From assembly GCA_024280015.1 (NCBI GenBank), contig JAJRQY010000021.1, forward strand, positions 1 through 56,205: a stretch of DNA of 56,205 nt, given 5' to 3'. Source of the DNA: Actinomycetes bacterium (GTDB lineage Bacteria; Actinomycetota; Acidimicrobiia; Acidimicrobiales; SZUA-35). The position numbers and the translations under genes are program-made. Below, one piece after another: positions 1-56,205 of this stretch. The notes beneath the pieces were generated by a model. The model saw only the letters and a program-made list of their open reading frames with translations, was not told where the DNA came from and did no database searches. Position 1 is the stretch's first letter. Each line of letters starts with the position of its first letter.

Positions 1-217
1 CCTCGTCACCTGACTCAACACCGTCACCTGACTCAACACCGGTGGCAACCGAGGTGAGTTCTCGAGTCGGCGGAGTACTGGGCTGACCCGACTGGCTGCA
101 ACTCACAACCAGGGGCACAACGAGCCCGCAAGCAATCGCCACCATACTGAGGCTCGATGATCTCGGCTTTGCCTGAGCGCGCCGAATGGACTGACTACTA
201 GCTCTGAGCCGAAGCAT
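1..217 (-). CDS. Putative lipoprotein, N-terminal part only (runs off the left edge)
   Basis: Reading the minus strand from the ATG at 217 gives an open frame to position 1. A Shine-Dalgarno-like GAGGAA stands just upstream of the ATG. The product has a basic N-terminus, then a hydrophobic stretch ending in a lipobox (LVVSC, Cys about residue 40), so it is probably a secreted, lipid-anchored protein. After the Cys comes a Ser/Thr/Pro-rich linker with two copies of GVESGD. The body lies outside the window, so function is unknown. It follows the anti-sigma gene on the same strand, about 100 nt after its stop, and could belong to that regulon. The region between (218-318) shows nothing else. Confidence 0.6.
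   Translation of the reverse strand, partial: MLRLRASSQSIRRAQAKPRSSSLSMVAIACGLVVPLVVSCSQSGQPSTPPTRELTSVATGVESGDGVESGDE
4..39 (-). repeat. Two 18-bp direct repeats inside the lipoprotein gene
   Basis: The unit cgtcacctgactcaacac is repeated exactly at 4-21 and 22-39. It is in frame with the lipoprotein gene and encodes GVESGD twice. The array may continue past the window edge, so the copy number is a minimum. Confidence 0.7.
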
Positions 218-318
218 GACGTTCCTCTGGGATCGATGGATCAACCGGGGAAGGTCGCGTTCGTCAACCTATCGGAGTCACGACTCAAACAACCGAGCCA
301 GTGCTCCAAGCGAGGTCG

Positions 319-1989
319 CTAGGGGCTCCAAACCCACACGGCAATGCCAACAATGACCGGCCCATCAAGAGTTTGCTCAACATAGAGGGTCACGAAACGA
401 GCAGCGGTGTCAGCTCCCCCTCCGGGCGGGCCAAGGGTGATGCTTGCCAAGTCAGCGAAGTTTGAGTCGGCTGCCAATTGATCCAGGCCATAGACCCATT
501 CATCCTGACCATCGGTGTTGGCCTCATACACCTCAACGCCGTCAGTCAGATCCAAGAAGGTCCGCAACGAGTTCACCTCGAGTGGGTCCCCGGCCGCCGC
601 CGGGAGAGCCCACTCTTGGCTGGCATCAGCCCACCAAGCCTGATCGCTCAGGTCAGCGGCCGACACGTTCTGGAGCCCTCCAATCCAGCCAACCTGAACT
701 GGCTTGTGATTGGCGGCTGGCCACAATCGCGGATCGATTTCTAATGCAGGGTCCGAAACAATGGCAACGAATGCCTCACCAACCTGGCGCAAGTCATCTT
801 CACTGACCGCATTAGTTCGGGATAGGTAGCGAGCATTGACCCAACCCCGCTTGCCATCGCCATACTCAATGGCCCACCAATCAAAGCCACCTTCCAGACC
901 CGAGGTGGAAACCCGACCACGTCGGTGGATTCCCAAGGTTCCAGAGGGGAGAGTGTCCAGAACCCTTTCATCGGATCCGGGAAGGTGGCGAACAAGGAGA
1001 CCCGTATCTGGGTCATCGACTGGGATATGAGCGACCTGGTATTCCACCGGGTTGAGCGGAGCATCGAAGAAGACTGGCACAGCGGCGAAGTTGCCAATCG
1101 AGTCGGTGACTACGCCTTCAGCTTGCACCACAATCCAGCCATGGTCTCGACCGGAGAGGGCAACATCGATGCTGGCCGGAGCATCGCTAATCTGCAGTGT
1201 TCGGAAGTCCAAGATGATCGCATCGTTGGAGGAGAACAAACGCAAGTTGGCTTGGCCCTCGAACCAGCCGGTACCGCTGGCTGTCACTTCTACTGACGAC
1301 TCGGTAATTCGCTCTTGCCCAAGAGACTGGAGGACAACTGCTTTGCTCCGAGCGCCAGTAACAACAAATCGAGGGTCATCATCAGAATTCTGGAAAGACC
1401 CAATATCTAGTTCCGCCACTTGGTTACCAACGGCTCCGGCTTGGTCCTTGGCCATTACCTGCACCGTCGAGCCCTCCATTTTCAGCTCGGCGTAATCAGT
1501 GATCCGGATCAGATTGAGAAAGCCAATGGCGGCATCAATTGGCGACTCGGCGATTGGTCCGCCGAGGTTTCCACCAACGGTCGGGTATTCGGGGTTGACC
1601 AAGAGTTCGCGTGAGGGTGCAGCCTCCTGCTCGAGGTCAGTCGAAGCCGCTTCTGCCAGCTCGTCACTCTGTGCTGCGGGTGGACGGTCGGTAATGACTT
1701 GCTGGCCAGACTCCCGCAATCCGAAGTAGCCAGCAATACCGACCACGGCTAATACCGCTGCCGCCATGAGGAAGATCCTTGGTCCAGACGGGGGGCCCTC
1801 ACGCAGATCGATTTCACCATGATGGAGCCGCTGTTGCAGACGAACATACGCGTCCGGCTCCGGTTCAAACTGGTCAGCTTGGGTGTGCAGGGCTGCACCG
1901 AGTCGTTGCTCGATCTCGGTTTGTTCGCGGTCAGAGTTTTGTTGCGATTCGTCACCACCATGTCGGCGGCGGTTCAAGAAGTCATTCAT
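319..1989 (-). CDS. Membrane-anchored anti-sigma-like protein with extracytoplasmic SH3-like domain
   Basis: 556 residues. About 70 cytoplasmic residues rich in charge and Gln are followed by one transmembrane helix (about 71-90) and a large outer part. In the outer part, residues about 140-320 are beta-rich and resemble GerMN/Gmad2-type spore and wall domains. Residues about 325-395 look like a bacterial SH3 domain (short Trp/Gly-rich segments such as DWWAIEYG and GWVNARYL). The remaining C-terminus is unassigned. The ATG overlaps the stop of the sigma-factor gene by four bases (ATGA), so the two are translationally coupled. By analogy with ECF sigma/anti-sigma pairs, the cytoplasmic part would hold the sigma factor and the outer domains would sense the cell envelope. 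I see no classical zinc anti-sigma HxxxCxxC motif, so the anti-sigma role is inferred from context. Confidence 0.6.
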   Translation of the reverse strand: MNDFLNRRRHGGDESQQNSDREQTEIEQRLGAALHTQADQFEPEPDAYVRLQQRLHHGEIDLREGPPSGPRIFLMAAAVLAVVGIAGYFGLRESGQQVITDRPPAAQSDELAEAASTDLEQEAAPSRELLVNPEYPTVGGNLGGPIAESPIDAAIGFLNLIRITDYAELKMEGSTVQVMAKDQAGAVGNQVAELDIGSFQNSDDDPRFVVTGARSKAVVLQSLGQERITESSVEVTASGTGWFEGQANLRLFSSNDAIILDFRTLQISDAPASIDVALSGRDHGWIVVQAEGVVTDSIGNFAAVPVFFDAPLNPVEYQVAHIPVDDPDTGLLVRHLPGSDERVLDTLPSGTLGIHRRGRVSTSGLEGGFDWWAIEYGDGKRGWVNARYLSRTNAVSEDDLRQVGEAFVAIVSDPALEIDPRLWPAANHKPVQVGWIGGLQNVSAADLSDQAWWADASQEWALPAAAGDPLEVNSLRTFLDLTDGVEVYEANTDGQDEWVYGLDQLAADSNFADLASITLGPPGGGADTAARFVTLYVEQTLDGPVIVGIAVWVWSP

Positions 1990-2516
1990 TTCGGGTTCTC
2001 CAGTAACTTCGCCAGCTTGGCTAGGCCACGGTGGGCGTGTGACTTCACGGATCCTCGAGCGATGTCGAGAGTTTCCGCGATCTCGGCCTCCGAGAGGTCC
2101 AGGTAGTAGCGCAGAATCAGGACTGCTGCCTGCTTCTCCGGGAGCGTGCGCAAAGACATGAGCATGTCATCGCGAGCAATGGCTCCTAATCCCCCAACTT
2201 CAGCTGCGGCAACCAGCCCCGGAGGCTCCGGAGTCTTGGCTCGTCGGACTTGCCGCTTTCTCAACTGGGACCGTGCCCCATTGAGAACCATCGAACGCAG
2301 GTAAGGGCCTTCCTTGCCCGGTTCGATGCGGTAGTTGCCAGACAACAGCTTCACAAACGCATCTTGGGTGACTTCCTCGGCCGACTCTCGGTCATCCACA
2401 TACATGGACGCCAACTTCACCAATGAGCGATAGTGCTGCTCATAGAGCTCAGGTAGGTCGGGAGCGGATTGTTGGTCCACATCTCGCCTTCGGTCGAGGA
2501 TTGCCACCTTCATCAC
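1986..2516 (-). CDS. RNA polymerase sigma factor, ECF / SigE-like family
   Basis: 176 residues, normal for an ECF sigma factor. Region 2 (about 24-60) has the YEQHYRSLVKLASMYV helix and the AEEVTQDAFVKLL segment that contacts the -10 element and core polymerase. Region 4 (about 120-172) carries the helix-turn-helix LSEAEIAETLDIARGSVKSH that reads the -35 element. The first codon may be GTG at 2516 or the adjacent ATG at 2513. The gene overlaps the membrane protein downstream, so the pair is probably co-expressed and autoregulated. The inducing signal cannot be read from sequence. Confidence 0.9.
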   Translation of the reverse strand: MMKVAILDRRRDVDQQSAPDLPELYEQHYRSLVKLASMYVDDRESAEEVTQDAFVKLLSGNYRIEPGKEGPYLRSMVLNGARSQLRKRQVRRAKTPEPPGLVAAAEVGGLGAIARDDMLMSLRTLPEKQAAVLILRYYLDLSEAEIAETLDIARGSVKSHAHRGLAKLAKLLENPK

Positions 2517-2602
2517 CTTGCCAGACGCACGAGCGCTACGAAAGGTTTACCCATAGGAAGATTTCTTTGTCTGGCCCGTTTGCCGTATCGACGACGCGGC
2601 GC

Positions 2603-2631
2603 TTGTAAGATTCTCTGAGCTGCTGCATAAT
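2603..2631 (+). promoter_or_regulatory. Probable promoter of the vapBC pair, leaderless, with palindrome
   Basis: A -35-like TTGTAA (2603-2608) and a -10-like CATAAT (2626-2631) are separated by exactly 17 nt. The ATG of the antitoxin begins at 2638, six nt after the -10 box, where transcription should start. The message would therefore be leaderless. The 10-bp palindrome ATGCATGCAT (2630-2639) overlaps the start point and could be an operator for the antitoxin. Confidence 0.6.
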
Positions 2632-2637
2632 GCATGC

Positions 2638-2871
2638 ATGGCAGCTATAACGATACGAGATGTACCTGATGATGCACGCCAAGAGTTGGCAGCTCGGGCT
2701 GCGGCCAGCGGCCGATCACTGCAATCGTATTTGCGAGACGAACTGATCAAGCTCTCGACCCGCCCCGACAACCGCACCATTCTTGCCCAGATCGCCGAAC
2801 GCAAACGTCATCTCAATTCGGCCCTAAGCAGCGAAGACATCCTTAACCATCGAGATGCCGACCGCTCATGA
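2638..2871 (+). CDS. vapB: Ribbon-helix-helix antitoxin, VapB/FitA type
   Basis: 77 residues. The N-terminus (ITIRDVPDDARQELAARAA, then GRSLQSYLRDELIKL) fits the beta strand and two helices of FitA/VapB-type ribbon-helix-helix antitoxins, which bind their own promoter. The C-terminal tail (about 50-77) should wrap the toxin. It lies directly before and overlaps the PIN-domain gene by 17 nt, the usual antitoxin-toxin order. There is no ribosome-binding site; the ATG follows the -10 box by six nt. Confidence 0.85.
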   Translation: MAAITIRDVPDDARQELAARAAASGRSLQSYLRDELIKLSTRPDNRTILAQIAERKRHLNSALSSEDILNHRDADRS

Positions 2872-3295
2872 CCCGATGCCATCACAGCAGTCGCCAATCG
2901 TGAGCATCATCGTTGATGCATCGGTTCTTGTTGCCGCTCTTGTCGGCGACGATGACGGGCCCTGGGCGCTGTCGGTGTTGGCGAGTGAAACCCTGTCCGC
3001 CCCGTACCTGATGGCAGTCGAGGCGACGAATGTCTTGAGACGCAGCCAGCTAGCCGGAGATCTCTCCTCTGACGTGGCATCAATGGCTCATGCCGACATG
3101 CAAACCCTGGCCATTAACTGGTTCCCCTATCTCCCGTTCGCTGACCGAGTCTGGGAACTCCGACAGAACGTCACTTCCAACGATGCCTGGTATGTGGCCC
3201 TAGCTGAAGAACTCGGGGCGCCATTGGCCACGTTGGATCGCAAGCTTGAACGAGCCTCTGGTCCAACTTGCAGCTTTCTCTTGCCGCCGACTTGA
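2855..3295 (+). CDS. vapC: PIN-domain ribonuclease toxin, VapC type
   Basis: PIN-domain protein of 146 residues from the ATG at 2855. Conserved acidic residues are visible: Asp in IIVDASVLVAAL near the N-terminus, Glu in AVEATNVLRR, Asp in SNDAWYVALAEEL and Asp in LATLDRKL. This is the four-acid metal site of VapC nucleases, which cleave tRNA or rRNA when freed from VapB. Starts at 2876 (ATG) or 2900 (GTG, directly before SIIVDAS) are also in frame; the GTG gives the length closest to the family. None has a strong ribosome-binding site, so coupling to vapB through the overlap is likely. The target RNA is unknown. Confidence 0.85.
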   Translation: MPTAHDPMPSQQSPIVSIIVDASVLVAALVGDDDGPWALSVLASETLSAPYLMAVEATNVLRRSQLAGDLSSDVASMAHADMQTLAINWFPYLPFADRVWELRQNVTSNDAWYVALAEELGAPLATLDRKLERASGPTCSFLLPPT

Positions 3296-3328
3296 GCCCA
3301 CGATCTGTTGAGACCGGCGCTGACTCGA

Positions 3329-4612
3329 CTAGAACTTGGAGAAGGCGAAGGGCTTGCGGTTGGCCAGCATGAGCCGGTCCAGCTGGGTGATGGCTTCCTC
3401 ACTGCCTTCGATTAAGCCAGCGGCGGCCAGCTCGTTGACTCGAGTATTGCCAAGGATGACTTCGCCAAGTTGGCCTGGAGTCAGGACCAGATCGGCGGCC
3501 TCTCTTGGAGTGACCACCGCCCGTCGCTCAACTGTGGTGGCACCGGCAACCGACAGCAGCCACGGACCTCGCTGGTCTTCAAACAACGGATCATCAATCT
3601 CGATCGCCACTTCACCCGACACTTCATAACTGCGCTCGGTCAGGAGGCGAGTGACATCCAGCGGCCGAAGCCAGAGCCCGTCATGAGCCTCGATCTGATG
3701 GAGCTGCCTCCGGTCCACCAGGTGATGACGCAACAGCGAGTCAACCGGCGACATGTCCAGCCGGATCCGGCGACAAAGAGGAATCCTCATCAAGAAGCCG
3801 AGCAACGCCCGTTCAGCCTCGACGTTCAACCCAACGAACTCACGTACTGAGACCAGACCATCAACGATCCAGCTATCTCCCCCATGGGGCTGGACCATCT
3901 TGTAGAACGAATAGCCATCGGGTTCGCCGGCTTCGTTCCAGTGGATCAGGGTGAGGCAAGGGCCTGGAGCCAACCAGCCGTCCTTGGAGGTGAACACCAT
4001 GTCCCACCATGCTTCAGAACGCGAGGTGGTACCGGCGGTCATTGTTCCGACCTTGGCATAGATCGCAGTCGCCAGTCGCCGGGCTTCAGCTTGATCAAAG
4101 ATAATGTCGCAGTGGCCCCCATCATGAAGCGGTAGGGCAAACTTCGCATCGCTGCTGCGAAGCTCATGAATTGCCATGGTGGTTGCTGATCCGTAGCCAA
4201 ATCGTCCATAGAGGCCAGATTCAGACGCCCAAAGCGTTGATGCCGCCAGTCCGCGGTCAGCGGAGCGACGTAGGTGTTCCTCCATCATGACCCGCAAGCC
4301 ACCACGGCCAACCCGAGCTGGGTTAATACCAACACCGGCAAGGCCCACTGCGGGGATCTGAGCACCACCGGGCAAGGTGAGATTGAACTCAGCTCCAAAG
4401 AGTCCGCCAATAATCTCGCCTGATGTCGAGTCGGCATCCGCCTCGATGCCTTCGACAACCGCGATCGTGTGGGCCTCTTCGACCATGGCCTTCTGTTGAT
4501 CGATCAGGGTCTGGTCAGGCTCACCGGGAATATCACCGAAGGCGGTATCAATCACCGTGCGGTGATTGAGAACTTCTTCCTCGTTGCGCAGACTGCGGGC
4601 AATGACAACCAT
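3329..4612 (-). CDS. Eis-like GNAT-family N-acetyltransferase
   Basis: 427 residues, the usual size for the Eis (enhanced intracellular survival) family. An N-terminal GNAT fold carries an acetyl-CoA loop (VGINPARVGRGGLRVMMEEHL, then ASESGLYGRFGYG), a second GNAT-like half follows, and the C-terminus resembles a sterol-carrier-type domain. Eis proteins acetylate amines such as aminoglycosides or protein lysines; the substrate here cannot be told. The ATG lies five nt after the gatB stop, so it is probably the last gene of the gatC-gatA-gatB transcript. No good ribosome-binding site is visible, which suggests reinitiation. Confidence 0.8.
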   Translation of the reverse strand: MVVIARSLRNEEEVLNHRTVIDTAFGDIPGEPDQTLIDQQKAMVEEAHTIAVVEGIEADADSTSGEIIGGLFGAEFNLTLPGGAQIPAVGLAGVGINPARVGRGGLRVMMEEHLRRSADRGLAASTLWASESGLYGRFGYGSATTMAIHELRSSDAKFALPLHDGGHCDIIFDQAEARRLATAIYAKVGTMTAGTTSRSEAWWDMVFTSKDGWLAPGPCLTLIHWNEAGEPDGYSFYKMVQPHGGDSWIVDGLVSVREFVGLNVEAERALLGFLMRIPLCRRIRLDMSPVDSLLRHHLVDRRQLHQIEAHDGLWLRPLDVTRLLTERSYEVSGEVAIEIDDPLFEDQRGPWLLSVAGATTVERRAVVTPREAADLVLTPGQLGEVILGNTRVNELAAAGLIEGSEEAITQLDRLMLANRKPFAFSKF

Positions 4613-4617
4613 TGGAG

Positions 4618-6132
4618 TTAGGAAGACTTCTTGGCCAGGAGTTGAGCGACGGCTTTGCCGTCAGCCTGGCCCTTGGTGGCCTTCATGACCTGACCAGTGA
4701 AGAAGCCCTGCATCTTGCCCTTGGCTTTGGGATCATCGGAACAGAACCGTTCCCACTCATCAGGATTGGCTTCGATAATGCCGTCCAACGTTGCTTCCAG
4801 ATCGCTGGAGTCCATGGCCTCAAAACCACGCTCCTTAGCAATGTCTGCCGGAGTCTTGCCGCCGGTGATCATCTCGGCCAGAACCTGCTTGGCTTGGGTT
4901 GCCGTCAACTCACCACCGGTTTCCATCTTGACCAGGTCGGCGAAGTTACCTGCGTCAAGGTCGGCCGCTCCATCTACCGCCAGGTTGTGCTCGACATGGG
5001 TCATCACCCGCCCAACATCACCACCGGCATCAATAGCAGCAGCAGCCAGACCATCGAGCTCGCGCTCAACAGCAATGGTTGCCGCTTCGACGGTGGCTCC
5101 AGAAGCAATCAAACCCATGCGACGCTCACGAGGCAAGGTAGGCAAGGCGGCGCGGATCTCTTCAATCCACTCTGGTGAGGGATCGACCGGCACCAGATCG
5201 GGATCATCGAAGTAGCGGTAGTCCTCGGCCTGTTCCTTGGAACGACCGGGGCGGGTACGCCCGCCTTCTTCGTCCCAATGCCGGGTTTCCTGGAGCGGCT
5301 TGTCGCCGCTCTCATACAAATCGACGTGGCGCTTGGCTTCGTACATGATGGCCCGGCCAAGAGAGCGCAACGAGTTGACGTTCTTGACTTCACAACGGGT
5401 GCGAAGCTCATTGCTTCCCGCAGGACGAACCGAGATGTTGGCGTCGACGCGCATCGAGCCTTCTTCAAACTTGCCGTCACTGGCGCCGATGGCTATCAGG
5501 ATGGCCTGCAGCTCAGCCACGTAGGCCTTGGCCTCTTCTGGGCCTCGAACGTCGGGGTGCGAGACAATCTCGATGAGGGGAACACCGGCCCGGTTGTAGT
5601 CGACCAGGGAGTAACCGGCATCGTGTATTCGTCCTGAGTCACCAACATGGGTGGACTTGCCGGTGTCTTCTTCCATATGGGCCCGCTCGATACCGATGCG
5701 GTGCCCGTTGGCCAGTTCCAGCCAGCCACTGATATTGAGTGGCCGGTCATATTGGGAGATCTGGTAATCCTTGGGCATGTCCGGGTAGAAGTAGTTCTTC
5801 CGGGAGAAGATGCAGCGCTGGACGGTGCAATTAAGGGCCAGACCCAGACGGATGGAGAGTTCGACCGCCTTGCCGTTGACCACTGGCAATGTGCCAGGAA
5901 GGCCGAGACAAACCGGGTGGATATTGGTGTTTGGATCGCTTCCGAACTGGTTTCGTCCGGGGGAGAACATCTTGGTTTTGGTGGCCAGTTCGGCGTGGAC
6001 CTCGAGCCCGATCACCATCTCCCAGTCACTGGACAGATCGGTTTCTTCCCGAGCAACCTCGGTGTCGACCGTCCAAGCATCCAGCGTGGGTGACGAAACC
6101 GGCTGCTCGACTAGTTCGTTGGTCTCGTTCAT
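4618..6132 (-). CDS. gatB: Aspartyl/glutamyl-tRNA amidotransferase subunit B
   Basis: 504 residues, somewhat longer than usual because of about 35 extra N-terminal residues. Family signatures are clear: IGLEVHAEL (41-49), [10 protein letters not shown] (about 74-83), [17 protein letters not shown] and [15 protein letters not shown]. The C-terminal helical GatB/YqeY domain (about 355-500) recognises the tRNA. With GatA and GatC it activates mischarged Glu-tRNA(Gln) or Asp-tRNA(Asn) with ATP and amidates it. The start overlaps the gatA stop by four bases (ATGA). In many actinobacteria gatB is separated from gatCA; here all three are contiguous. Confidence 0.97.
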
Positions 6133-7616
6133 GCCTCGGCTCCGTTCTTGGAGGTGGTCTTGATCGCGTTGGCTGATCGTTCAAGCTCGGCTGCCACCTG
6201 GAACATGATCGCCTCACCCTGCAGGGGCGCCAACACCTGAACCCCGACTGGAAGACCGCCCTGTCCAGTGCCGTAAGGGACCGAGATGGAAGGGTGACCG
6301 GCCAGGTTGGAAGGGATGGTGCACACATCATTGAGGTACATGGTCAGCGGATCGCTGGTGGCCCCAATGTCGAAGGCAACGCAGGGCGACGTCGGCGTCA
6401 GCAAGACGTCAAAGTCGGCATAGGCCTTGGCCAGGTCGTTGATCATGAGGGTGCGAACCCGCTGGGCCTTGCCGTAGAAGGCGTCGTAGTAGCCAGCGGA
6501 AAGGGCGTAGGTGCCGAGCATGATGCGGCGCTTGACCTCATCGCCAAACCCAGCGGTGCGGGTGGCCATCATCATGGAAGCGGTATTGCCCGAGCCTTCC
6601 TGACGCACCCCATATCGCACGCCGTCATAGCGGGCCAGGTTGGACGATGCTTCGGCGGGAGCGATCTGGTAGTAGGCCGACAGGCCGTAGATGACCGAGG
6701 GAACCGACACTTCGGCCACCGTTGCCCCGGCAGCGGCCAGCGCTTCGGCCGCCGCCCGGGTTTGGGCCAGGACCTCGGGTTCGAACCCGTCCAGGTCCCC
6801 AGTACCCATGAGTTCGGTAATGATGCCGACTCGCAGGCCAGCAACTCCGGTAGCTAGTCCGGCGCTGACTGAGGCTGCGGGCTCGGGGATGGAGGTTGAG
6901 TCTCGGGGATCATGGCCACCAATCACTTCGAACAGGGCCGCCGAATCGGCGACGGTGTTGCTGAAGGGACCGATCTGGTCCAGCGAGCTGGCGAAGGCAA
7001 TCAGGCCGTAGCGACTGACGGCTCCATAGGTTGGCTTCATGCCAACAACTCCACACAAGGCGGCCGGTTGGCGGATGGATCCCCCGGTGTCTGAACCGAG
7101 GGCCAGCGGGGCAAACCCCGCAGCTACCGCCGCTGCCGATCCTCCGGAGGACCCGCCAGGAACCTTGGTGGTATCCAGCGGGTTTTTGGTCACGCCAAAA
7201 GCGGAGTTCTCGGTGGAGGAGCCCATGGCGAACTCGTCCATATTGGTCTTGCCAATGAGGATCGCCCCAGCGGCCGCCAGTTTCTCGACCACGGTGGCGT
7301 TGTAGGGCGGCTTCCAACCTTCGAGCATCTTGGATGAGCAGGTCGTTGGCACCCCCTTGGTGCACATATTGTCCTTGAGGGCAATGGGGACACCAGCCAA
7401 GGGGCCGACGTCTTCGCCAGCTGCCACCCGCTGATCGATGACTGCAGCCGCGGCTCGAGCTTCGTCAGCCAGTACCAGGTTGAAGGCATGAATCTCAGCT
7501 TCACTAGCGTCGATTGCCGCCAGGTGCTGATCGACAATCGCCACCGAAGAGGTCTCGTCGGACCTGACTGCTCGGGCGATGCTCAGGGCATCAGAGTTGT
7601 TGGTCTGGTCACTCAT
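6129..7616 (-). CDS. gatA: Aspartyl/glutamyl-tRNA amidotransferase subunit A
   Basis: 495 residues, amidase-signature enzyme. The catalytic triad can be placed: Lys81 in IALKDNMC, cis-Ser156 in [10 protein letters not shown] and nucleophile Ser180 in [13 protein letters not shown]. The Lys/Ser/Ser spacing equals that of known GatA enzymes. It frees ammonia from glutamine and channels it to GatB. It overlaps gatC upstream and gatB downstream by four bases each, giving one coupled operon. Presence of the operon suggests that at least one of the direct glutaminyl- or asparaginyl-tRNA synthetases is missing from the genome. Confidence 0.97.
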
Positions 7617-7930
7617 CCTGGCTCCTCTCCCAGGGCCGGAGGTACCCGGAATTGTCCGGCCTCTGCGTGGGGCGCTGCCGCTAGTGCAGCGTCGTGAACA
7701 TCAACTTCCTCAACAACATCATCTCGGAAGATGTTGACCAAGGGGTAGGGATGACTGGTTGGCTTGACGTCGCCGACATCGAGGGCTTCGATGTCTTTGG
7801 CGTGAGCCAAGACGGCTCCCAGTTGCTCGGTGAAGGTGTCAAGCTCTTGTTCGGTGAGCTCCAGTAGGGCAAGCGAGGCGACCTTGGCCACCTCGTCCCG
7901 ACTCAATGGTTCAGTACTCGATTCAGGCAC
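7613..7930 (-). CDS. gatC: Aspartyl/glutamyl-tRNA amidotransferase subunit C
   Basis: 105 residues, the typical size. It has the family's helical start ([21 protein letters not shown]) and the C-terminal [21 protein letters not shown] segment that wraps around GatA. It is the first gene of gatC-gatA-gatB-(Eis-like). The start is GTG at 7930, chosen because a -10-like TAGGTT lies exactly six nt upstream, consistent with a leaderless message. Confidence 0.95.
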
Positions 7931-7936
7931 CGGACC

Positions 7937-7942
7937 AACCTA
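7937..7942 (-). promoter_or_regulatory. -10 box of the gatCAB operon (leaderless)
   Basis: TAGGTT on the minus strand, six nt before the GTG of gatC. No clear -35. It sits back to back with a TAAGTT (7957-7962, plus strand) that lies eight nt before the next gene, so this is a compact divergent promoter. Confidence 0.5.
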
Positions 7943-7970
7943 TCGCAGCAACCCGCTAAGTTTGAGACCC

Positions 7971-8450
7971 GTGAGCGACCAATCCCACCTCTTCTTGTCC
8001 GACGAATGGATCCAGGCAGCGCGTGATCTGCGCGAGGAATTCTCCGGATCGATCGGGCCGCCTCCAGCCGAGGTCAAGCTGAATGTCATCGTGACCGATA
8101 TTTCGCACCGTTCTGATGGCGAGCTGCACGGCCACATCGACACCTCTGGTGGCAGCCTGATCATTGAGCGGGGCCATCTTGAGGCTCCAGAACTCACCCT
8201 GACCGTCGACTACGAAACGGCCTACGCCGCCTTCGTCACCCGAGACCAGGGTGCGCTCATGCAGGCCTTCTTCTCCGGAAAGATCCTGGTTGAAGGCGAC
8301 GCCACCCAGCTCATGATGCTGCAGCCTCAAGACCCCGGACCCGACGCCATGGAGTTCGTGCAACGCCTGGACGCCATCACCGATACGGGGGTCGAGGAGC
8401 AAGAAGACGACGCTGGTGACGAAGCCGCAGCGCCAGACTCAAACAGCTAA
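7971..8450 (+). CDS. SCP2 sterol-carrier-like domain protein
   Basis: 159 residues from the GTG at 7971. The frame is open further upstream, but that would run into gatC on the other strand. Residues about 10-140 resemble the SCP2 sterol-transfer fold: HGHIDTSGGSLIIERG, LTLTVDYETAYAAFV, then the conserved LMQAFFSGKILVEGDATQLM. Bacterial members bind lipids or acyl-CoA; the ligand here is unknown. The last about 20 residues are an acidic tail. It is divergent from gatC and convergent with the MFS gene, so it is probably transcribed alone. Confidence 0.75.
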   Translation: MSDQSHLFLSDEWIQAARDLREEFSGSIGPPPAEVKLNVIVTDISHRSDGELHGHIDTSGGSLIIERGHLEAPELTLTVDYETAYAAFVTRDQGALMQAFFSGKILVEGDATQLMMLQPQDPGPDAMEFVQRLDAITDTGVEEQEDDAGDEAAAPDSNS

Positions 8451-8460
8451 CCGTCGGTCT

Positions 8461-8478
8461 TGGTTCTTGCAAGAACCA
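8461..8478. repeat. 18-bp perfect palindrome between convergent genes
   Basis: TGGTTCTTGCAAGAACCA is identical on both strands and lies in the 55-bp gap between two convergent stop codons. It could fold as a six-base stem with loop TTGCAA and act as a bidirectional terminator, or be a protein site. There is no run of T on either side. Confidence 0.6.
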
Positions 8479-8505
8479 CTGCGTCAGTAGGTTCCCACCA
8501 TGTTC

Positions 8506-10032
8506 TCACTCAGTACCGTCAAGGGCCCCAGGCCTGGCTGACGGTAAGAAGAAGGCCACAACGACTCCGCCCAAGGCAATGACGGTAGCAACACTAAACG
8601 CGGTGTGATAGCTGTTCACCACTCCGGCGTCAGCTCCACTGGCTTGGACGGCCTGCAGCACCTGGACCCCAATAACCAGACCAACCTGTTGCAGCATCTG
8701 TTGGGCGGCGCCGGCAACACCGAGATCTTGATCAGACACGGTGTTGGCCACCGAGGCAATCAGTACGGGTGAGGCAATGCCCATGCCAACACCAGCCAAT
8801 GCCAATGCCAGTACCAGGAACCAGATCGTATGGCTGGGTTCAAACTGGGTATAGATGAACATCGAAACCACCAGGAAGGCTGCGCCAGCAACAGCGAGGG
8901 AACGATCGGCAACCCGCTTCACCAGTACTCCGGCGACCGGCCCGAAGACGGCAAAAGCCAATGGGCGGGCAATGACCACTCGACCCGTTTCCGATGCGGT
9001 GTAGCCAAACACCCCTTCTTGCAGCATGAGTGGTGTCAAGACAAAGCTTCCCATGTAGGCGGCGAAGCACAGTGCCAGGGTCAGGGTCGGGACGAGGAAA
9101 CCGGGCATGGCCCAATAGTTCGGTGGAAACAACGGGGCTTCGGCTCGGCGTTCAACCAGGACGAAACTGGTTAGCGAAAGGAGGGCTACGACGGCGAAGC
9201 CAAGGACAAATGCATCCAATCCTCGCTCGGCCACACCGGTTACAACCAGTAAGAGGCTGCCGACGCCGACCCCGAGGGTGATCGCACCCGCGGCATCGAA
9301 GGGAGTTTTCTCTTGCCTGGTTGTTTCTGGGAGGAAGACGGCCATCGCTGTAGCCGCCAACAAGATGAGCGGCGCCTGTCCGAGAAACACCCAGCGCCAA
9401 CCAACACCGTCAATGAGCGGGCCACCAATGACAACGCCGACTACTGGGGACCCTGCCGCGACTGCCGCCCACCAGCCAAGGGCGGTCGCCCGTTCATCGG
9501 GGGGAAAGAGGCGGTTGACATAAGCCAGAGCGGAGGGCCCAACGGCGGATGCGCCGACCGCTGCTAACAGCCGGAAGGAAACAAAGGACCCAGCTCCCCA
9601 GGCAGTCGCAATCAATAAGCCAAACAGGGCATTGACGAAGAGTCCGAACAAGAGCATGAGTCGATGCCCGTATTGGTCACCGAGCTTGCCAAAGGTCGGA
9701 CCGAGCACTGCCGAAACCAGGATCGGTCCAGTAACGGCCCAAACAATGGTCGACTGAGAAACGGTGAATTCTTCGGCAATTCGGGGAACAGCAACCGCAA
9801 TCGCGGTGACTGAAAGGTTGACCACGAACATGGCCGAGAGCACCAGGCCCAAGGTGATGACGGCGAACTTGTCGTGCTCGGATGCTCGCTTGGCCACTCG
9901 GTGCCTGGCAGCAATCAGGGTCCACGGAATAAGCGAGACCGGAAAGTTGCCAGATCCTGGGCGGGTGACATTGGTGAGTCGCGGCTGGCCCGGTGGATTA
10001 GGCCGGGGAGGGAGAGGAGGCCGTTTCTTCAC
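8506..10032 (-). CDS. MFS drug/proton antiporter, DHA2-like
   Basis: 508 residues with about 14 predicted membrane segments after a Pro/Arg-rich cytoplasmic N-terminus of roughly 45 residues. MFS marks are present: the loop 2-3 motif GKLGDQYGHRLMLLFG and motif-C-like WWAAVAAGSPVVGVVIGGPL typical of drug antiporters. The DHA2 family exports toxic compounds using the proton gradient; the substrate is not predictable. The start is GTG at 10032, preceded at six nt by a -10-like TAAGAT. No neighbouring regulator is seen. Confidence 0.85.
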   Translation of the reverse strand: MKKRPPLPPRPNPPGQPRLTNVTRPGSGNFPVSLIPWTLIAARHRVAKRASEHDKFAVITLGLVLSAMFVVNLSVTAIAVAVPRIAEEFTVSQSTIVWAVTGPILVSAVLGPTFGKLGDQYGHRLMLLFGLFVNALFGLLIATAWGAGSFVSFRLLAAVGASAVGPSALAYVNRLFPPDERATALGWWAAVAAGSPVVGVVIGGPLIDGVGWRWVFLGQAPLILLAATAMAVFLPETTRQEKTPFDAAGAITLGVGVGSLLLVVTGVAERGLDAFVLGFAVVALLSLTSFVLVERRAEAPLFPPNYWAMPGFLVPTLTLALCFAAYMGSFVLTPLMLQEGVFGYTASETGRVVIARPLAFAVFGPVAGVLVKRVADRSLAVAGAAFLVVSMFIYTQFEPSHTIWFLVLALALAGVGMGIASPVLIASVANTVSDQDLGVAGAAQQMLQQVGLVIGVQVLQAVQASGADAGVVNSYHTAFSVATVIALGGVVVAFFLPSARPGALDGTE

Positions 10033-10038
10033 CGGCGG

Positions 10039-10044
10039 ATCTTA
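10039..10044 (-). promoter_or_regulatory. -10 box of the MFS antiporter gene (leaderless)
   Basis: TAAGAT on the minus strand, six nt before the GTG. A GTGACG that could serve as -35 lies about 18 nt upstream of it. Confidence 0.5.
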
Positions 10045-10087
10045 CGTCTGTCTAACTACTCCCGTCACATCTCTACTTGATGGCTCG

Positions 10088-12310
10088 CTAGCCGCCGCGG
10101 GCGAAGATGGTGATTTCGGTGCCCATGCGGTGGTATTCCCCGATGGGAGGGTCAGTGGCAATGACCTTCTTGTTGGGTGAGCCAACAAAGGCAACCACCT
10201 TAAATCCGAGATCTTCCAGCAGTGTTGTTGCTTCCGCCCCTCGCATTTCTCGAATATCGGGAACCTGGATGAACGGCAATCCAGACGAAACAACAACGGT
10301 GATGGTTGAATCGCGATCGATTGATTCACCGGCTCCAATGTCAGAGGAGATGATGCTGCCTTCGGCAACCGTTTCTGAGGCCTGGGGTTCGGTCGCTTCG
10401 GCCAAGAGCAGGCCAAGTTCGGCTAGTTCGGCCGTCGCGGCCTCAATGGTGAGACCAATTAGGTCAGGAGCCGTCCGCTTGGCTGGTCCCCCGCTCAGAA
10501 CCAGATCTACTCTCGAACCCGTTTCCAACTCGACACCGGGTTCTTCGGAGGCAGTCAGAATGACGCCACTGGCGACTTCTTCATCAAACTCGTTGCCAAC
10601 TGATCCGATGAGCAAGCCGCTCTCAGCGAAGGAGGCACGAGCTTCGGCCAGCGTCAAGCCAATCAGGCGGGGAACCTCATGCAATTCAGGGCCGAGGGAG
10701 ATCCACAAGGTGACGGTCGTTCCTTCCTCAACCACGGTTCCCGGATCCGGGGTCTGCTCCAGAATCTCACCAGCAGTCGAACCGTCCTGCCGACGCTCAA
10801 AAGTCGTGACAACCAGATTGGCTAGCTCAATGTCCCGGGTGGCGTCCTCGACGGTCTGCCCAACGAAGGTACCGACCGGATGGGTTGGGATGACCACCGC
10901 CGGTGGGGGCGAAAATGGTGTCGTACCGCCGGTGACAAGAGCAATCAGAGCGATGCCACCAATGGCCAGCAACCCCACTAGGACTGCCCAGGGCCATCGT
11001 CGGCGGCCAGCGACCTTGGAGTCAGCCTCAGCTTCAATCGAGGGTCGCTCCAAATCCATCAGATCTTCAATCGAGTCATACCGCTTATGTTGGCGTTCGG
11101 GCCGGTGAGACTCCGATCGGGCGAACGTTGGTTGCTCGAGGGTTGTTGGATACTGCTGGGCTGGTTTGGCTAAGTGTCCCGGCAATGCCCCAGCAGACGG
11201 GCCAGATGTTTGATCCTGTAGATCGACTGCTGGCTGGCCTGACTCCCGAACGTCGAGCACGCCCTCACTCGAGTCCGATACGACCTCGATTCCGTCCGAT
11301 TCAACTGCATTCGATTCAGCCGCGTCAAAGTCTGGCAAGTCGCTCACGAAGGTCTGCTCAAACTCATCCAGACTGACAACGGGCAATCGTTTGGGTCGAG
11401 GGAGCGAGCCGGCGACACCAGTCAAAGCTTGGACAAATTCGGCGCTCGATGGGCGGCGCTCACGGTCCACTCGACCGGCAGCTTCGACCACAGCAGCCAG
11501 CGGGCCCAGAGCTTCGGCCCGTGGCACATCTCGATCTTGACGAATCAACATGGTGGCCAACGGGGTCGCCTCAACCAAAGGAACTTCTCCGGTAACCCCT
11601 TCAATCAGTGTCAGAGCCAGCGAATACACATCGGCGCGGCCATCGACGTTGGAGCCAGCGGCCTGTTCTGGAGCGGCATAACGGGCCGTTCCGATCAGTG
11701 AGCCTTCCGGCTCGGTCCAGGCCGCCTCTGCCACTGCTCGGGCGATCCCGAAATCGGCGACTCGCAAACGGCCATCGCCACCAAAGAGAAGGTTTGCTGG
11801 CTTGATGTCTCGATGCACAAAGCCGCGCTCGTGAGCGTGGGACAAGCCCTCTCCTGCATGCAAGCCGACAACCAGGGCCTGGGAAGGCGAAAATCGGTAG
11901 CCGCCATCGATCATCTGACGAAGGCTTCCGCCCGGAAGCAGTTCGGTCACCAGATAGGCCTCGTCTTGATCACCCCAGTCATGGACAGCCATCAGGTGAG
12001 GGTGGCTCATTTGTGCCGCTGACTGAGCTTCAGCCCGAAAACGACGCCGGAACTTGGGGTCATCAACCAGAGCTGGATGCAAGAGCTTCACCGCAACTCG
12101 ACGTTGCAAGGACAAGTCCTGCGCCAGATACACGGTGGCCGATGCGCCCGTTCCCAGCGGTGCCAACAGTCGATAGCGGCCACCAATGACGCGACCGACC
12201 CCAGCTTTGGCCGCGGAATCTGTTCCGAGGGAGCTAGGAGAGCCGGGAGTCACCGCCCGAATGGTACTAATCATTGGCCCAACTGAGGAGCACCCCCAGA
12301 TCCATCCCAC
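10088..12310 (-). CDS. Membrane Ser/Thr protein kinase with four PASTA domains (PknB/StkP-like)
   Basis: 740 residues from the GTG at 12310; an in-frame ATG at 12274 gives 728 and may be the true start. The kinase domain (about 45-300) has the Gly-rich loop LGTGASATVYLA, the VAVKLL lysine, HRDIKPANLL catalytic loop and DFGIA metal site. An acidic juxtamembrane linker (about 310-450) leads to one transmembrane helix (WAVLVGLLAIGGIALIALV). Four PASTA repeats follow outside the cell; the family uses them to sense peptidoglycan or lipid II. In other actinobacteria such kinases sit with cell-division genes; here it stands alone between an MFS gene and a secreted-protein gene. Confidence 0.92.
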   Translation of the reverse strand: MGWIWGCSSVGPMISTIRAVTPGSPSSLGTDSAAKAGVGRVIGGRYRLLAPLGTGASATVYLAQDLSLQRRVAVKLLHPALVDDPKFRRRFRAEAQSAAQMSHPHLMAVHDWGDQDEAYLVTELLPGGSLRQMIDGGYRFSPSQALVVGLHAGEGLSHAHERGFVHRDIKPANLLFGGDGRLRVADFGIARAVAEAAWTEPEGSLIGTARYAAPEQAAGSNVDGRADVYSLALTLIEGVTGEVPLVEATPLATMLIRQDRDVPRAEALGPLAAVVEAAGRVDRERRPSSAEFVQALTGVAGSLPRPKRLPVVSLDEFEQTFVSDLPDFDAAESNAVESDGIEVVSDSSEGVLDVRESGQPAVDLQDQTSGPSAGALPGHLAKPAQQYPTTLEQPTFARSESHRPERQHKRYDSIEDLMDLERPSIEAEADSKVAGRRRWPWAVLVGLLAIGGIALIALVTGGTTPFSPPPAVVIPTHPVGTFVGQTVEDATRDIELANLVVTTFERRQDGSTAGEILEQTPDPGTVVEEGTTVTLWISLGPELHEVPRLIGLTLAEARASFAESGLLIGSVGNEFDEEVASGVILTASEEPGVELETGSRVDLVLSGGPAKRTAPDLIGLTIEAATAELAELGLLLAEATEPQASETVAEGSIISSDIGAGESIDRDSTITVVVSSGLPFIQVPDIREMRGAEATTLLEDLGFKVVAFVGSPNKKVIATDPPIGEYHRMGTEITIFARGG

Positions 12311-12409
12311 AATCTGGCTGGCGGGCGAGATGCTCAGCCGCCTCTCAACTACCCGGCTGACCCCAATCTGGCCCGATCACGATCTGCATCCAAATGCGGG
12401 CACACTGGA

Positions 12410-12904
12410 GTGGTGGTATCTCCGCAGCGTCAACGACTCATTATTGTTGCCCTCCTTGGCTTGGCCTTCGCCGCCATCGTGACCGCATCGGTATTCTCGG
12501 CTCCAACCGAGCCTGCGGCCGTCGTCTTTACTGGTTCGGCCGCTGATGGCGGTGGCGACCGCACTGACCAAGACGGTGATGCGACCGAGCTATTGGTGAA
12601 TCCGGTTGAAGGCTGGCTCCCAGCTGCAGGTGACGGAACCGCCTGCAGCGAGCGAGTCGGGGTCGACCTGATTCCCGGCTACGCCGCCACTCTTGAAATC
12701 AATGGCATCCAGATCCCCATCGAAGAGATGAACAACGACGCAGGCGCCTCCCTTGGTCAATACACCTGGGGACCCGAAGAAGACTGCCCCTTTGGTTCCG
12801 TGCTTCGACCAACCGACAATCGGGTAGTGGCCTGCATCTACCGACACGAAGAAGGTCCGGAGAATTGTGTCCTGACCGAACAACCTGGCGGCTTCGACTT
12901 CTAG
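12410..12904 (+). CDS. Small membrane-anchored extracytoplasmic protein, unknown function
   Basis: 164 residues from a GTG at 12410. It has one N-terminal transmembrane or uncleaved signal segment (about 10-30), a short acidic Gly/Asp-rich linker, then a compact domain (about 60-164). The domain contains the phrase VGVDLIPGYAATLEINGIQIP and four cysteines that may form two disulfides. I associate this domain pattern with secreted proteins of Acidimicrobiia, but know no function. It is divergent from the PASTA kinase and convergent with ligA; kinase linkage is suggestive only. Confidence 0.65.
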   Translation: MVVSPQRQRLIIVALLGLAFAAIVTASVFSAPTEPAAVVFTGSAADGGGDRTDQDGDATELLVNPVEGWLPAAGDGTACSERVGVDLIPGYAATLEINGIQIPIEEMNNDAGASLGQYTWGPEEDCPFGSVLRPTDNRVVACIYRHEEGPENCVLTEQPGGFDF

Positions 12905-12923
12905 GTTTCCAGAGGTCCTCGGC

Positions 12924-15937
<3,014 letters not shown>

Positions 15938-15941
<4 letters not shown>

Positions 15942-16711
15942 TCCACCACGGTGAGATCAGGGACAAGGTCACGCTGGAGCCAGTGGAAGACTTCGAGCCC
16001 ACTATTGGATTGCACCAGCGCGGCTGACGCAACCTCGGCTGCCTCGGTCGAGATTGGGATGGCGTTTGGTGCCTTCACATGCACCTCGGCCACCCGCTCG
16101 GCGATGACGAAGTTGGCCACGGCCTCTTCGACCGATGTTCCAACGGTGAGTAAGCCGTGATTGCGCAGGATGCACAATGAGGTGTCACCGAGAGCCGTCG
16201 CGATGCGTGCACCTGCCTCGGTGCTACGAATCTCGACTTCCTCATCATCAAAGAGCGACTGATCAAAGACGAAACGACAAGATTCTTGACTGATTGCTTG
16301 GAAGGGCTTGACGTTGGCCGACCACGGAGTGCCGTACCCCGTGTGGGTATGAGCAGCCGAAACGGCCTCGGGTCGGGCAGCCAGAATCGGTGAGTGAATG
16401 TTGTAGCCCGCCGTGTTGGGGCCACCACTTCCCAGCCCGGTTGGGTCGCCGCCTTCAGCCACGGTTCCTTCGGGTGAGACCAGGATGAGTGCGCCTACCG
16501 TGGCCAGTCTGAACGGGATTCCGTAGTCCAGCACCCAGAAGTGGTCGGTCCGCTCCGGATCACGGGCACTGATATGTCCTGCACCCATCTGACCCCAATG
16601 CATGGCACCAAAGATGCGGTAGCCAATGGCCACCATCCGTTTGCGGTGTGCTCGCTCCTCATCAACTGAACGATCAGCTTCATCGGCACCAGCCAGGCGT
16701 GGATACTCCAT
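15938..16711 (-). CDS. Class II aldolase/adducin-family protein
   Basis: 257 residues. The zinc ligands of this fold are visible: His121 and His123 in SAAHTHTGYG and His185 in ILRNHGLL. Members cleave or epimerise phosphorylated sugars (FucA, AraD), or in wider subfamilies act as dehydratases or decarboxylases. This one belongs to the longer adducin-like group (GHISARDPE near residue 45), whose substrates are mostly unknown. There is no sugar-pathway neighbour. A -10-like TAGGAT lies six nt before the ATG, so it probably has its own leaderless promoter. Confidence 0.85.
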
Positions 16712-16717
16712 CGCTCG

Positions 16718-16723
16718 ATCCTA
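16718..16723 (-). promoter_or_regulatory. -10 box of the class II aldolase gene (leaderless)
   Basis: TAGGAT on the minus strand, six nt before the ATG at 16711. Confidence 0.5.
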
Positions 16724-16782
16724 CTCGCCGCCACTCAGACGATCGAAACGCCCCCGCTCGCTGCGCTCACAACTCCCCCCAC

Positions 16783-18252
16783 TCACCCCTCCCAAATCGT
16801 CCCCGCTGGATGAAACTGAGTCCAGGCGAACCAGAAGGCTTGGTGGGCTACCAGTTCGTTGCCGTCAACATCCGTTGCTCGGAATCCACCGCCGTCCTGA
16901 ATAAGGGTCACTCCCCCAGCCTCAACCTGTCCACCCGCAGCAAACGCCTCGGTCGCCTTCTCAACCACAAACCCGACGGCGGCACCATCATCGGTCACCA
17001 CCCCAATCACCGGAGTGTGAGCGACATATCGAGAATCAACATCACCGACCGGAAAGATCGGGCCATCGTCGTCTCGTCCATGCAGCGGATCAACCGGATA
17101 GGTCCGGCCGATTCCTCCGAACTGATCAACAATGGTGGTTTCGGGATGGGCTGCCTTCCAGTCTCCCCAGGTTGAGGTAACCACCGTGACCTGTTCCAGC
17201 ACGACCCCGGCATCAAAGAGAGGGCCGGTGACTGCTTGACCGGTGAAGGTGTCGAAAACCGACTGGGTGTTCAGGTCATACATCACCTTGTTCGATCGAC
17301 TCAGCAGACCCGACGTGCGCAAGACGGGAACATCCAGATCAGCGGCAACCGAATCGGTCAAGTAGGCCTGAGCCGAGCCACACAGGGTGCAATAGGGAAT
17401 GCCAATACGTCGCCCGCCAAGTGAGTCGTTCACCATCTCGTGAACTTCCATGATGTTCTTGGGATAGGCCCTGGCATCACCATTGATGACCACGCCAAAG
17501 ACAATGGCTTCCTCGTCATACCAATCGCCACCGGCGGCATCAGTCGTCTTCGGGTCATCCAACGCGGGGATGCATCCCTCATCGCATGGGTCCGGGTCGC
17601 CAAGAGAGCGATCATCAATAAGCACCCCACCCCAACTCAGGATCCGCCAATCAATGGCTGAGGCTTGGCCAACCCCCGCATCTTCAAAGAACGGAATCCA
17701 GCCAGGCTCAATACGGGTGAAGAGGGCAGCCTTGTAGCTCACATACTCATCGAAGGCCGGAATATCCCAGGCCAAGAGATGGTCCGTTGTCTCACCCCAC
17801 GCATTGTTGTCGTCAATCTTCGCCCCGGTTAGCTTGGTGAATCCATCGGTCAGCGCACTGGCTTGCGGGCCAGGTCGCAGGAAGCGAAGCAGGTCAGCAA
17901 AGAACCAGGCAACGCGGGCATCCCCATGGGAAGCGACCGCATCAATAGTGCTCGGATGAAAATCACCATCAAGAGCGGCCAACAGCAAGTCCAGATCAGC
18001 CAACAGGGCAGGGTCGGTCGCCCCACTTGGCACCTCGGGCGCAGGCCCGAAGTCAACGACGAGGGGACCGAACGACTCAGTGGTTTCTGCGGCGTCTCTG
18101 CCGGTATCGCTAACCGTGTCGTCTGAGACATCGTCGCTTTCGGCACCAGCACCAACGTCATCCAGGTCACCAGTCGAAGATGAGCAGGCGGCAACGAGCA
18201 TCACCAAGAAAACAATCCAGGTCAGGGGGAGAACGAGTCGAGTCCGGGCCAT
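16783..18252 (-). CDS. DUF3179-domain lipoprotein
   Basis: 489 residues from the ATG at 18252. A signal peptide ends in a lipobox (LVAACSS), so the protein is likely lipid-anchored outside the membrane. An acidic Ser/Asp linker follows. From about residue 190 on, the DUF3179 signature is clear: DARAYPKNIMEVHEMVND, then IPYCTLCGSAQAY with a CxxC. DUF3179 proteins are widespread in marine bacteria and archaea and their function is unknown. A -10-like TACGGT six nt upstream marks a leaderless start. The neighbours (aldolase downstream, tRNA-modification genes upstream) give no clue to its job. Confidence 0.88.
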   Translation of the reverse strand: MARTRLVLPLTWIVFLVMLVAACSSSTGDLDDVGAGAESDDVSDDTVSDTGRDAAETTESFGPLVVDFGPAPEVPSGATDPALLADLDLLLAALDGDFHPSTIDAVASHGDARVAWFFADLLRFLRPGPQASALTDGFTKLTGAKIDDNNAWGETTDHLLAWDIPAFDEYVSYKAALFTRIEPGWIPFFEDAGVGQASAIDWRILSWGGVLIDDRSLGDPDPCDEGCIPALDDPKTTDAAGGDWYDEEAIVFGVVINGDARAYPKNIMEVHEMVNDSLGGRRIGIPYCTLCGSAQAYLTDSVAADLDVPVLRTSGLLSRSNKVMYDLNTQSVFDTFTGQAVTGPLFDAGVVLEQVTVVTSTWGDWKAAHPETTIVDQFGGIGRTYPVDPLHGRDDDGPIFPVGDVDSRYVAHTPVIGVVTDDGAAVGFVVEKATEAFAAGGQVEAGGVTLIQDGGGFRATDVDGNELVAHQAFWFAWTQFHPAGTIWEG

Positions 18253-18258
18253 CAAGAA

Positions 18259-18264
18259 ACCGTA
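18259..18264 (-). promoter_or_regulatory. -10 box of the DUF3179 gene (leaderless)
   Basis: TACGGT on the minus strand, six nt before the ATG at 18252. Confidence 0.45.
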
Positions 18265-18313
18265 CTCAACGTTACGGTCGTCACTCAGCCGAAACCGGTG
18301 AACAAGCTGAGAA

Positions 18314-19288
18314 CTATCCGATGGCTGAGGCCTTGGCTAGTCGGTCAAGAACAGCATCAAGCATGGCACCCGATGTTGGCGGAAGAACCAGGATCTCACT
18401 GGGATTGTGGCTATCTCCTGTCCGCAAGGCGGCGTACAGCCCACGAGCGAAACCGGCAGCATCGGCTGGCAACTGCTCGGTCCAGATCACATTCTCTTGA
18501 TGCCAGCCATCCATGTCGGCCAGCTCAGAATCCCTGCCAATGATCAACGCTGTCTTCGCACCGCGGTCGAGATCGACCAGCGACTCAATGACACGGACCG
18601 GTGAAGCCGGGGCGTAGTGCGAAGTCAGCATGCCCGCGGCACGAGAATCGCCGGATCTGCCGTCACTCAAGACCTCACCGAGCACCCGTTCCAACTGATC
18701 AACGGCAATCGCCCCGGGGCGCAAGAGGACAACAGGACCATCACCAACAATCTCCACAATGGTGGATTCGATACCTACCTCCGCAGGCCCCCCATCCAAC
18801 ACCGCGTCGATCCGGCCATCAAGGTCCGCCAGAACATGGGCAGCCGTGGTTGGGCTGACATGGCCAAATCGATTGGCCGATGGTCCGACAACGCCTCCAC
18901 CGAACTGGTCAAGCAAGGAGCGGGTCAAGTCGTGGTTGGGCACCCGAAGGCCAACGGTTTCTCGTCCCCCCGTTGCCAGCAAAGATACCCGGTTTGAGCG
19001 GGGCACAATCAGGGTCAGCGGTCCCGGCCAAAATTCCTGAGCCAATCGACTGACCCGTTCGTCGGTGGTGACAGACCAGACAGATAACTGCTTCGCGTCA
19101 GCCAGGTGCACGATGAGCGGATGTCCGGTCGGACGTCCCTTCGCTTCATACACCCGGGCAATAGCATCATCATTGGAGGCATCCGCGCCCAAGCCATAGA
19201 CGGTCTCGGTTGGAAAGGCCACCAGCCCACCCGCTCGCAAGATCGACACTGCTTCAGCAACCTGATCAGGCCCCAGAACCCTCGTCAT
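18314..19288 (-). CDS. L-threonylcarbamoyladenylate synthase, Sua5 type
   Basis: 324 residues, the long Sua5 form rather than short TsaC. The YrdC domain (about 1-200) shows LRAGGLVAFPTETVYGLGAD near the start, then KGRPTGHPLIVHL and GPSANRFGHVSPTTAAHVL. The C-terminal Sua5 domain (about 215-320) follows. It makes threonylcarbamoyl-AMP from Thr, bicarbonate and ATP, the first step of t6A37 in tRNAs reading ANN codons. It lies 82 nt downstream of mnmA on the same strand. In several other actinobacteria the gene sits next to prmC; here prmC is about 26 kb away. Confidence 0.93.
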   Translation of the reverse strand: MTRVLGPDQVAEAVSILRAGGLVAFPTETVYGLGADASNDDAIARVYEAKGRPTGHPLIVHLADAKQLSVWSVTTDERVSRLAQEFWPGPLTLIVPRSNRVSLLATGGRETVGLRVPNHDLTRSLLDQFGGGVVGPSANRFGHVSPTTAAHVLADLDGRIDAVLDGGPAEVGIESTIVEIVGDGPVVLLRPGAIAVDQLERVLGEVLSDGRSGDSRAAGMLTSHYAPASPVRVIESLVDLDRGAKTALIIGRDSELADMDGWHQENVIWTEQLPADAAGFARGLYAALRTGDSHNPSEILVLPPTSGAMLDAVLDRLAKASAIG

Positions 19289-19306
19289 GAGAAGCCCAGC
19301 TCAAGC

Positions 19307-19356
19307 TTCTGGCACCGACCAGATGTCGCATATGGATCTCTAGCGGTGCCAGAACG
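19307..19356. repeat. 11-bp inverted repeat carrying a 19-bp motif shared with 31689-31707
   Basis: TTCTGGCACCG (19307-19317) and its exact complement CGGTGCCAGAA (19344-19354) flank a 26-nt loop between mnmA and the sua5 gene. The right arm lies in CTCTAGCGGTGCCAGAACG (19338-19356), which recurs with one mismatch at 31689-31707. It could be a transcript hairpin or a protein-binding site. Its role is unknown. Confidence 0.6.
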
Positions 19357-19370
19357 GGGAAGTCGCTCGA

Positions 19371-20441
19371 TCACGGGGAGGCCGGCGTGGGGCCGGCCAT
19401 ACCGCCGCCGACAACCGTGTCATCGACGTAGAGCACAACTGATTGGCCCAGGGCCACCCGCTGGTGAGGCTCATTCCAAAGCACCGTCGTACCGTCGACC
19501 GGATCAATAACTGCTGGCTTGCGTGAACCGTGGGCCGAACACTGGACAACGAACTCGCCCTCGACTGGACCATTGGTCCAAGCCAAGTCGGGAACCGCGG
19601 TGCGCTCAGTCAGGGTTTCATCGAAGGAGCCAACCGTGACGACAGCTGCCTCATGGTCAATATCAATCACATAACGCCGGTCAGGTGCGCCACCAAGATC
19701 AAGACCCTTGCGCTGACCGACCGTAACCAACTCGATGGATGGGGCCGAACCGACCGTCTTGCCTGACTGATCGACAATGGTTGCCGGTCGCAGGGGAATC
19801 CGCTCCCCCAAGAAAACCCGTCGGCCAGCTTCTCCTCGGCCTGGTGTTCGTTCGATGAAACAAACATCCTGGCTATCCGGCTTGTTGGCCGTTCGTAGGC
19901 CGAGCTCACTCGCCAGTTCTCGGACCCGGTCCTTGAGGAAGGTGCCAACAGGCAGCCGCAGCCGTCGCAGCTGGTCCTGCCCAAGCATGTGCAAGACATA
20001 GCTTTGGTCCTTGGTTGGGTCGGCGCCACGACCGACCCGAAGGCTGCCATCATCAGCCTTGATCACTTGTGCGTGGTGGCCGGTGGCGATCAGGTCGAAA
20101 CCCAAGGCGTCAGCGCGGCGAAAGAGCTTGTCGAACTTGATGTGGCGGTTGCATTCGATACACGGGTTTGGCACCTTGCCCGCGGCATAGTCAGCGACAT
20201 AGGGGTCAACCACAAACTTGTCGAAGTCGTCACCGAAGTTGAAGACATGGTGATCAATACCAAGCTGCTGGGCGACACGCCGAGCATCCTCAACATCAGA
20301 AACCGAGCAGCAGCCCGAGTCGGTTTCGCCACCCCACAGCTTCAGGGTCACTCCGGTGACATCGTGCCCTCCCTGAACCAGAAGAGCAGCGGCAACGGTT
20401 GAATCAACACCGCCGGACAAAGCAACAAGAATCTCAGCCAC
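19371..20441 (-). CDS. mnmA: tRNA 2-thiouridine(34) synthase
   Basis: 356 residues. The PP-loop SGGVDS (9-14) binds ATP. Cys94 (NPCIECNRHIKF) and Cys194 (SQDVCF) are the catalytic pair that takes up and transfers sulfur. The C-terminal half has the beta-barrel and tRNA-binding parts (QRKGLDLGG). It thiolates U34 of tRNA Lys, Glu and Gln. The GTG start overlaps the cysteine desulfurase stop by eight bases and an AGGAGG lies just upstream, so the sulfur donor and thiolase are made together. Confidence 0.96.
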   Translation of the reverse strand: MAEILVALSGGVDSTVAAALLVQGGHDVTGVTLKLWGGETDSGCCSVSDVEDARRVAQQLGIDHHVFNFGDDFDKFVVDPYVADYAAGKVPNPCIECNRHIKFDKLFRRADALGFDLIATGHHAQVIKADDGSLRVGRGADPTKDQSYVLHMLGQDQLRRLRLPVGTFLKDRVRELASELGLRTANKPDSQDVCFIERTPGRGEAGRRVFLGERIPLRPATIVDQSGKTVGSAPSIELVTVGQRKGLDLGGAPDRRYVIDIDHEAAVVTVGSFDETLTERTAVPDLAWTNGPVEGEFVVQCSAHGSRKPAVIDPVDGTTVLWNEPHQRVALGQSVVLYVDDTVVGGGMAGPTPASP

Positions 20442-21630
20442 GACCCTCCTCCGAATCCCGCAATTGTTGCACTGCTTTAGGCAAGACGGTCAAGACCGCA
20501 TCAATATCGGCGTCACTGGTGGTGTAGCCAAGGGAAAGCCGCAACGAGCCAAATCCAAGTTGGCGAGAAAACCCCATGGCGGCCAAAACATGGCTCGGCT
20601 CCATCGCGCCACTTGAGCATGATGCAGCGGCCGAAGCGTAGACGTCAGCCTTCTCCAATAAGAAGAGCAGGGACTCACTCTCCACATCCTCAAAGCACAG
20701 ATGAGCAATGTTTGACGTCTTGAGCGTCCTCGGTCCGGTCTCCAACGATCCAGGAACCGCGTCCAAGATTCCGTCCAACAGCCGGTCGCGAAGTCGTCGG
20801 GTTCTCTCTACCTCGGCTTCCCGGTTGCTGACCATTTCTTGGGCCGCGGCAGCCATGGCCACGATCCCGGCCACATTCTGAGTTCCGCTACGGCGTCCCC
20901 GCTCCTGACCACCGCCGACAGCTCGAGCGGCAAGCGTTGCCGAGTCGCGAATAACGAGCACCCCAACACCCTGAGGACCGCCGAACTTGTGAGCACTGAC
21001 CGAAACCAAGTCGGCCACCTGGCCAAGCTCGGCCACATCGAGCCAGGAGAAGGCCTGAACCGCATCGGTGTGAAGCAGGGCCTGCGGTGCATGTTCACGA
21101 ACTATTCCTGCCACTGCGGCCAGTGGCTGGGTCAACCCGGTTTCGTTGTTGGCCAACATGACCGAGACCAGGCTCACGCCATCCCCAAGTGCAGATTCAA
21201 GTTCGTCCAACCGGATCTGGCCATCGTGGTCAACGCCAACAACCGAGCCACCCTCGTTCTCAATCGGCTCAATCACCGCATGATGCTCAACCGCCGAACA
21301 AACCGCTGGACCCGGCCGAGCCTTCAGCGTTCCGAACACCGCCAGATTGTCGGCCTCGGTGCCGCCGCCAGTGAAGACAACTTCGCCAGGCTGAGCACCA
21401 AGCAGGTCGGCCATCAGTTCTCTGGACTCATCAATGGCCTTGTTGGCATTCCTGGCCAGCCGGTGGGCTCCGGACGGATTTCCGTACTGGGTAGTGAGAT
21501 AGGGCAACATGGCTTCCAACGCAACCGGGCGGACCGGAGTCGACGCCGCATGATCCAGATAGTGGATGGGCTTGTCGCTGGCCGGGGTAACCCGGGGAAT
21601 GTCGTTGTGGGTTGATCTGGTGGAAGCCAC
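20434..21630 (-). CDS. Cysteine desulfurase, IscS/NifS family
   Basis: 398 residues. The PLP lysine is Lys215 in SVSAHKFGGPQG and the persulfide-forming Cys is Cys338 in AASCSSGAMEPSHVL. Substrate-binding landmarks such as LDHAASTP, NPSGAH and HTDAVQ are intact. It removes sulfur from cysteine; overlap with mnmA indicates delivery to 2-thiouridine, though Fe-S assembly is also possible. The start is GTG at 21630, preceded at six nt by TAGCCT. Confidence 0.94.
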   Translation of the reverse strand: MASTRSTHNDIPRVTPASDKPIHYLDHAASTPVRPVALEAMLPYLTTQYGNPSGAHRLARNANKAIDESRELMADLLGAQPGEVVFTGGGTEADNLAVFGTLKARPGPAVCSAVEHHAVIEPIENEGGSVVGVDHDGQIRLDELESALGDGVSLVSVMLANNETGLTQPLAAVAGIVREHAPQALLHTDAVQAFSWLDVAELGQVADLVSVSAHKFGGPQGVGVLVIRDSATLAARAVGGGQERGRRSGTQNVAGIVAMAAAAQEMVSNREAEVERTRRLRDRLLDGILDAVPGSLETGPRTLKTSNIAHLCFEDVESESLLFLLEKADVYASAAASCSSGAMEPSHVLAAMGFSRQLGFGSLRLSLGYTTSDADIDAVLTVLPKAVQQLRDSEEGRG

Positions 21631-21636
21631 CCCAAA

Positions 21637-21642
21637 AGGCTA
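21637..21642 (-). promoter_or_regulatory. -10 box of the cysteine desulfurase / mnmA operon (leaderless)
   Basis: TAGCCT on the minus strand, six nt before the GTG at 21630. Confidence 0.5.
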
Positions 21643-21677
21643 GCGGTCAGCAATGGTGAGCGGTACGGTTCGGTCCT

Positions 21678-21704
21678 ATGACAGTATTCGCTCCGGATTC
21701 ATGA
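21678..21704 (+). other. Possible 8-codon upstream ORF coupled to the methyltransferase
   Basis: ATG at 21678 opens MTVFAPDS and its TGA overlaps the ATG at 21701 as ATGA. The first codons resemble those of the downstream gene (MTVFGPGT), so it looks like a local duplication of the gene start. A -10-like TACGGT (21664-21669) lies eight nt before the first ATG. Confidence 0.35.
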
Positions 21705-22423
21705 CCGTGTTCGGACCGGGGACCTATGGCGACTCCTTCGCCGATGTTTATGACCAGTGGTACGGTCAGATAACCGATGCGGAAGCCACCGCTGACTTCG
21801 TTTCCCATCGATGCCTTGATGGACCGGTCCTCGAACTCGGTGTCGGAACGGGCCGACTGGCGGTTCCCTTGGTCGAGCGGGGCCATGAGGTCATTGGCCT
21901 TGATGCCTCCATGCCAATGCTAAGCCAGTGTCCCCAAGCGGTAGTCAGGGTTCTGGGCGACATGGCCGCCCTCCCCTTCGCCGAGCAAGCGCATGGCGTT
22001 GCCCTCTGCGCCTTTAACACCCTGTTCAATCTGGCTTCTGAGCAGGCTCAGCAAGAGTTCTTCCACCAGGTGACACACATGCTGGCACCAGGTGCCCCGC
22101 TCATCATCGAGGCATTCACCGGCACCGGCCTGGACCAGAGTGAGCCATCCTCGCTCGGAGTCTCCCGAATCGCTGCCGACCGACTCGTTCTGGCCGCCAC
22201 CATTGTTGACTCCAGCGCTCAAACCATCACCGGTCAACATGTCGACATCTCCGAAGCCGGAATCACATTGCGGCCCTGGCGCATTCGTTGGACCACACCC
22301 GACCAGCTGGATGAGCTCGCATCCAACGCAGGGCTTCACCTGGTTGAGCGCTACGCGTCGTGGGATCAACAAGAGTTTGATCCAGACGGGGACCTGGCGA
22401 TCTCGGTCTATGCCAGCCGTTAG
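21701..22423 (+). CDS. SAM-dependent methyltransferase, class I
   Basis: 240 residues from the ATG at 21701; the frame is open back to an ATG at 21653, but the residues gained look non-conserved. The SAM-binding motif I is VLELGVGTGRLAVPL, followed by the acidic DAS motif (VIGLDASMPML) and a motif IV region (ALCAFNTLFNL). Members of this group methylate small molecules or quinone-like compounds; the substrate is unknown. It is divergent from the cysteine desulfurase and convergent with the rhomboid gene. The start may depend on translational coupling to an 8-codon upstream ORF. Confidence 0.85.
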   Translation: MTVFGPGTYGDSFADVYDQWYGQITDAEATADFVSHRCLDGPVLELGVGTGRLAVPLVERGHEVIGLDASMPMLSQCPQAVVRVLGDMAALPFAEQAHGVALCAFNTLFNLASEQAQQEFFHQVTHMLAPGAPLIIEAFTGTGLDQSEPSSLGVSRIAADRLVLAATIVDSSAQTITGQHVDISEAGITLRPWRIRWTTPDQLDELASNAGLHLVERYASWDQQEFDPDGDLAISVYASR

Positions 22424-22433
22424 GCGACCTCAG

Positions 22434-23297
22434 CTACACGCCGGCCAATGAGGGGCCGATATCGGTTCCAGCAAAGACCGCTAACACAGCAAGAGCAACG
22501 ACTACCGCGCCAGCTACCAGCTGGGCAACGGCCTGAGACTGTCCATAACGAACGGGCAGAAAACTCAATGCCGCGCCAACCAGCGCTCCACCAATGATGC
22601 CGCCGAAGTGGCCCCAGAATGATATTCCACCGATGAGAAACGGGATAGCCAGGTTGAGCAGAAGCACTCGACTGAGCGGTGACTGGGTGATCGATTGACC
22701 CCGAGATGCCATGATGGCAACGGCACCTCCGCCAAGCCCAAGGGCGGCACCGGAGGCTCCCAGTGTCGGGACTTCCCAGTTGAACAACAGAACCGCAGCA
22801 GATCCACCAAGAAGCCCACCGGCGTAAATCAAACCGGTTCGTAGCCAACCAATACCTTGTTCGAGGTAGCGGCCAAAGGTATAGATGAAATAGGAGTTGA
22901 AGAGGAGATGGATGAGTCCGCTGTGGAGGAACGCTCCGGTCACAATCCGCCAATACTCACCCCCGACGACACCCGGGGCCAAACCGGGTCTGCCTTCTCC
23001 CCACAAGACATAGTCATTGCTGAACTTGAAGCGAGTACCACCCCCGTTGTCCAGATACAGCTCCAGGAGGTAGACGCCGACAATCGAAGCCAAGATGGCG
23101 TAAGTGAAATAGGTGTTCTTGCTCTGGGTCCCCGGGCGGTGGATTTTCTGGGCACCAGACTTGGTACATGCTGGGCAATGGAACCCGACCGAAGCGGCAT
23201 GCATACACTCCGCGCAGATGGGTTTATCGCACCGTTGGCAGCCAACCGCAGCGGATCTGTCGGGGTGGCGATAGCACTTGGCGTCTGAAGAGACCAT
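22434..23297 (-). CDS. Rhomboid-family intramembrane serine protease with N-terminal zinc-binding domain
   Basis: 287 residues. A B-box-like zinc-binding module (Cys8, His11, Cys20, Cys23, Cys28, Cys31, His40, Cys41, Cys44) comes before about six or seven membrane helices. The catalytic dyad is Ser182 in LGASGAALGL and His230 in FWGHFGGIIGG; the loop HLLFNSYFIYTFG is also typical. Rhomboids cut membrane proteins within or near the bilayer. Substrates are unknown. It is divergent from mscL. A -10-like TAAATT lies six nt before the ATG. Confidence 0.92.
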   Translation of the reverse strand: MVSSDAKCYRHPDRSAAVGCQRCDKPICAECMHAASVGFHCPACTKSGAQKIHRPGTQSKNTYFTYAILASIVGVYLLELYLDNGGGTRFKFSNDYVLWGEGRPGLAPGVVGGEYWRIVTGAFLHSGLIHLLFNSYFIYTFGRYLEQGIGWLRTGLIYAGGLLGGSAAVLLFNWEVPTLGASGAALGLGGGAVAIMASRGQSITQSPLSRVLLLNLAIPFLIGGISFWGHFGGIIGGALVGAALSFLPVRYGQSQAVAQLVAGAVVVALAVLAVFAGTDIGPSLAGV

Positions 23298-23303
23298 TTG
23301 GGT

Positions 23304-23309
23304 AATTTA
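23304..23309 (-). promoter_or_regulatory. -10 box of the rhomboid gene (leaderless)
   Basis: TAAATT on the minus strand, six nt before the ATG at 23297. Confidence 0.5.
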
Positions 23310-23381
23310 TCGCCCTTTGCGCGTATCGAACCTTCTTTGGTCCATACTTGCGGCGCTAATACCCGCACAAAAGGAAAACAC

Positions 23382-23786
23382 ATGATTCAAGAATTCAAAG
23401 ATTTCGTGAACAAGGGTGGAGTATTCGAAGCCGCCGTCGGTCTCATCATGGCTCTGGCCTTTGCTCCCGTCGTACAAGGCATGGTCGATCACCTCATCAT
23501 GCCAATCGTTGCTCGCATCTTCGGTAAGCCGGACTTCAGCGATCTGAAGATCGGCCTCGGCGGTTCCACCGAAGTTGTTGCCGATGACGGCACCGTCTCC
23601 ATGGTCGAGCCCGCAATCGAGTACGGCGCGTGGCTCACCCTTCTCCTGGGTTTCATTCTCATCGCTGCCGTCATCTTCATGCTGGTCAAGGCCTACAACA
23701 AGTCAGTCCAGCCTGAGGAAGAAGAAGACGGACCAAGCGAAGCCGATCTTCTCGGTGAGATTCGCGATCTTTTGGCCGCCAAGTAA
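23382..23786 (+). CDS. mscL: Large-conductance mechanosensitive channel
   Basis: 134 residues from the ATG at 23382, chosen for the AAGGAAA ribosome-binding site just upstream and the family-typical start (IQEFKDFVNKGGVFEAAVG). TM1 (LIMALAFAPVVQGMVDHLIMP) and TM2 (WLTLLLGFILIAAVIFMLV) flank a periplasmic loop. A cytoplasmic helix (SEADLLGEIRDLL) ends the protein. It forms a pentameric pore that opens under osmotic down-shock. The inserted acidic EEEEDG linker before the last helix is common in actinobacteria. Confidence 0.95.
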   Translation: MIQEFKDFVNKGGVFEAAVGLIMALAFAPVVQGMVDHLIMPIVARIFGKPDFSDLKIGLGGSTEVVADDGTVSMVEPAIEYGAWLTLLLGFILIAAVIFMLVKAYNKSVQPEEEEDGPSEADLLGEIRDLLAAK

Positions 23787-23800
23787 TCAATCTCTCGTTA

Positions 23801-24139
23801 CTACGAGGCGAACGGGGAGACCTTTGGGGTTGAGCCGGTTAGCGATACCAAGGTGCCATCTTCGGCACCCATGAGTTCCTCACCGACATGCTCAACCCCG
23901 GTCACCCCGTCCACTCGTTTTCTCAAAATCCGTTCAATCCCGTCCTTCATTGTCGCACTCGACGCCGGACAGGTAACGCAGGCCCCCATCAGTTCGACGG
24001 AGACAAGGCCATCAGCCGATACCGCCCGCAACGCGATGTCGCCCTCGTCCGCCTGAATGGCGGGCCGCATGATGTCAACCACCTTTTGGACTTGTTGATA
24101 CAAGTCGCTTGATTCTTCAAGTAGCTGGCTTTCTGACAT
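23801..24139 (-). CDS. NifU C-terminal-domain Fe-S scaffold (Nfu type)
   Basis: 112 residues from the ATG at 24139, which has a strong GGAGGAACG ribosome-binding site; the frame is open further upstream. The Nfu domain has IRPAIQADEGDI-like residues and the CxxC pair Cys54/Cys57 (MGACVTCPAS), which holds a transient Fe-S cluster shared between two monomers. It probably delivers Fe-S clusters to target proteins. It is divergent from the small membrane protein at 24192, with 52 bp between the starts. Confidence 0.9.
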   Translation of the reverse strand: MSESQLLEESSDLYQQVQKVVDIMRPAIQADEGDIALRAVSADGLVSVELMGACVTCPASSATMKDGIERILRKRVDGVTGVEHVGEELMGAEDGTLVSLTGSTPKVSPFAS

Positions 24140-24191
24140 TCGTTCCTCCATGCGACCTTCTGGGTAGGTTAGCGCCGTACCCTGCACCACC

Positions 24192-24449
24192 ATGTTCGGG
24201 CATGCTCCACTCTCTTCAGCGCTTGGAGACACCGTTTTGTTCCCGATTTATGGTCATCAGGGCGGTTGGGACGAAGTATTGCTGGTAGCCATCCCCCTCG
24301 GCCTCATTGCGGGGCTGCTTTGGATCGCAAACAGGCGGGTGAATGCCCAGCTGAAGGAAGCAGAGCGCGTCGACACGGGCCAGACAGACACGGGCCAGAC
24401 AGACACGGGCCAGACAGACACAGGCCAGTCGACACCAAAGAATCTGTGA
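24192..24449 (+). CDS. Small single-pass membrane protein with DTGQT repeats
   Basis: 85 residues. There is one hydrophobic helix (about 28-47, VLLVAIPLGLIAGLLWIA), a basic NRR after it, and a cytoplasmic tail with four tandem DTGQT/S units. Function is unknown. Its stop overlaps the GTG of the next MFS transporter (GTGA), so the two are coupled and it may be an accessory subunit. A -10-like TACCCT lies eight nt before the ATG. Confidence 0.6.
   Translation: MFGHAPLSSALGDTVLFPIYGHQGGWDEVLLVAIPLGLIAGLLWIANRRVNAQLKEAERVDTGQTDTGQTDTGQTDTGQSTPKNL
24372..24431 (+). repeat. Four 15-bp tandem repeats
   Basis: The unit gacacgggccagaca occurs three times exactly and a fourth time with changes. Each copy is 15 bp, so gain or loss keeps the frame and only changes the length of the DTGQT tail. 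Confidence 0.85.
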
Positions 24450-25966
24450 CCACCGTAGCCCTCGATCAAGTTCTCGATCCCAAGACTGCGAAGCGTCTGG
24501 CTGAACCTCGGACCGACTTCCTGATCGAGGACGAGGTGACGCCGGGGGTGTTCGTCCAAGAACATGGCCCATTCAGTAGCTACCAGCGAACCCTCATTCA
24601 TGAGCCCCAGGCTGATGGCCAGGTACGGATCGTCGAAACCACCGAGTTTCGACTGGACATCCCCGTTTGGCGACCAATGTTCACCCCCCTTATGCGGCGC
24701 GGGCTCATCGAGCTTGATCGAGAGCCGCATCGACGTCGGTGGTGGCCAGAGGAAGTCATCACAACCCGAACGACCACCTTACTTTCGGTCCTGGCTGTCT
24801 TGAGCGTGGTTGCCGGCTACCTCGGTGTTGTTATTGGCCAGACCATCGCCTTTGCCGCCAAGGACTTCGGCGCCAACACCTCCCTGCAAGCGAACACCCT
24901 GGCTGCTCTACGGGTCGGAGTAGTGCTCTCAGCCATCTTGATCAGGCGGGCGGACCGCATCGGGCGGAGGCCTCTTCTTCTCGGCTTCGCCCTTGCATCT
25001 ATTCTTTTTACCGCCAGCGGTGCTTTGTCCAACGACATGCTGACCCTCGGCATCACCCAGGCACTGGCACGCGGTTTTGATACCGGCTTGCTGACCCTGT
25101 TGACCTTGGCCGTCACCGAAGAAGTACCGGCAGGGGTCCGCTCGCTGAGTATTGCCCTCATGGCCCTTGCCACTGGCTTTGGTGGTGCTTTGGTGCTTGC
25201 CGTACTTCCAACCGCAGATATTTCCAGCGGCAGCTGGCGAATCGTTTTTGTGGCCTCACTGGCCTTCTTGCCCGTCCTATGGTGGGTGGCGAAGAACCTT
25301 CCCGAGACGCGACGCTTCGACGTTGCGTCTGAACATCACTCACCAGGTCAGATCAACTGGCGGCGCTTCGCCTTGCTCGCCGTTTCGTCTTTTTGCGCCT
25401 CCCTGTTCTTGTCCCCGGCTTCTCAGCTTCAGAACACCTATCTCGATGCCGAGCGTGGGTTCTCCGCGGCGAAGATCAGCTTGTTTCGGGTCCTCATCTC
25501 TACCCCGGTTGGCCTCGTGATTCTGGCCGCTGGCTATTTCGCCGACCGCTATGGCCGCAAGCGAATTGGTTCAATGGGTCTAGCCCTCGGCACCGTCATG
25601 TCACTGACTTCCTATTATCAGAGTGGCGCCACGCTCTGGGTGTCGTCCTTGCTCAGCGTCTGGCTGCTCGGGGCTTCGTTCACGGCTCTGCGCGGCTATC
25701 AAACCGAGCTGTTTCCCACCAGAGCCCGAGCAAAGATTGGCGGGATGCTGGACGTTATTGCCGTCTCTGGTAGCGCACTTGGCCTGGTCATCGTTGGTCA
25801 TCTGAGCGTGGTATGGGGAAGCATTGGACCTGCCCTTCTCATGTTGCTGTGGGCTCCTCTCCTGGTGGCGTTCCTGGTCTCGACCAGGTATCCCGAAACC
25901 GCGTCCCGGGAGCTGGAAGAGTTCAACCCGGGTGACACCGCACTGGAGGCGCCCCATCACGAATAG
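24446..25966 (+). CDS. MFS transporter with a cytoplasmic N-terminal domain
   Basis: 506 residues from the GTG at 24446, which overlaps the previous stop as GTGA; upstream codons in this frame only reread the tandem repeat. Residues about 1-110 are soluble and look SRPBCC-like (FLIEDEVTPGVF ... IVETTEFRLDIPVW). Twelve transmembrane helices follow with MFS motifs IRRADRIGRRPLLLGF in the first half and GYFADRYGRKRIGSMG in the second, plus ELFPTRARA near the end, as in sugar/metabolite porters. The substrate is unknown. The soluble domain fused to a porter is the unusual feature. Confidence 0.82.
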   Translation: MTTVALDQVLDPKTAKRLAEPRTDFLIEDEVTPGVFVQEHGPFSSYQRTLIHEPQADGQVRIVETTEFRLDIPVWRPMFTPLMRRGLIELDREPHRRRWWPEEVITTRTTTLLSVLAVLSVVAGYLGVVIGQTIAFAAKDFGANTSLQANTLAALRVGVVLSAILIRRADRIGRRPLLLGFALASILFTASGALSNDMLTLGITQALARGFDTGLLTLLTLAVTEEVPAGVRSLSIALMALATGFGGALVLAVLPTADISSGSWRIVFVASLAFLPVLWWVAKNLPETRRFDVASEHHSPGQINWRRFALLAVSSFCASLFLSPASQLQNTYLDAERGFSAAKISLFRVLISTPVGLVILAAGYFADRYGRKRIGSMGLALGTVMSLTSYYQSGATLWVSSLLSVWLLGASFTALRGYQTELFPTRARAKIGGMLDVIAVSGSALGLVIVGHLSVVWGSIGPALLMLLWAPLLVAFLVSTRYPETASRELEEFNPGDTALEAPHHE

Positions 25967-26023
25967 CTCATAACCAACCCGCCCAGCCCGATAAGTATGC
26001 ATAAAACCTTGGAGGCTGGCACC

Positions 26024-26236
26024 GTGCACAAGACCTTTTTTGCGCTCATCGCAGCAGCTTTCTCTGCCGCAAGTCTCATGACGATTAGTCCAGTCGAAGC
26101 AGCGATCCAGTCCTCAGTGCTGATATCTGAGATTCACTACCATCCGACGGATGGAACCGAGTACGAGTTTATCGAGCTCTACAATCCCGGCAGCGATGAA
26201 GTTTCGCTTGACGGATTCGCCTTTACCGAGGCGTGA
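26024..26236 (+). pseudogene. Broken secreted lamin-tail/CotH protein, fragment A (signal peptide and start of lamin-tail domain 1)
   Basis: The start is GTG at 26024, with GGAGG at 26011-26015 spaced eight nt. A signal peptide (HKTFFALIAAAFSAASLM ... VEAA) is followed by the opening of a lamin-tail domain (SSVLISEIHYHPTDG, YEFIELYNPGSDEVSLDGF). The frame stops at 26234-26236 just after FAFTEA. Reading one base back gives GVTASLDGITIPANGY, the natural continuation, so one G is missing near 26230. This is either a real frameshift or an assembly error. Confidence 0.75.
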
Positions 26237-27417
26237 CTGCTTCACTCGACGGCATCACGATCCCAGCCAACGGATACGCCGTTCTCACGCCAGAAGCCAA
26301 CCTCTCCGAGGATGCCTACGGCATTGTTCCCGCCGGCACCTATCAAGGCAAGCTCTCGAACAAGGGTGAGATCATCGTCCTGACTCAGAGCGAACTCATC
26401 ATCGATGAGGTTGAGTATGACGACAAGGGCTATTGGCCGGTTGCAGCTGACGGCGACGGTTCCTCACTCGAGCTGATCGATCCCACCGTTGACAATTCAC
26501 TGTCGATTAACTGGTTCGCCGCTGATGCAGCACCGACACCTGGTGCAGCCAACAATCAACCGCCTGTCTTCGAGTTCTCCATCACAGATGTCGCTACAAC
26601 ACCGCTCGTTCCGAGTGCCAACCAAACAGTCCAGGTAGACGTCCAAGTTGAAGGCGAAGGCGTACCAGACCTTACTTATCGGGTTGGGCAAAACACGCCA
26701 GTTACCGAATCGATGCTTGAGGTCGGATCAGGCCACTTCCAGTCTGAGATTCCAGGCCAATCTGCGGGCGTGCTCATTCGATATCGGGTGGAGCACGGCT
26801 CAGTTTCAGTACCAGCTTCGAACGATTCACGGGGCTATCTCGGTGTTGTTGTCGCTAACCCATCAGCTACGACCGATGGTGCACCAATACATGAGTACTT
26901 CATGGATGACAGCGACTACGCGACGATGATGGCCAATCCCATGGATCGGACCCTTTCCTTCTCCGCTGTTGTCGCTTACGACGGTGAGGTCTTCGACGGG
27001 TCCACTGTTGCTATCCGGGGCGGTGACTACTCAAGACAAACCTATGACAAGCTCGCATTGGCGTTCGACCTTCCCAAAGGTTTTACCTTCGAGATCCCTG
27101 GGATCACGACCTATCCGGTGGACGAGTTTGCTTTGGCAACCGACGGTTCGGTCTCCGACTGGGGTCGCGCCGAGACCTCGTGGTGGCTATTTCAACAGGC
27201 AGGATTCCCCAAGGTTCACTCGGGGGTCTTGCGACTAGAACGAAACGGTACATTCCAAGGCGTCTATCGCTTCCAAGAAAAGCTTGACGGGATCTGGCGG
27301 ACTGCCAATGGACTGGTTGACGGCGACTTCTTCAAAGCCCCGCCGGACCTATATCGGACTGTCAACCGGCTACTTTCATCGACAAGTTGCCCTGGTTCGC
27401 AACAAGTTCGCCACTGA
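26233..27417 (+). pseudogene. Broken secreted lamin-tail/CotH protein, fragment B (rest of lamin-tail 1 and N-terminal half of CotH kinase)
   Basis: This frame completes lamin-tail domain 1 (ITIPANGYAVLTPEANL to NWFAADAAPTPGAAN), passes an Ig-like linker (FEFSITDVATTPLVPSANQ), and enters a CotH-type kinase domain (VAIRGGDYSRQTYDKLALAF, EFALATDGSVSDWGRAETSW, RLERNGTFQGVYRFQEKLD, GLVDGDFFKA). After about 27345 similarity ends and the frame runs out at 27417. The second half of CotH, which holds the catalytic Asp region, is absent. CotH proteins phosphorylate secreted or coat proteins; this copy cannot be active as read. Confidence 0.75.
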
Positions 27418-28438
27418 GTCTCGCATCCCGGCGCTTGGTGAACCAGCTTCCATCGTGATCTCAGAGATTCACCACAGTCCTCAAAACCAGGGCGCTGAGT
27501 TCCTTGAGCTGACGAACACCGGCGCTCTTCCAGTTGATCTCTCGGGTTGGCGAGTTGATGCCGTGTTTAAGAACGACAGGCCTATCCCCGGAGGAACCAT
27601 TCTTCTGCCCGGTGCGCGCCTCATCATGACTGAGTCGATCACACGACTCCAAGCTACTTACGCGGACCTTACGGACATTCCACTGATCGAGTTCAACGGG
27701 GGCCTCAAGGGATCTGGCGAAACAATCGAGCTAGTCACCGTCAATGGCCTCGTCGCCGATTCAGTCTCCTACTCCAAAGATGACCCGTGGCCCCAACCTG
27801 TCGACAATCGAACTCTCGAACTGATCGATCTCCAATCCGACAATGGCCTCGGCTCGAACTGGTCAGTCTCCTCCATCAATCTCGGTTCTCCAGGTGAGGA
27901 GAACTCACCTACGGACGACACTGGTAACGACACCCATGACACCAACGACACCGACGACAGTTCCGACGACACCGACGACACCGACGACACCGACGACACC
28001 GACGACACCGACGACGACACCGGCCACCACACCATCACCCTCACCGCCAAAGGCACCACCGGCCAAGAACAAATCAAACTCAACATCAACGGCCAAACCC
28101 ACGCCGACCTAACCCTCACCACCACCCTCACCACCTACGAATTCACCACCACAGCAATCAACAACCTCAACATCCAATTCACCAACGACAAAAGCCAACC
28201 AACAGACCGCAACGTCTACATCGACAACATCACCATCAACAACACCACCTACCAAACCAAAGCCCCATCCACCTACTCCACCGGCACCTACGGCCGCGGA
28301 ACCGGCTGCGCACCAGGCAACAAATCCTCATCCTGGCTCCACTGCAACGGCCACCTCGAATACGCCATCCAACCCCTCCCAACACCAACAACTGCGCCAC
28401 AAGCTCTTGTCGTCCGCAGCCCGGTGACTCAGTCCTGA
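27359..28438 (+). pseudogene. Broken secreted lamin-tail/CotH protein, fragment C (end of CotH, lamin-tail 2, acidic linker, CBM60-like domain)
   Basis: Back in the frame of fragment A, LSTGYFHRQVALVRNKF looks like the end of a CotH domain. A second lamin-tail domain follows (IVISEIHHSPQNQGAEFLEL to WSVSSINLGSPGE), then an Asp/Thr repeat linker. The last about 125 residues resemble a Ca-dependent xylan-binding module, CBM60 type (ITLTAKGTTGQEQIKLNING, IQFTNDK, VYIDNITINN, SSWLHCNGHLEYA). That module is almost pure A and C on the coding strand, unlike its surroundings. The frame may still be translated from an internal start, so I cannot exclude a shorter product. Confidence 0.7.
27964..28020 (+). 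repeat. 9-bp tandem repeat encoding an Asp-Asp-Thr linker
   Basis: The unit ccgacgaca is repeated about six times and encodes (DDT)n between lamin-tail domain 2 and the CBM60-like module. Such acidic Thr linkers are common between domains of secreted proteins. Confidence 0.85.
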
Positions 28439-28439
28439 T

Positions 28440-29384
28440 CTAGCTCTCGCACGCGTCTCGCAGCATCTGTTTGAACAAGGCTTCGTCGGCAACGGCGACA
28501 TACTCACAATTCGGCTCATCCACCAGATGGCCATAGTGGTCAATGAACGTGCCACCCTGTCCAGCATCGTCCATGCCGATGTCGACATTCACCGCTCGAG
28601 TTTCCAGCGCTACCGCCGGGTTGATGGCAACGGCCATCGCGATTGGATCCGGCAGGTCATAACCAGCCAAGCCTGTCTGGGCAATGGCGTAGTCGTTCAC
28701 CGCCTTGTTGATGTCAACCGCAAACTGGCCAATCGGGCCCAAGGCTCGAAGTTCGGCTTGCTCTTCCGAGGTGATGACGGCGTAACATCGCGAAATATCC
28801 CAGCCGACAAAGGTCAAGAGCCCGGGGGCATCGAGGACAATCTTGGCTGCCTCGGGATCACTCCAGATATTGAACTCACCAGCTCGGCCCACGTTGCCAA
28901 CACCATCGAAGGCTCCGCCCATCACCACAACGCGCTTGAAACACTCCAAGAAGTCCGGCTGCAACACAACCGCGGCGGCAATATTGGTCAATGGTCCCAG
29001 CGTTACCAAGGTGTGTTTGCCTCGCTCTTCGACTGCGATTCGGCGCAGCATGTCCACTGCGTGCTCTAGGCCAGCTGACCGGGTCGGTTCGGGGAGCTTC
29101 ACATTGCTCATCCCGTCAGAGCCATGCACAAACTCCGCGTCGGCCTGTCGCCGGAGCAGCGGATGCTCTATCCCTTGGTACAGGGGAATGTCTGAACGGC
29201 CGGCCATGTCGAGGGTCACGAGCGCATTTCGGGTGGCTTGGCCAAGATCGATGTTGCCGTACACCGTCGTGACTGCCCGGACCGAAACGCCAGGCAGGCG
29301 AGCAGCCATCAGTAGGGCTACGGCGTCATCGGAGCCCGTGTCGGTATCAACAATGAGGCTGACGTCAGAGGAGAGCGAATTCAC
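28440..29384 (-). CDS. Inosine-uridine preferring nucleoside hydrolase family
   Basis: 314 residues. The N-terminal calcium-binding signature is intact (LIVDTDTGSDDAVAL, Asp13, Asp15, Asp19 and Asp20), as are VTTVYGNIDLGQATRNAL, TLGPLTNIAAAV, VVMGGAF and EFNIWSDPEAA. The enzyme splits ribonucleosides into base and ribose for salvage. Its base preference is not predictable. It stops two bases past the convergent pseudogene stop. The start is GTG at 29384 with TAGCTT six nt before it. Confidence 0.92.
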   Translation of the reverse strand: MNSLSSDVSLIVDTDTGSDDAVALLMAARLPGVSVRAVTTVYGNIDLGQATRNALVTLDMAGRSDIPLYQGIEHPLLRRQADAEFVHGSDGMSNVKLPEPTRSAGLEHAVDMLRRIAVEERGKHTLVTLGPLTNIAAAVVLQPDFLECFKRVVVMGGAFDGVGNVGRAGEFNIWSDPEAAKIVLDAPGLLTFVGWDISRCYAVITSEEQAELRALGPIGQFAVDINKAVNDYAIAQTGLAGYDLPDPIAMAVAINPAVALETRAVNVDIGMDDAGQGGTFIDHYGHLVDEPNCEYVAVADEALFKQMLRDACES

Positions 29385-29390
29385 CGGATC

Positions 29391-29396
29391 AAGCTA
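29391..29396 (-). promoter_or_regulatory. -10 box of the nucleoside hydrolase gene (leaderless)
   Basis: TAGCTT on the minus strand, six nt before the GTG at 29384. Confidence 0.5.
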
Positions 29397-29455
29397 GCTC
29401 GACCGGCTCCACGCCACACAAGCTCCCAACACCAGTCAGGTGGGCGATATGGCTC

Positions 29456-30010
29456 TCAAGACAGCCAGTCAGCAACTGCTGCCAGCACGGCTGGATCATG
29501 CTTAGGAACCGGATCATGACCAGTCCGCTCCAACCAGAGTTCCGTGACCTCGCCAGCAATAGCAGGAAGGTGCGCGGCGAACTCGGGTTCCTTCCCAAAA
29601 GGATCGCTGGCGCCTTGGATGAGAAGAACCGGCAAGTCCAATTCCGGAAAGTGCTCAACTCGGAGTTTTTCCGGCTTCTTCGGCGGGTGCAAGGGGTAGC
29701 TCAGGAGAAGCAGCCCAGCCGCAGGCAGTCCGTCGGCAATAGCAATGGAGCAGGCCCGACCACCCATGGAACGGCCTCCCAGAACAAGATCTTCACGCTT
29801 CAACCCCCAGTCCTTGGCCAGTTGTGCCGTCTGGTCTTGGATGGAGGCAACGAGCTTGGGCATTCGGTCCGGCGGGCGTCGCCCAGGATTGTTCTTGCGG
29901 TATTCAAAATTGCAACGAGCAACCGGAATATCCAGATGATCTTCGAGAGCCAGAAAGAGACGGTGGTCCCGATTGCCTCCGGCTCCATGGAACAGAACGA
30001 GCCCTTTCAT
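29456..30010 (-). CDS. Small alpha/beta hydrolase (Tex30/KANL3-like)
   Basis: 184 residues from the ATG at 30010; a TTG at 30013 is directly before it. The nucleophile elbow is GGRSMGGRA (Ser81), the oxyanion region is LVLFHGAGGN, and the acid and base are in LIQGASDPFG and ERTGHDPVPKHDP. The compact size matches the alpha/beta-hydrolase group related to Tex30/KANL3. The substrate is unknown. It overlaps the J-domain gene upstream (TGATG), so both are on one transcript. Confidence 0.82.
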   Translation of the reverse strand: MKGLVLFHGAGGNRDHRLFLALEDHLDIPVARCNFEYRKNNPGRRPPDRMPKLVASIQDQTAQLAKDWGLKREDLVLGGRSMGGRACSIAIADGLPAAGLLLLSYPLHPPKKPEKLRVEHFPELDLPVLLIQGASDPFGKEPEFAAHLPAIAGEVTELWLERTGHDPVPKHDPAVLAAVADWLS

Positions 30011-30483
30011 CAATCCATTCCTTCTTGTGTCGCACCGAGCAGTACACGTCGAGCCTCGGTGAGGTCAGCAATTCGCTTTGCCGCATCTGCACTCACTCCC
30101 CCGTGATCAGGGTGGGCATCGCGCACCAACCTTCGAAAGGTTCGTTGAACCTGACGACGATTGAAACCAGTCACCTCAACCCCACCCATGCCGAACAGCT
30201 GCAGAGCCCACGAGGTCGGATCATTCCATGCTGTCAGCTCAAGGAGGTTGGCGCCACGACCTCCCATCACCTGGCTTATAAAGCGACCGTCAACTTCGCC
30301 TGTCCACATCAGAGCCACCAAAATAGCCTCAAAGACCGACACCTGACACTGCTCAGGCAACGAGGCCGCAGCATAGGAGGCAGCCAGAGCCTGCTGGATC
30401 GGCCGACCCGTATCCTCGGCGAATTCAAACCGGAGCTGGCCGCCAACGCCAATGAGCCGGTGCACACTGCTTAGGAGGCCCAC
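30010..30483 (-). CDS. J-domain protein with N-terminal extra domain
   Basis: 157 residues. The last about 55 residues form a J-domain core: helix II RRQVQRTFRRLVRDAHPDHGG includes the HPD motif needed to stimulate Hsp70 (DnaK), and helix III is KRIADLTEARRVLLG. The first 100 residues are unassigned and presumably recruit a client. There is no zinc finger or G/F region, so it is a class III J-protein. The start is GTG at 30483, and its stop overlaps the hydrolase start. Confidence 0.8.
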   Translation of the reverse strand: MGLLSSVHRLIGVGGQLRFEFAEDTGRPIQQALAASYAAASLPEQCQVSVFEAILVALMWTGEVDGRFISQVMGGRGANLLELTAWNDPTSWALQLFGMGGVEVTGFNRRQVQRTFRRLVRDAHPDHGGVSADAAKRIADLTEARRVLLGATQEGMD

Positions 30484-30516
30484 CCGGTCGGTCTGGAAGC
30501 GATGTCGAACGCGAGG

Positions 30517-30738
30517 TTACACCACTCTGTGGCCAGCCGCCAGCTGCTCAATCAGGTGATACAGGCCCTCACGCAGTTCAGGCTCGACCCGGTCCGCGGT
30601 GTTGGCAACGATTCCGGCCAGCAACAGGCCGCCAGCGCCCGGCGAAGGCTCAACTGGCAGATTCCGTGCACCCAGGGCAATGCGTCGGGTCGGAGCGATG
30701 GCACGGGAGTGACAAACCTCAAGCTCGGCGACAATCAT
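30517..30738 (-). CDS. Small conserved-looking protein, unknown function
   Basis: 73 residues. The ordered motif PTRRIALGARNLPVEPSP followed by GAGGLLLAGIVAN looks protein-like rather than random, but I do not recognise a family. It ends 33 nt before the J-domain gene, on the same strand, and may lead that operon. A -10-like TAGGTT lies eight nt before the ATG. Some doubt remains because of its size. Confidence 0.5.
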   Translation of the reverse strand: MIVAELEVCHSRAIAPTRRIALGARNLPVEPSPGAGGLLLAGIVANTADRVEPELREGLYHLIEQLAAGHRVV

Positions 30739-30820
30739 TGGAAGGCAACCTATCTACCGCAGGCAAGTGCAGCGAGTCGCGCTGACAGCGGTCAGCTCGC
30801 AGATGTGGGATCATCGAAGG

Positions 30821-31663
30821 ATGGCCTTCGATATTGATGAACTCCGAGTAAAACCCAACTCGAACCTTGACCTTTCCAAGATTGACCCAAGCGGGACTCC
30901 GGAATGGTCCAATGCCGACGAGGATGGTGGATCCTCCAACAAGGATGCTGGAAAAGCCCGAGGTCTTGAACTGAACCAGCGGCTAGAGGAGCTCCAGGAG
31001 CTGCTCTATGCCGAGGGCAAGCACCGGGTCTTGATCGTGATCCAGGCCATGGATGCAGGCGGCAAAGACGGAACCATCAAACATGTATTCGAAGGAGTCA
31101 ACCCTAGTGGGGTCAAGGTTGCGGCCTTCAAGGCTCCATCGTCGTTGGAACGCTCTCATGACTATCTGTGGCGCATCCACCAACACGCGCCAGCCGATGG
31201 TCAGCTGACCATTTTCAACCGCAGCCACTACGAGGATGTTCTCGTGGTTCGTGTCATGGATCTGGTGGACAAGGACCGCTGGCAGAAGCGATACGAACAC
31301 ATTGCCAACTTCGAACAGATGATGGTTGACGAGGGAACAACCATCATCAAGCTATTCCTGCATATCTCCAAGCAAGAGCAACAAGAACGGCTTCAGGAAC
31401 GGTTGGATCGCCCCGAGAAGAACTGGAAGTTTGACAGTGGCGACCTTGTCCACCGGGAGAAATGGAACGACTATCAAAAGGCCTTTGAGACGGCCCTAGA
31501 AAAGACAAGCACCAAGGACGCTCCTTGGTATGTGATCCCCGCCAATCGCAAGTGGTACCGCAATATCGCCGTTTCGGAGATTGTGATTCAAACCCTGGAG
31601 TCTCTACAGATGGAGTATCCGCCCGCGCCCGCCGATATCACCGAGATGCACATCCCCGATTAG
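30821..31663 (+). CDS. Polyphosphate kinase 2 family protein
   Basis: 280 residues from the ATG at 30821 (GTG at 30767 and ATG at 30803 are also in frame). The Walker A of PPK2 is IQAMDAGGKDGT (about 74-85) and the Walker B region is FNRSHYEDVLVVRV. The lid region RLDRPEKNWKF is typical. PPK2 enzymes transfer phosphate from polyphosphate to AMP, ADP or other nucleotides; the single-domain form fits class I or III. The AMP/ADP preference cannot be told from this reading. Confidence 0.93.
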   Translation: MAFDIDELRVKPNSNLDLSKIDPSGTPEWSNADEDGGSSNKDAGKARGLELNQRLEELQELLYAEGKHRVLIVIQAMDAGGKDGTIKHVFEGVNPSGVKVAAFKAPSSLERSHDYLWRIHQHAPADGQLTIFNRSHYEDVLVVRVMDLVDKDRWQKRYEHIANFEQMMVDEGTTIIKLFLHISKQEQQERLQERLDRPEKNWKFDSGDLVHREKWNDYQKAFETALEKTSTKDAPWYVIPANRKWYRNIAVSEIVIQTLESLQMEYPPAPADITEMHIPD

Positions 31664-31678
31664 GCCCGCTAGAGCATG

Positions 31679-31707
31679 CTGGTACGTGCTCCAGCGGTGC
31701 CAGAACG
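31679..31707. repeat. Second copy of the 19-bp inverted-repeat motif
   Basis: CTCCAGCGGTGCCAGAACG (31689-31707) matches 19338-19356 at 18 of 19 positions. A partial left arm CTGGTAC (31679-31685) pairs with GTGCCAG (31697-31703) with one G-T pair. It lies between the convergent stops of PPK2 and glpX, so a terminator-like role is possible. Confidence 0.55.
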
Positions 31708-31723
31708 CAGTCCTCGGGGCCAG

Positions 31724-32728
31724 CTACTCGGCGCGGCGAGAGTAGTGGAGAGCTCCCATTTCACGGAGCTTTGATGGCTTGTGGTGCGCATCAATTACTC
31801 GGACCGTTCCCGATCGTCCTCGCATGACAAGCGACTGGGTCGAGATGCCATCTTCGGTGTATCGCACACCACGAAGCAGGTCGCCGCTGGTGATGCCGGT
31901 TGCAGCAAAGAAACAGTTGTCGGTACTGACAAGGTCATCCAGCGTGAGGATCTTGTCCAGGTCATAGCCCTGCTCTTCAGCCGCAGCCCGATCGGCATCG
32001 TCGCGAGCCCAAAGTCTGCCCTGAAGGTCGCCGCCCATGCACTTGAGGGCAGCAGCCGCGATCACACCTTCTGGTGTTCCTCCGATACCCATCAAGATGT
32101 CAACACCAGCGCCTTGCCAGGCCGTGGCAATGGCAGAGGCGACGTCGCCATCTCGAATGAGCTTGATGCGAGCGCCAGTTTCGCGGATCTCGGCCACGAG
32201 GCCATCGTGTCGAGGGCGGTCAAGCACAACGACGGTCAAATCTTGAATGCTGACCCGCTTAGCCTTGGCCAACGCGGTCAAGTTGCGATCGACGGGGAGG
32301 CGGATGTCAACAATGCCGGCACCCGAGGGGCCAACGGCAATCTTGTCCATATAGACCATTGGCCCAGGGTCATACATCGAGCCGCGTTCGGCCACGGCAA
32401 TAACGGCAATTGCACCCGCCTGCCCTTGAGCAGTCAGGGTTGTGCCATCGACCGGGTCCACGGCGATGTCGGTTTTCGGTGGCTCACCGTTGCCGATGCT
32501 CTCACCGTTGTACAGCATCGGGGCTTCGTCTTTTTCGCCCTCACCAATGATGACTAGTCCATCCATGGTGACGCTGCGAAGAACCTCACGCATGGCGTCT
32601 ACCGCCGCCTGGTCGGCACCAATCTTGTCTCCTCGCCCCATCCAGCGAGCTGCGGCCATGGCCGCGGCCTCTGTTGTTCGGACAAGGTCAAGGGCCAGAT
32701 TTCGTTCTGGTGCCAATCGTTCAGTCAT
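31724..32728 (-). CDS. glpX: Class II fructose-1,6-bisphosphatase
   Basis: 334 residues from the ATG at 32728. GlpX marks: EGEKDEAPML, the metal site AVDPVDGTT, then RPRHDGLVAEIRETGARIKL, RDGDVASAIA and GIGGTPEGVIAAAALKCMGG. It removes the 1-phosphate of fructose bisphosphate in gluconeogenesis and is the main FBPase in actinobacteria. It is transcribed in the same direction as the atp operon, 242 nt after atpC. A possible terminator hairpin lies in that gap, so it is probably a separate unit. Confidence 0.95.
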   Translation of the reverse strand: MTERLAPERNLALDLVRTTEAAAMAAARWMGRGDKIGADQAAVDAMREVLRSVTMDGLVIIGEGEKDEAPMLYNGESIGNGEPPKTDIAVDPVDGTTLTAQGQAGAIAVIAVAERGSMYDPGPMVYMDKIAVGPSGAGIVDIRLPVDRNLTALAKAKRVSIQDLTVVVLDRPRHDGLVAEIRETGARIKLIRDGDVASAIATAWQGAGVDILMGIGGTPEGVIAAAALKCMGGDLQGRLWARDDADRAAAEEQGYDLDKILTLDDLVSTDNCFFAATGITSGDLLRGVRYTEDGISTQSLVMRGRSGTVRVIDAHHKPSKLREMGALHYSRRAE

Positions 32729-32872
32729 AGCAAACCACCGTAGTAAAGAGAATCGTTCCAAACAGAGACTGTCGCACAATCACCCAGCGCTTCGGGCTGA
32801 ATGGACCAGAAACGCCTCACCGCCAATACCGATCGCACCTTGCACCTCAAGAGCCAGCAACAATCGGCAAAG

Positions 32873-32903
32873 GCCAGCCAGAACCAAAGATTCGAGCTGG
32901 CCT
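32873..32903 (-). terminator. Possible terminator hairpin after the atp operon
   Basis: GGCCAGC (32873-32879) pairs exactly with GCTGGCC (32897-32903) across a 17-nt loop, about 70 nt after the atpC stop. On the minus strand only a short TTT follows, so intrinsic termination would be weak. The rest of 32729-32970 shows no gene. Confidence 0.3.
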
Positions 32904-32970
32904 TCGTGCCGCGTGTGTACTATCGGCCGAACAGGCCAGATCGTGAACGAACTACCCGGGAATACCGGTA

Positions 32971-33368
32971 CTAATCAGACTGCGCGGCCAGGCTGAGCTT
33001 TAGCTCGGCCCACTGCTTGTCTTGGGCGGCGAACTTGTCGTCCTCATCGGTTTTCAAGGCTGCTTCGGCCTCAGCAAGGTCAGCCTTGGCTTCTTCGAGG
33101 TCAATGTCAGAGACCAGAGAGGCTTCATCGGACAAGACCGTGACTGAGGTTCCGGTCACCGAAACGAAGCCACTGCGGACAGCGAAGGAGGCAACCGTCC
33201 CAGAACTCTCTGTGACTCGAACCTCCGAGGCAAGCAAGCTGCCAATAAATGGCTCATGACCGGTGAGAAAAGCGATCTCGCCGCCACCACGGGTTCGAGC
33301 AACAACTTGCGTTGCCTCACCCGAATAGAGCGACGACTCCGGAGAGACGAACTCGACGGCGAACGCCA

Positions 33369-33369
<1 letters not shown>
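32971..33369 (-). CDS. atpC: F1Fo ATP synthase subunit epsilon
   Basis: 132 residues. The N-terminal beta sandwich (VEFVSPESSLYSGEA, EIAFLTGHEPFIGSLL, VRSGFVSVTGTSVTVLSDEA) and a C-terminal helical part (about 85-130) are typical. It links the rotor to F1 and can inhibit ATP hydrolysis. The start overlaps the atpD stop (TAATG). It is the last gene of the operon. Confidence 0.95.
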
Positions 33370-35878
<2,509 letters not shown>

Positions 35879-35882
35879 TGGA

Positions 35883-37499
<1,617 letters not shown>

Positions 37500-37602
37500 G
37501 TGAGAATCTCTCTGTAACTCTGGAGGTTTGGTAGCTCTGCTACCGAGGACTGACTGATTGGTACGTGTTGGAGTAGGGGATGGCGGCCGCGATGGCAGCC
37601 GA

Positions 37603-38127
37603 CTAGATCGTCTCTCGCATCTTGGAAAGACGATTGCGAAGGGAGCCATCAATAACGGTGTCACCAATGGTGGTAACTGCGCCGCCGACAACGGACGGGT
37701 CGATCACGACCTGGAGTTCGACATCATTGCCGGTGTTGGCCTTGAGTGCCTTGGCCAAACGGGCTTGCTGTTCATCGGACATGGCAACGGCGGTTCGCAC
37801 GGTGGCCACAGTTTTGCCCGATGCTGCAGCAGAAGCCGCAACAAAGGCATTGACGATCTCGGAGAACTGGGCACCTCGACCAGAGTTGACAATCAGTCCG
37901 GACAAGGCCCGGGTGGTGTCGGTGGTCTTGTTGGCTAAAAGGTCATCAATGACCTGGCCCCGAATAGCCGCGGGCAAGGTGTTGTTGCTCAAGGTTGAGC
38001 GAAGCTCTTCGTTGCCTTCGATGGCTGCTGCCACGTCGGCCAACTGAGCCTTCACTGTTTCGAGGTTGCCATCGGCCCGAGCCACAGCCAGCAAGGCTTG
38101 GGCGTATCCGGTGATGTGATCTGACAT
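37603..38127 (-). CDS. atpH: F1Fo ATP synthase subunit delta
   Basis: 174 residues, typical. The N-terminal helical domain begins [14 protein letters not shown] and the C-terminal signature is LVIDP-like ([28 protein letters not shown]). It clamps the b-subunit stalk to the top of F1. It is a separate gene here, not fused to b as in mycobacteria. The 103-nt gap to atpA holds a small hairpin (37529-37543) and no gene. Confidence 0.93.
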
Positions 38128-38158
38128 CTGGTGTTCTCCGCGTCGTCAGTCAGGGGGC

Positions 38159-38731
38159 TCAGCTGAGCTGGCCGACCTGATTGATGTAGTTCTCGATGAG
38201 TTCGGCATGTGCTGCTTCGTCAAGGCCTTCAGTAACGATGGCTTCGGTGGCATCACGGGTAATGATCGCGACCTCGTCTTGCAGGTCGGTGAGAGCCTGT
38301 CGCTTCATATTGGCGACATCGGCAACACCTCGGGTCTTGAGGGCTTCGGCGTCGGCTTTGGCCTTGGCCACCATGTCCACCTTGAGCCGAGATGCTGTTT
38401 CCAGAGCCTCGTCACGAATTCGGACCTCTTCGGCGCCAACATCAGGAAGATCGGCGGTCGAAGCGTTTAGGGCAGCTTCGGCTTCGGTGCGAGCAGCCTT
38501 GGCTGCATCAAGTTCAGCCTGAATCCGCTCGGGACGTGAGGCCACCATCTTCTTGATGGCGGGACCGAACTTCCAGGCAATCAAGGCAAAGAGTACAATT
38601 GCGGCCGACGAGCCCCAATAGACCTCTTTCATGTCACCGGCGAGATGCACACCATTCGGGTGGTGAACGACCGTTTCGGTGCCCTCGCCCGGGTCGCCTT
38701 GGTGTTCTTCATCTGTTTGGAAAAGATACAT
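38159..38731 (-). CDS. atpF: F1Fo ATP synthase subunit b
   Basis: 190 residues. A polar N-terminus of about 35 residues is followed by one transmembrane helix (WGSSAAIVLFALIAWKFG) and a long charged coiled coil rich in Ala, Glu and Arg. It forms one half of the peripheral stalk holding F1 still. It lies eight nt after the first b-type gene, and the two are only distantly similar, so the stalk is probably a b/b-prime heterodimer. Confidence 0.9.
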   Translation of the reverse strand: MYLFQTDEEHQGDPGEGTETVVHHPNGVHLAGDMKEVYWGSSAAIVLFALIAWKFGPAIKKMVASRPERIQAELDAAKAARTEAEAALNASTADLPDVGAEEVRIRDEALETASRLKVDMVAKAKADAEALKTRGVADVANMKRQALTDLQDEVAIITRDATEAIVTEGLDEAAHAELIENYINQVGQLS

Positions 38732-38739
38732 CAGCGTCC

Positions 38740-39300
38740 TCAGTTCGAACTGTTCAGGAATCGGTCAACGACCGGCTGAGCGGCACTGACGTCAACAGTG
38801 CGATTCATGACGCGAGATGCAGCATCGGCAGCAAGTCCGGCAACCGAGGGACCAACCCCAGCCATAGCGGCCTCACGAGCACCAGCGATCTCGGCCTCGG
38901 CTTCGGAGCGAGCGGCCGCGATCTCGTCCTCGGCGGCGCCGATGATGCGGGCACGGTCAGCTTCAGCCTCGGCGCGAGCAGCGTCGATGATCTGGGTGGC
39001 TTCGGCCCGGACATCGGCCAGCTGGTCAGAGACGTCGCTAGCAGCAGAACCGGCCTGACTTCGGGCCGCATCGGCAGCATCCAGGTCAGAGCGAACCAGA
39101 TTTGCTCGATCTTGCATGGTTTTTTGTACTGGCGGAAGTAGGACGAACTTCACCAACGCAAACAGAGTTGCGAAGGCAATAGCGCCCCAGAACAGCTCGG
39201 GAACGGTTGGAAGAATCGGGTTCGCCGCTTCCTCAACCACATGGTCTCCGAGCTCTCCACCTTCCTCCGCCAAGCGGAGCATCAGTGTTTGAGCAAGCAT
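38740..39300 (-). CDS. F1Fo ATP synthase subunit b-prime
   Basis: 186 residues. One transmembrane helix (LFWGAIAFATLFALVKFVLLP) is followed by an Ala/Asp/Glu/Arg coiled coil with heptads (RAEATQIIDAARAEAEADRA). The position directly after atpE is where b-prime genes lie in bacteria with two b subunits. Together with the next gene it should make the heterodimeric stator stalk. It starts five nt from the atpE stop. Confidence 0.88.
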   Translation of the reverse strand: MLAQTLMLRLAEEGGELGDHVVEEAANPILPTVPELFWGAIAFATLFALVKFVLLPPVQKTMQDRANLVRSDLDAADAARSQAGSAASDVSDQLADVRAEATQIIDAARAEAEADRARIIGAAEDEIAAARSEAEAEIAGAREAAMAGVGPSVAGLAADAASRVMNRTVDVSAAQPVVDRFLNSSN

Positions 39301-39304
39301 GTGA

Positions 39305-39625
<321 letters not shown>

Positions 39626-39703
39626 CTACGGAGCGGTTTGTTGTTCTGCCCGAGGGCGAGAAATGGTTGGTTGACAGAAAAATGAATTACTCGAACGGAA
39701 GAA

Positions 39704-40462
39704 TTAGTGGGCATGCAGCGACAGCTGGATGTAGACCGCAGTCAACAGGCTGAAAACAAAAGCCTGGATAAGAGAAACCATGACCTCAAAGCCCGTAAGT
39801 CCGACCAGCATGGCATAGCTGAAGGGAAGGATGGCGGCCAACGGCGAAGCGGTGGCGAGGGTGATACATAGAACCCCGAAGGTCACCAGCAAGATATGGC
39901 CAGCCAACATGTTGGCGAAAAGACGAACGGCTAGGCCGAATGGGCGAAGCAGGAAGGTTGAGAGAAACTCGATTGGTGTGACGAGGATGTACAAAGCCTT
40001 TGGCACTCCAGGAGGGAACAAGGAGGACTTCATGAATCCTGCAAAGCCCTGGGACTTGATACCAATGGTGACGAAGGAAACCCATGCAACAACGGCCAGG
40101 ATCAGTGGGTTGGCCATTCGGGCGTTGGCTGGCATCTGGAAGGTTGGGATGACTTCGAAAATATTGCCGAAGAAGACGAACAGGAAGATGGTCAGGATGA
40201 GAGGGGTGTACTTGAGCCCTTCTGGACCGATGGCCGAGAGCACAACCTGCTTCTCGACGAATTCGACGGTTCCCTCAACGATGTTCTGCACACCTCGAGG
40301 AACCATCTCTTTCTTGGCCAACAAGAACAAGGCGGTGGGGATAATGACCGCCAGCATGCTGATGAGGGCAATCTTGTTGAAGGCATAGAAGGTGCCATCG
40401 CCGAAGAATGCGGGCCATTCGACCAGATTTTCAATTGACGGGAACTCAAGTGCTGCGAACAC
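39704..40462 (-). CDS. atpB: F1Fo ATP synthase subunit a
   Basis: 252 residues with about six membrane helices. The essential Arg lies in LLRPFGLAVRLFANMLAGH and the last helix segment is QAFVFSLLTAVYIQLSLHAH. It forms the two half-channels that load and unload protons on the c ring. It is 108 nt upstream of atpE. Confidence 0.96.
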   Translation of the reverse strand: MFAALEFPSIENLVEWPAFFGDGTFYAFNKIALISMLAVIIPTALFLLAKKEMVPRGVQNIVEGTVEFVEKQVVLSAIGPEGLKYTPLILTIFLFVFFGNIFEVIPTFQMPANARMANPLILAVVAWVSFVTIGIKSQGFAGFMKSSLFPPGVPKALYILVTPIEFLSTFLLRPFGLAVRLFANMLAGHILLVTFGVLCITLATASPLAAILPFSYAMLVGLTGFEVMVSLIQAFVFSLLTAVYIQLSLHAH

Positions 40463-40517
40463 AGGAATGACTCCTTGAGGTCTTTACGAGAGCGATAGAG
40501 AGACGAGATTCGAACGA

Positions 40518-40985
40518 TTAGCGCCGACCGGCGGCCACTGGCCGCGAGCTGGAGCGAGAGACTTTTGGCTTGAGTCCGGGGTAAGCCATCGATGCCGAAA
40601 CATGACGGAGTTCCCAGATCAACAAACCGAGATGGGTCACGATCAACGTGATTCCAAGCGGCAACATAGCCACCCAGGACATGTCTTTCACGATCCACAC
40701 GGCAAAGAAGATTAGACCAAGGCGCATTGCATAGCCGCCTAATGCAGCAGATGCGACCGCGGCGAAGGAAATCTTTGAGGCCCAGGCCAACAATGCCGCA
40801 GACAGAATCAGGTTGACCAAGACAAGAAACATGCCGTAGGTCACCGACATGGCACCGTTGAAGCCTCCGAGCAAGGCACCAAAAGCCATGCCAAAGGGAA
40901 GGACGACGAGGCCACGCTTGACCATGTCAAGGGCGACTTCGGCTGCGGGTGAAGGCCCAACAAGTCGATCGGTAACAGCGGCCAT
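40518..40985 (-). CDS. atpI: ATP synthase subunit I family protein
   Basis: 155 residues with four hydrophobic helices and a basic Ser/Arg-rich tail. Position before atpB and topology fit the ATP synthase I family, which helps assemble the c ring or carry Mg2+. Sequence conservation in this family is low, so the call rests mainly on context. The ATG overlaps the previous stop (TGATG). Confidence 0.75.
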   Translation of the reverse strand: MAAVTDRLVGPSPAAEVALDMVKRGLVVLPFGMAFGALLGGFNGAMSVTYGMFLVLVNLILSAALLAWASKISFAAVASAALGGYAMRLGLIFFAVWIVKDMSWVAMLPLGITLIVTHLGLLIWELRHVSASMAYPGLKPKVSRSSSRPVAAGRR

Positions 40986-41314
40986 CAGCTGGGCTGCTCC
41001 TGTTGGGATGATTGCTTGATGACCGCCCTGGCTGCTGAATCATCCGCAGCAGCACGAATGGAGATCGTTTGCTGCTTGAGCGCAGTCGTTTCGGCGTTCA
41101 AGACCGCGATGTCATGGGTGTACCGGTAGTAGACCGAAACCGCGGCACCAAAGAAACCAAGAACCGTGAACAAGATCATGAAGACTGGGCGGGTACCGAC
41201 CCAGCCATCCAGAAAGTAGCCGCCGAGACCGAGCATGACTGCAGAAAGAACCAGCTCGAAGGAGCCGGAGCTGTTGTGCATCTGCTCAGAGAGTTGAGGT
41301 CGTCGGTCAGTCAC
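40985..41314 (-). CDS. AtpZ/AtpI-like small membrane protein
   Basis: 109 residues from the GTG at 41314, with AAGG just upstream; an in-frame TTG at 41326 also exists. Two transmembrane helices (SAVMLGLGGYFLDGWVG and FMILFTVLGFFGAAVSVYY) and the Gly-Tyr-Phe-Leu-Asp motif are typical of AtpZ-type proteins at the head of atp operons. The C-terminal third is a polar helix. It is first in the operon; the promoter should lie in 41327-41434, where no convincing -35/-10 pair is seen. Confidence 0.75.
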   Translation of the reverse strand: MTDRRPQLSEQMHNSSGSFELVLSAVMLGLGGYFLDGWVGTRPVFMILFTVLGFFGAAVSVYYRYTHDIAVLNAETTALKQQTISIRAAADDSAARAVIKQSSQQEQPS

Positions 41315-41434
41315 GGTGCCTTGCAAAGCTAGAAGTTTCGATCAGAAATTGGTAAGACACGCGGATCTAATCACCGTGCGCTGCACGAACGATATGGAGT
41401 GTCCATACACCTTCGCAACCCCAATCATCGGTCA

Positions 41435-42607
41435 CTACCCAGTCTGTGCCCGATCTCCCTCTCGTCGTTGAGGAGTTTGGCCCGACTTGTTGGCTCCATT
41501 GGAATCCCCATTTCGGCCCTTGCCTGGGCGAAATGACACATAGAGAAGCACGCCTAGAGCGATCACTCCAACCGGGACAATTCGGTCACCGCGGCCCTCC
41601 CGATAAACCGGCCAAAGAACCAGGCCCGACAAGACCGCAGTCCACGCCCAGAGAATTCCAACCGTTCGACGATGGCCATGTCCCAGCCTCATCAATCGAT
41701 GATGGAGATGGTCCTTGTCTGCCGTTGCTAGGCCTTGGCGACGTGACGCCCGACGGACAATAGCGAACAAGGTGTCAACCATCGGCACTCCCAAGATGAC
41801 CAGAGGGATCACCAGTGGAGCGTAGAAGAAGAAGGTCTGGCCACTAAAGGGGGATCTTGTTCGACCGCCGACCGCCATGGTGCTGGCCGCCATCAGGGAG
41901 CCGAGGAGCAGGCTGCCACCATCTCCCATGAAGATCTTGGCTGGATTCACGTTCCACGGTAGGAATCCCAGACACACGCCGGCCACCGCGGCAGCAATGA
42001 GCGGGCCGATGTTTCCTTCGAGCAGAAGCCCTTCTTCCCGCAACTGGATCGAGTACAAGAAAAAGGCGAATGCCCCGATTCCCATGGTTCCTGCGGCTAG
42101 GCCATCCAGCCCATCAATAAAATTGACCGCGTTGGCCATGCCCATGAGCCAGATCACACTCAATAAAAAACTTAGGTCGGCAGGAAGAATGAGGACCGGA
42201 ACGAAGGGAATTCGAAAAACCTGGAGGCTGATACCACTGAATTGCAAGGCGCTGGCGGCCAGAATCAGACCGGCGGTCTTGGCTGGGGCGGAGATCTCTC
42301 GAACATCATCCACCAGGCCTACCAGGTAGGCCATGGTGGCCACCGCGATTACCCCGAAGGGCTCAGTGGTTCCGTGGAATGACGCCTCAAACCATCCGCT
42401 GGTGGCGGCAACGGCAAAGGCAACCAGGAATCCCAGAAACATTGCTCCCCCGCCCAGAGTTGCCGTGGGCTGGACGTGGGATCGACGCTCGTCTGGATCA
42501 ACAATCAGGCCGCGTCCAATGGCGATAACTCGAAAGATCGGGACCGTCAAAACTGTCACCCCAGCGGCGATGCCGATGATGATCAGGTACGACGAGATCG
42601 TTGGCAA
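41435..42607 (-). CDS. UDP-sugar:undecaprenyl-phosphate sugar-1-phosphate transferase (WecA/TagO/MraY family)
   Basis: 390 residues from the TTG at 42607, chosen because GAGGGA, overlapping the glyA stop, lies at good distance; longer starts would run deep into glyA. About ten membrane helices. Family motifs: DPDERRSHVQPTATLGG, VGLVDD, the active-site NAVNFIDGLDGLAAG and HxxxH-like DHLHHRLMRLGHGHRR. It transfers a sugar phosphate to the lipid carrier to begin a wall polysaccharide. In many actinobacteria the same gene lies between glyA and atpI, as here. Confidence 0.88.
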   Translation of the reverse strand: MPTISSYLIIIGIAAGVTVLTVPIFRVIAIGRGLIVDPDERRSHVQPTATLGGGAMFLGFLVAFAVAATSGWFEASFHGTTEPFGVIAVATMAYLVGLVDDVREISAPAKTAGLILAASALQFSGISLQVFRIPFVPVLILPADLSFLLSVIWLMGMANAVNFIDGLDGLAAGTMGIGAFAFFLYSIQLREEGLLLEGNIGPLIAAAVAGVCLGFLPWNVNPAKIFMGDGGSLLLGSLMAASTMAVGGRTRSPFSGQTFFFYAPLVIPLVILGVPMVDTLFAIVRRASRRQGLATADKDHLHHRLMRLGHGHRRTVGILWAWTAVLSGLVLWPVYREGRGDRIVPVGVIALGVLLYVSFRPGKGRNGDSNGANKSGQTPQRREGDRAQTG

Positions 42608-42620
42608 GGAATCTGGTCCC

Positions 42621-43868
42621 TCAAAGACCGGGGTAGGGACTAAATCCCGTACAGAGATCTCGGACTTCTGCCCGAATGGCGGCGATCGCCGCTTGGTCCG
42701 TCCGGTCGCGCAGAGTACGGGCAATCAAACGGCCGATAACGGCCATCTCCTGCTCTTTCATGCCCTGAGTGGTGACCGCCGGGGTACCGATTCGCAGCCC
42801 GGAGGTGACAAAGGGCGAGCGAGGGTCATCGGGAATGGAGTTCCGATTCAGGGTGATACCAGCCTCGTCGAGAACGTTCTGGGCCTCCTTACCGGTGAGT
42901 TCTTCGTCGAAGGTACGAAGGTCGACCAGCAGGAGGTGATTATCCGTGCCCCCAGACACCAATCGGAACCCTTCCTCAGCTAACTGGGCAGCCAACGCAC
43001 TGGCATTGCTGACGATCTGGGCGGCATAGACCTTGAACTCCTCGGTCGATGCTTCGGCAAAAGCAACAGCCTTGGCCGCAATCGAATGCTCCTGGGGACC
43101 ACCTTGTTGACCGGGGAAGATGGCCTTGTTGATGGCTGGGCCTAGCGATTCGGTGGCCAAGATGCAGCCGCCGCGTGGGCCGCGCAGGGTCTTGTGGGTG
43201 GTAAAGGTGACAATGTCGGCAATGCCAACCGGATTGGGATGGACTCCGCCAGCCACCAGGCCGGCAATGTGGGCGGCGTCAAACATCAAGAGCGCCCCGA
43301 CCTCGTCGGCGATGCGACGGAACGGTTCGGGATCGATGATGCGGGGATAGGCGGTGGCACCAGCAACAATCAGTTTCGGCTTGTGCTTGTTGGCCAGTTC
43401 GCTGATGGCCTCATAGTCCAAGCGTTCGTCGCCTTCGGTTACGCGGTAGGCAACGAAGTCATACATCAGGCCCGACGCATTGACCGGTGACCCATGGGTG
43501 AGGTGGCCACCATGGTCAAGGCTCAGTCCAAGAACGGTGTCGCCCGGGTCGAGAACGGCCTGGTAAACCGCCATATTGGCGTTGGCCCCAGCATGAGGCT
43601 GAACATTGGCGAACTCCGCACCAAAGAGTTGACAGACACGATCAATAGCCAGGGACTCGACCTCATCAACCACCTGATTGCCACCGTAGTAGCGCCTTCC
43701 CGGATAGCCCTCAGAGTACTTGTTGGTGAATACCGAGCCAGTCGCAGCCATAACCGCAGGCGAAGCAAAGTTCTCCGAAGCAATCAGTTGGAGCGCCGTA
43801 TTTTGGCGTTCCACCTCTCGCCCTATCATGTCGACAATCGGCTCGTTGGTCAGTATTGGCCAGGGCAT
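42621..43868 (-). CDS. glyA: Serine hydroxymethyltransferase
   Basis: 415 residues from the ATG at 43868; an upstream extension of about 33 residues is unlike the family. The PLP lysine is Lys226 in [14 protein letters not shown]. Other marks: [28 protein letters not shown] and GHLTHGS. It interconverts serine and glycine with tetrahydrofolate. No glycine riboswitch is visible in the 120 nt upstream. Confidence 0.97.
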
Positions 43869-43988
43869 AGGACTACTCAGACTTTCTGGGATAGATAGTG
43901 ATTCTGGGTACCGGTCTTCCGGTACGGGGATTGCTTCCGGGTCCACTCTGGATTGCTGAGCGAACACCGACAGTGGGAGATCGGTGGG

Positions 43989-44438
43989 TTAGGAGTCAGG
44001 TTGTCGAGCGATCAGGTTGATCTTGTCGACTCGACGACTGTGCCTGCCGCCTTCGAAGCTGCCAGTGACGAAGGCATCAACAGCGTCAAGGGCAACTTGC
44101 ACGCCGGTAAAGCGCTGGCCCAGGCACATCACGTTGGCATCATTGTGCAGCCGAGAGAGGCGAGCCGAGGTGACATCATGCACCGTCGCCGCCCGCACTC
44201 CGTCAACCTTGCCTGCGGCCATACAGATACCGATTCCGCTGCCGCACACCGCAACACCAAGCATGGTGTCGCCCGAGGCAACAGATTTCCCCACTGCTTC
44301 ACCGAAATCGGGGTAGTCCACCGACGCAGTGTCGTTGGTACCCAGATCAACAACCTCATGCCCACATGACCGGAGATGGTTGCCGACTTCTTCTTTGAGA
44401 TCAAACCCCGCGTGATCTGACCCGATTGCAATACGCAC
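43989..44438 (-). CDS. rpiB: Ribose 5-phosphate isomerase B
   Basis: 149 residues from the GTG at 44438, with GGAG upstream; a TTG directly before it is also in frame. The RpiB signature is complete: IAIGSDHAGFDLKEEV at the start and VAVCGSGIGICMAAGKVDGVRAA with the catalytic Cys near residue 65. It interconverts ribose and ribulose 5-phosphate in the pentose phosphate pathway. Confidence 0.94.
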   Translation of the reverse strand: MRIAIGSDHAGFDLKEEVGNHLRSCGHEVVDLGTNDTASVDYPDFGEAVGKSVASGDTMLGVAVCGSGIGICMAAGKVDGVRAATVHDVTSARLSRLHNDANVMCLGQRFTGVQVALDAVDAFVTGSFEGGRHSRRVDKINLIARQPDS

Positions 44439-44558
44439 CAAAACTCCAATTGACTAGTCGAACAAGACACCAACCCGACTGCTCAAAGCCGACTCGTGAT
44501 CCGGTTGTTGGCGCCCAAGCAGACTATAGACGGCCTGACCCAAGCAGAATCGGCTAGC

Positions 44559-44999
44559 TCACGCAGATTCGTCGTTGTGGCGGGAAAGATTGGCCCGACT
44601 GCGCGCATCCAACAGGGTCAGGATCCGATCCTTGGCTGTTGGGTTTCGATCCAGCAAAGACCGGAACTCTTCGATTCCGAACGAAACCAAGACCATTTCC
44701 GTTTCGGCAACGACCGACGCCACCCGAGGACGGTGCTCCAGTAGGGACATTTCGCCAACGACGGAGCCCGGTCCGACCGAGGCGACGTACTCGCCGTTCA
44801 TCAAGACGTTGGCTGTACCTTCGACGATGATGTAGGAGACATCGCCGAAGTTTCCCTGGTCGGTCAAAAGGGCTCCAGGGTCAGCAGTGACCTTCTGACC
44901 CAGTGACGACACTTCTTCCAACTGCTCTGGGGTGAACTGGTCAAAGAAACTGACCTGACCCAGCCAGGTGGTATCCAGCTTGTTGTTTTTACCGAACAA
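44559..44999 (-). CDS. Stand-alone cyclic-nucleotide-binding-domain protein
   Basis: 146 residues from a TTG at 44999, supported by a strong GGAGG eight nt upstream. The cNMP-binding fold occupies about 20-125, with ADPGALLTDQGNFGDVSYIIVEG and the phosphate-binding cassette GSVVGEMSLLEHRPRVASV. There is no DNA-binding helix-turn-helix and no membrane helix, so it is not a CRP-type regulator. It may control a partner in trans. It lies between rpiB and prmC. Confidence 0.82.
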   Translation of the reverse strand: MFGKNNKLDTTWLGQVSFFDQFTPEQLEEVSSLGQKVTADPGALLTDQGNFGDVSYIIVEGTANVLMNGEYVASVGPGSVVGEMSLLEHRPRVASVVAETEMVLVSFGIEEFRSLLDRNPTAKDRILTLLDARSRANLSRHNDESA

Positions 45000-45100
45000 T
45001 TGATTGACCTCCGGAGGCGGCGATTCTCGATCGTAGCTCGCCTAGCCGCTCGATTTCCTATCCAACCCAATCAGGGTGACGCGATGGCTGTCCAACAGTT

Positions 45101-46069
45101 CTACAGATGCAAGCGACGGGGGAAGCGAGCAACAACACCACGCTGTCTCCCGGAGAGGTCAACCTTGGCCTCGACTTCTTCGAAGTAGTTCGCAGCCAGC
45201 CGACACATCACATCAACCTGGTCAGGTGCCATCTCCACCACGATGGCTCCATCGGCCCTCAGCCATCGTGGCGATGAGGTGATCAGATGGTGAACGTCCT
45301 CGGTTCCCAGCGGTCCGGACACCAGGGCCTGTTCTGGTTCCCAATCAGCGACCACGGGCGGCAACTCGTCACGTTCGGCTACGTAGGGTGGGTTCGTGAT
45401 AATCAGGTCAATCGCGCCAAGTAACACGTCTGGCAAGGCCTCAAACCACGAACCAGAAACGATCCGACCTCGCACACCGGCTCGACCAAGTGCAGCCAGG
45501 TTGGCACGACACACTGCCAGTGCCTCTTCGGATGCATCACTCATCCACACCTGAGCTTGCTGGACTTCAGTGAGAACAGAAAGCCCGATGGCGCCGCTTC
45601 CTGTTCCGAGGTCGGTCACGAGGGGTTCGATGCTTCCCGAGAGGGCGCAACGAGCCAGCTCTTCCAGGCCCCATTGCACAATCTCTTCAGTCTCTGGTCG
45701 GGGTATCAGAACCCGTTTGTCGACCAGCAAGTCCAGGTGCCGAAAGCCCCAGCTTCCAACCACATATTGCAGGGGTTCGCCCTTGAGTCGACGGGCCACC
45801 ATGGCATCAAATTGGGCGACTCCGCGAATAGTCGCTTGTTGCTCAAGGCTAAGAGCTAGTTCTGCGGGGCCGAGGCCGGTTGCAGCCTCGACAATGCGGC
45901 GCGCGCTGCCCTCAGGATTCTCAACATTGGCCCGCCCAAACCGGCCAATGGCTTCACTCAGAAGGCTTGACCACGAGATGGTGCCGTCACCCTGTGAGGA
46001 CTTAGCCAGTGGAGGCTCTTCCTTTGCTGACTCTCCCTGTTCTGGCTCTCCCTGTGCAGGCTCAGTCAC
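45101..46069 (-). CDS. prmC: Release factor glutamine methyltransferase
   Basis: 322 residues with an extra acidic N-terminus (about 30 residues) not found in most homologues. The catalytic NPPY is at 226-229 (LIITNPPYVAERDEL), motif I is DLGTGSGAIGLSV, and the PrmC-specific LIPRPETEEIV is present. It methylates the Gln of the GGQ motif in RF1 and RF2. It lies seven nt downstream of prfA, which encodes its substrate. Confidence 0.95.
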   Translation of the reverse strand: MTEPAQGEPEQGESAKEEPPLAKSSQGDGTISWSSLLSEAIGRFGRANVENPEGSARRIVEAATGLGPAELALSLEQQATIRGVAQFDAMVARRLKGEPLQYVVGSWGFRHLDLLVDKRVLIPRPETEEIVQWGLEELARCALSGSIEPLVTDLGTGSGAIGLSVLTEVQQAQVWMSDASEEALAVCRANLAALGRAGVRGRIVSGSWFEALPDVLLGAIDLIITNPPYVAERDELPPVVADWEPEQALVSGPLGTEDVHHLITSSPRWLRADGAIVVEMAPDQVDVMCRLAANYFEEVEAKVDLSGRQRGVVARFPRRLHL

Positions 46070-46075
46070 CGGGCA

Positions 46076-47149
46076 TCACTGGTCGTCGGGATCAGCTTGC
46101 AGCTGACGAGTTCGTTCGTCGTGCACCAGCGCGTTGCTGATTTCCATCAGGTCTCCAGCCAAGATCTTTTCCAGCTGGTAGATGCTCAGCCCGATGCGAT
46201 GATCGGTAACCCGGTTTTCTTTGAAGTTGTAGGTCCGGATCTTCTCCGAGCGCCCGCCCGAACCTATCTGATCCTTGCGAGCCGCTGAGGCCTCGGAGGC
46301 GACACGGTCCTGCTCCAACTTGAGCATGCGCGACCGCAAGACGACCAAGGCCCGGGCCCGGTTCTGAAGCTGACTCTTCTCATCCTGCATGGAGACGGTG
46401 ACACCGGTGGGGATGTGGGTCATGCGAACAGCCGAGTCCGTGGTATTCACGTGCTGGCCTCCCGCTCCCGAGGAGCGATAGGTATCAATTTGCAAGTCGT
46501 TGGGATTGATCTCAATGTCAACCTCGTCAGCCTCAGGTAAAACCGAGACCGTGGCCGAGGAGGTATGGATCCGGCCTTGGGATTCGGTGACTGGTACGCG
46601 TTGCACCCGGTGTGGTCCGGCCTCAAACTTCATCCGCGTCCACACATCATCACCCCGCAGGGTGAAGGTGCATTCACTTAGGCCACCAATGTCGGAGTTC
46701 TGAACCGACATCAGTTCAATCTTCCAACCAAGACTGGCGGCAAACTCGCGATACATGTCGAATAGGTCGCGGGCAAACAGGTTCGCTTCTTCCCCACCTT
46801 CGGCCCCACGAATTTCAATAATGACGTCACGCCCGTCGTTCGGGTCCTTGGGAAGAAGTAAGACCTTGAACTCTTCTTCGAATTTGGCGATGTCGGATTC
46901 GGCCTCGTTCACCTCGGCCCGCATCTCATCTCGATCGCCGGGCGAAGCCTCGGCCATCAGCTCCTTAGCCACCTCCAGGTCCTCATTGCGGTCACGCAGT
47001 TTGCGGCCGACTCCGACGATGTCAGAAAGCTCCCGATAGCGGCGCATTGCTCGCACATATCGGGCGTTGTCCGAGATCAGCTCCGGGTCAGCAATCCGAG
47101 CTTCGAGCTCGTGAAATTCTCGTTCGAGTGATTCCAGCCGTTCCAACAT
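46076..47149 (-). CDS. prfA: Peptide chain release factor 1
   Basis: 357 residues from the ATG at 47149; ten upstream codons are open but run into the preceding gene. The peptidyl-hydrolysis motif is SSGAGGQHVN (GGQ at 230-232). The codon-reading PVT tripeptide at 186-188 identifies RF1 (UAA/UAG) rather than RF2. It lies between an unknown gene and prmC, all closely spaced. Confidence 0.97.
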   Translation of the reverse strand: MLERLESLEREFHELEARIADPELISDNARYVRAMRRYRELSDIVGVGRKLRDRNEDLEVAKELMAEASPGDRDEMRAEVNEAESDIAKFEEEFKVLLLPKDPNDGRDVIIEIRGAEGGEEANLFARDLFDMYREFAASLGWKIELMSVQNSDIGGLSECTFTLRGDDVWTRMKFEAGPHRVQRVPVTESQGRIHTSSATVSVLPEADEVDIEINPNDLQIDTYRSSGAGGQHVNTTDSAVRMTHIPTGVTVSMQDEKSQLQNRARALVVLRSRMLKLEQDRVASEASAARKDQIGSGGRSEKIRTYNFKENRVTDHRIGLSIYQLEKILAGDLMEISNALVHDERTRQLQADPDDQ

Positions 47150-47160
47150 ATGGGCGAAGG

Positions 47161-48174
47161 CTACAGAGGGGTGCCCCAAGGTGGTGGGAAACTCACGAAT
47201 GATGCCTGATGAAGTCGCTTGGCTGTTCGGACGACTGCTGGGTGTTGATCAGCCTGGGGAACAACAAGAAGCAGTTCAGCGTCTGGGGCTGATCGGTGGC
47301 GATACTCCGCTGCTTCAGCGGTGAGGTCGACGTCCACCCCAACCGAGCAGACAACAATGGTCCGCTTTCCCGCCTGATTCACGCCAATGGCGGCAGATGG
47401 TTCGGTGCCAAGAAGAGTCGATCGGGGTCGTAGTGGAGGTAGAGGCTCGGCACTTGTGAGACCGACCAGGCTCGGCTGATCCAGAATCTCTGAACGAAGC
47501 CAACGTTCACGGGCCAGTCGATTCAGCGGGTGAAGCGGCGCGTTGGGTCGTCGGTGCTCCAACACCATGCCAACGGCACGTTCTAACGCTTCTTGGCGTT
47601 CGAGCCCCCCGTGAACCAACATCTGGAGCTCTCGATCGGCCTGGCCAACACCAACCTCCAAGTAGACGCCTTCTTCGTCGCTGCTGACACGGGCAACTTC
47701 CAGACCAGCGACCTCAGCCACGAGGCGGCCGTGGTCATCAACCGGACGAGTACCAGCCGCTTTCATGACGGGGCCGAATGCAAGTTCTTCCAGCGACAGT
47801 TCGGGAGCTGGTTCGAGGGCCGCTGGCTGGGCCCGTCTGAGCTGGGTTCCTTGAATCTCCCAAACAATCGGAGCTGGGTCCAGAAGTCCTGCGCGCCGGG
47901 CGAGATCAGACGCATCACCGGCCTCGGCCAGGACATTGAGTTCACTGACCTTGGCTCGATCGGCCCAGATCAAGGCTTGGCCAAGGCTCCGAATCTGGGA
48001 ACCCGTTTTGTGATCGGCTACCAAGAGGCAGAAGCCCCGCGACGCGGCGATGCCCCCGACGGCGCCGGGAGCATCGATCAGTTCGAATGTGGCGTCATCA
48101 GCATCGAGAACGGAACGGACGAGGCCTTTCAGCTTCGTCTCTTGCAGTCCCCGTTTGATTTCAGTGCTTGTCAT
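47161..48174 (-). CDS. Unknown protein between rpmE and prfA
   Basis: 337 residues from the ATG at 48174, with AGAGG just upstream. Not recognised. The N-terminal 110 residues contain FCLLVADHKTGSQIRSLGQ and ALIWADRAKVSELNVLA, which look like a nuclease- or Rossmann-type core. The C-terminal part has alternating strands and helices (RTIVVCSVGVDVDLTAEAAE, AELLLVVPQADQHPAVVRTA). It ends 11 nt before prfA and starts 54 nt after rpmE, so a link to translation termination or ribosomes is plausible but unproven. Confidence 0.7.
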   Translation of the reverse strand: MTSTEIKRGLQETKLKGLVRSVLDADDATFELIDAPGAVGGIAASRGFCLLVADHKTGSQIRSLGQALIWADRAKVSELNVLAEAGDASDLARRAGLLDPAPIVWEIQGTQLRRAQPAALEPAPELSLEELAFGPVMKAAGTRPVDDHGRLVAEVAGLEVARVSSDEEGVYLEVGVGQADRELQMLVHGGLERQEALERAVGMVLEHRRPNAPLHPLNRLARERWLRSEILDQPSLVGLTSAEPLPPLRPRSTLLGTEPSAAIGVNQAGKRTIVVCSVGVDVDLTAEAAEYRHRSAPDAELLLVVPQADQHPAVVRTAKRLHQASFVSFPPPWGTPL

Positions 48175-48228
48175 ATCGCCTCTTCTTGGGGCAGGTGCCT
48201 CGCGAAGAGAACGAATCAAACGCCGAGA

Positions 48229-48624
48229 TCAACTCTCGTCTGATGTCGCTTCGGTCTTGGCTGGAGCCTCAGTTGCTTCAACGGGAGCAGCTTCAGCGGC
48301 TGGCGCTTCAACTACCGGAGCAGCTTCGACCTTTGGCGCAGTCTCTGGAGCGGCTTCGTCGGTAGCCGGAGCAGCGCCTTTGCGGCGACCAAAGCGACGC
48401 TCGAAGCGCTCAACACGGCCAGCGGTGTCGATGATGCGCATCGTTCCGGTGTAGAACGGATGGCTCGCTGAGGAGATGTCGACCTTGTAGAGAGGATAGG
48501 TCTCTCCGTCTTCCCAGTCGATGGTCTCCGATGTTGCAATCGTTGACTTCGTCAGGAAGGCGAATTCCGCGCCGACGTCTTGAAAGACGACTGGGCGGTA
48601 GTTGGGGTGAATGTCCGGCTTCAT
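48229..48624 (-). CDS. rpmE: Ribosomal protein bL31, type B-like, with acidic C-terminal tail
   Basis: 131 residues from the ATG at 48624, with GGAG upstream. The core (1-83) begins [16 protein letters not shown] and continues [20 protein letters not shown], as in zinc-free type B proteins; there is no Cys at all. It ends with the usual [13 protein letters not shown] tail of about 45 residues, rich in Ala, Pro, Glu and Val, is unusual for bL31. It is part of the large subunit. It lies between rho and the unknown gene. Confidence 0.93.
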
Positions 48625-48694
48625 AGCTGCTCCATTGTGGCGGGTCCGCGTTGATCGCGAAACCTCCATCGATATTTACTCACGGTCGATTTGC

Positions 48695-50644
48695 TTAAGA
48701 CTTGGCGATCTCGGCCAAGAACTCCTTGTTGGTCTTGAACGACTTGAGCCGGTCCACCAACAAATCAATGCCAGCGCTTGGCGCGGCATCAGAATCGGCA
48801 AGGGCGCCGAGAACACGGCGAAGCTTCTCGACCTGGAGCCGTTCAGTTCGCTCACTCAGCAATTCGGGCCGACGAGTCGAACTGCCGTCAATATTGATGG
48901 CAGGGAAGACGCCACGCTCGGCCAGCCGGCGGTCAAGCCGTAGCTCCATATTGCCGGTCCCCTTGAACTCTTCGAAGATGACCTCGTCCATGCGGGACCC
49001 CGTCTCGACCAAGGCGGTAGCCAAAATGGTGAGCGAGCCACCCTCTTCGAGGTTTCGGGCCGCACCAAAGAAGCGCTTTGGTGGATAGATGGCTGCAGTA
49101 TCCAAGCCACCCGACATCAGGCGACCCGAGCTGGGCCCGGCCATGTTGTATGCCCGAGCAAGGCGGGTGATGCCATCAAGCAAGATCACAACGTCATCAC
49201 CGGCTTCGACCATTCGCTTGGCTCGTTCAATGGTCAGCTCTGCCAGGGCGCAATGCTCCTCTGGCGGGCGATCGAAGGTAGAGGCGACGACCTCGCCATG
49301 CTCAAGGCTGCGAGCCATGTCCGTGACTTCTTCTGGCCGCTCATCGATTAGAAGGACAACGAGGTGAACCTCGGGATTGTTTTTCTCGATGGAGCGAGCA
49401 ATGTCCTTCATGATAGACGTCTTGCCTGCCTTGGGTGGCGAAACAATCATGCCACGCTGACCCTTCCCAATGGGTGCTACCAGGTCAATGATCCTTGGGG
49501 TGATCTGGAGCGGCGACCGGGTTTGCTCCAGGCGGAGTCGCTCGTCGGGGAACAGTGGTGTGAGGTCTTCAAACAGGGGTCGGTTCCTGGAGTCTTCCTG
49601 GTTCAGCCCGTTGACGGTCTCAATCACCTCCATTGCTGGATTCTTCTCGTTGCGGTTGGCCGGACGGGCCGTTCCAACAACATGATCACCCTTGCGAAGG
49701 CCCCATTGACGGACCATGCGGACCGGAACATACACATCGTCCTTGGACGGCATCCAGCCATTGACCCGGAGGAATCCGTAGCCATCATCGCGGAGTTCCA
49801 TATAGCCAACAACGGCTACCGGTTCCAGGTTGGCGACCTCATCATCACGATCACGGTTGCGACCTCGACGACGCCGACGGCGATTGTTGTCCCCGTCATC
49901 GTCCGCCCCGCCCTGGTTTTGATTCTGATTCTGGCCGCCCTGATTGCGGCCACTGTCCTGCTTTGACCCGTCCTTCTTCGAACTGTCCTGCTTGGAACTG
50001 CTCTCAGACTTGGAGCTGCGGTCGTGCTTTGGCGCGCCGTCCTGCTTGGTACTGCGGTCCTGCCTTGAAGTGCCGTCCTGCTTGGTGCTACCGCGCTTTT
50101 GGCTGTCTCGCTTGGAGGAGTCCTGGCGGGACTCACCCGAGAGCTCGGTTTCCCATTCTGCTGGCGGCTCGCCGCCACGACCGCGCCGAGAGCGTTGACG
50201 CTTGGAGGACTTGTCGCCGTTTTGACCGGCCTGTCCGCCTTGCCCAGCCTGGCTGCCAGACCGAGATTTCTGTTGCCGCGGCTGAGACCTGGAGGAATCC
50301 TGGTCTTGACGGCTTCCAGCGTCCGAGTCAGCAGGGACGCCAGACTCATCACGAGAGTTGCGATCAGAAGAAGCCTGAGACCCACTGTCAGCTGGCGACG
50401 AAGCCGCACTGTCAGCCGAGGAACCGGCATCTCCTTGAGAGTCGACACCATCAGACGATTCGTCTGAGTCACTGGTTGTCTCGCTTGCCGGAACAACGCC
50501 AGACAGCTCAAGAATCGTATCGACGAGATCAGCCTTTTTCAGTCGACTGGAGGCCTTGCCACCCAGTGCTTCGACGATGGCTTGAAGCTCGCCCTTGTCT
50601 TTCTTCTGAAGGTCGGCGCGGCCGACTGTTCCTTGCTCGCTCAC
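48695..50644 (-). CDS. rho: Transcription termination factor Rho with long disordered insert
   Basis: 649 residues from a GTG at 50644 with AGGAG upstream. A Rho-N helical domain (about 8-50, [19 protein letters not shown]) is followed by about 210 disordered residues very rich in Ser, Asp, Gln, Lys, Arg and Gly. Next come the RNA-binding cold-shock-like domain ([19 protein letters not shown]) and the ATPase with Walker [11 protein letters not shown] and Q-loop/R-loop regions (about 370-645). It stops untranslated transcripts. Long inserts occur in actinobacterial Rho and may add RNA binding. Confidence 0.96.
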
Positions 50645-50808
50645 GACACACTCCTGTTGTGAAGCCGACGAACTTTCGCCGGAGAGGGTCCGATGCCAGA
50701 TCTTCGCCCTACCGTGAGCTGGTACTAGGCGAAAGACATCAGGGTTGCAGGTAAGCGGATGACGGCTGTCAGCCTCTACTGTTCACTGCAGACCAGAATG
50801 CTACCAAG

Positions 50809-52218
50809 TCAGGACTGGTTCAACGCCCTCATTTGTGTGACAACCGATTCAAGGTCCGCAGCCGAGCGCTCAACACGCTCAATACGACTGTGTAATTCGG
50901 CCAGGAATGGTGGCAACTCGGGATGGATTCCCGTCGCCTGTTTTACCGCGTCGGGGAACTTGGCTGGGCTAGCTGTTGACAGGACAACCATGGGGTTGCC
51001 CGAGTCATCGCGCTGCTCGCGGGCGACCTTGAGACCGACCGCTGTGTGCGGGTCAATCAAGAGTCCGTACTCGGAATGGGTCCGTTCCATCTCGGCCAGG
51101 GTCTCTTCATCGTCCGCACGCCCCGATGCGAATTCAGCGCGGATGAAGCCAACCCAATCGGCCTCAAGAGCGACTTCACCCTCGGTTCGGAAGTCGGACA
51201 AGACCTTACTGACGGCTTCTCCTTGGCGGCCAGAAGCTTCCCACAAGAGTCGCTCGAAGTTGGATGAAACCTGGATGTCCATACTGGGGCTCAAGGACGG
51301 GGCAACGTTCTGTGCCGTCAGCGAACCGGTGGCAAAGAATCGGGTGAGGATGTCGTTGCGGTTGCTGGCAACAATCAGCTGGCCAGTCGGGTTGCCCATG
51401 CGTTTGGCGTACCAACCGGCAAGAACATTGCCGAAGTTTCCGGTTGGCACGGCGAAGCTGACGGGGCTTGTGCCGCCGGTCAATCGAAGGCTCGAGCTGA
51501 CGTAGTAGACAATCTGAGCCATAACTCTGGCCCAGTTGATGGAGTTGACTGCAGCTAACCCAAACTCTGAGCGCAGGGACGGATCAGCGAAGGCGGCCTT
51601 GACCAGATCTTGGCAATCATCGAAGTTTCCATCGAGAGCGACATTGCGAATGTTGGGGGCAACAACGGTGGTCATTTGTCGACGTTGCACATCGGAAACT
51701 CGGCCATGAGGATGGAGCACGACCAGGTTGACGTTCTTGCGGTTCTTGAGGGCTTCAATGGCCGCCGAGCCGGTGTCGCCCGATGTTGCCGCCAACACGG
51801 TGACCCGTTCGCCTCGACTGGTTAGTTCGTAGTCCAACAAGCGGCCGACCAGTTGCAAGGCGACATCCTTGAACGCCAAGGTTGGTCCTTGTGAAAGGTC
51901 CAACAGGTGGAGTCCGTCACCTAGATCGACCAGGGGAACGATGTCGGGGTGGTGGAAGACGCTGTAGGTTTCTTCCACCATGGTGGTGAAGGTTTGCTTG
52001 TCGATTGATCCCTCGACGTAGGGCCACATGACTGCGAGGGCAATGTCGGCATAGCTGGATTCTGGGCCCAGCCCGTCCAGGTTCAGTTCGGGTACGTCTG
52101 CCGGGCAGTAGAGGCCACCATCGGTCGCTAGGCCGGTCAGGAGCGTGTCAGCAAACCCTAGTGCTGGGGCTATCCCTCTGGTTGATACATACTCGATGCC
52201 CACGTCTTCGATGCCCAC
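50809..52218 (-). CDS. thrC: Threonine synthase
   Basis: 469 residues. PLP Lys117 lies in GPTLAFKDVALQ; the N-terminal YVSTRGIAPALGFADTLLTGLATDGGLY and phosphate-binding AATSGDTGSAAIEAL mark the E. coli/yeast-type enzyme. It turns O-phosphohomoserine into threonine. The start is GTG at 52218, with AGGAG overlapping the end of hom. A 12-nt duplication at the start (gtgggcatcga twice) offers a second in-frame GTG. No homoserine kinase gene lies next to it. Confidence 0.95.
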   Translation of the reverse strand: MGIEDVGIEYVSTRGIAPALGFADTLLTGLATDGGLYCPADVPELNLDGLGPESSYADIALAVMWPYVEGSIDKQTFTTMVEETYSVFHHPDIVPLVDLGDGLHLLDLSQGPTLAFKDVALQLVGRLLDYELTSRGERVTVLAATSGDTGSAAIEALKNRKNVNLVVLHPHGRVSDVQRRQMTTVVAPNIRNVALDGNFDDCQDLVKAAFADPSLRSEFGLAAVNSINWARVMAQIVYYVSSSLRLTGGTSPVSFAVPTGNFGNVLAGWYAKRMGNPTGQLIVASNRNDILTRFFATGSLTAQNVAPSLSPSMDIQVSSNFERLLWEASGRQGEAVSKVLSDFRTEGEVALEADWVGFIRAEFASGRADDEETLAEMERTHSEYGLLIDPHTAVGLKVAREQRDDSGNPMVVLSTASPAKFPDAVKQATGIHPELPPFLAELHSRIERVERSAADLESVVTQMRALNQS

Positions 52219-52231
52219 GGCGTCTCCTCCC

Positions 52232-53596
52232 CTAGTCTTCGATTACTCGCAATACCGAGCGAATGGCTCGTACCGAGCCGAGTTCGCCAAGCTCAATCAG
52301 GGTTTGCTGAAGTGCCCGTTCCTTGGCGATGTGGGTGATGAACACCAGGCGAGCATCATCCCCAAGCCCTGTTTGTTCCATTGAGCCAATGGAAACACCG
52401 TTCTGACCAAAGACACCGGCCACCTCCGCCAGCACGCCGGGAGCGTCGCCGACTTCCATGTTCAGGTAGTAGGCACTATCCACCTCATCAATGGAGCGGA
52501 TCACGGCTGGAGCACCAGCGGGAACAGGCAGGAAGGTATTGCCACGCAAGTTGACGGCCGCATCAACCAGATCACCAAGAACCGCGGAACTGGTTGGGTC
52601 TCCGCCTGCACCACGGCCGTAGAACATCAGCTCACCGGCGGCTGCTCCCTCAACGAAGATGGCGTTGAAACTTCCCCGAACCGATGCAAGAGGATGGGTG
52701 AGGGGCACCATCACGGGGTGAACGCGAACATCAACTTCCTTGTTTGCTCCAGTGCCGAAGACTTCGGCGATCGCCAACAGCTTGATGCGATAGCCAAGGC
52801 GGTTGGCGAAGGCAATATCAGTCTGATCGATGTTGGAGATGCCTTCGTGATGCACGTCATTGGCGACAACCTCAACGCCAAAGGCAATGGAAGCCATGAT
52901 GGCGGCCTTGGCACCGGCGTCGAATCCTTCGACATCGGCGGTCGGGTCGGCCTCGGCGTAGCCAAGTTCCTGAGCCTCGGTGAGAGCTTCGTCGTAGCTG
53001 GCTCCGTCCTCGGTCATCCGGGTCAGGATGAAGTTGGTTGTGCCGTTCACGATGCCCATGATTCGGATTACGTCTTCGCCCAACAATGACTCTCGCAGTG
53101 GTCGCAGGATCGGTATTGCCCCAGCGACGGCCGCCTCAAAGAGGAAGTCAACCTTGTTCTTGGCCGCGGCGGCAAACAGTTCGGCCCCATGGTTGGCAAC
53201 CAGTTCCTTGTTTCCGGTGATGACCGGTTTGCCGGCGTTGAGGGCCCCAAGAATGAGTTCTCGGGCTGGCTCAATGCCACCAAGAAGCTCAATCACGATG
53301 TCCACATCCTCAGCCGTTGCTACTGCGTTGCTGTCGGTGCTTAGCCAGTCTGGATTGACGGCCGGTCCGCGGTCGGCTTCGAGATTTCGGACGGCAATGT
53401 GCCGGACTTCAAGGCGAATACCGACAGACTCTTCAATGGCGGCAGCTCGCTGGCTGATGAGGTCAACCAGGGCACCACCGACCGTTCCGCAACCGAGAAT
53501 GCCGACTCGGGTGACCGCTACTTGACTGTCTGTAAATCTAGTTTTGTTCACTGGCTGCTTGGCTGGTTTGGCGGTTGACTTGGCTGGATCAGGCAC
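52232..53596 (-). CDS. hom: Homoserine dehydrogenase with ACT domain
   Basis: 454 residues. The NAD(P)-binding GILGCGTVGGALVDL lies near residue 32, followed by the catalytic region (IMGIVNGTTNFILTRM, EAQELGYAEADPTADVEGFDA) and a C-terminal ACT domain (about 375-450, VGDAPGVLAEVAGVFGQNGV), which usually binds threonine for feedback. The first about 25 residues are a Lys/Pro-rich extension, so a later start is possible. It stands between lysA and thrC. Confidence 0.95.
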   Translation of the reverse strand: MPDPAKSTAKPAKQPVNKTRFTDSQVAVTRVGILGCGTVGGALVDLISQRAAAIEESVGIRLEVRHIAVRNLEADRGPAVNPDWLSTDSNAVATAEDVDIVIELLGGIEPARELILGALNAGKPVITGNKELVANHGAELFAAAAKNKVDFLFEAAVAGAIPILRPLRESLLGEDVIRIMGIVNGTTNFILTRMTEDGASYDEALTEAQELGYAEADPTADVEGFDAGAKAAIMASIAFGVEVVANDVHHEGISNIDQTDIAFANRLGYRIKLLAIAEVFGTGANKEVDVRVHPVMVPLTHPLASVRGSFNAIFVEGAAAGELMFYGRGAGGDPTSSAVLGDLVDAAVNLRGNTFLPVPAGAPAVIRSIDEVDSAYYLNMEVGDAPGVLAEVAGVFGQNGVSIGSMEQTGLGDDARLVFITHIAKERALQQTLIELGELGSVRAIRSVLRVIED

Positions 53597-53661
53597 CAGG
53601 TCAGGCTAAGCCAAGAACGAACCCGAGCTGCGCCATTTTCGCAGGTGTGTAGAGACAAGGT

Positions 53662-54933
53662 TTAGCCAAGGTCAGTGGCCAGGAGGTCGTCGTAGGTCTC
53701 TCGCCGCACAACAAGCCTGGCGTTGCCGTCCTTGCAGAAGACAACGGGTGGACGCAGGACCTTGTTGTAGTTGGATCCCATGGAGTGGCCATAGGCGCCA
53801 GTGACCGGTGTGCCAATGATGTCGCCGACCTTGACACTGGCTGGGAGTTTGCCTTCGCGAACAAGCACGTCCCCGGACTCACAGTGCTTGCCAACAACCT
53901 TGGCGGTGAGAGTACGTTCGGCGGCAATGTCGCGGGCCAGGAAGGTTTCATAGCCTGATCCGTAAAGGACGGGACGGGGATTATCGCTCATACCTCCGTC
54001 TACAGCCAGGTAGGTTCGGATGCCTTCAAGATGCTTGATGGTGCCAGCCTCATAGAGGGTGACGGCTGCGGCTGCGGTGATGGACCGGCCGGGTTCGATG
54101 CCGAGTTCGGAGGTGATGCCAACGTCGGCGGCGGCCTTCTTCAGGGTGGTTCCCCATTGGGAGATAGTTGCGGCTTCTTCACCTTCGATGTAGGCAACAC
54201 CAAGGCCGCCACCAATGACTAGCTCGGGCAGGTTCAGGGGTTCGGCGAAGCGACCCATGACTTCGAGAGCCTTGGCAAAGTTGTCGACCTGGAAAACTTG
54301 GGAGCCAATGTGGCAATGCACGCCAATGAGTTCGACAGAGTCTGACGCGCTGGCCCGTTGTACCGCTTGGGTGGCGATGCCACTGGAGACGGTGAAACCA
54401 AACTTTGAGTCGTCCTGGCCGGTGGTGATGAACTCGTGGGTTTCGGCTTTGATACCGGGGGTGAGGCGAAGCAAGACCTTGGGAGGAGTCGCACCTTCGG
54501 TGACCAGGCTCTCGATCCGATCCAATTCTTCGAAACTGTCGACAACGATGCGGCCCACGCCAGCATCGAGAGCTTCAGCCAGTTCGCGTCGTGACTTGTT
54601 GTTGCCGTGCAGGACAAGGTCAGTTGGAGGGATGTCGGCGGCAAGAGCTACAGCGAGTTCACCACCGGTGGCGACATCGAGGCGCATGCCTTCTTCGTGT
54701 ACCAGTTTGGCCATGGCGGTGCAGAGGAAAGCCTTGGTGGCGTAGGTGGCGTGTCGTCCAAAGGCATCGACGGCTTGGCGGCAGCGGTCACGGAGGTGGT
54801 CTTCGTCATACACAAAGACCGGTGTCCCAAATTCGGCTGCAAGTTCGAGGGTGTCGCAACCGCCGATGATGAGCTGCCCGCTGGGGCCAACAGTTGAGTT
54901 GTCGGGGAGGAGATACCACGGGATCGGATTCAT
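53662..54933 (-). CDS. lysA: Diaminopimelate decarboxylase
   Basis: 423 residues from the ATG at 54933. PLP Lys67 is in TYATKAFLCTAMAKL; other marks are EPGRSITAAA and the catalytic Cys motif CESGDVL. It makes lysine from meso-DAP. It heads the lysA-hom-thrC row. A -10-like TACGCT lies nine nt before the ATG. In many relatives argS precedes lysA; here a tRNA gene is found instead. Confidence 0.96.
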   Translation of the reverse strand: MNPIPWYLLPDNSTVGPSGQLIIGGCDTLELAAEFGTPVFVYDEDHLRDRCRQAVDAFGRHATYATKAFLCTAMAKLVHEEGMRLDVATGGELAVALAADIPPTDLVLHGNNKSRRELAEALDAGVGRIVVDSFEELDRIESLVTEGATPPKVLLRLTPGIKAETHEFITTGQDDSKFGFTVSSGIATQAVQRASASDSVELIGVHCHIGSQVFQVDNFAKALEVMGRFAEPLNLPELVIGGGLGVAYIEGEEAATISQWGTTLKKAAADVGITSELGIEPGRSITAAAAVTLYEAGTIKHLEGIRTYLAVDGGMSDNPRPVLYGSGYETFLARDIAAERTLTAKVVGKHCESGDVLVREGKLPASVKVGDIIGTPVTGAYGHSMGSNYNKVLRPPVVFCKDGNARLVVRRETYDDLLATDLG

Positions 54934-55105
54934 GAGCGGCCGAGCGTAGCGCGCCAGGCGAGTGGGCTGGAAGTTGATTTCTGGTTGGGAATCACAATCA
55001 CATCTGATCGATCCCCCTTGGGTGACACTCAACCGAGAAAGGTGACCAGGCGAGGCGGGAACACCGATACCCTCACTCCGACGGTGTTACTGCCGTGCAG
55101 TGTTT

Positions 55106-55177
55106 GCCCCCGTAGCTCAGTGGATAGAGCATTGGTTTCCGGAACCATGTGCGTGAGTTCGATTCTCGCCGGGGGTA
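55106..55177 (+). tRNA. tRNA-Arg (anticodon CCG)
   Basis: 72 nt fold into a full cloverleaf: acceptor GCCCCCG/CGGGGGT, D-stem GCTC/GAGC, anticodon loop TTCCGGA with anticodon CCG at 55139-55141, and T-arm GTGAG TTCGATT CTCGC. The discriminator is A at 55177. CCA is not encoded. The anticodon stem has one U-U mismatch at its outer pair. It reads CGG. Confidence 0.95.
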
Positions 55178-55715
55178 CTAGCCGATTTAGCGCTATGACC
55201 AGGGTTTATGCAGATTCTCCTTTCGTCCTCTGCAAACCGCTGGAGACGCCTAAACACCCCTGTTTCCTCTCGGCTGTGGGTACTGTCTGGGTACAAGCCG
55301 GAAAGCGGCGCTGCTTCGAACAGGACGCTGACATTCGCTATATCGCCGTGAGCCCCGATACCTCTCGGAGTTCGCACCCTTCAATCTGCGCCGGGCAAGA
55401 TTCGGGGAGCGGCCCCGACCAAGTAGCCCCTCTCGGTCCCTCACGGGTTTGTGCCGTGAACGGATCACCGATAGCGGGGGCTGACGGGCTGGGAGCGACT
55501 TTCGAGGCCTGCCAGAGCGAATCACTCTTGCAGCTCTTTGCTACGCTTTCCCTGGTTGTAGGGCCATTCACTTGATCAAGTTCTTAACAGAATTCTCTGA
55601 TACAGACCCTTGCTTGCCCCTGCCAGTGTCCACTCAGTGTCCGAATCGGCACTGGACACCTTGCTGTGCAGATCTGCAATCCCGCACCGGACTTGCAGAG
55701 TCGACGCCACGGCCG
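55178..55715. other. About 540 bp without a recognisable gene
   Basis: Between tRNA-Arg and the dehydrogenase pseudogene I see several short open frames on both strands but none with a start signal, a known motif or a credible composition. No copy of the tRNA 3-prime end is present, so there is no visible attachment-site repeat. It is best read as decayed accessory DNA. Confidence 0.5.
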
Positions 55716-56030
55716 TCACGCAGCTTCCGAAGCGAGCCTTTCTGTCGCTTGAAGGTGCATGGACGCTGAGACGTAGCCTGGGCAGACAGCGTTACAGCGG
55801 ATCCCCATATCACCGGACTCGGCTGCGATGGTCTTGGTGAGCCCTACCACAGCATGTTTGGCGGCGTTCTAGGCCCCGAACCCGGCCTCAGCTCTAAGCC
55901 CAGCGGTGGAGGCAGTGTTCACAATGATTCCGCAGCGGTTGGCGATCATCGATGGGCGAGTTGCTTGACAGAAGTCCGCCGTGCCTTTCACGTTTGGCAC
56001 CCGTTCAGAAAACGAGGTGCGCTCCATGTT
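55716..56030 (-). pseudogene. Short-chain dehydrogenase/reductase remnant
   Basis: On the minus strand one frame reads NVKGTADFCQATRPSMIANR, then GIIVNTASTAGLRAEAGFGA, a TAG at 55869-55871, NAAKHAVVGLTKTIAAESGD, GIRCNAVCPGYVSASM, and a TGA at 55716-55718. These are the classical SDR core: NVKG, the catalytic Ser region, the Tyr-x-x-x-Lys helix (Tyr replaced by the stop/Asn; Lys kept) and the NAVCPG segment. The Rossmann N-terminus is missing, and both ends are lost. It is dead by stop codon and truncation. Confidence 0.75.
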
Positions 56031-56068
56031 TGTGGGCTTCCGTCCAGGCCGTTGCCGAAGGCTGACAT

Positions 56069-56205
56069 TGATTCACCCTGGGAAAGTTGGAGAGTCATCC
56101 GTTTGACGAAAGGATGAAAGCTATGCCAACACTAGGAAAATCGGGGGCAGCAACAACCGCCCGATACACAACCCAGGAGAAAGCCAGAACCGTCCGACTC
56201 TGCCG
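56069..56205 (+). mobile_element. Left end of an IS3-family element (IS6110-like)
   Basis: A 28-bp sequence at 56069-56096 starts TGATTCACCCTGGG and ends GGAGAGTC. From memory of the IS6110 terminal repeat (starting TGAACCGCC and ending GGAGACTC) about 17 of 28 positions agree. A transposase-like start follows 26 nt later. The right end lies outside the window, so family and completeness are provisional. It lies beside, and probably interrupts, the SDR remnant. Confidence 0.6.
56123..56205 (+). CDS. IS3-family transposase OrfA, N-terminal fragment (cut by window edge)
   Basis: The frame from the ATG at 56123 (or ATG at 56114) with AAAGGA upstream reads MPTLGKSGAATTARYTTQEK followed by ARTVRLC up to the window end. 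The segment RYTTQEKARTVRL resembles the first helix of actinobacterial IS3 OrfA proteins (RYTPEEKAxAVRLV), which bind the element ends through a helix-turn-helix. Only 27 codons are visible. Confidence 0.5.
   Translation, partial: MPTLGKSGAATTARYTTQEKARTVRLC

Follow-up and report, generated by a model that had tools for sequence, protein, structure and literature searches.

Organisation of the locus

The window, i.e. the whole stretch of 56,205 nucleotides that was analysed, harbours at 26024-28438 on the + strand three open reading frames in only two phases. The ORFs span 25997-26236, 26233-27417 and 27284-28438 (all + strand). The middle one is out of phase with the other two, which share a phase, and the second phase change therefore undoes the first. 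The gene probably starts with the GTG at 26024, which is preferred and has a GGAGG motif 5' of it. The ATG at 25997 represents an alternative in-frame start of the first ORF. The features of the gene are as follows.

26011-26015, + strand: GGAGG, likely ribosome-binding site before GTG 26024 (sequence)
26024-26236, + strand: frame 1, beginning of the first lamin-tail domain, LTD1, behind a signal peptide seen by eye (LTD E 1.6e-8)
26225-26240, + strand: first lesion with phase change, frame-1 stop TGA overlapping the frame-2 GTG (ORFs, alignment)
26233-27342, + strand: frame 2, rest of LTD1, Ig-like linker and CotH N-lobe, the latter at about 26887-27342 (relatives, Foldseek)
27335-27365, + strand: second lesion, about 165-175 CotH residues gone, phase returns (alignment with relatives)
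27344-28438, + strand: frame 3, end of CotH, LTD2, acidic linker, CBM60 and tail (LTD E 3.9e-14, CBM60 E 1.3e-14)
27443-27775, + strand: LTD2 (LTD profile match)
28031-28279, + strand: CBM60, sole match in this genome (CBM60 profile match)
27962-28390, + strand: codon island, third positions C (113) or A (29) in 142 of 142 codons with synonymous choice

The ORF of frame 2 itself continues past 27342 up to 27417. At 26233-26236 the frame-1 stop and the frame-2 start overlap in the sequence GTGA. Such stop/start overlaps are a layout known for coupled translation.

Both outer pieces match LTD (PF00932) above the curated cut-off of Pfam (35.4 and 53.4 bits vs 34.3), and the third piece additionally matches CBM60 (PF16841, 54.8 bits vs 28.2). 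The profile search gives no further LTD or CBM60 match in the own genome. The middle piece shows no Pfam match at all. CotH (PF08757) is not matched by Pfam in the fragment or anywhere else in the own genome, and it is matched in 7/7 CotH-type relatives scanned. NCBIfam matches to the gene are all far below cut-off. The structure of the middle piece was modelled (mean pLDDT 71.8) and compared using Foldseek, which finds 5jd9 and 5jda alone at E ≤ 0.001. The alignment comprises 144 columns, against a CotH structure of 358 residues (E 1.5e-5). According to the model, the N-lobe of the predicted kinase-like fold remains and the C-lobe is absent.

Comparison with intact relatives

The 22 matched loci were reduced by a duplicate (L097, identical to L019) and a fragment (L112). 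The resulting 20 aligned loci represent 19 distinct genes, since L006 and L110 coincide. Alignment to single-frame relatives shows that the three frames belong to one secreted LTD-CotH-LTD-CBM60 gene, as the original prediction had it, and likewise supports two opposite phase changes at 26225-26240 and 27335-27365. The frame change at ~26233-26236 sits inside LTD1, and the alignment to intact relatives continues across it. Frame 2 is 40-43% identical to the closest intact relatives.

The motifs FFKA and TGYF are separated by 8 residues in the window compared to 173-201 residues in all but one of the 19 distinct relatives; the exception, L101, is truncated at the border of the compared stretch. 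Judged by the alignment with relatives, the CotH domain has lost about 165-175 residues, corresponding to ~0.5 kb. The loss had been underestimated before, with a CotH domain of 185 instead of roughly 300 residues (~115 missing). An equally short CotH domain, which would have argued against a deletion, is found in 0/18 measurable distinct relatives.

In order to locate catalytic residues, the B. cereus CotH structure (5jd9) was aligned to the CotH domain of a relative from the same order (G013). This alignment, combined with the 23-residue spacing in 5jd9, places the equivalents of Asp228 and Asp251 of B. subtilis CotH. Both fall within the stretch missing from the window. By eye, the first site of the alignment is Asp in 16/19 and Glu in 3/19 distinct relatives, the second is Asp in 18/18 distinct relatives not cut there. 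PMC7821199 describes the Asp228Gln and Asp251Ala forms of CotH as inactive. The gene thus lacks both activity-essential Asp, the catalytic and metal-binding residues of the CotH family. The kinase centre is lost between FFKA and TGYF, as had been proposed. Relative to its intact homologues, the gene carries disabling lesions in the alignment and is most likely a pseudogene. A relocation of the C-lobe within the assembly was considered and rejected because Pfam gives no CotH match in the genome.

Distribution and architecture of related proteins

A protein search with the middle piece yields matches in 6/39 genomes of the family, own included, whereby the match in G031 covers residues 8-154 only, i.e. 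the lamin-tail side. Within the order 17/397 genomes, again including the own, are matched at E ≤ 1e-20. G001, the sole further genome of this genus, shows no match to the middle piece. Four family members have single open frames of 982-1173 aa. In G013 the open frame extends to the contig end. Stops inside the match are not found in any of the matched CotH-type relatives.

The C-terminal parts are diverse. According to Pfam, LTD-CotH-LTD is followed by DUF4214 repeats in G008 and G020, by two CBM60 modules in G013 and by TSP3 and fn3 in G032; G449 has RTX repeats after the second LTD. As the C-terminal modules differ among relatives, the window gene belongs to a family with a variable C-terminal module. 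At least three families of the order (f1, f42, f81) have LTD-CotH proteins that are encoded in a single frame and whose C-terminal modules are exchangeable. The architecture LTD-CotH-LTD-CBM60 that had been highlighted is not unique, since a single open frame of G013 (L021) encodes it with two CBM60 modules.

The proteins of the order, among others those of G008, G013, G020, G032 and G449, share the domain order with the window gene and are 30-41% identical to its middle piece; G013 additionally shares CBM60. In contrast to the window gene they are encoded in one frame, have a CotH match of ~230-300 residues and carry varied C-terminal modules. With the CotH spore-coat kinase family (PF08757; B. 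cereus 5jd9/5jda, B. subtilis CotH) the window gene has the N-lobe fold and flanking sequence in common. Unlike those kinases it lacks the C-lobe, both essential Asp and a Pfam match, and it displays an extracellular LTD/CBM architecture rather than that of a spore-coat protein. A literature search found no study of these LTD-CotH proteins, no match to this case for LTD/CotH/dockerin and no paper on CBM60 together with CotH.

Proposed insertion site

The gene lies between two conserved neighbours.

24266-25966, + strand: MFS transporter, left conserved neighbour (Pfam MFS_1 E 5e-19; 74% identical in G001)
25967-29455: stretch of ~3.5 kb absent here in 7/7 relatives examined (locus comparison)
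28440-29384, - strand: convergent nucleoside hydrolase, the other gene of the insert (Pfam IU_nuc_hydro E 5e-81)
29456-30013, - strand: alpha/beta hydrolase, right conserved neighbour (Pfam Abhydrolase_11; adjoins MFS in relatives)

The MFS gene is matched in 12/12 relatives searched. The best 7 of these 12 were used to compare the site (G001, G002, G003, G004, G006, G007 and G008). In all seven the alpha/beta hydrolase gene directly follows the MFS gene, with a gap of ~20 bases in G001. In the window the two are ~3.5 kb apart and enclose the CotH-type gene and the nucleoside hydrolase gene. As the site is empty in 7/7 relatives examined, an insertion in the lineage of the window is the simplest reading. 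Judged by these locus comparisons, the CotH-type gene probably entered this lineage from elsewhere. Ancestral presence followed by loss in all seven relatives would be a less simple alternative.

A nucleoside hydrolase gene is not found beside intact CotH genes (~1.5 kb of flank for most), which lends no support to a joint arrival of the two genes. Outside the codon island the gene has a GC3 of 0.59-0.61, which is within the range of its neighbours. Codon use is thus like that of the neighbours there, and composition is silent on a foreign origin. A donor search in plasmid, phage and viral collections found none. Viral contigs contain no confirmed relative of the middle piece or CBM60, plasmids no relative of frame 3 and phages none of CBM60; the single PHROGs match is weak (E 0.06) and concerns the linker. 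A phage or plasmid origin is hence unsupported by these searches.

The start of the listed MFS ORF (~24365-24425) consists of tandem RHGPD repeats, with similar SVWPV repeats on the opposite strand. The match to the MFS protein of G001 begins near residue 44-49, and the true MFS start may lie downstream.

A codon island over the acidic linker and CBM60

Within 27962-28390, 143 consecutive codons have A or C at the third position, with ATG and TGG treated as neutral, and none of the 142 codons with synonymous choice ends in G or T. In the rest of the gene ~45% have G or T at the same position. The edges are sharp, as LTD2 upstream and the last 15 codons downstream are ordinary.

As a protein module, this CBM60 is a regular member of its family (PF16841, solved structures 2xfd and 2xhh), being well above the curated cut-off; the solved homologues were found starting from the CBM60 of G013. 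Its coding DNA, on the other hand, is unlike that of 109/112 distinct modules compared, which derive from the fetched loci. The fraction of A/C at third positions over all modules except that of the window is 0.61 on average (s.d. 0.12). Two others stand out, one of G640 (0.94) and one of G564 (0.90), the latter in a protein with an apiosidase-like domain. The next highest are L054 with 0.81 (73 codons) and L118 with 0.79. A general A/C bias of CBM60 was rejected, given the mean of 0.61 and a module exceeding the rest of its own gene in 65/110 cases. For the nearest paralogues of the G564 module, which share 69% identity with it, the values are 0.75 and 0.78. It looks as if such codon bias fades.

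The CBM60 modules with codons ending almost only in A or C within otherwise ordinary genes are the following.

27962-28390 of the window
1495-1830 of L124
2153-2497 of L146

Islands of ≥70 codons were searched in 886,875 bases, a redundant set chosen mostly for CBM60 or CotH. Six were found, namely the three CBM60 modules and three that are repeat-like or in the wrong frame by eye. In 350,596 bases of the own genome, window included, there are six other runs of ≥32 codons, all repeat-like or antisense by eye. A 41-codon run in L084 was discarded as a codon island because it is antisense to another ORF. A profile search of genome contigs with CBM60 gave one weak match only (Winogradskyella), and a literature search on codon islands returned no match to this case.

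Two further observations concern such runs. The G640 gene (L146) has a second A/C-coded CBM60 copy at ~2910-3067, which by eye is the same over ~50 residues and runs off the contig end. In L025 (G006, same family) a run of 46 codons with A or C at the third position lies at 1309-1446 along the minus strand, by eye in a fibronectin-type module.

The CBM60 module of the window can be a recently acquired cassette. The other two island modules share 35% and 40% protein identity with it, which is too low for all three islands to stem from one recent transfer. Their occurrence in three genera, two families and different host proteins suggests more than one accident. It is a doubtful idea that CBM60 modules of these bacteria sometimes travel or evolve as sharply bounded cassettes, with nearly all codons ending in A or C, in ordinary genes. 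Candidate causes may be strand-biased mutation, selection for mRNA without wobble G/U or a donor with such usage.

Age of the loss

Besides the two lesions there is no in-frame stop over 2,414 sites in the three pieces. A stop arises from 3.2% of single changes, so that a divergence of 0.038 changes per site would be expected to yield three stops. This value is a rough upper bound, given that openness was the criterion for choosing the frames. At positions before the deletion that are invariant in six relatives, the window keeps 72/81 and the relatives 72 of 73-79. The window is thus slightly the lowest (L096 and L021: 72/79). For LTD2 five relatives were compared, as L098 ends before this domain. 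Here the window keeps 24/29 of the invariant positions, the same as L096 and L099, and the other three show 24 of 25 or 26. As few further lesions have accumulated, the loss appears recent on that count.

Probable origin and decay of the gene

Taken together, we favour, with a probability of roughly 0.74, an acquired and then recently decayed pseudogene of a secreted CotH-type kinase acting at the surface, with two LTDs and a CBM60, a reading based on sequence comparison. The empty sites suggest that an intact gene would have entered, with or beside the nucleoside hydrolase gene, between the MFS and alpha/beta hydrolase genes. Going by its protein families, the substrates of the intact ancestor were probably proteins at the surface or outside the cell, while LTD and CBM60 would anchor the kinase on wall or matrix polysaccharide. 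A small lesion would then have changed the frame in LTD1, and an internal deletion of ~0.5 kb would have taken the kinase C-lobe along with both essential Asp.

The main rival is an assembly error, in which one base and ~0.5 kb of a gene that is actually intact would have been dropped from the draft, e.g. by strain collapse. With a draft genome of 175 contigs (96.6% complete), either lesion could arise in this way. However, this would take two independent errors within one gene. The MFS and alpha/beta hydrolase genes on either side align continuously with relatives, and the missing C-lobe was not found elsewhere in the assembly. We hence regard this explanation as unlikely.

Considerably less probable is a functional remnant, whose pieces would still be produced and bind at the surface without kinase activity, e.g. 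through re-initiation at the GTGA or with LTD2-CBM60 translated on its own. The frame-2 GTG overlapping the frame-1 stop and the largely kept conserved positions are in line with this. Frames 2 and 3 would however be devoid of a signal peptide, the break in LTD1 runs through the fold, the kinase lacks its C-lobe and the matched CotH-type relatives show no stop inside the match. Programmed frameshifting would account for two phase changes that cancel, but is highly improbable as no slippery heptamer is visible by eye at 26225-26240, the missing C-lobe could not be restored and the relatives need no such mechanism.

With the pseudogene reading, there is nothing unusual in the fate of the kinase gene: as an accessory surface gene of patchy distribution, it was gained and later broke. 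It is the codon island, rather than the ordinary kinase part, that deserves another look. If it recurs in mobile binding modules, such an island would be a sign either that a module was transferred recently or that a local process acts on mutation or translation.
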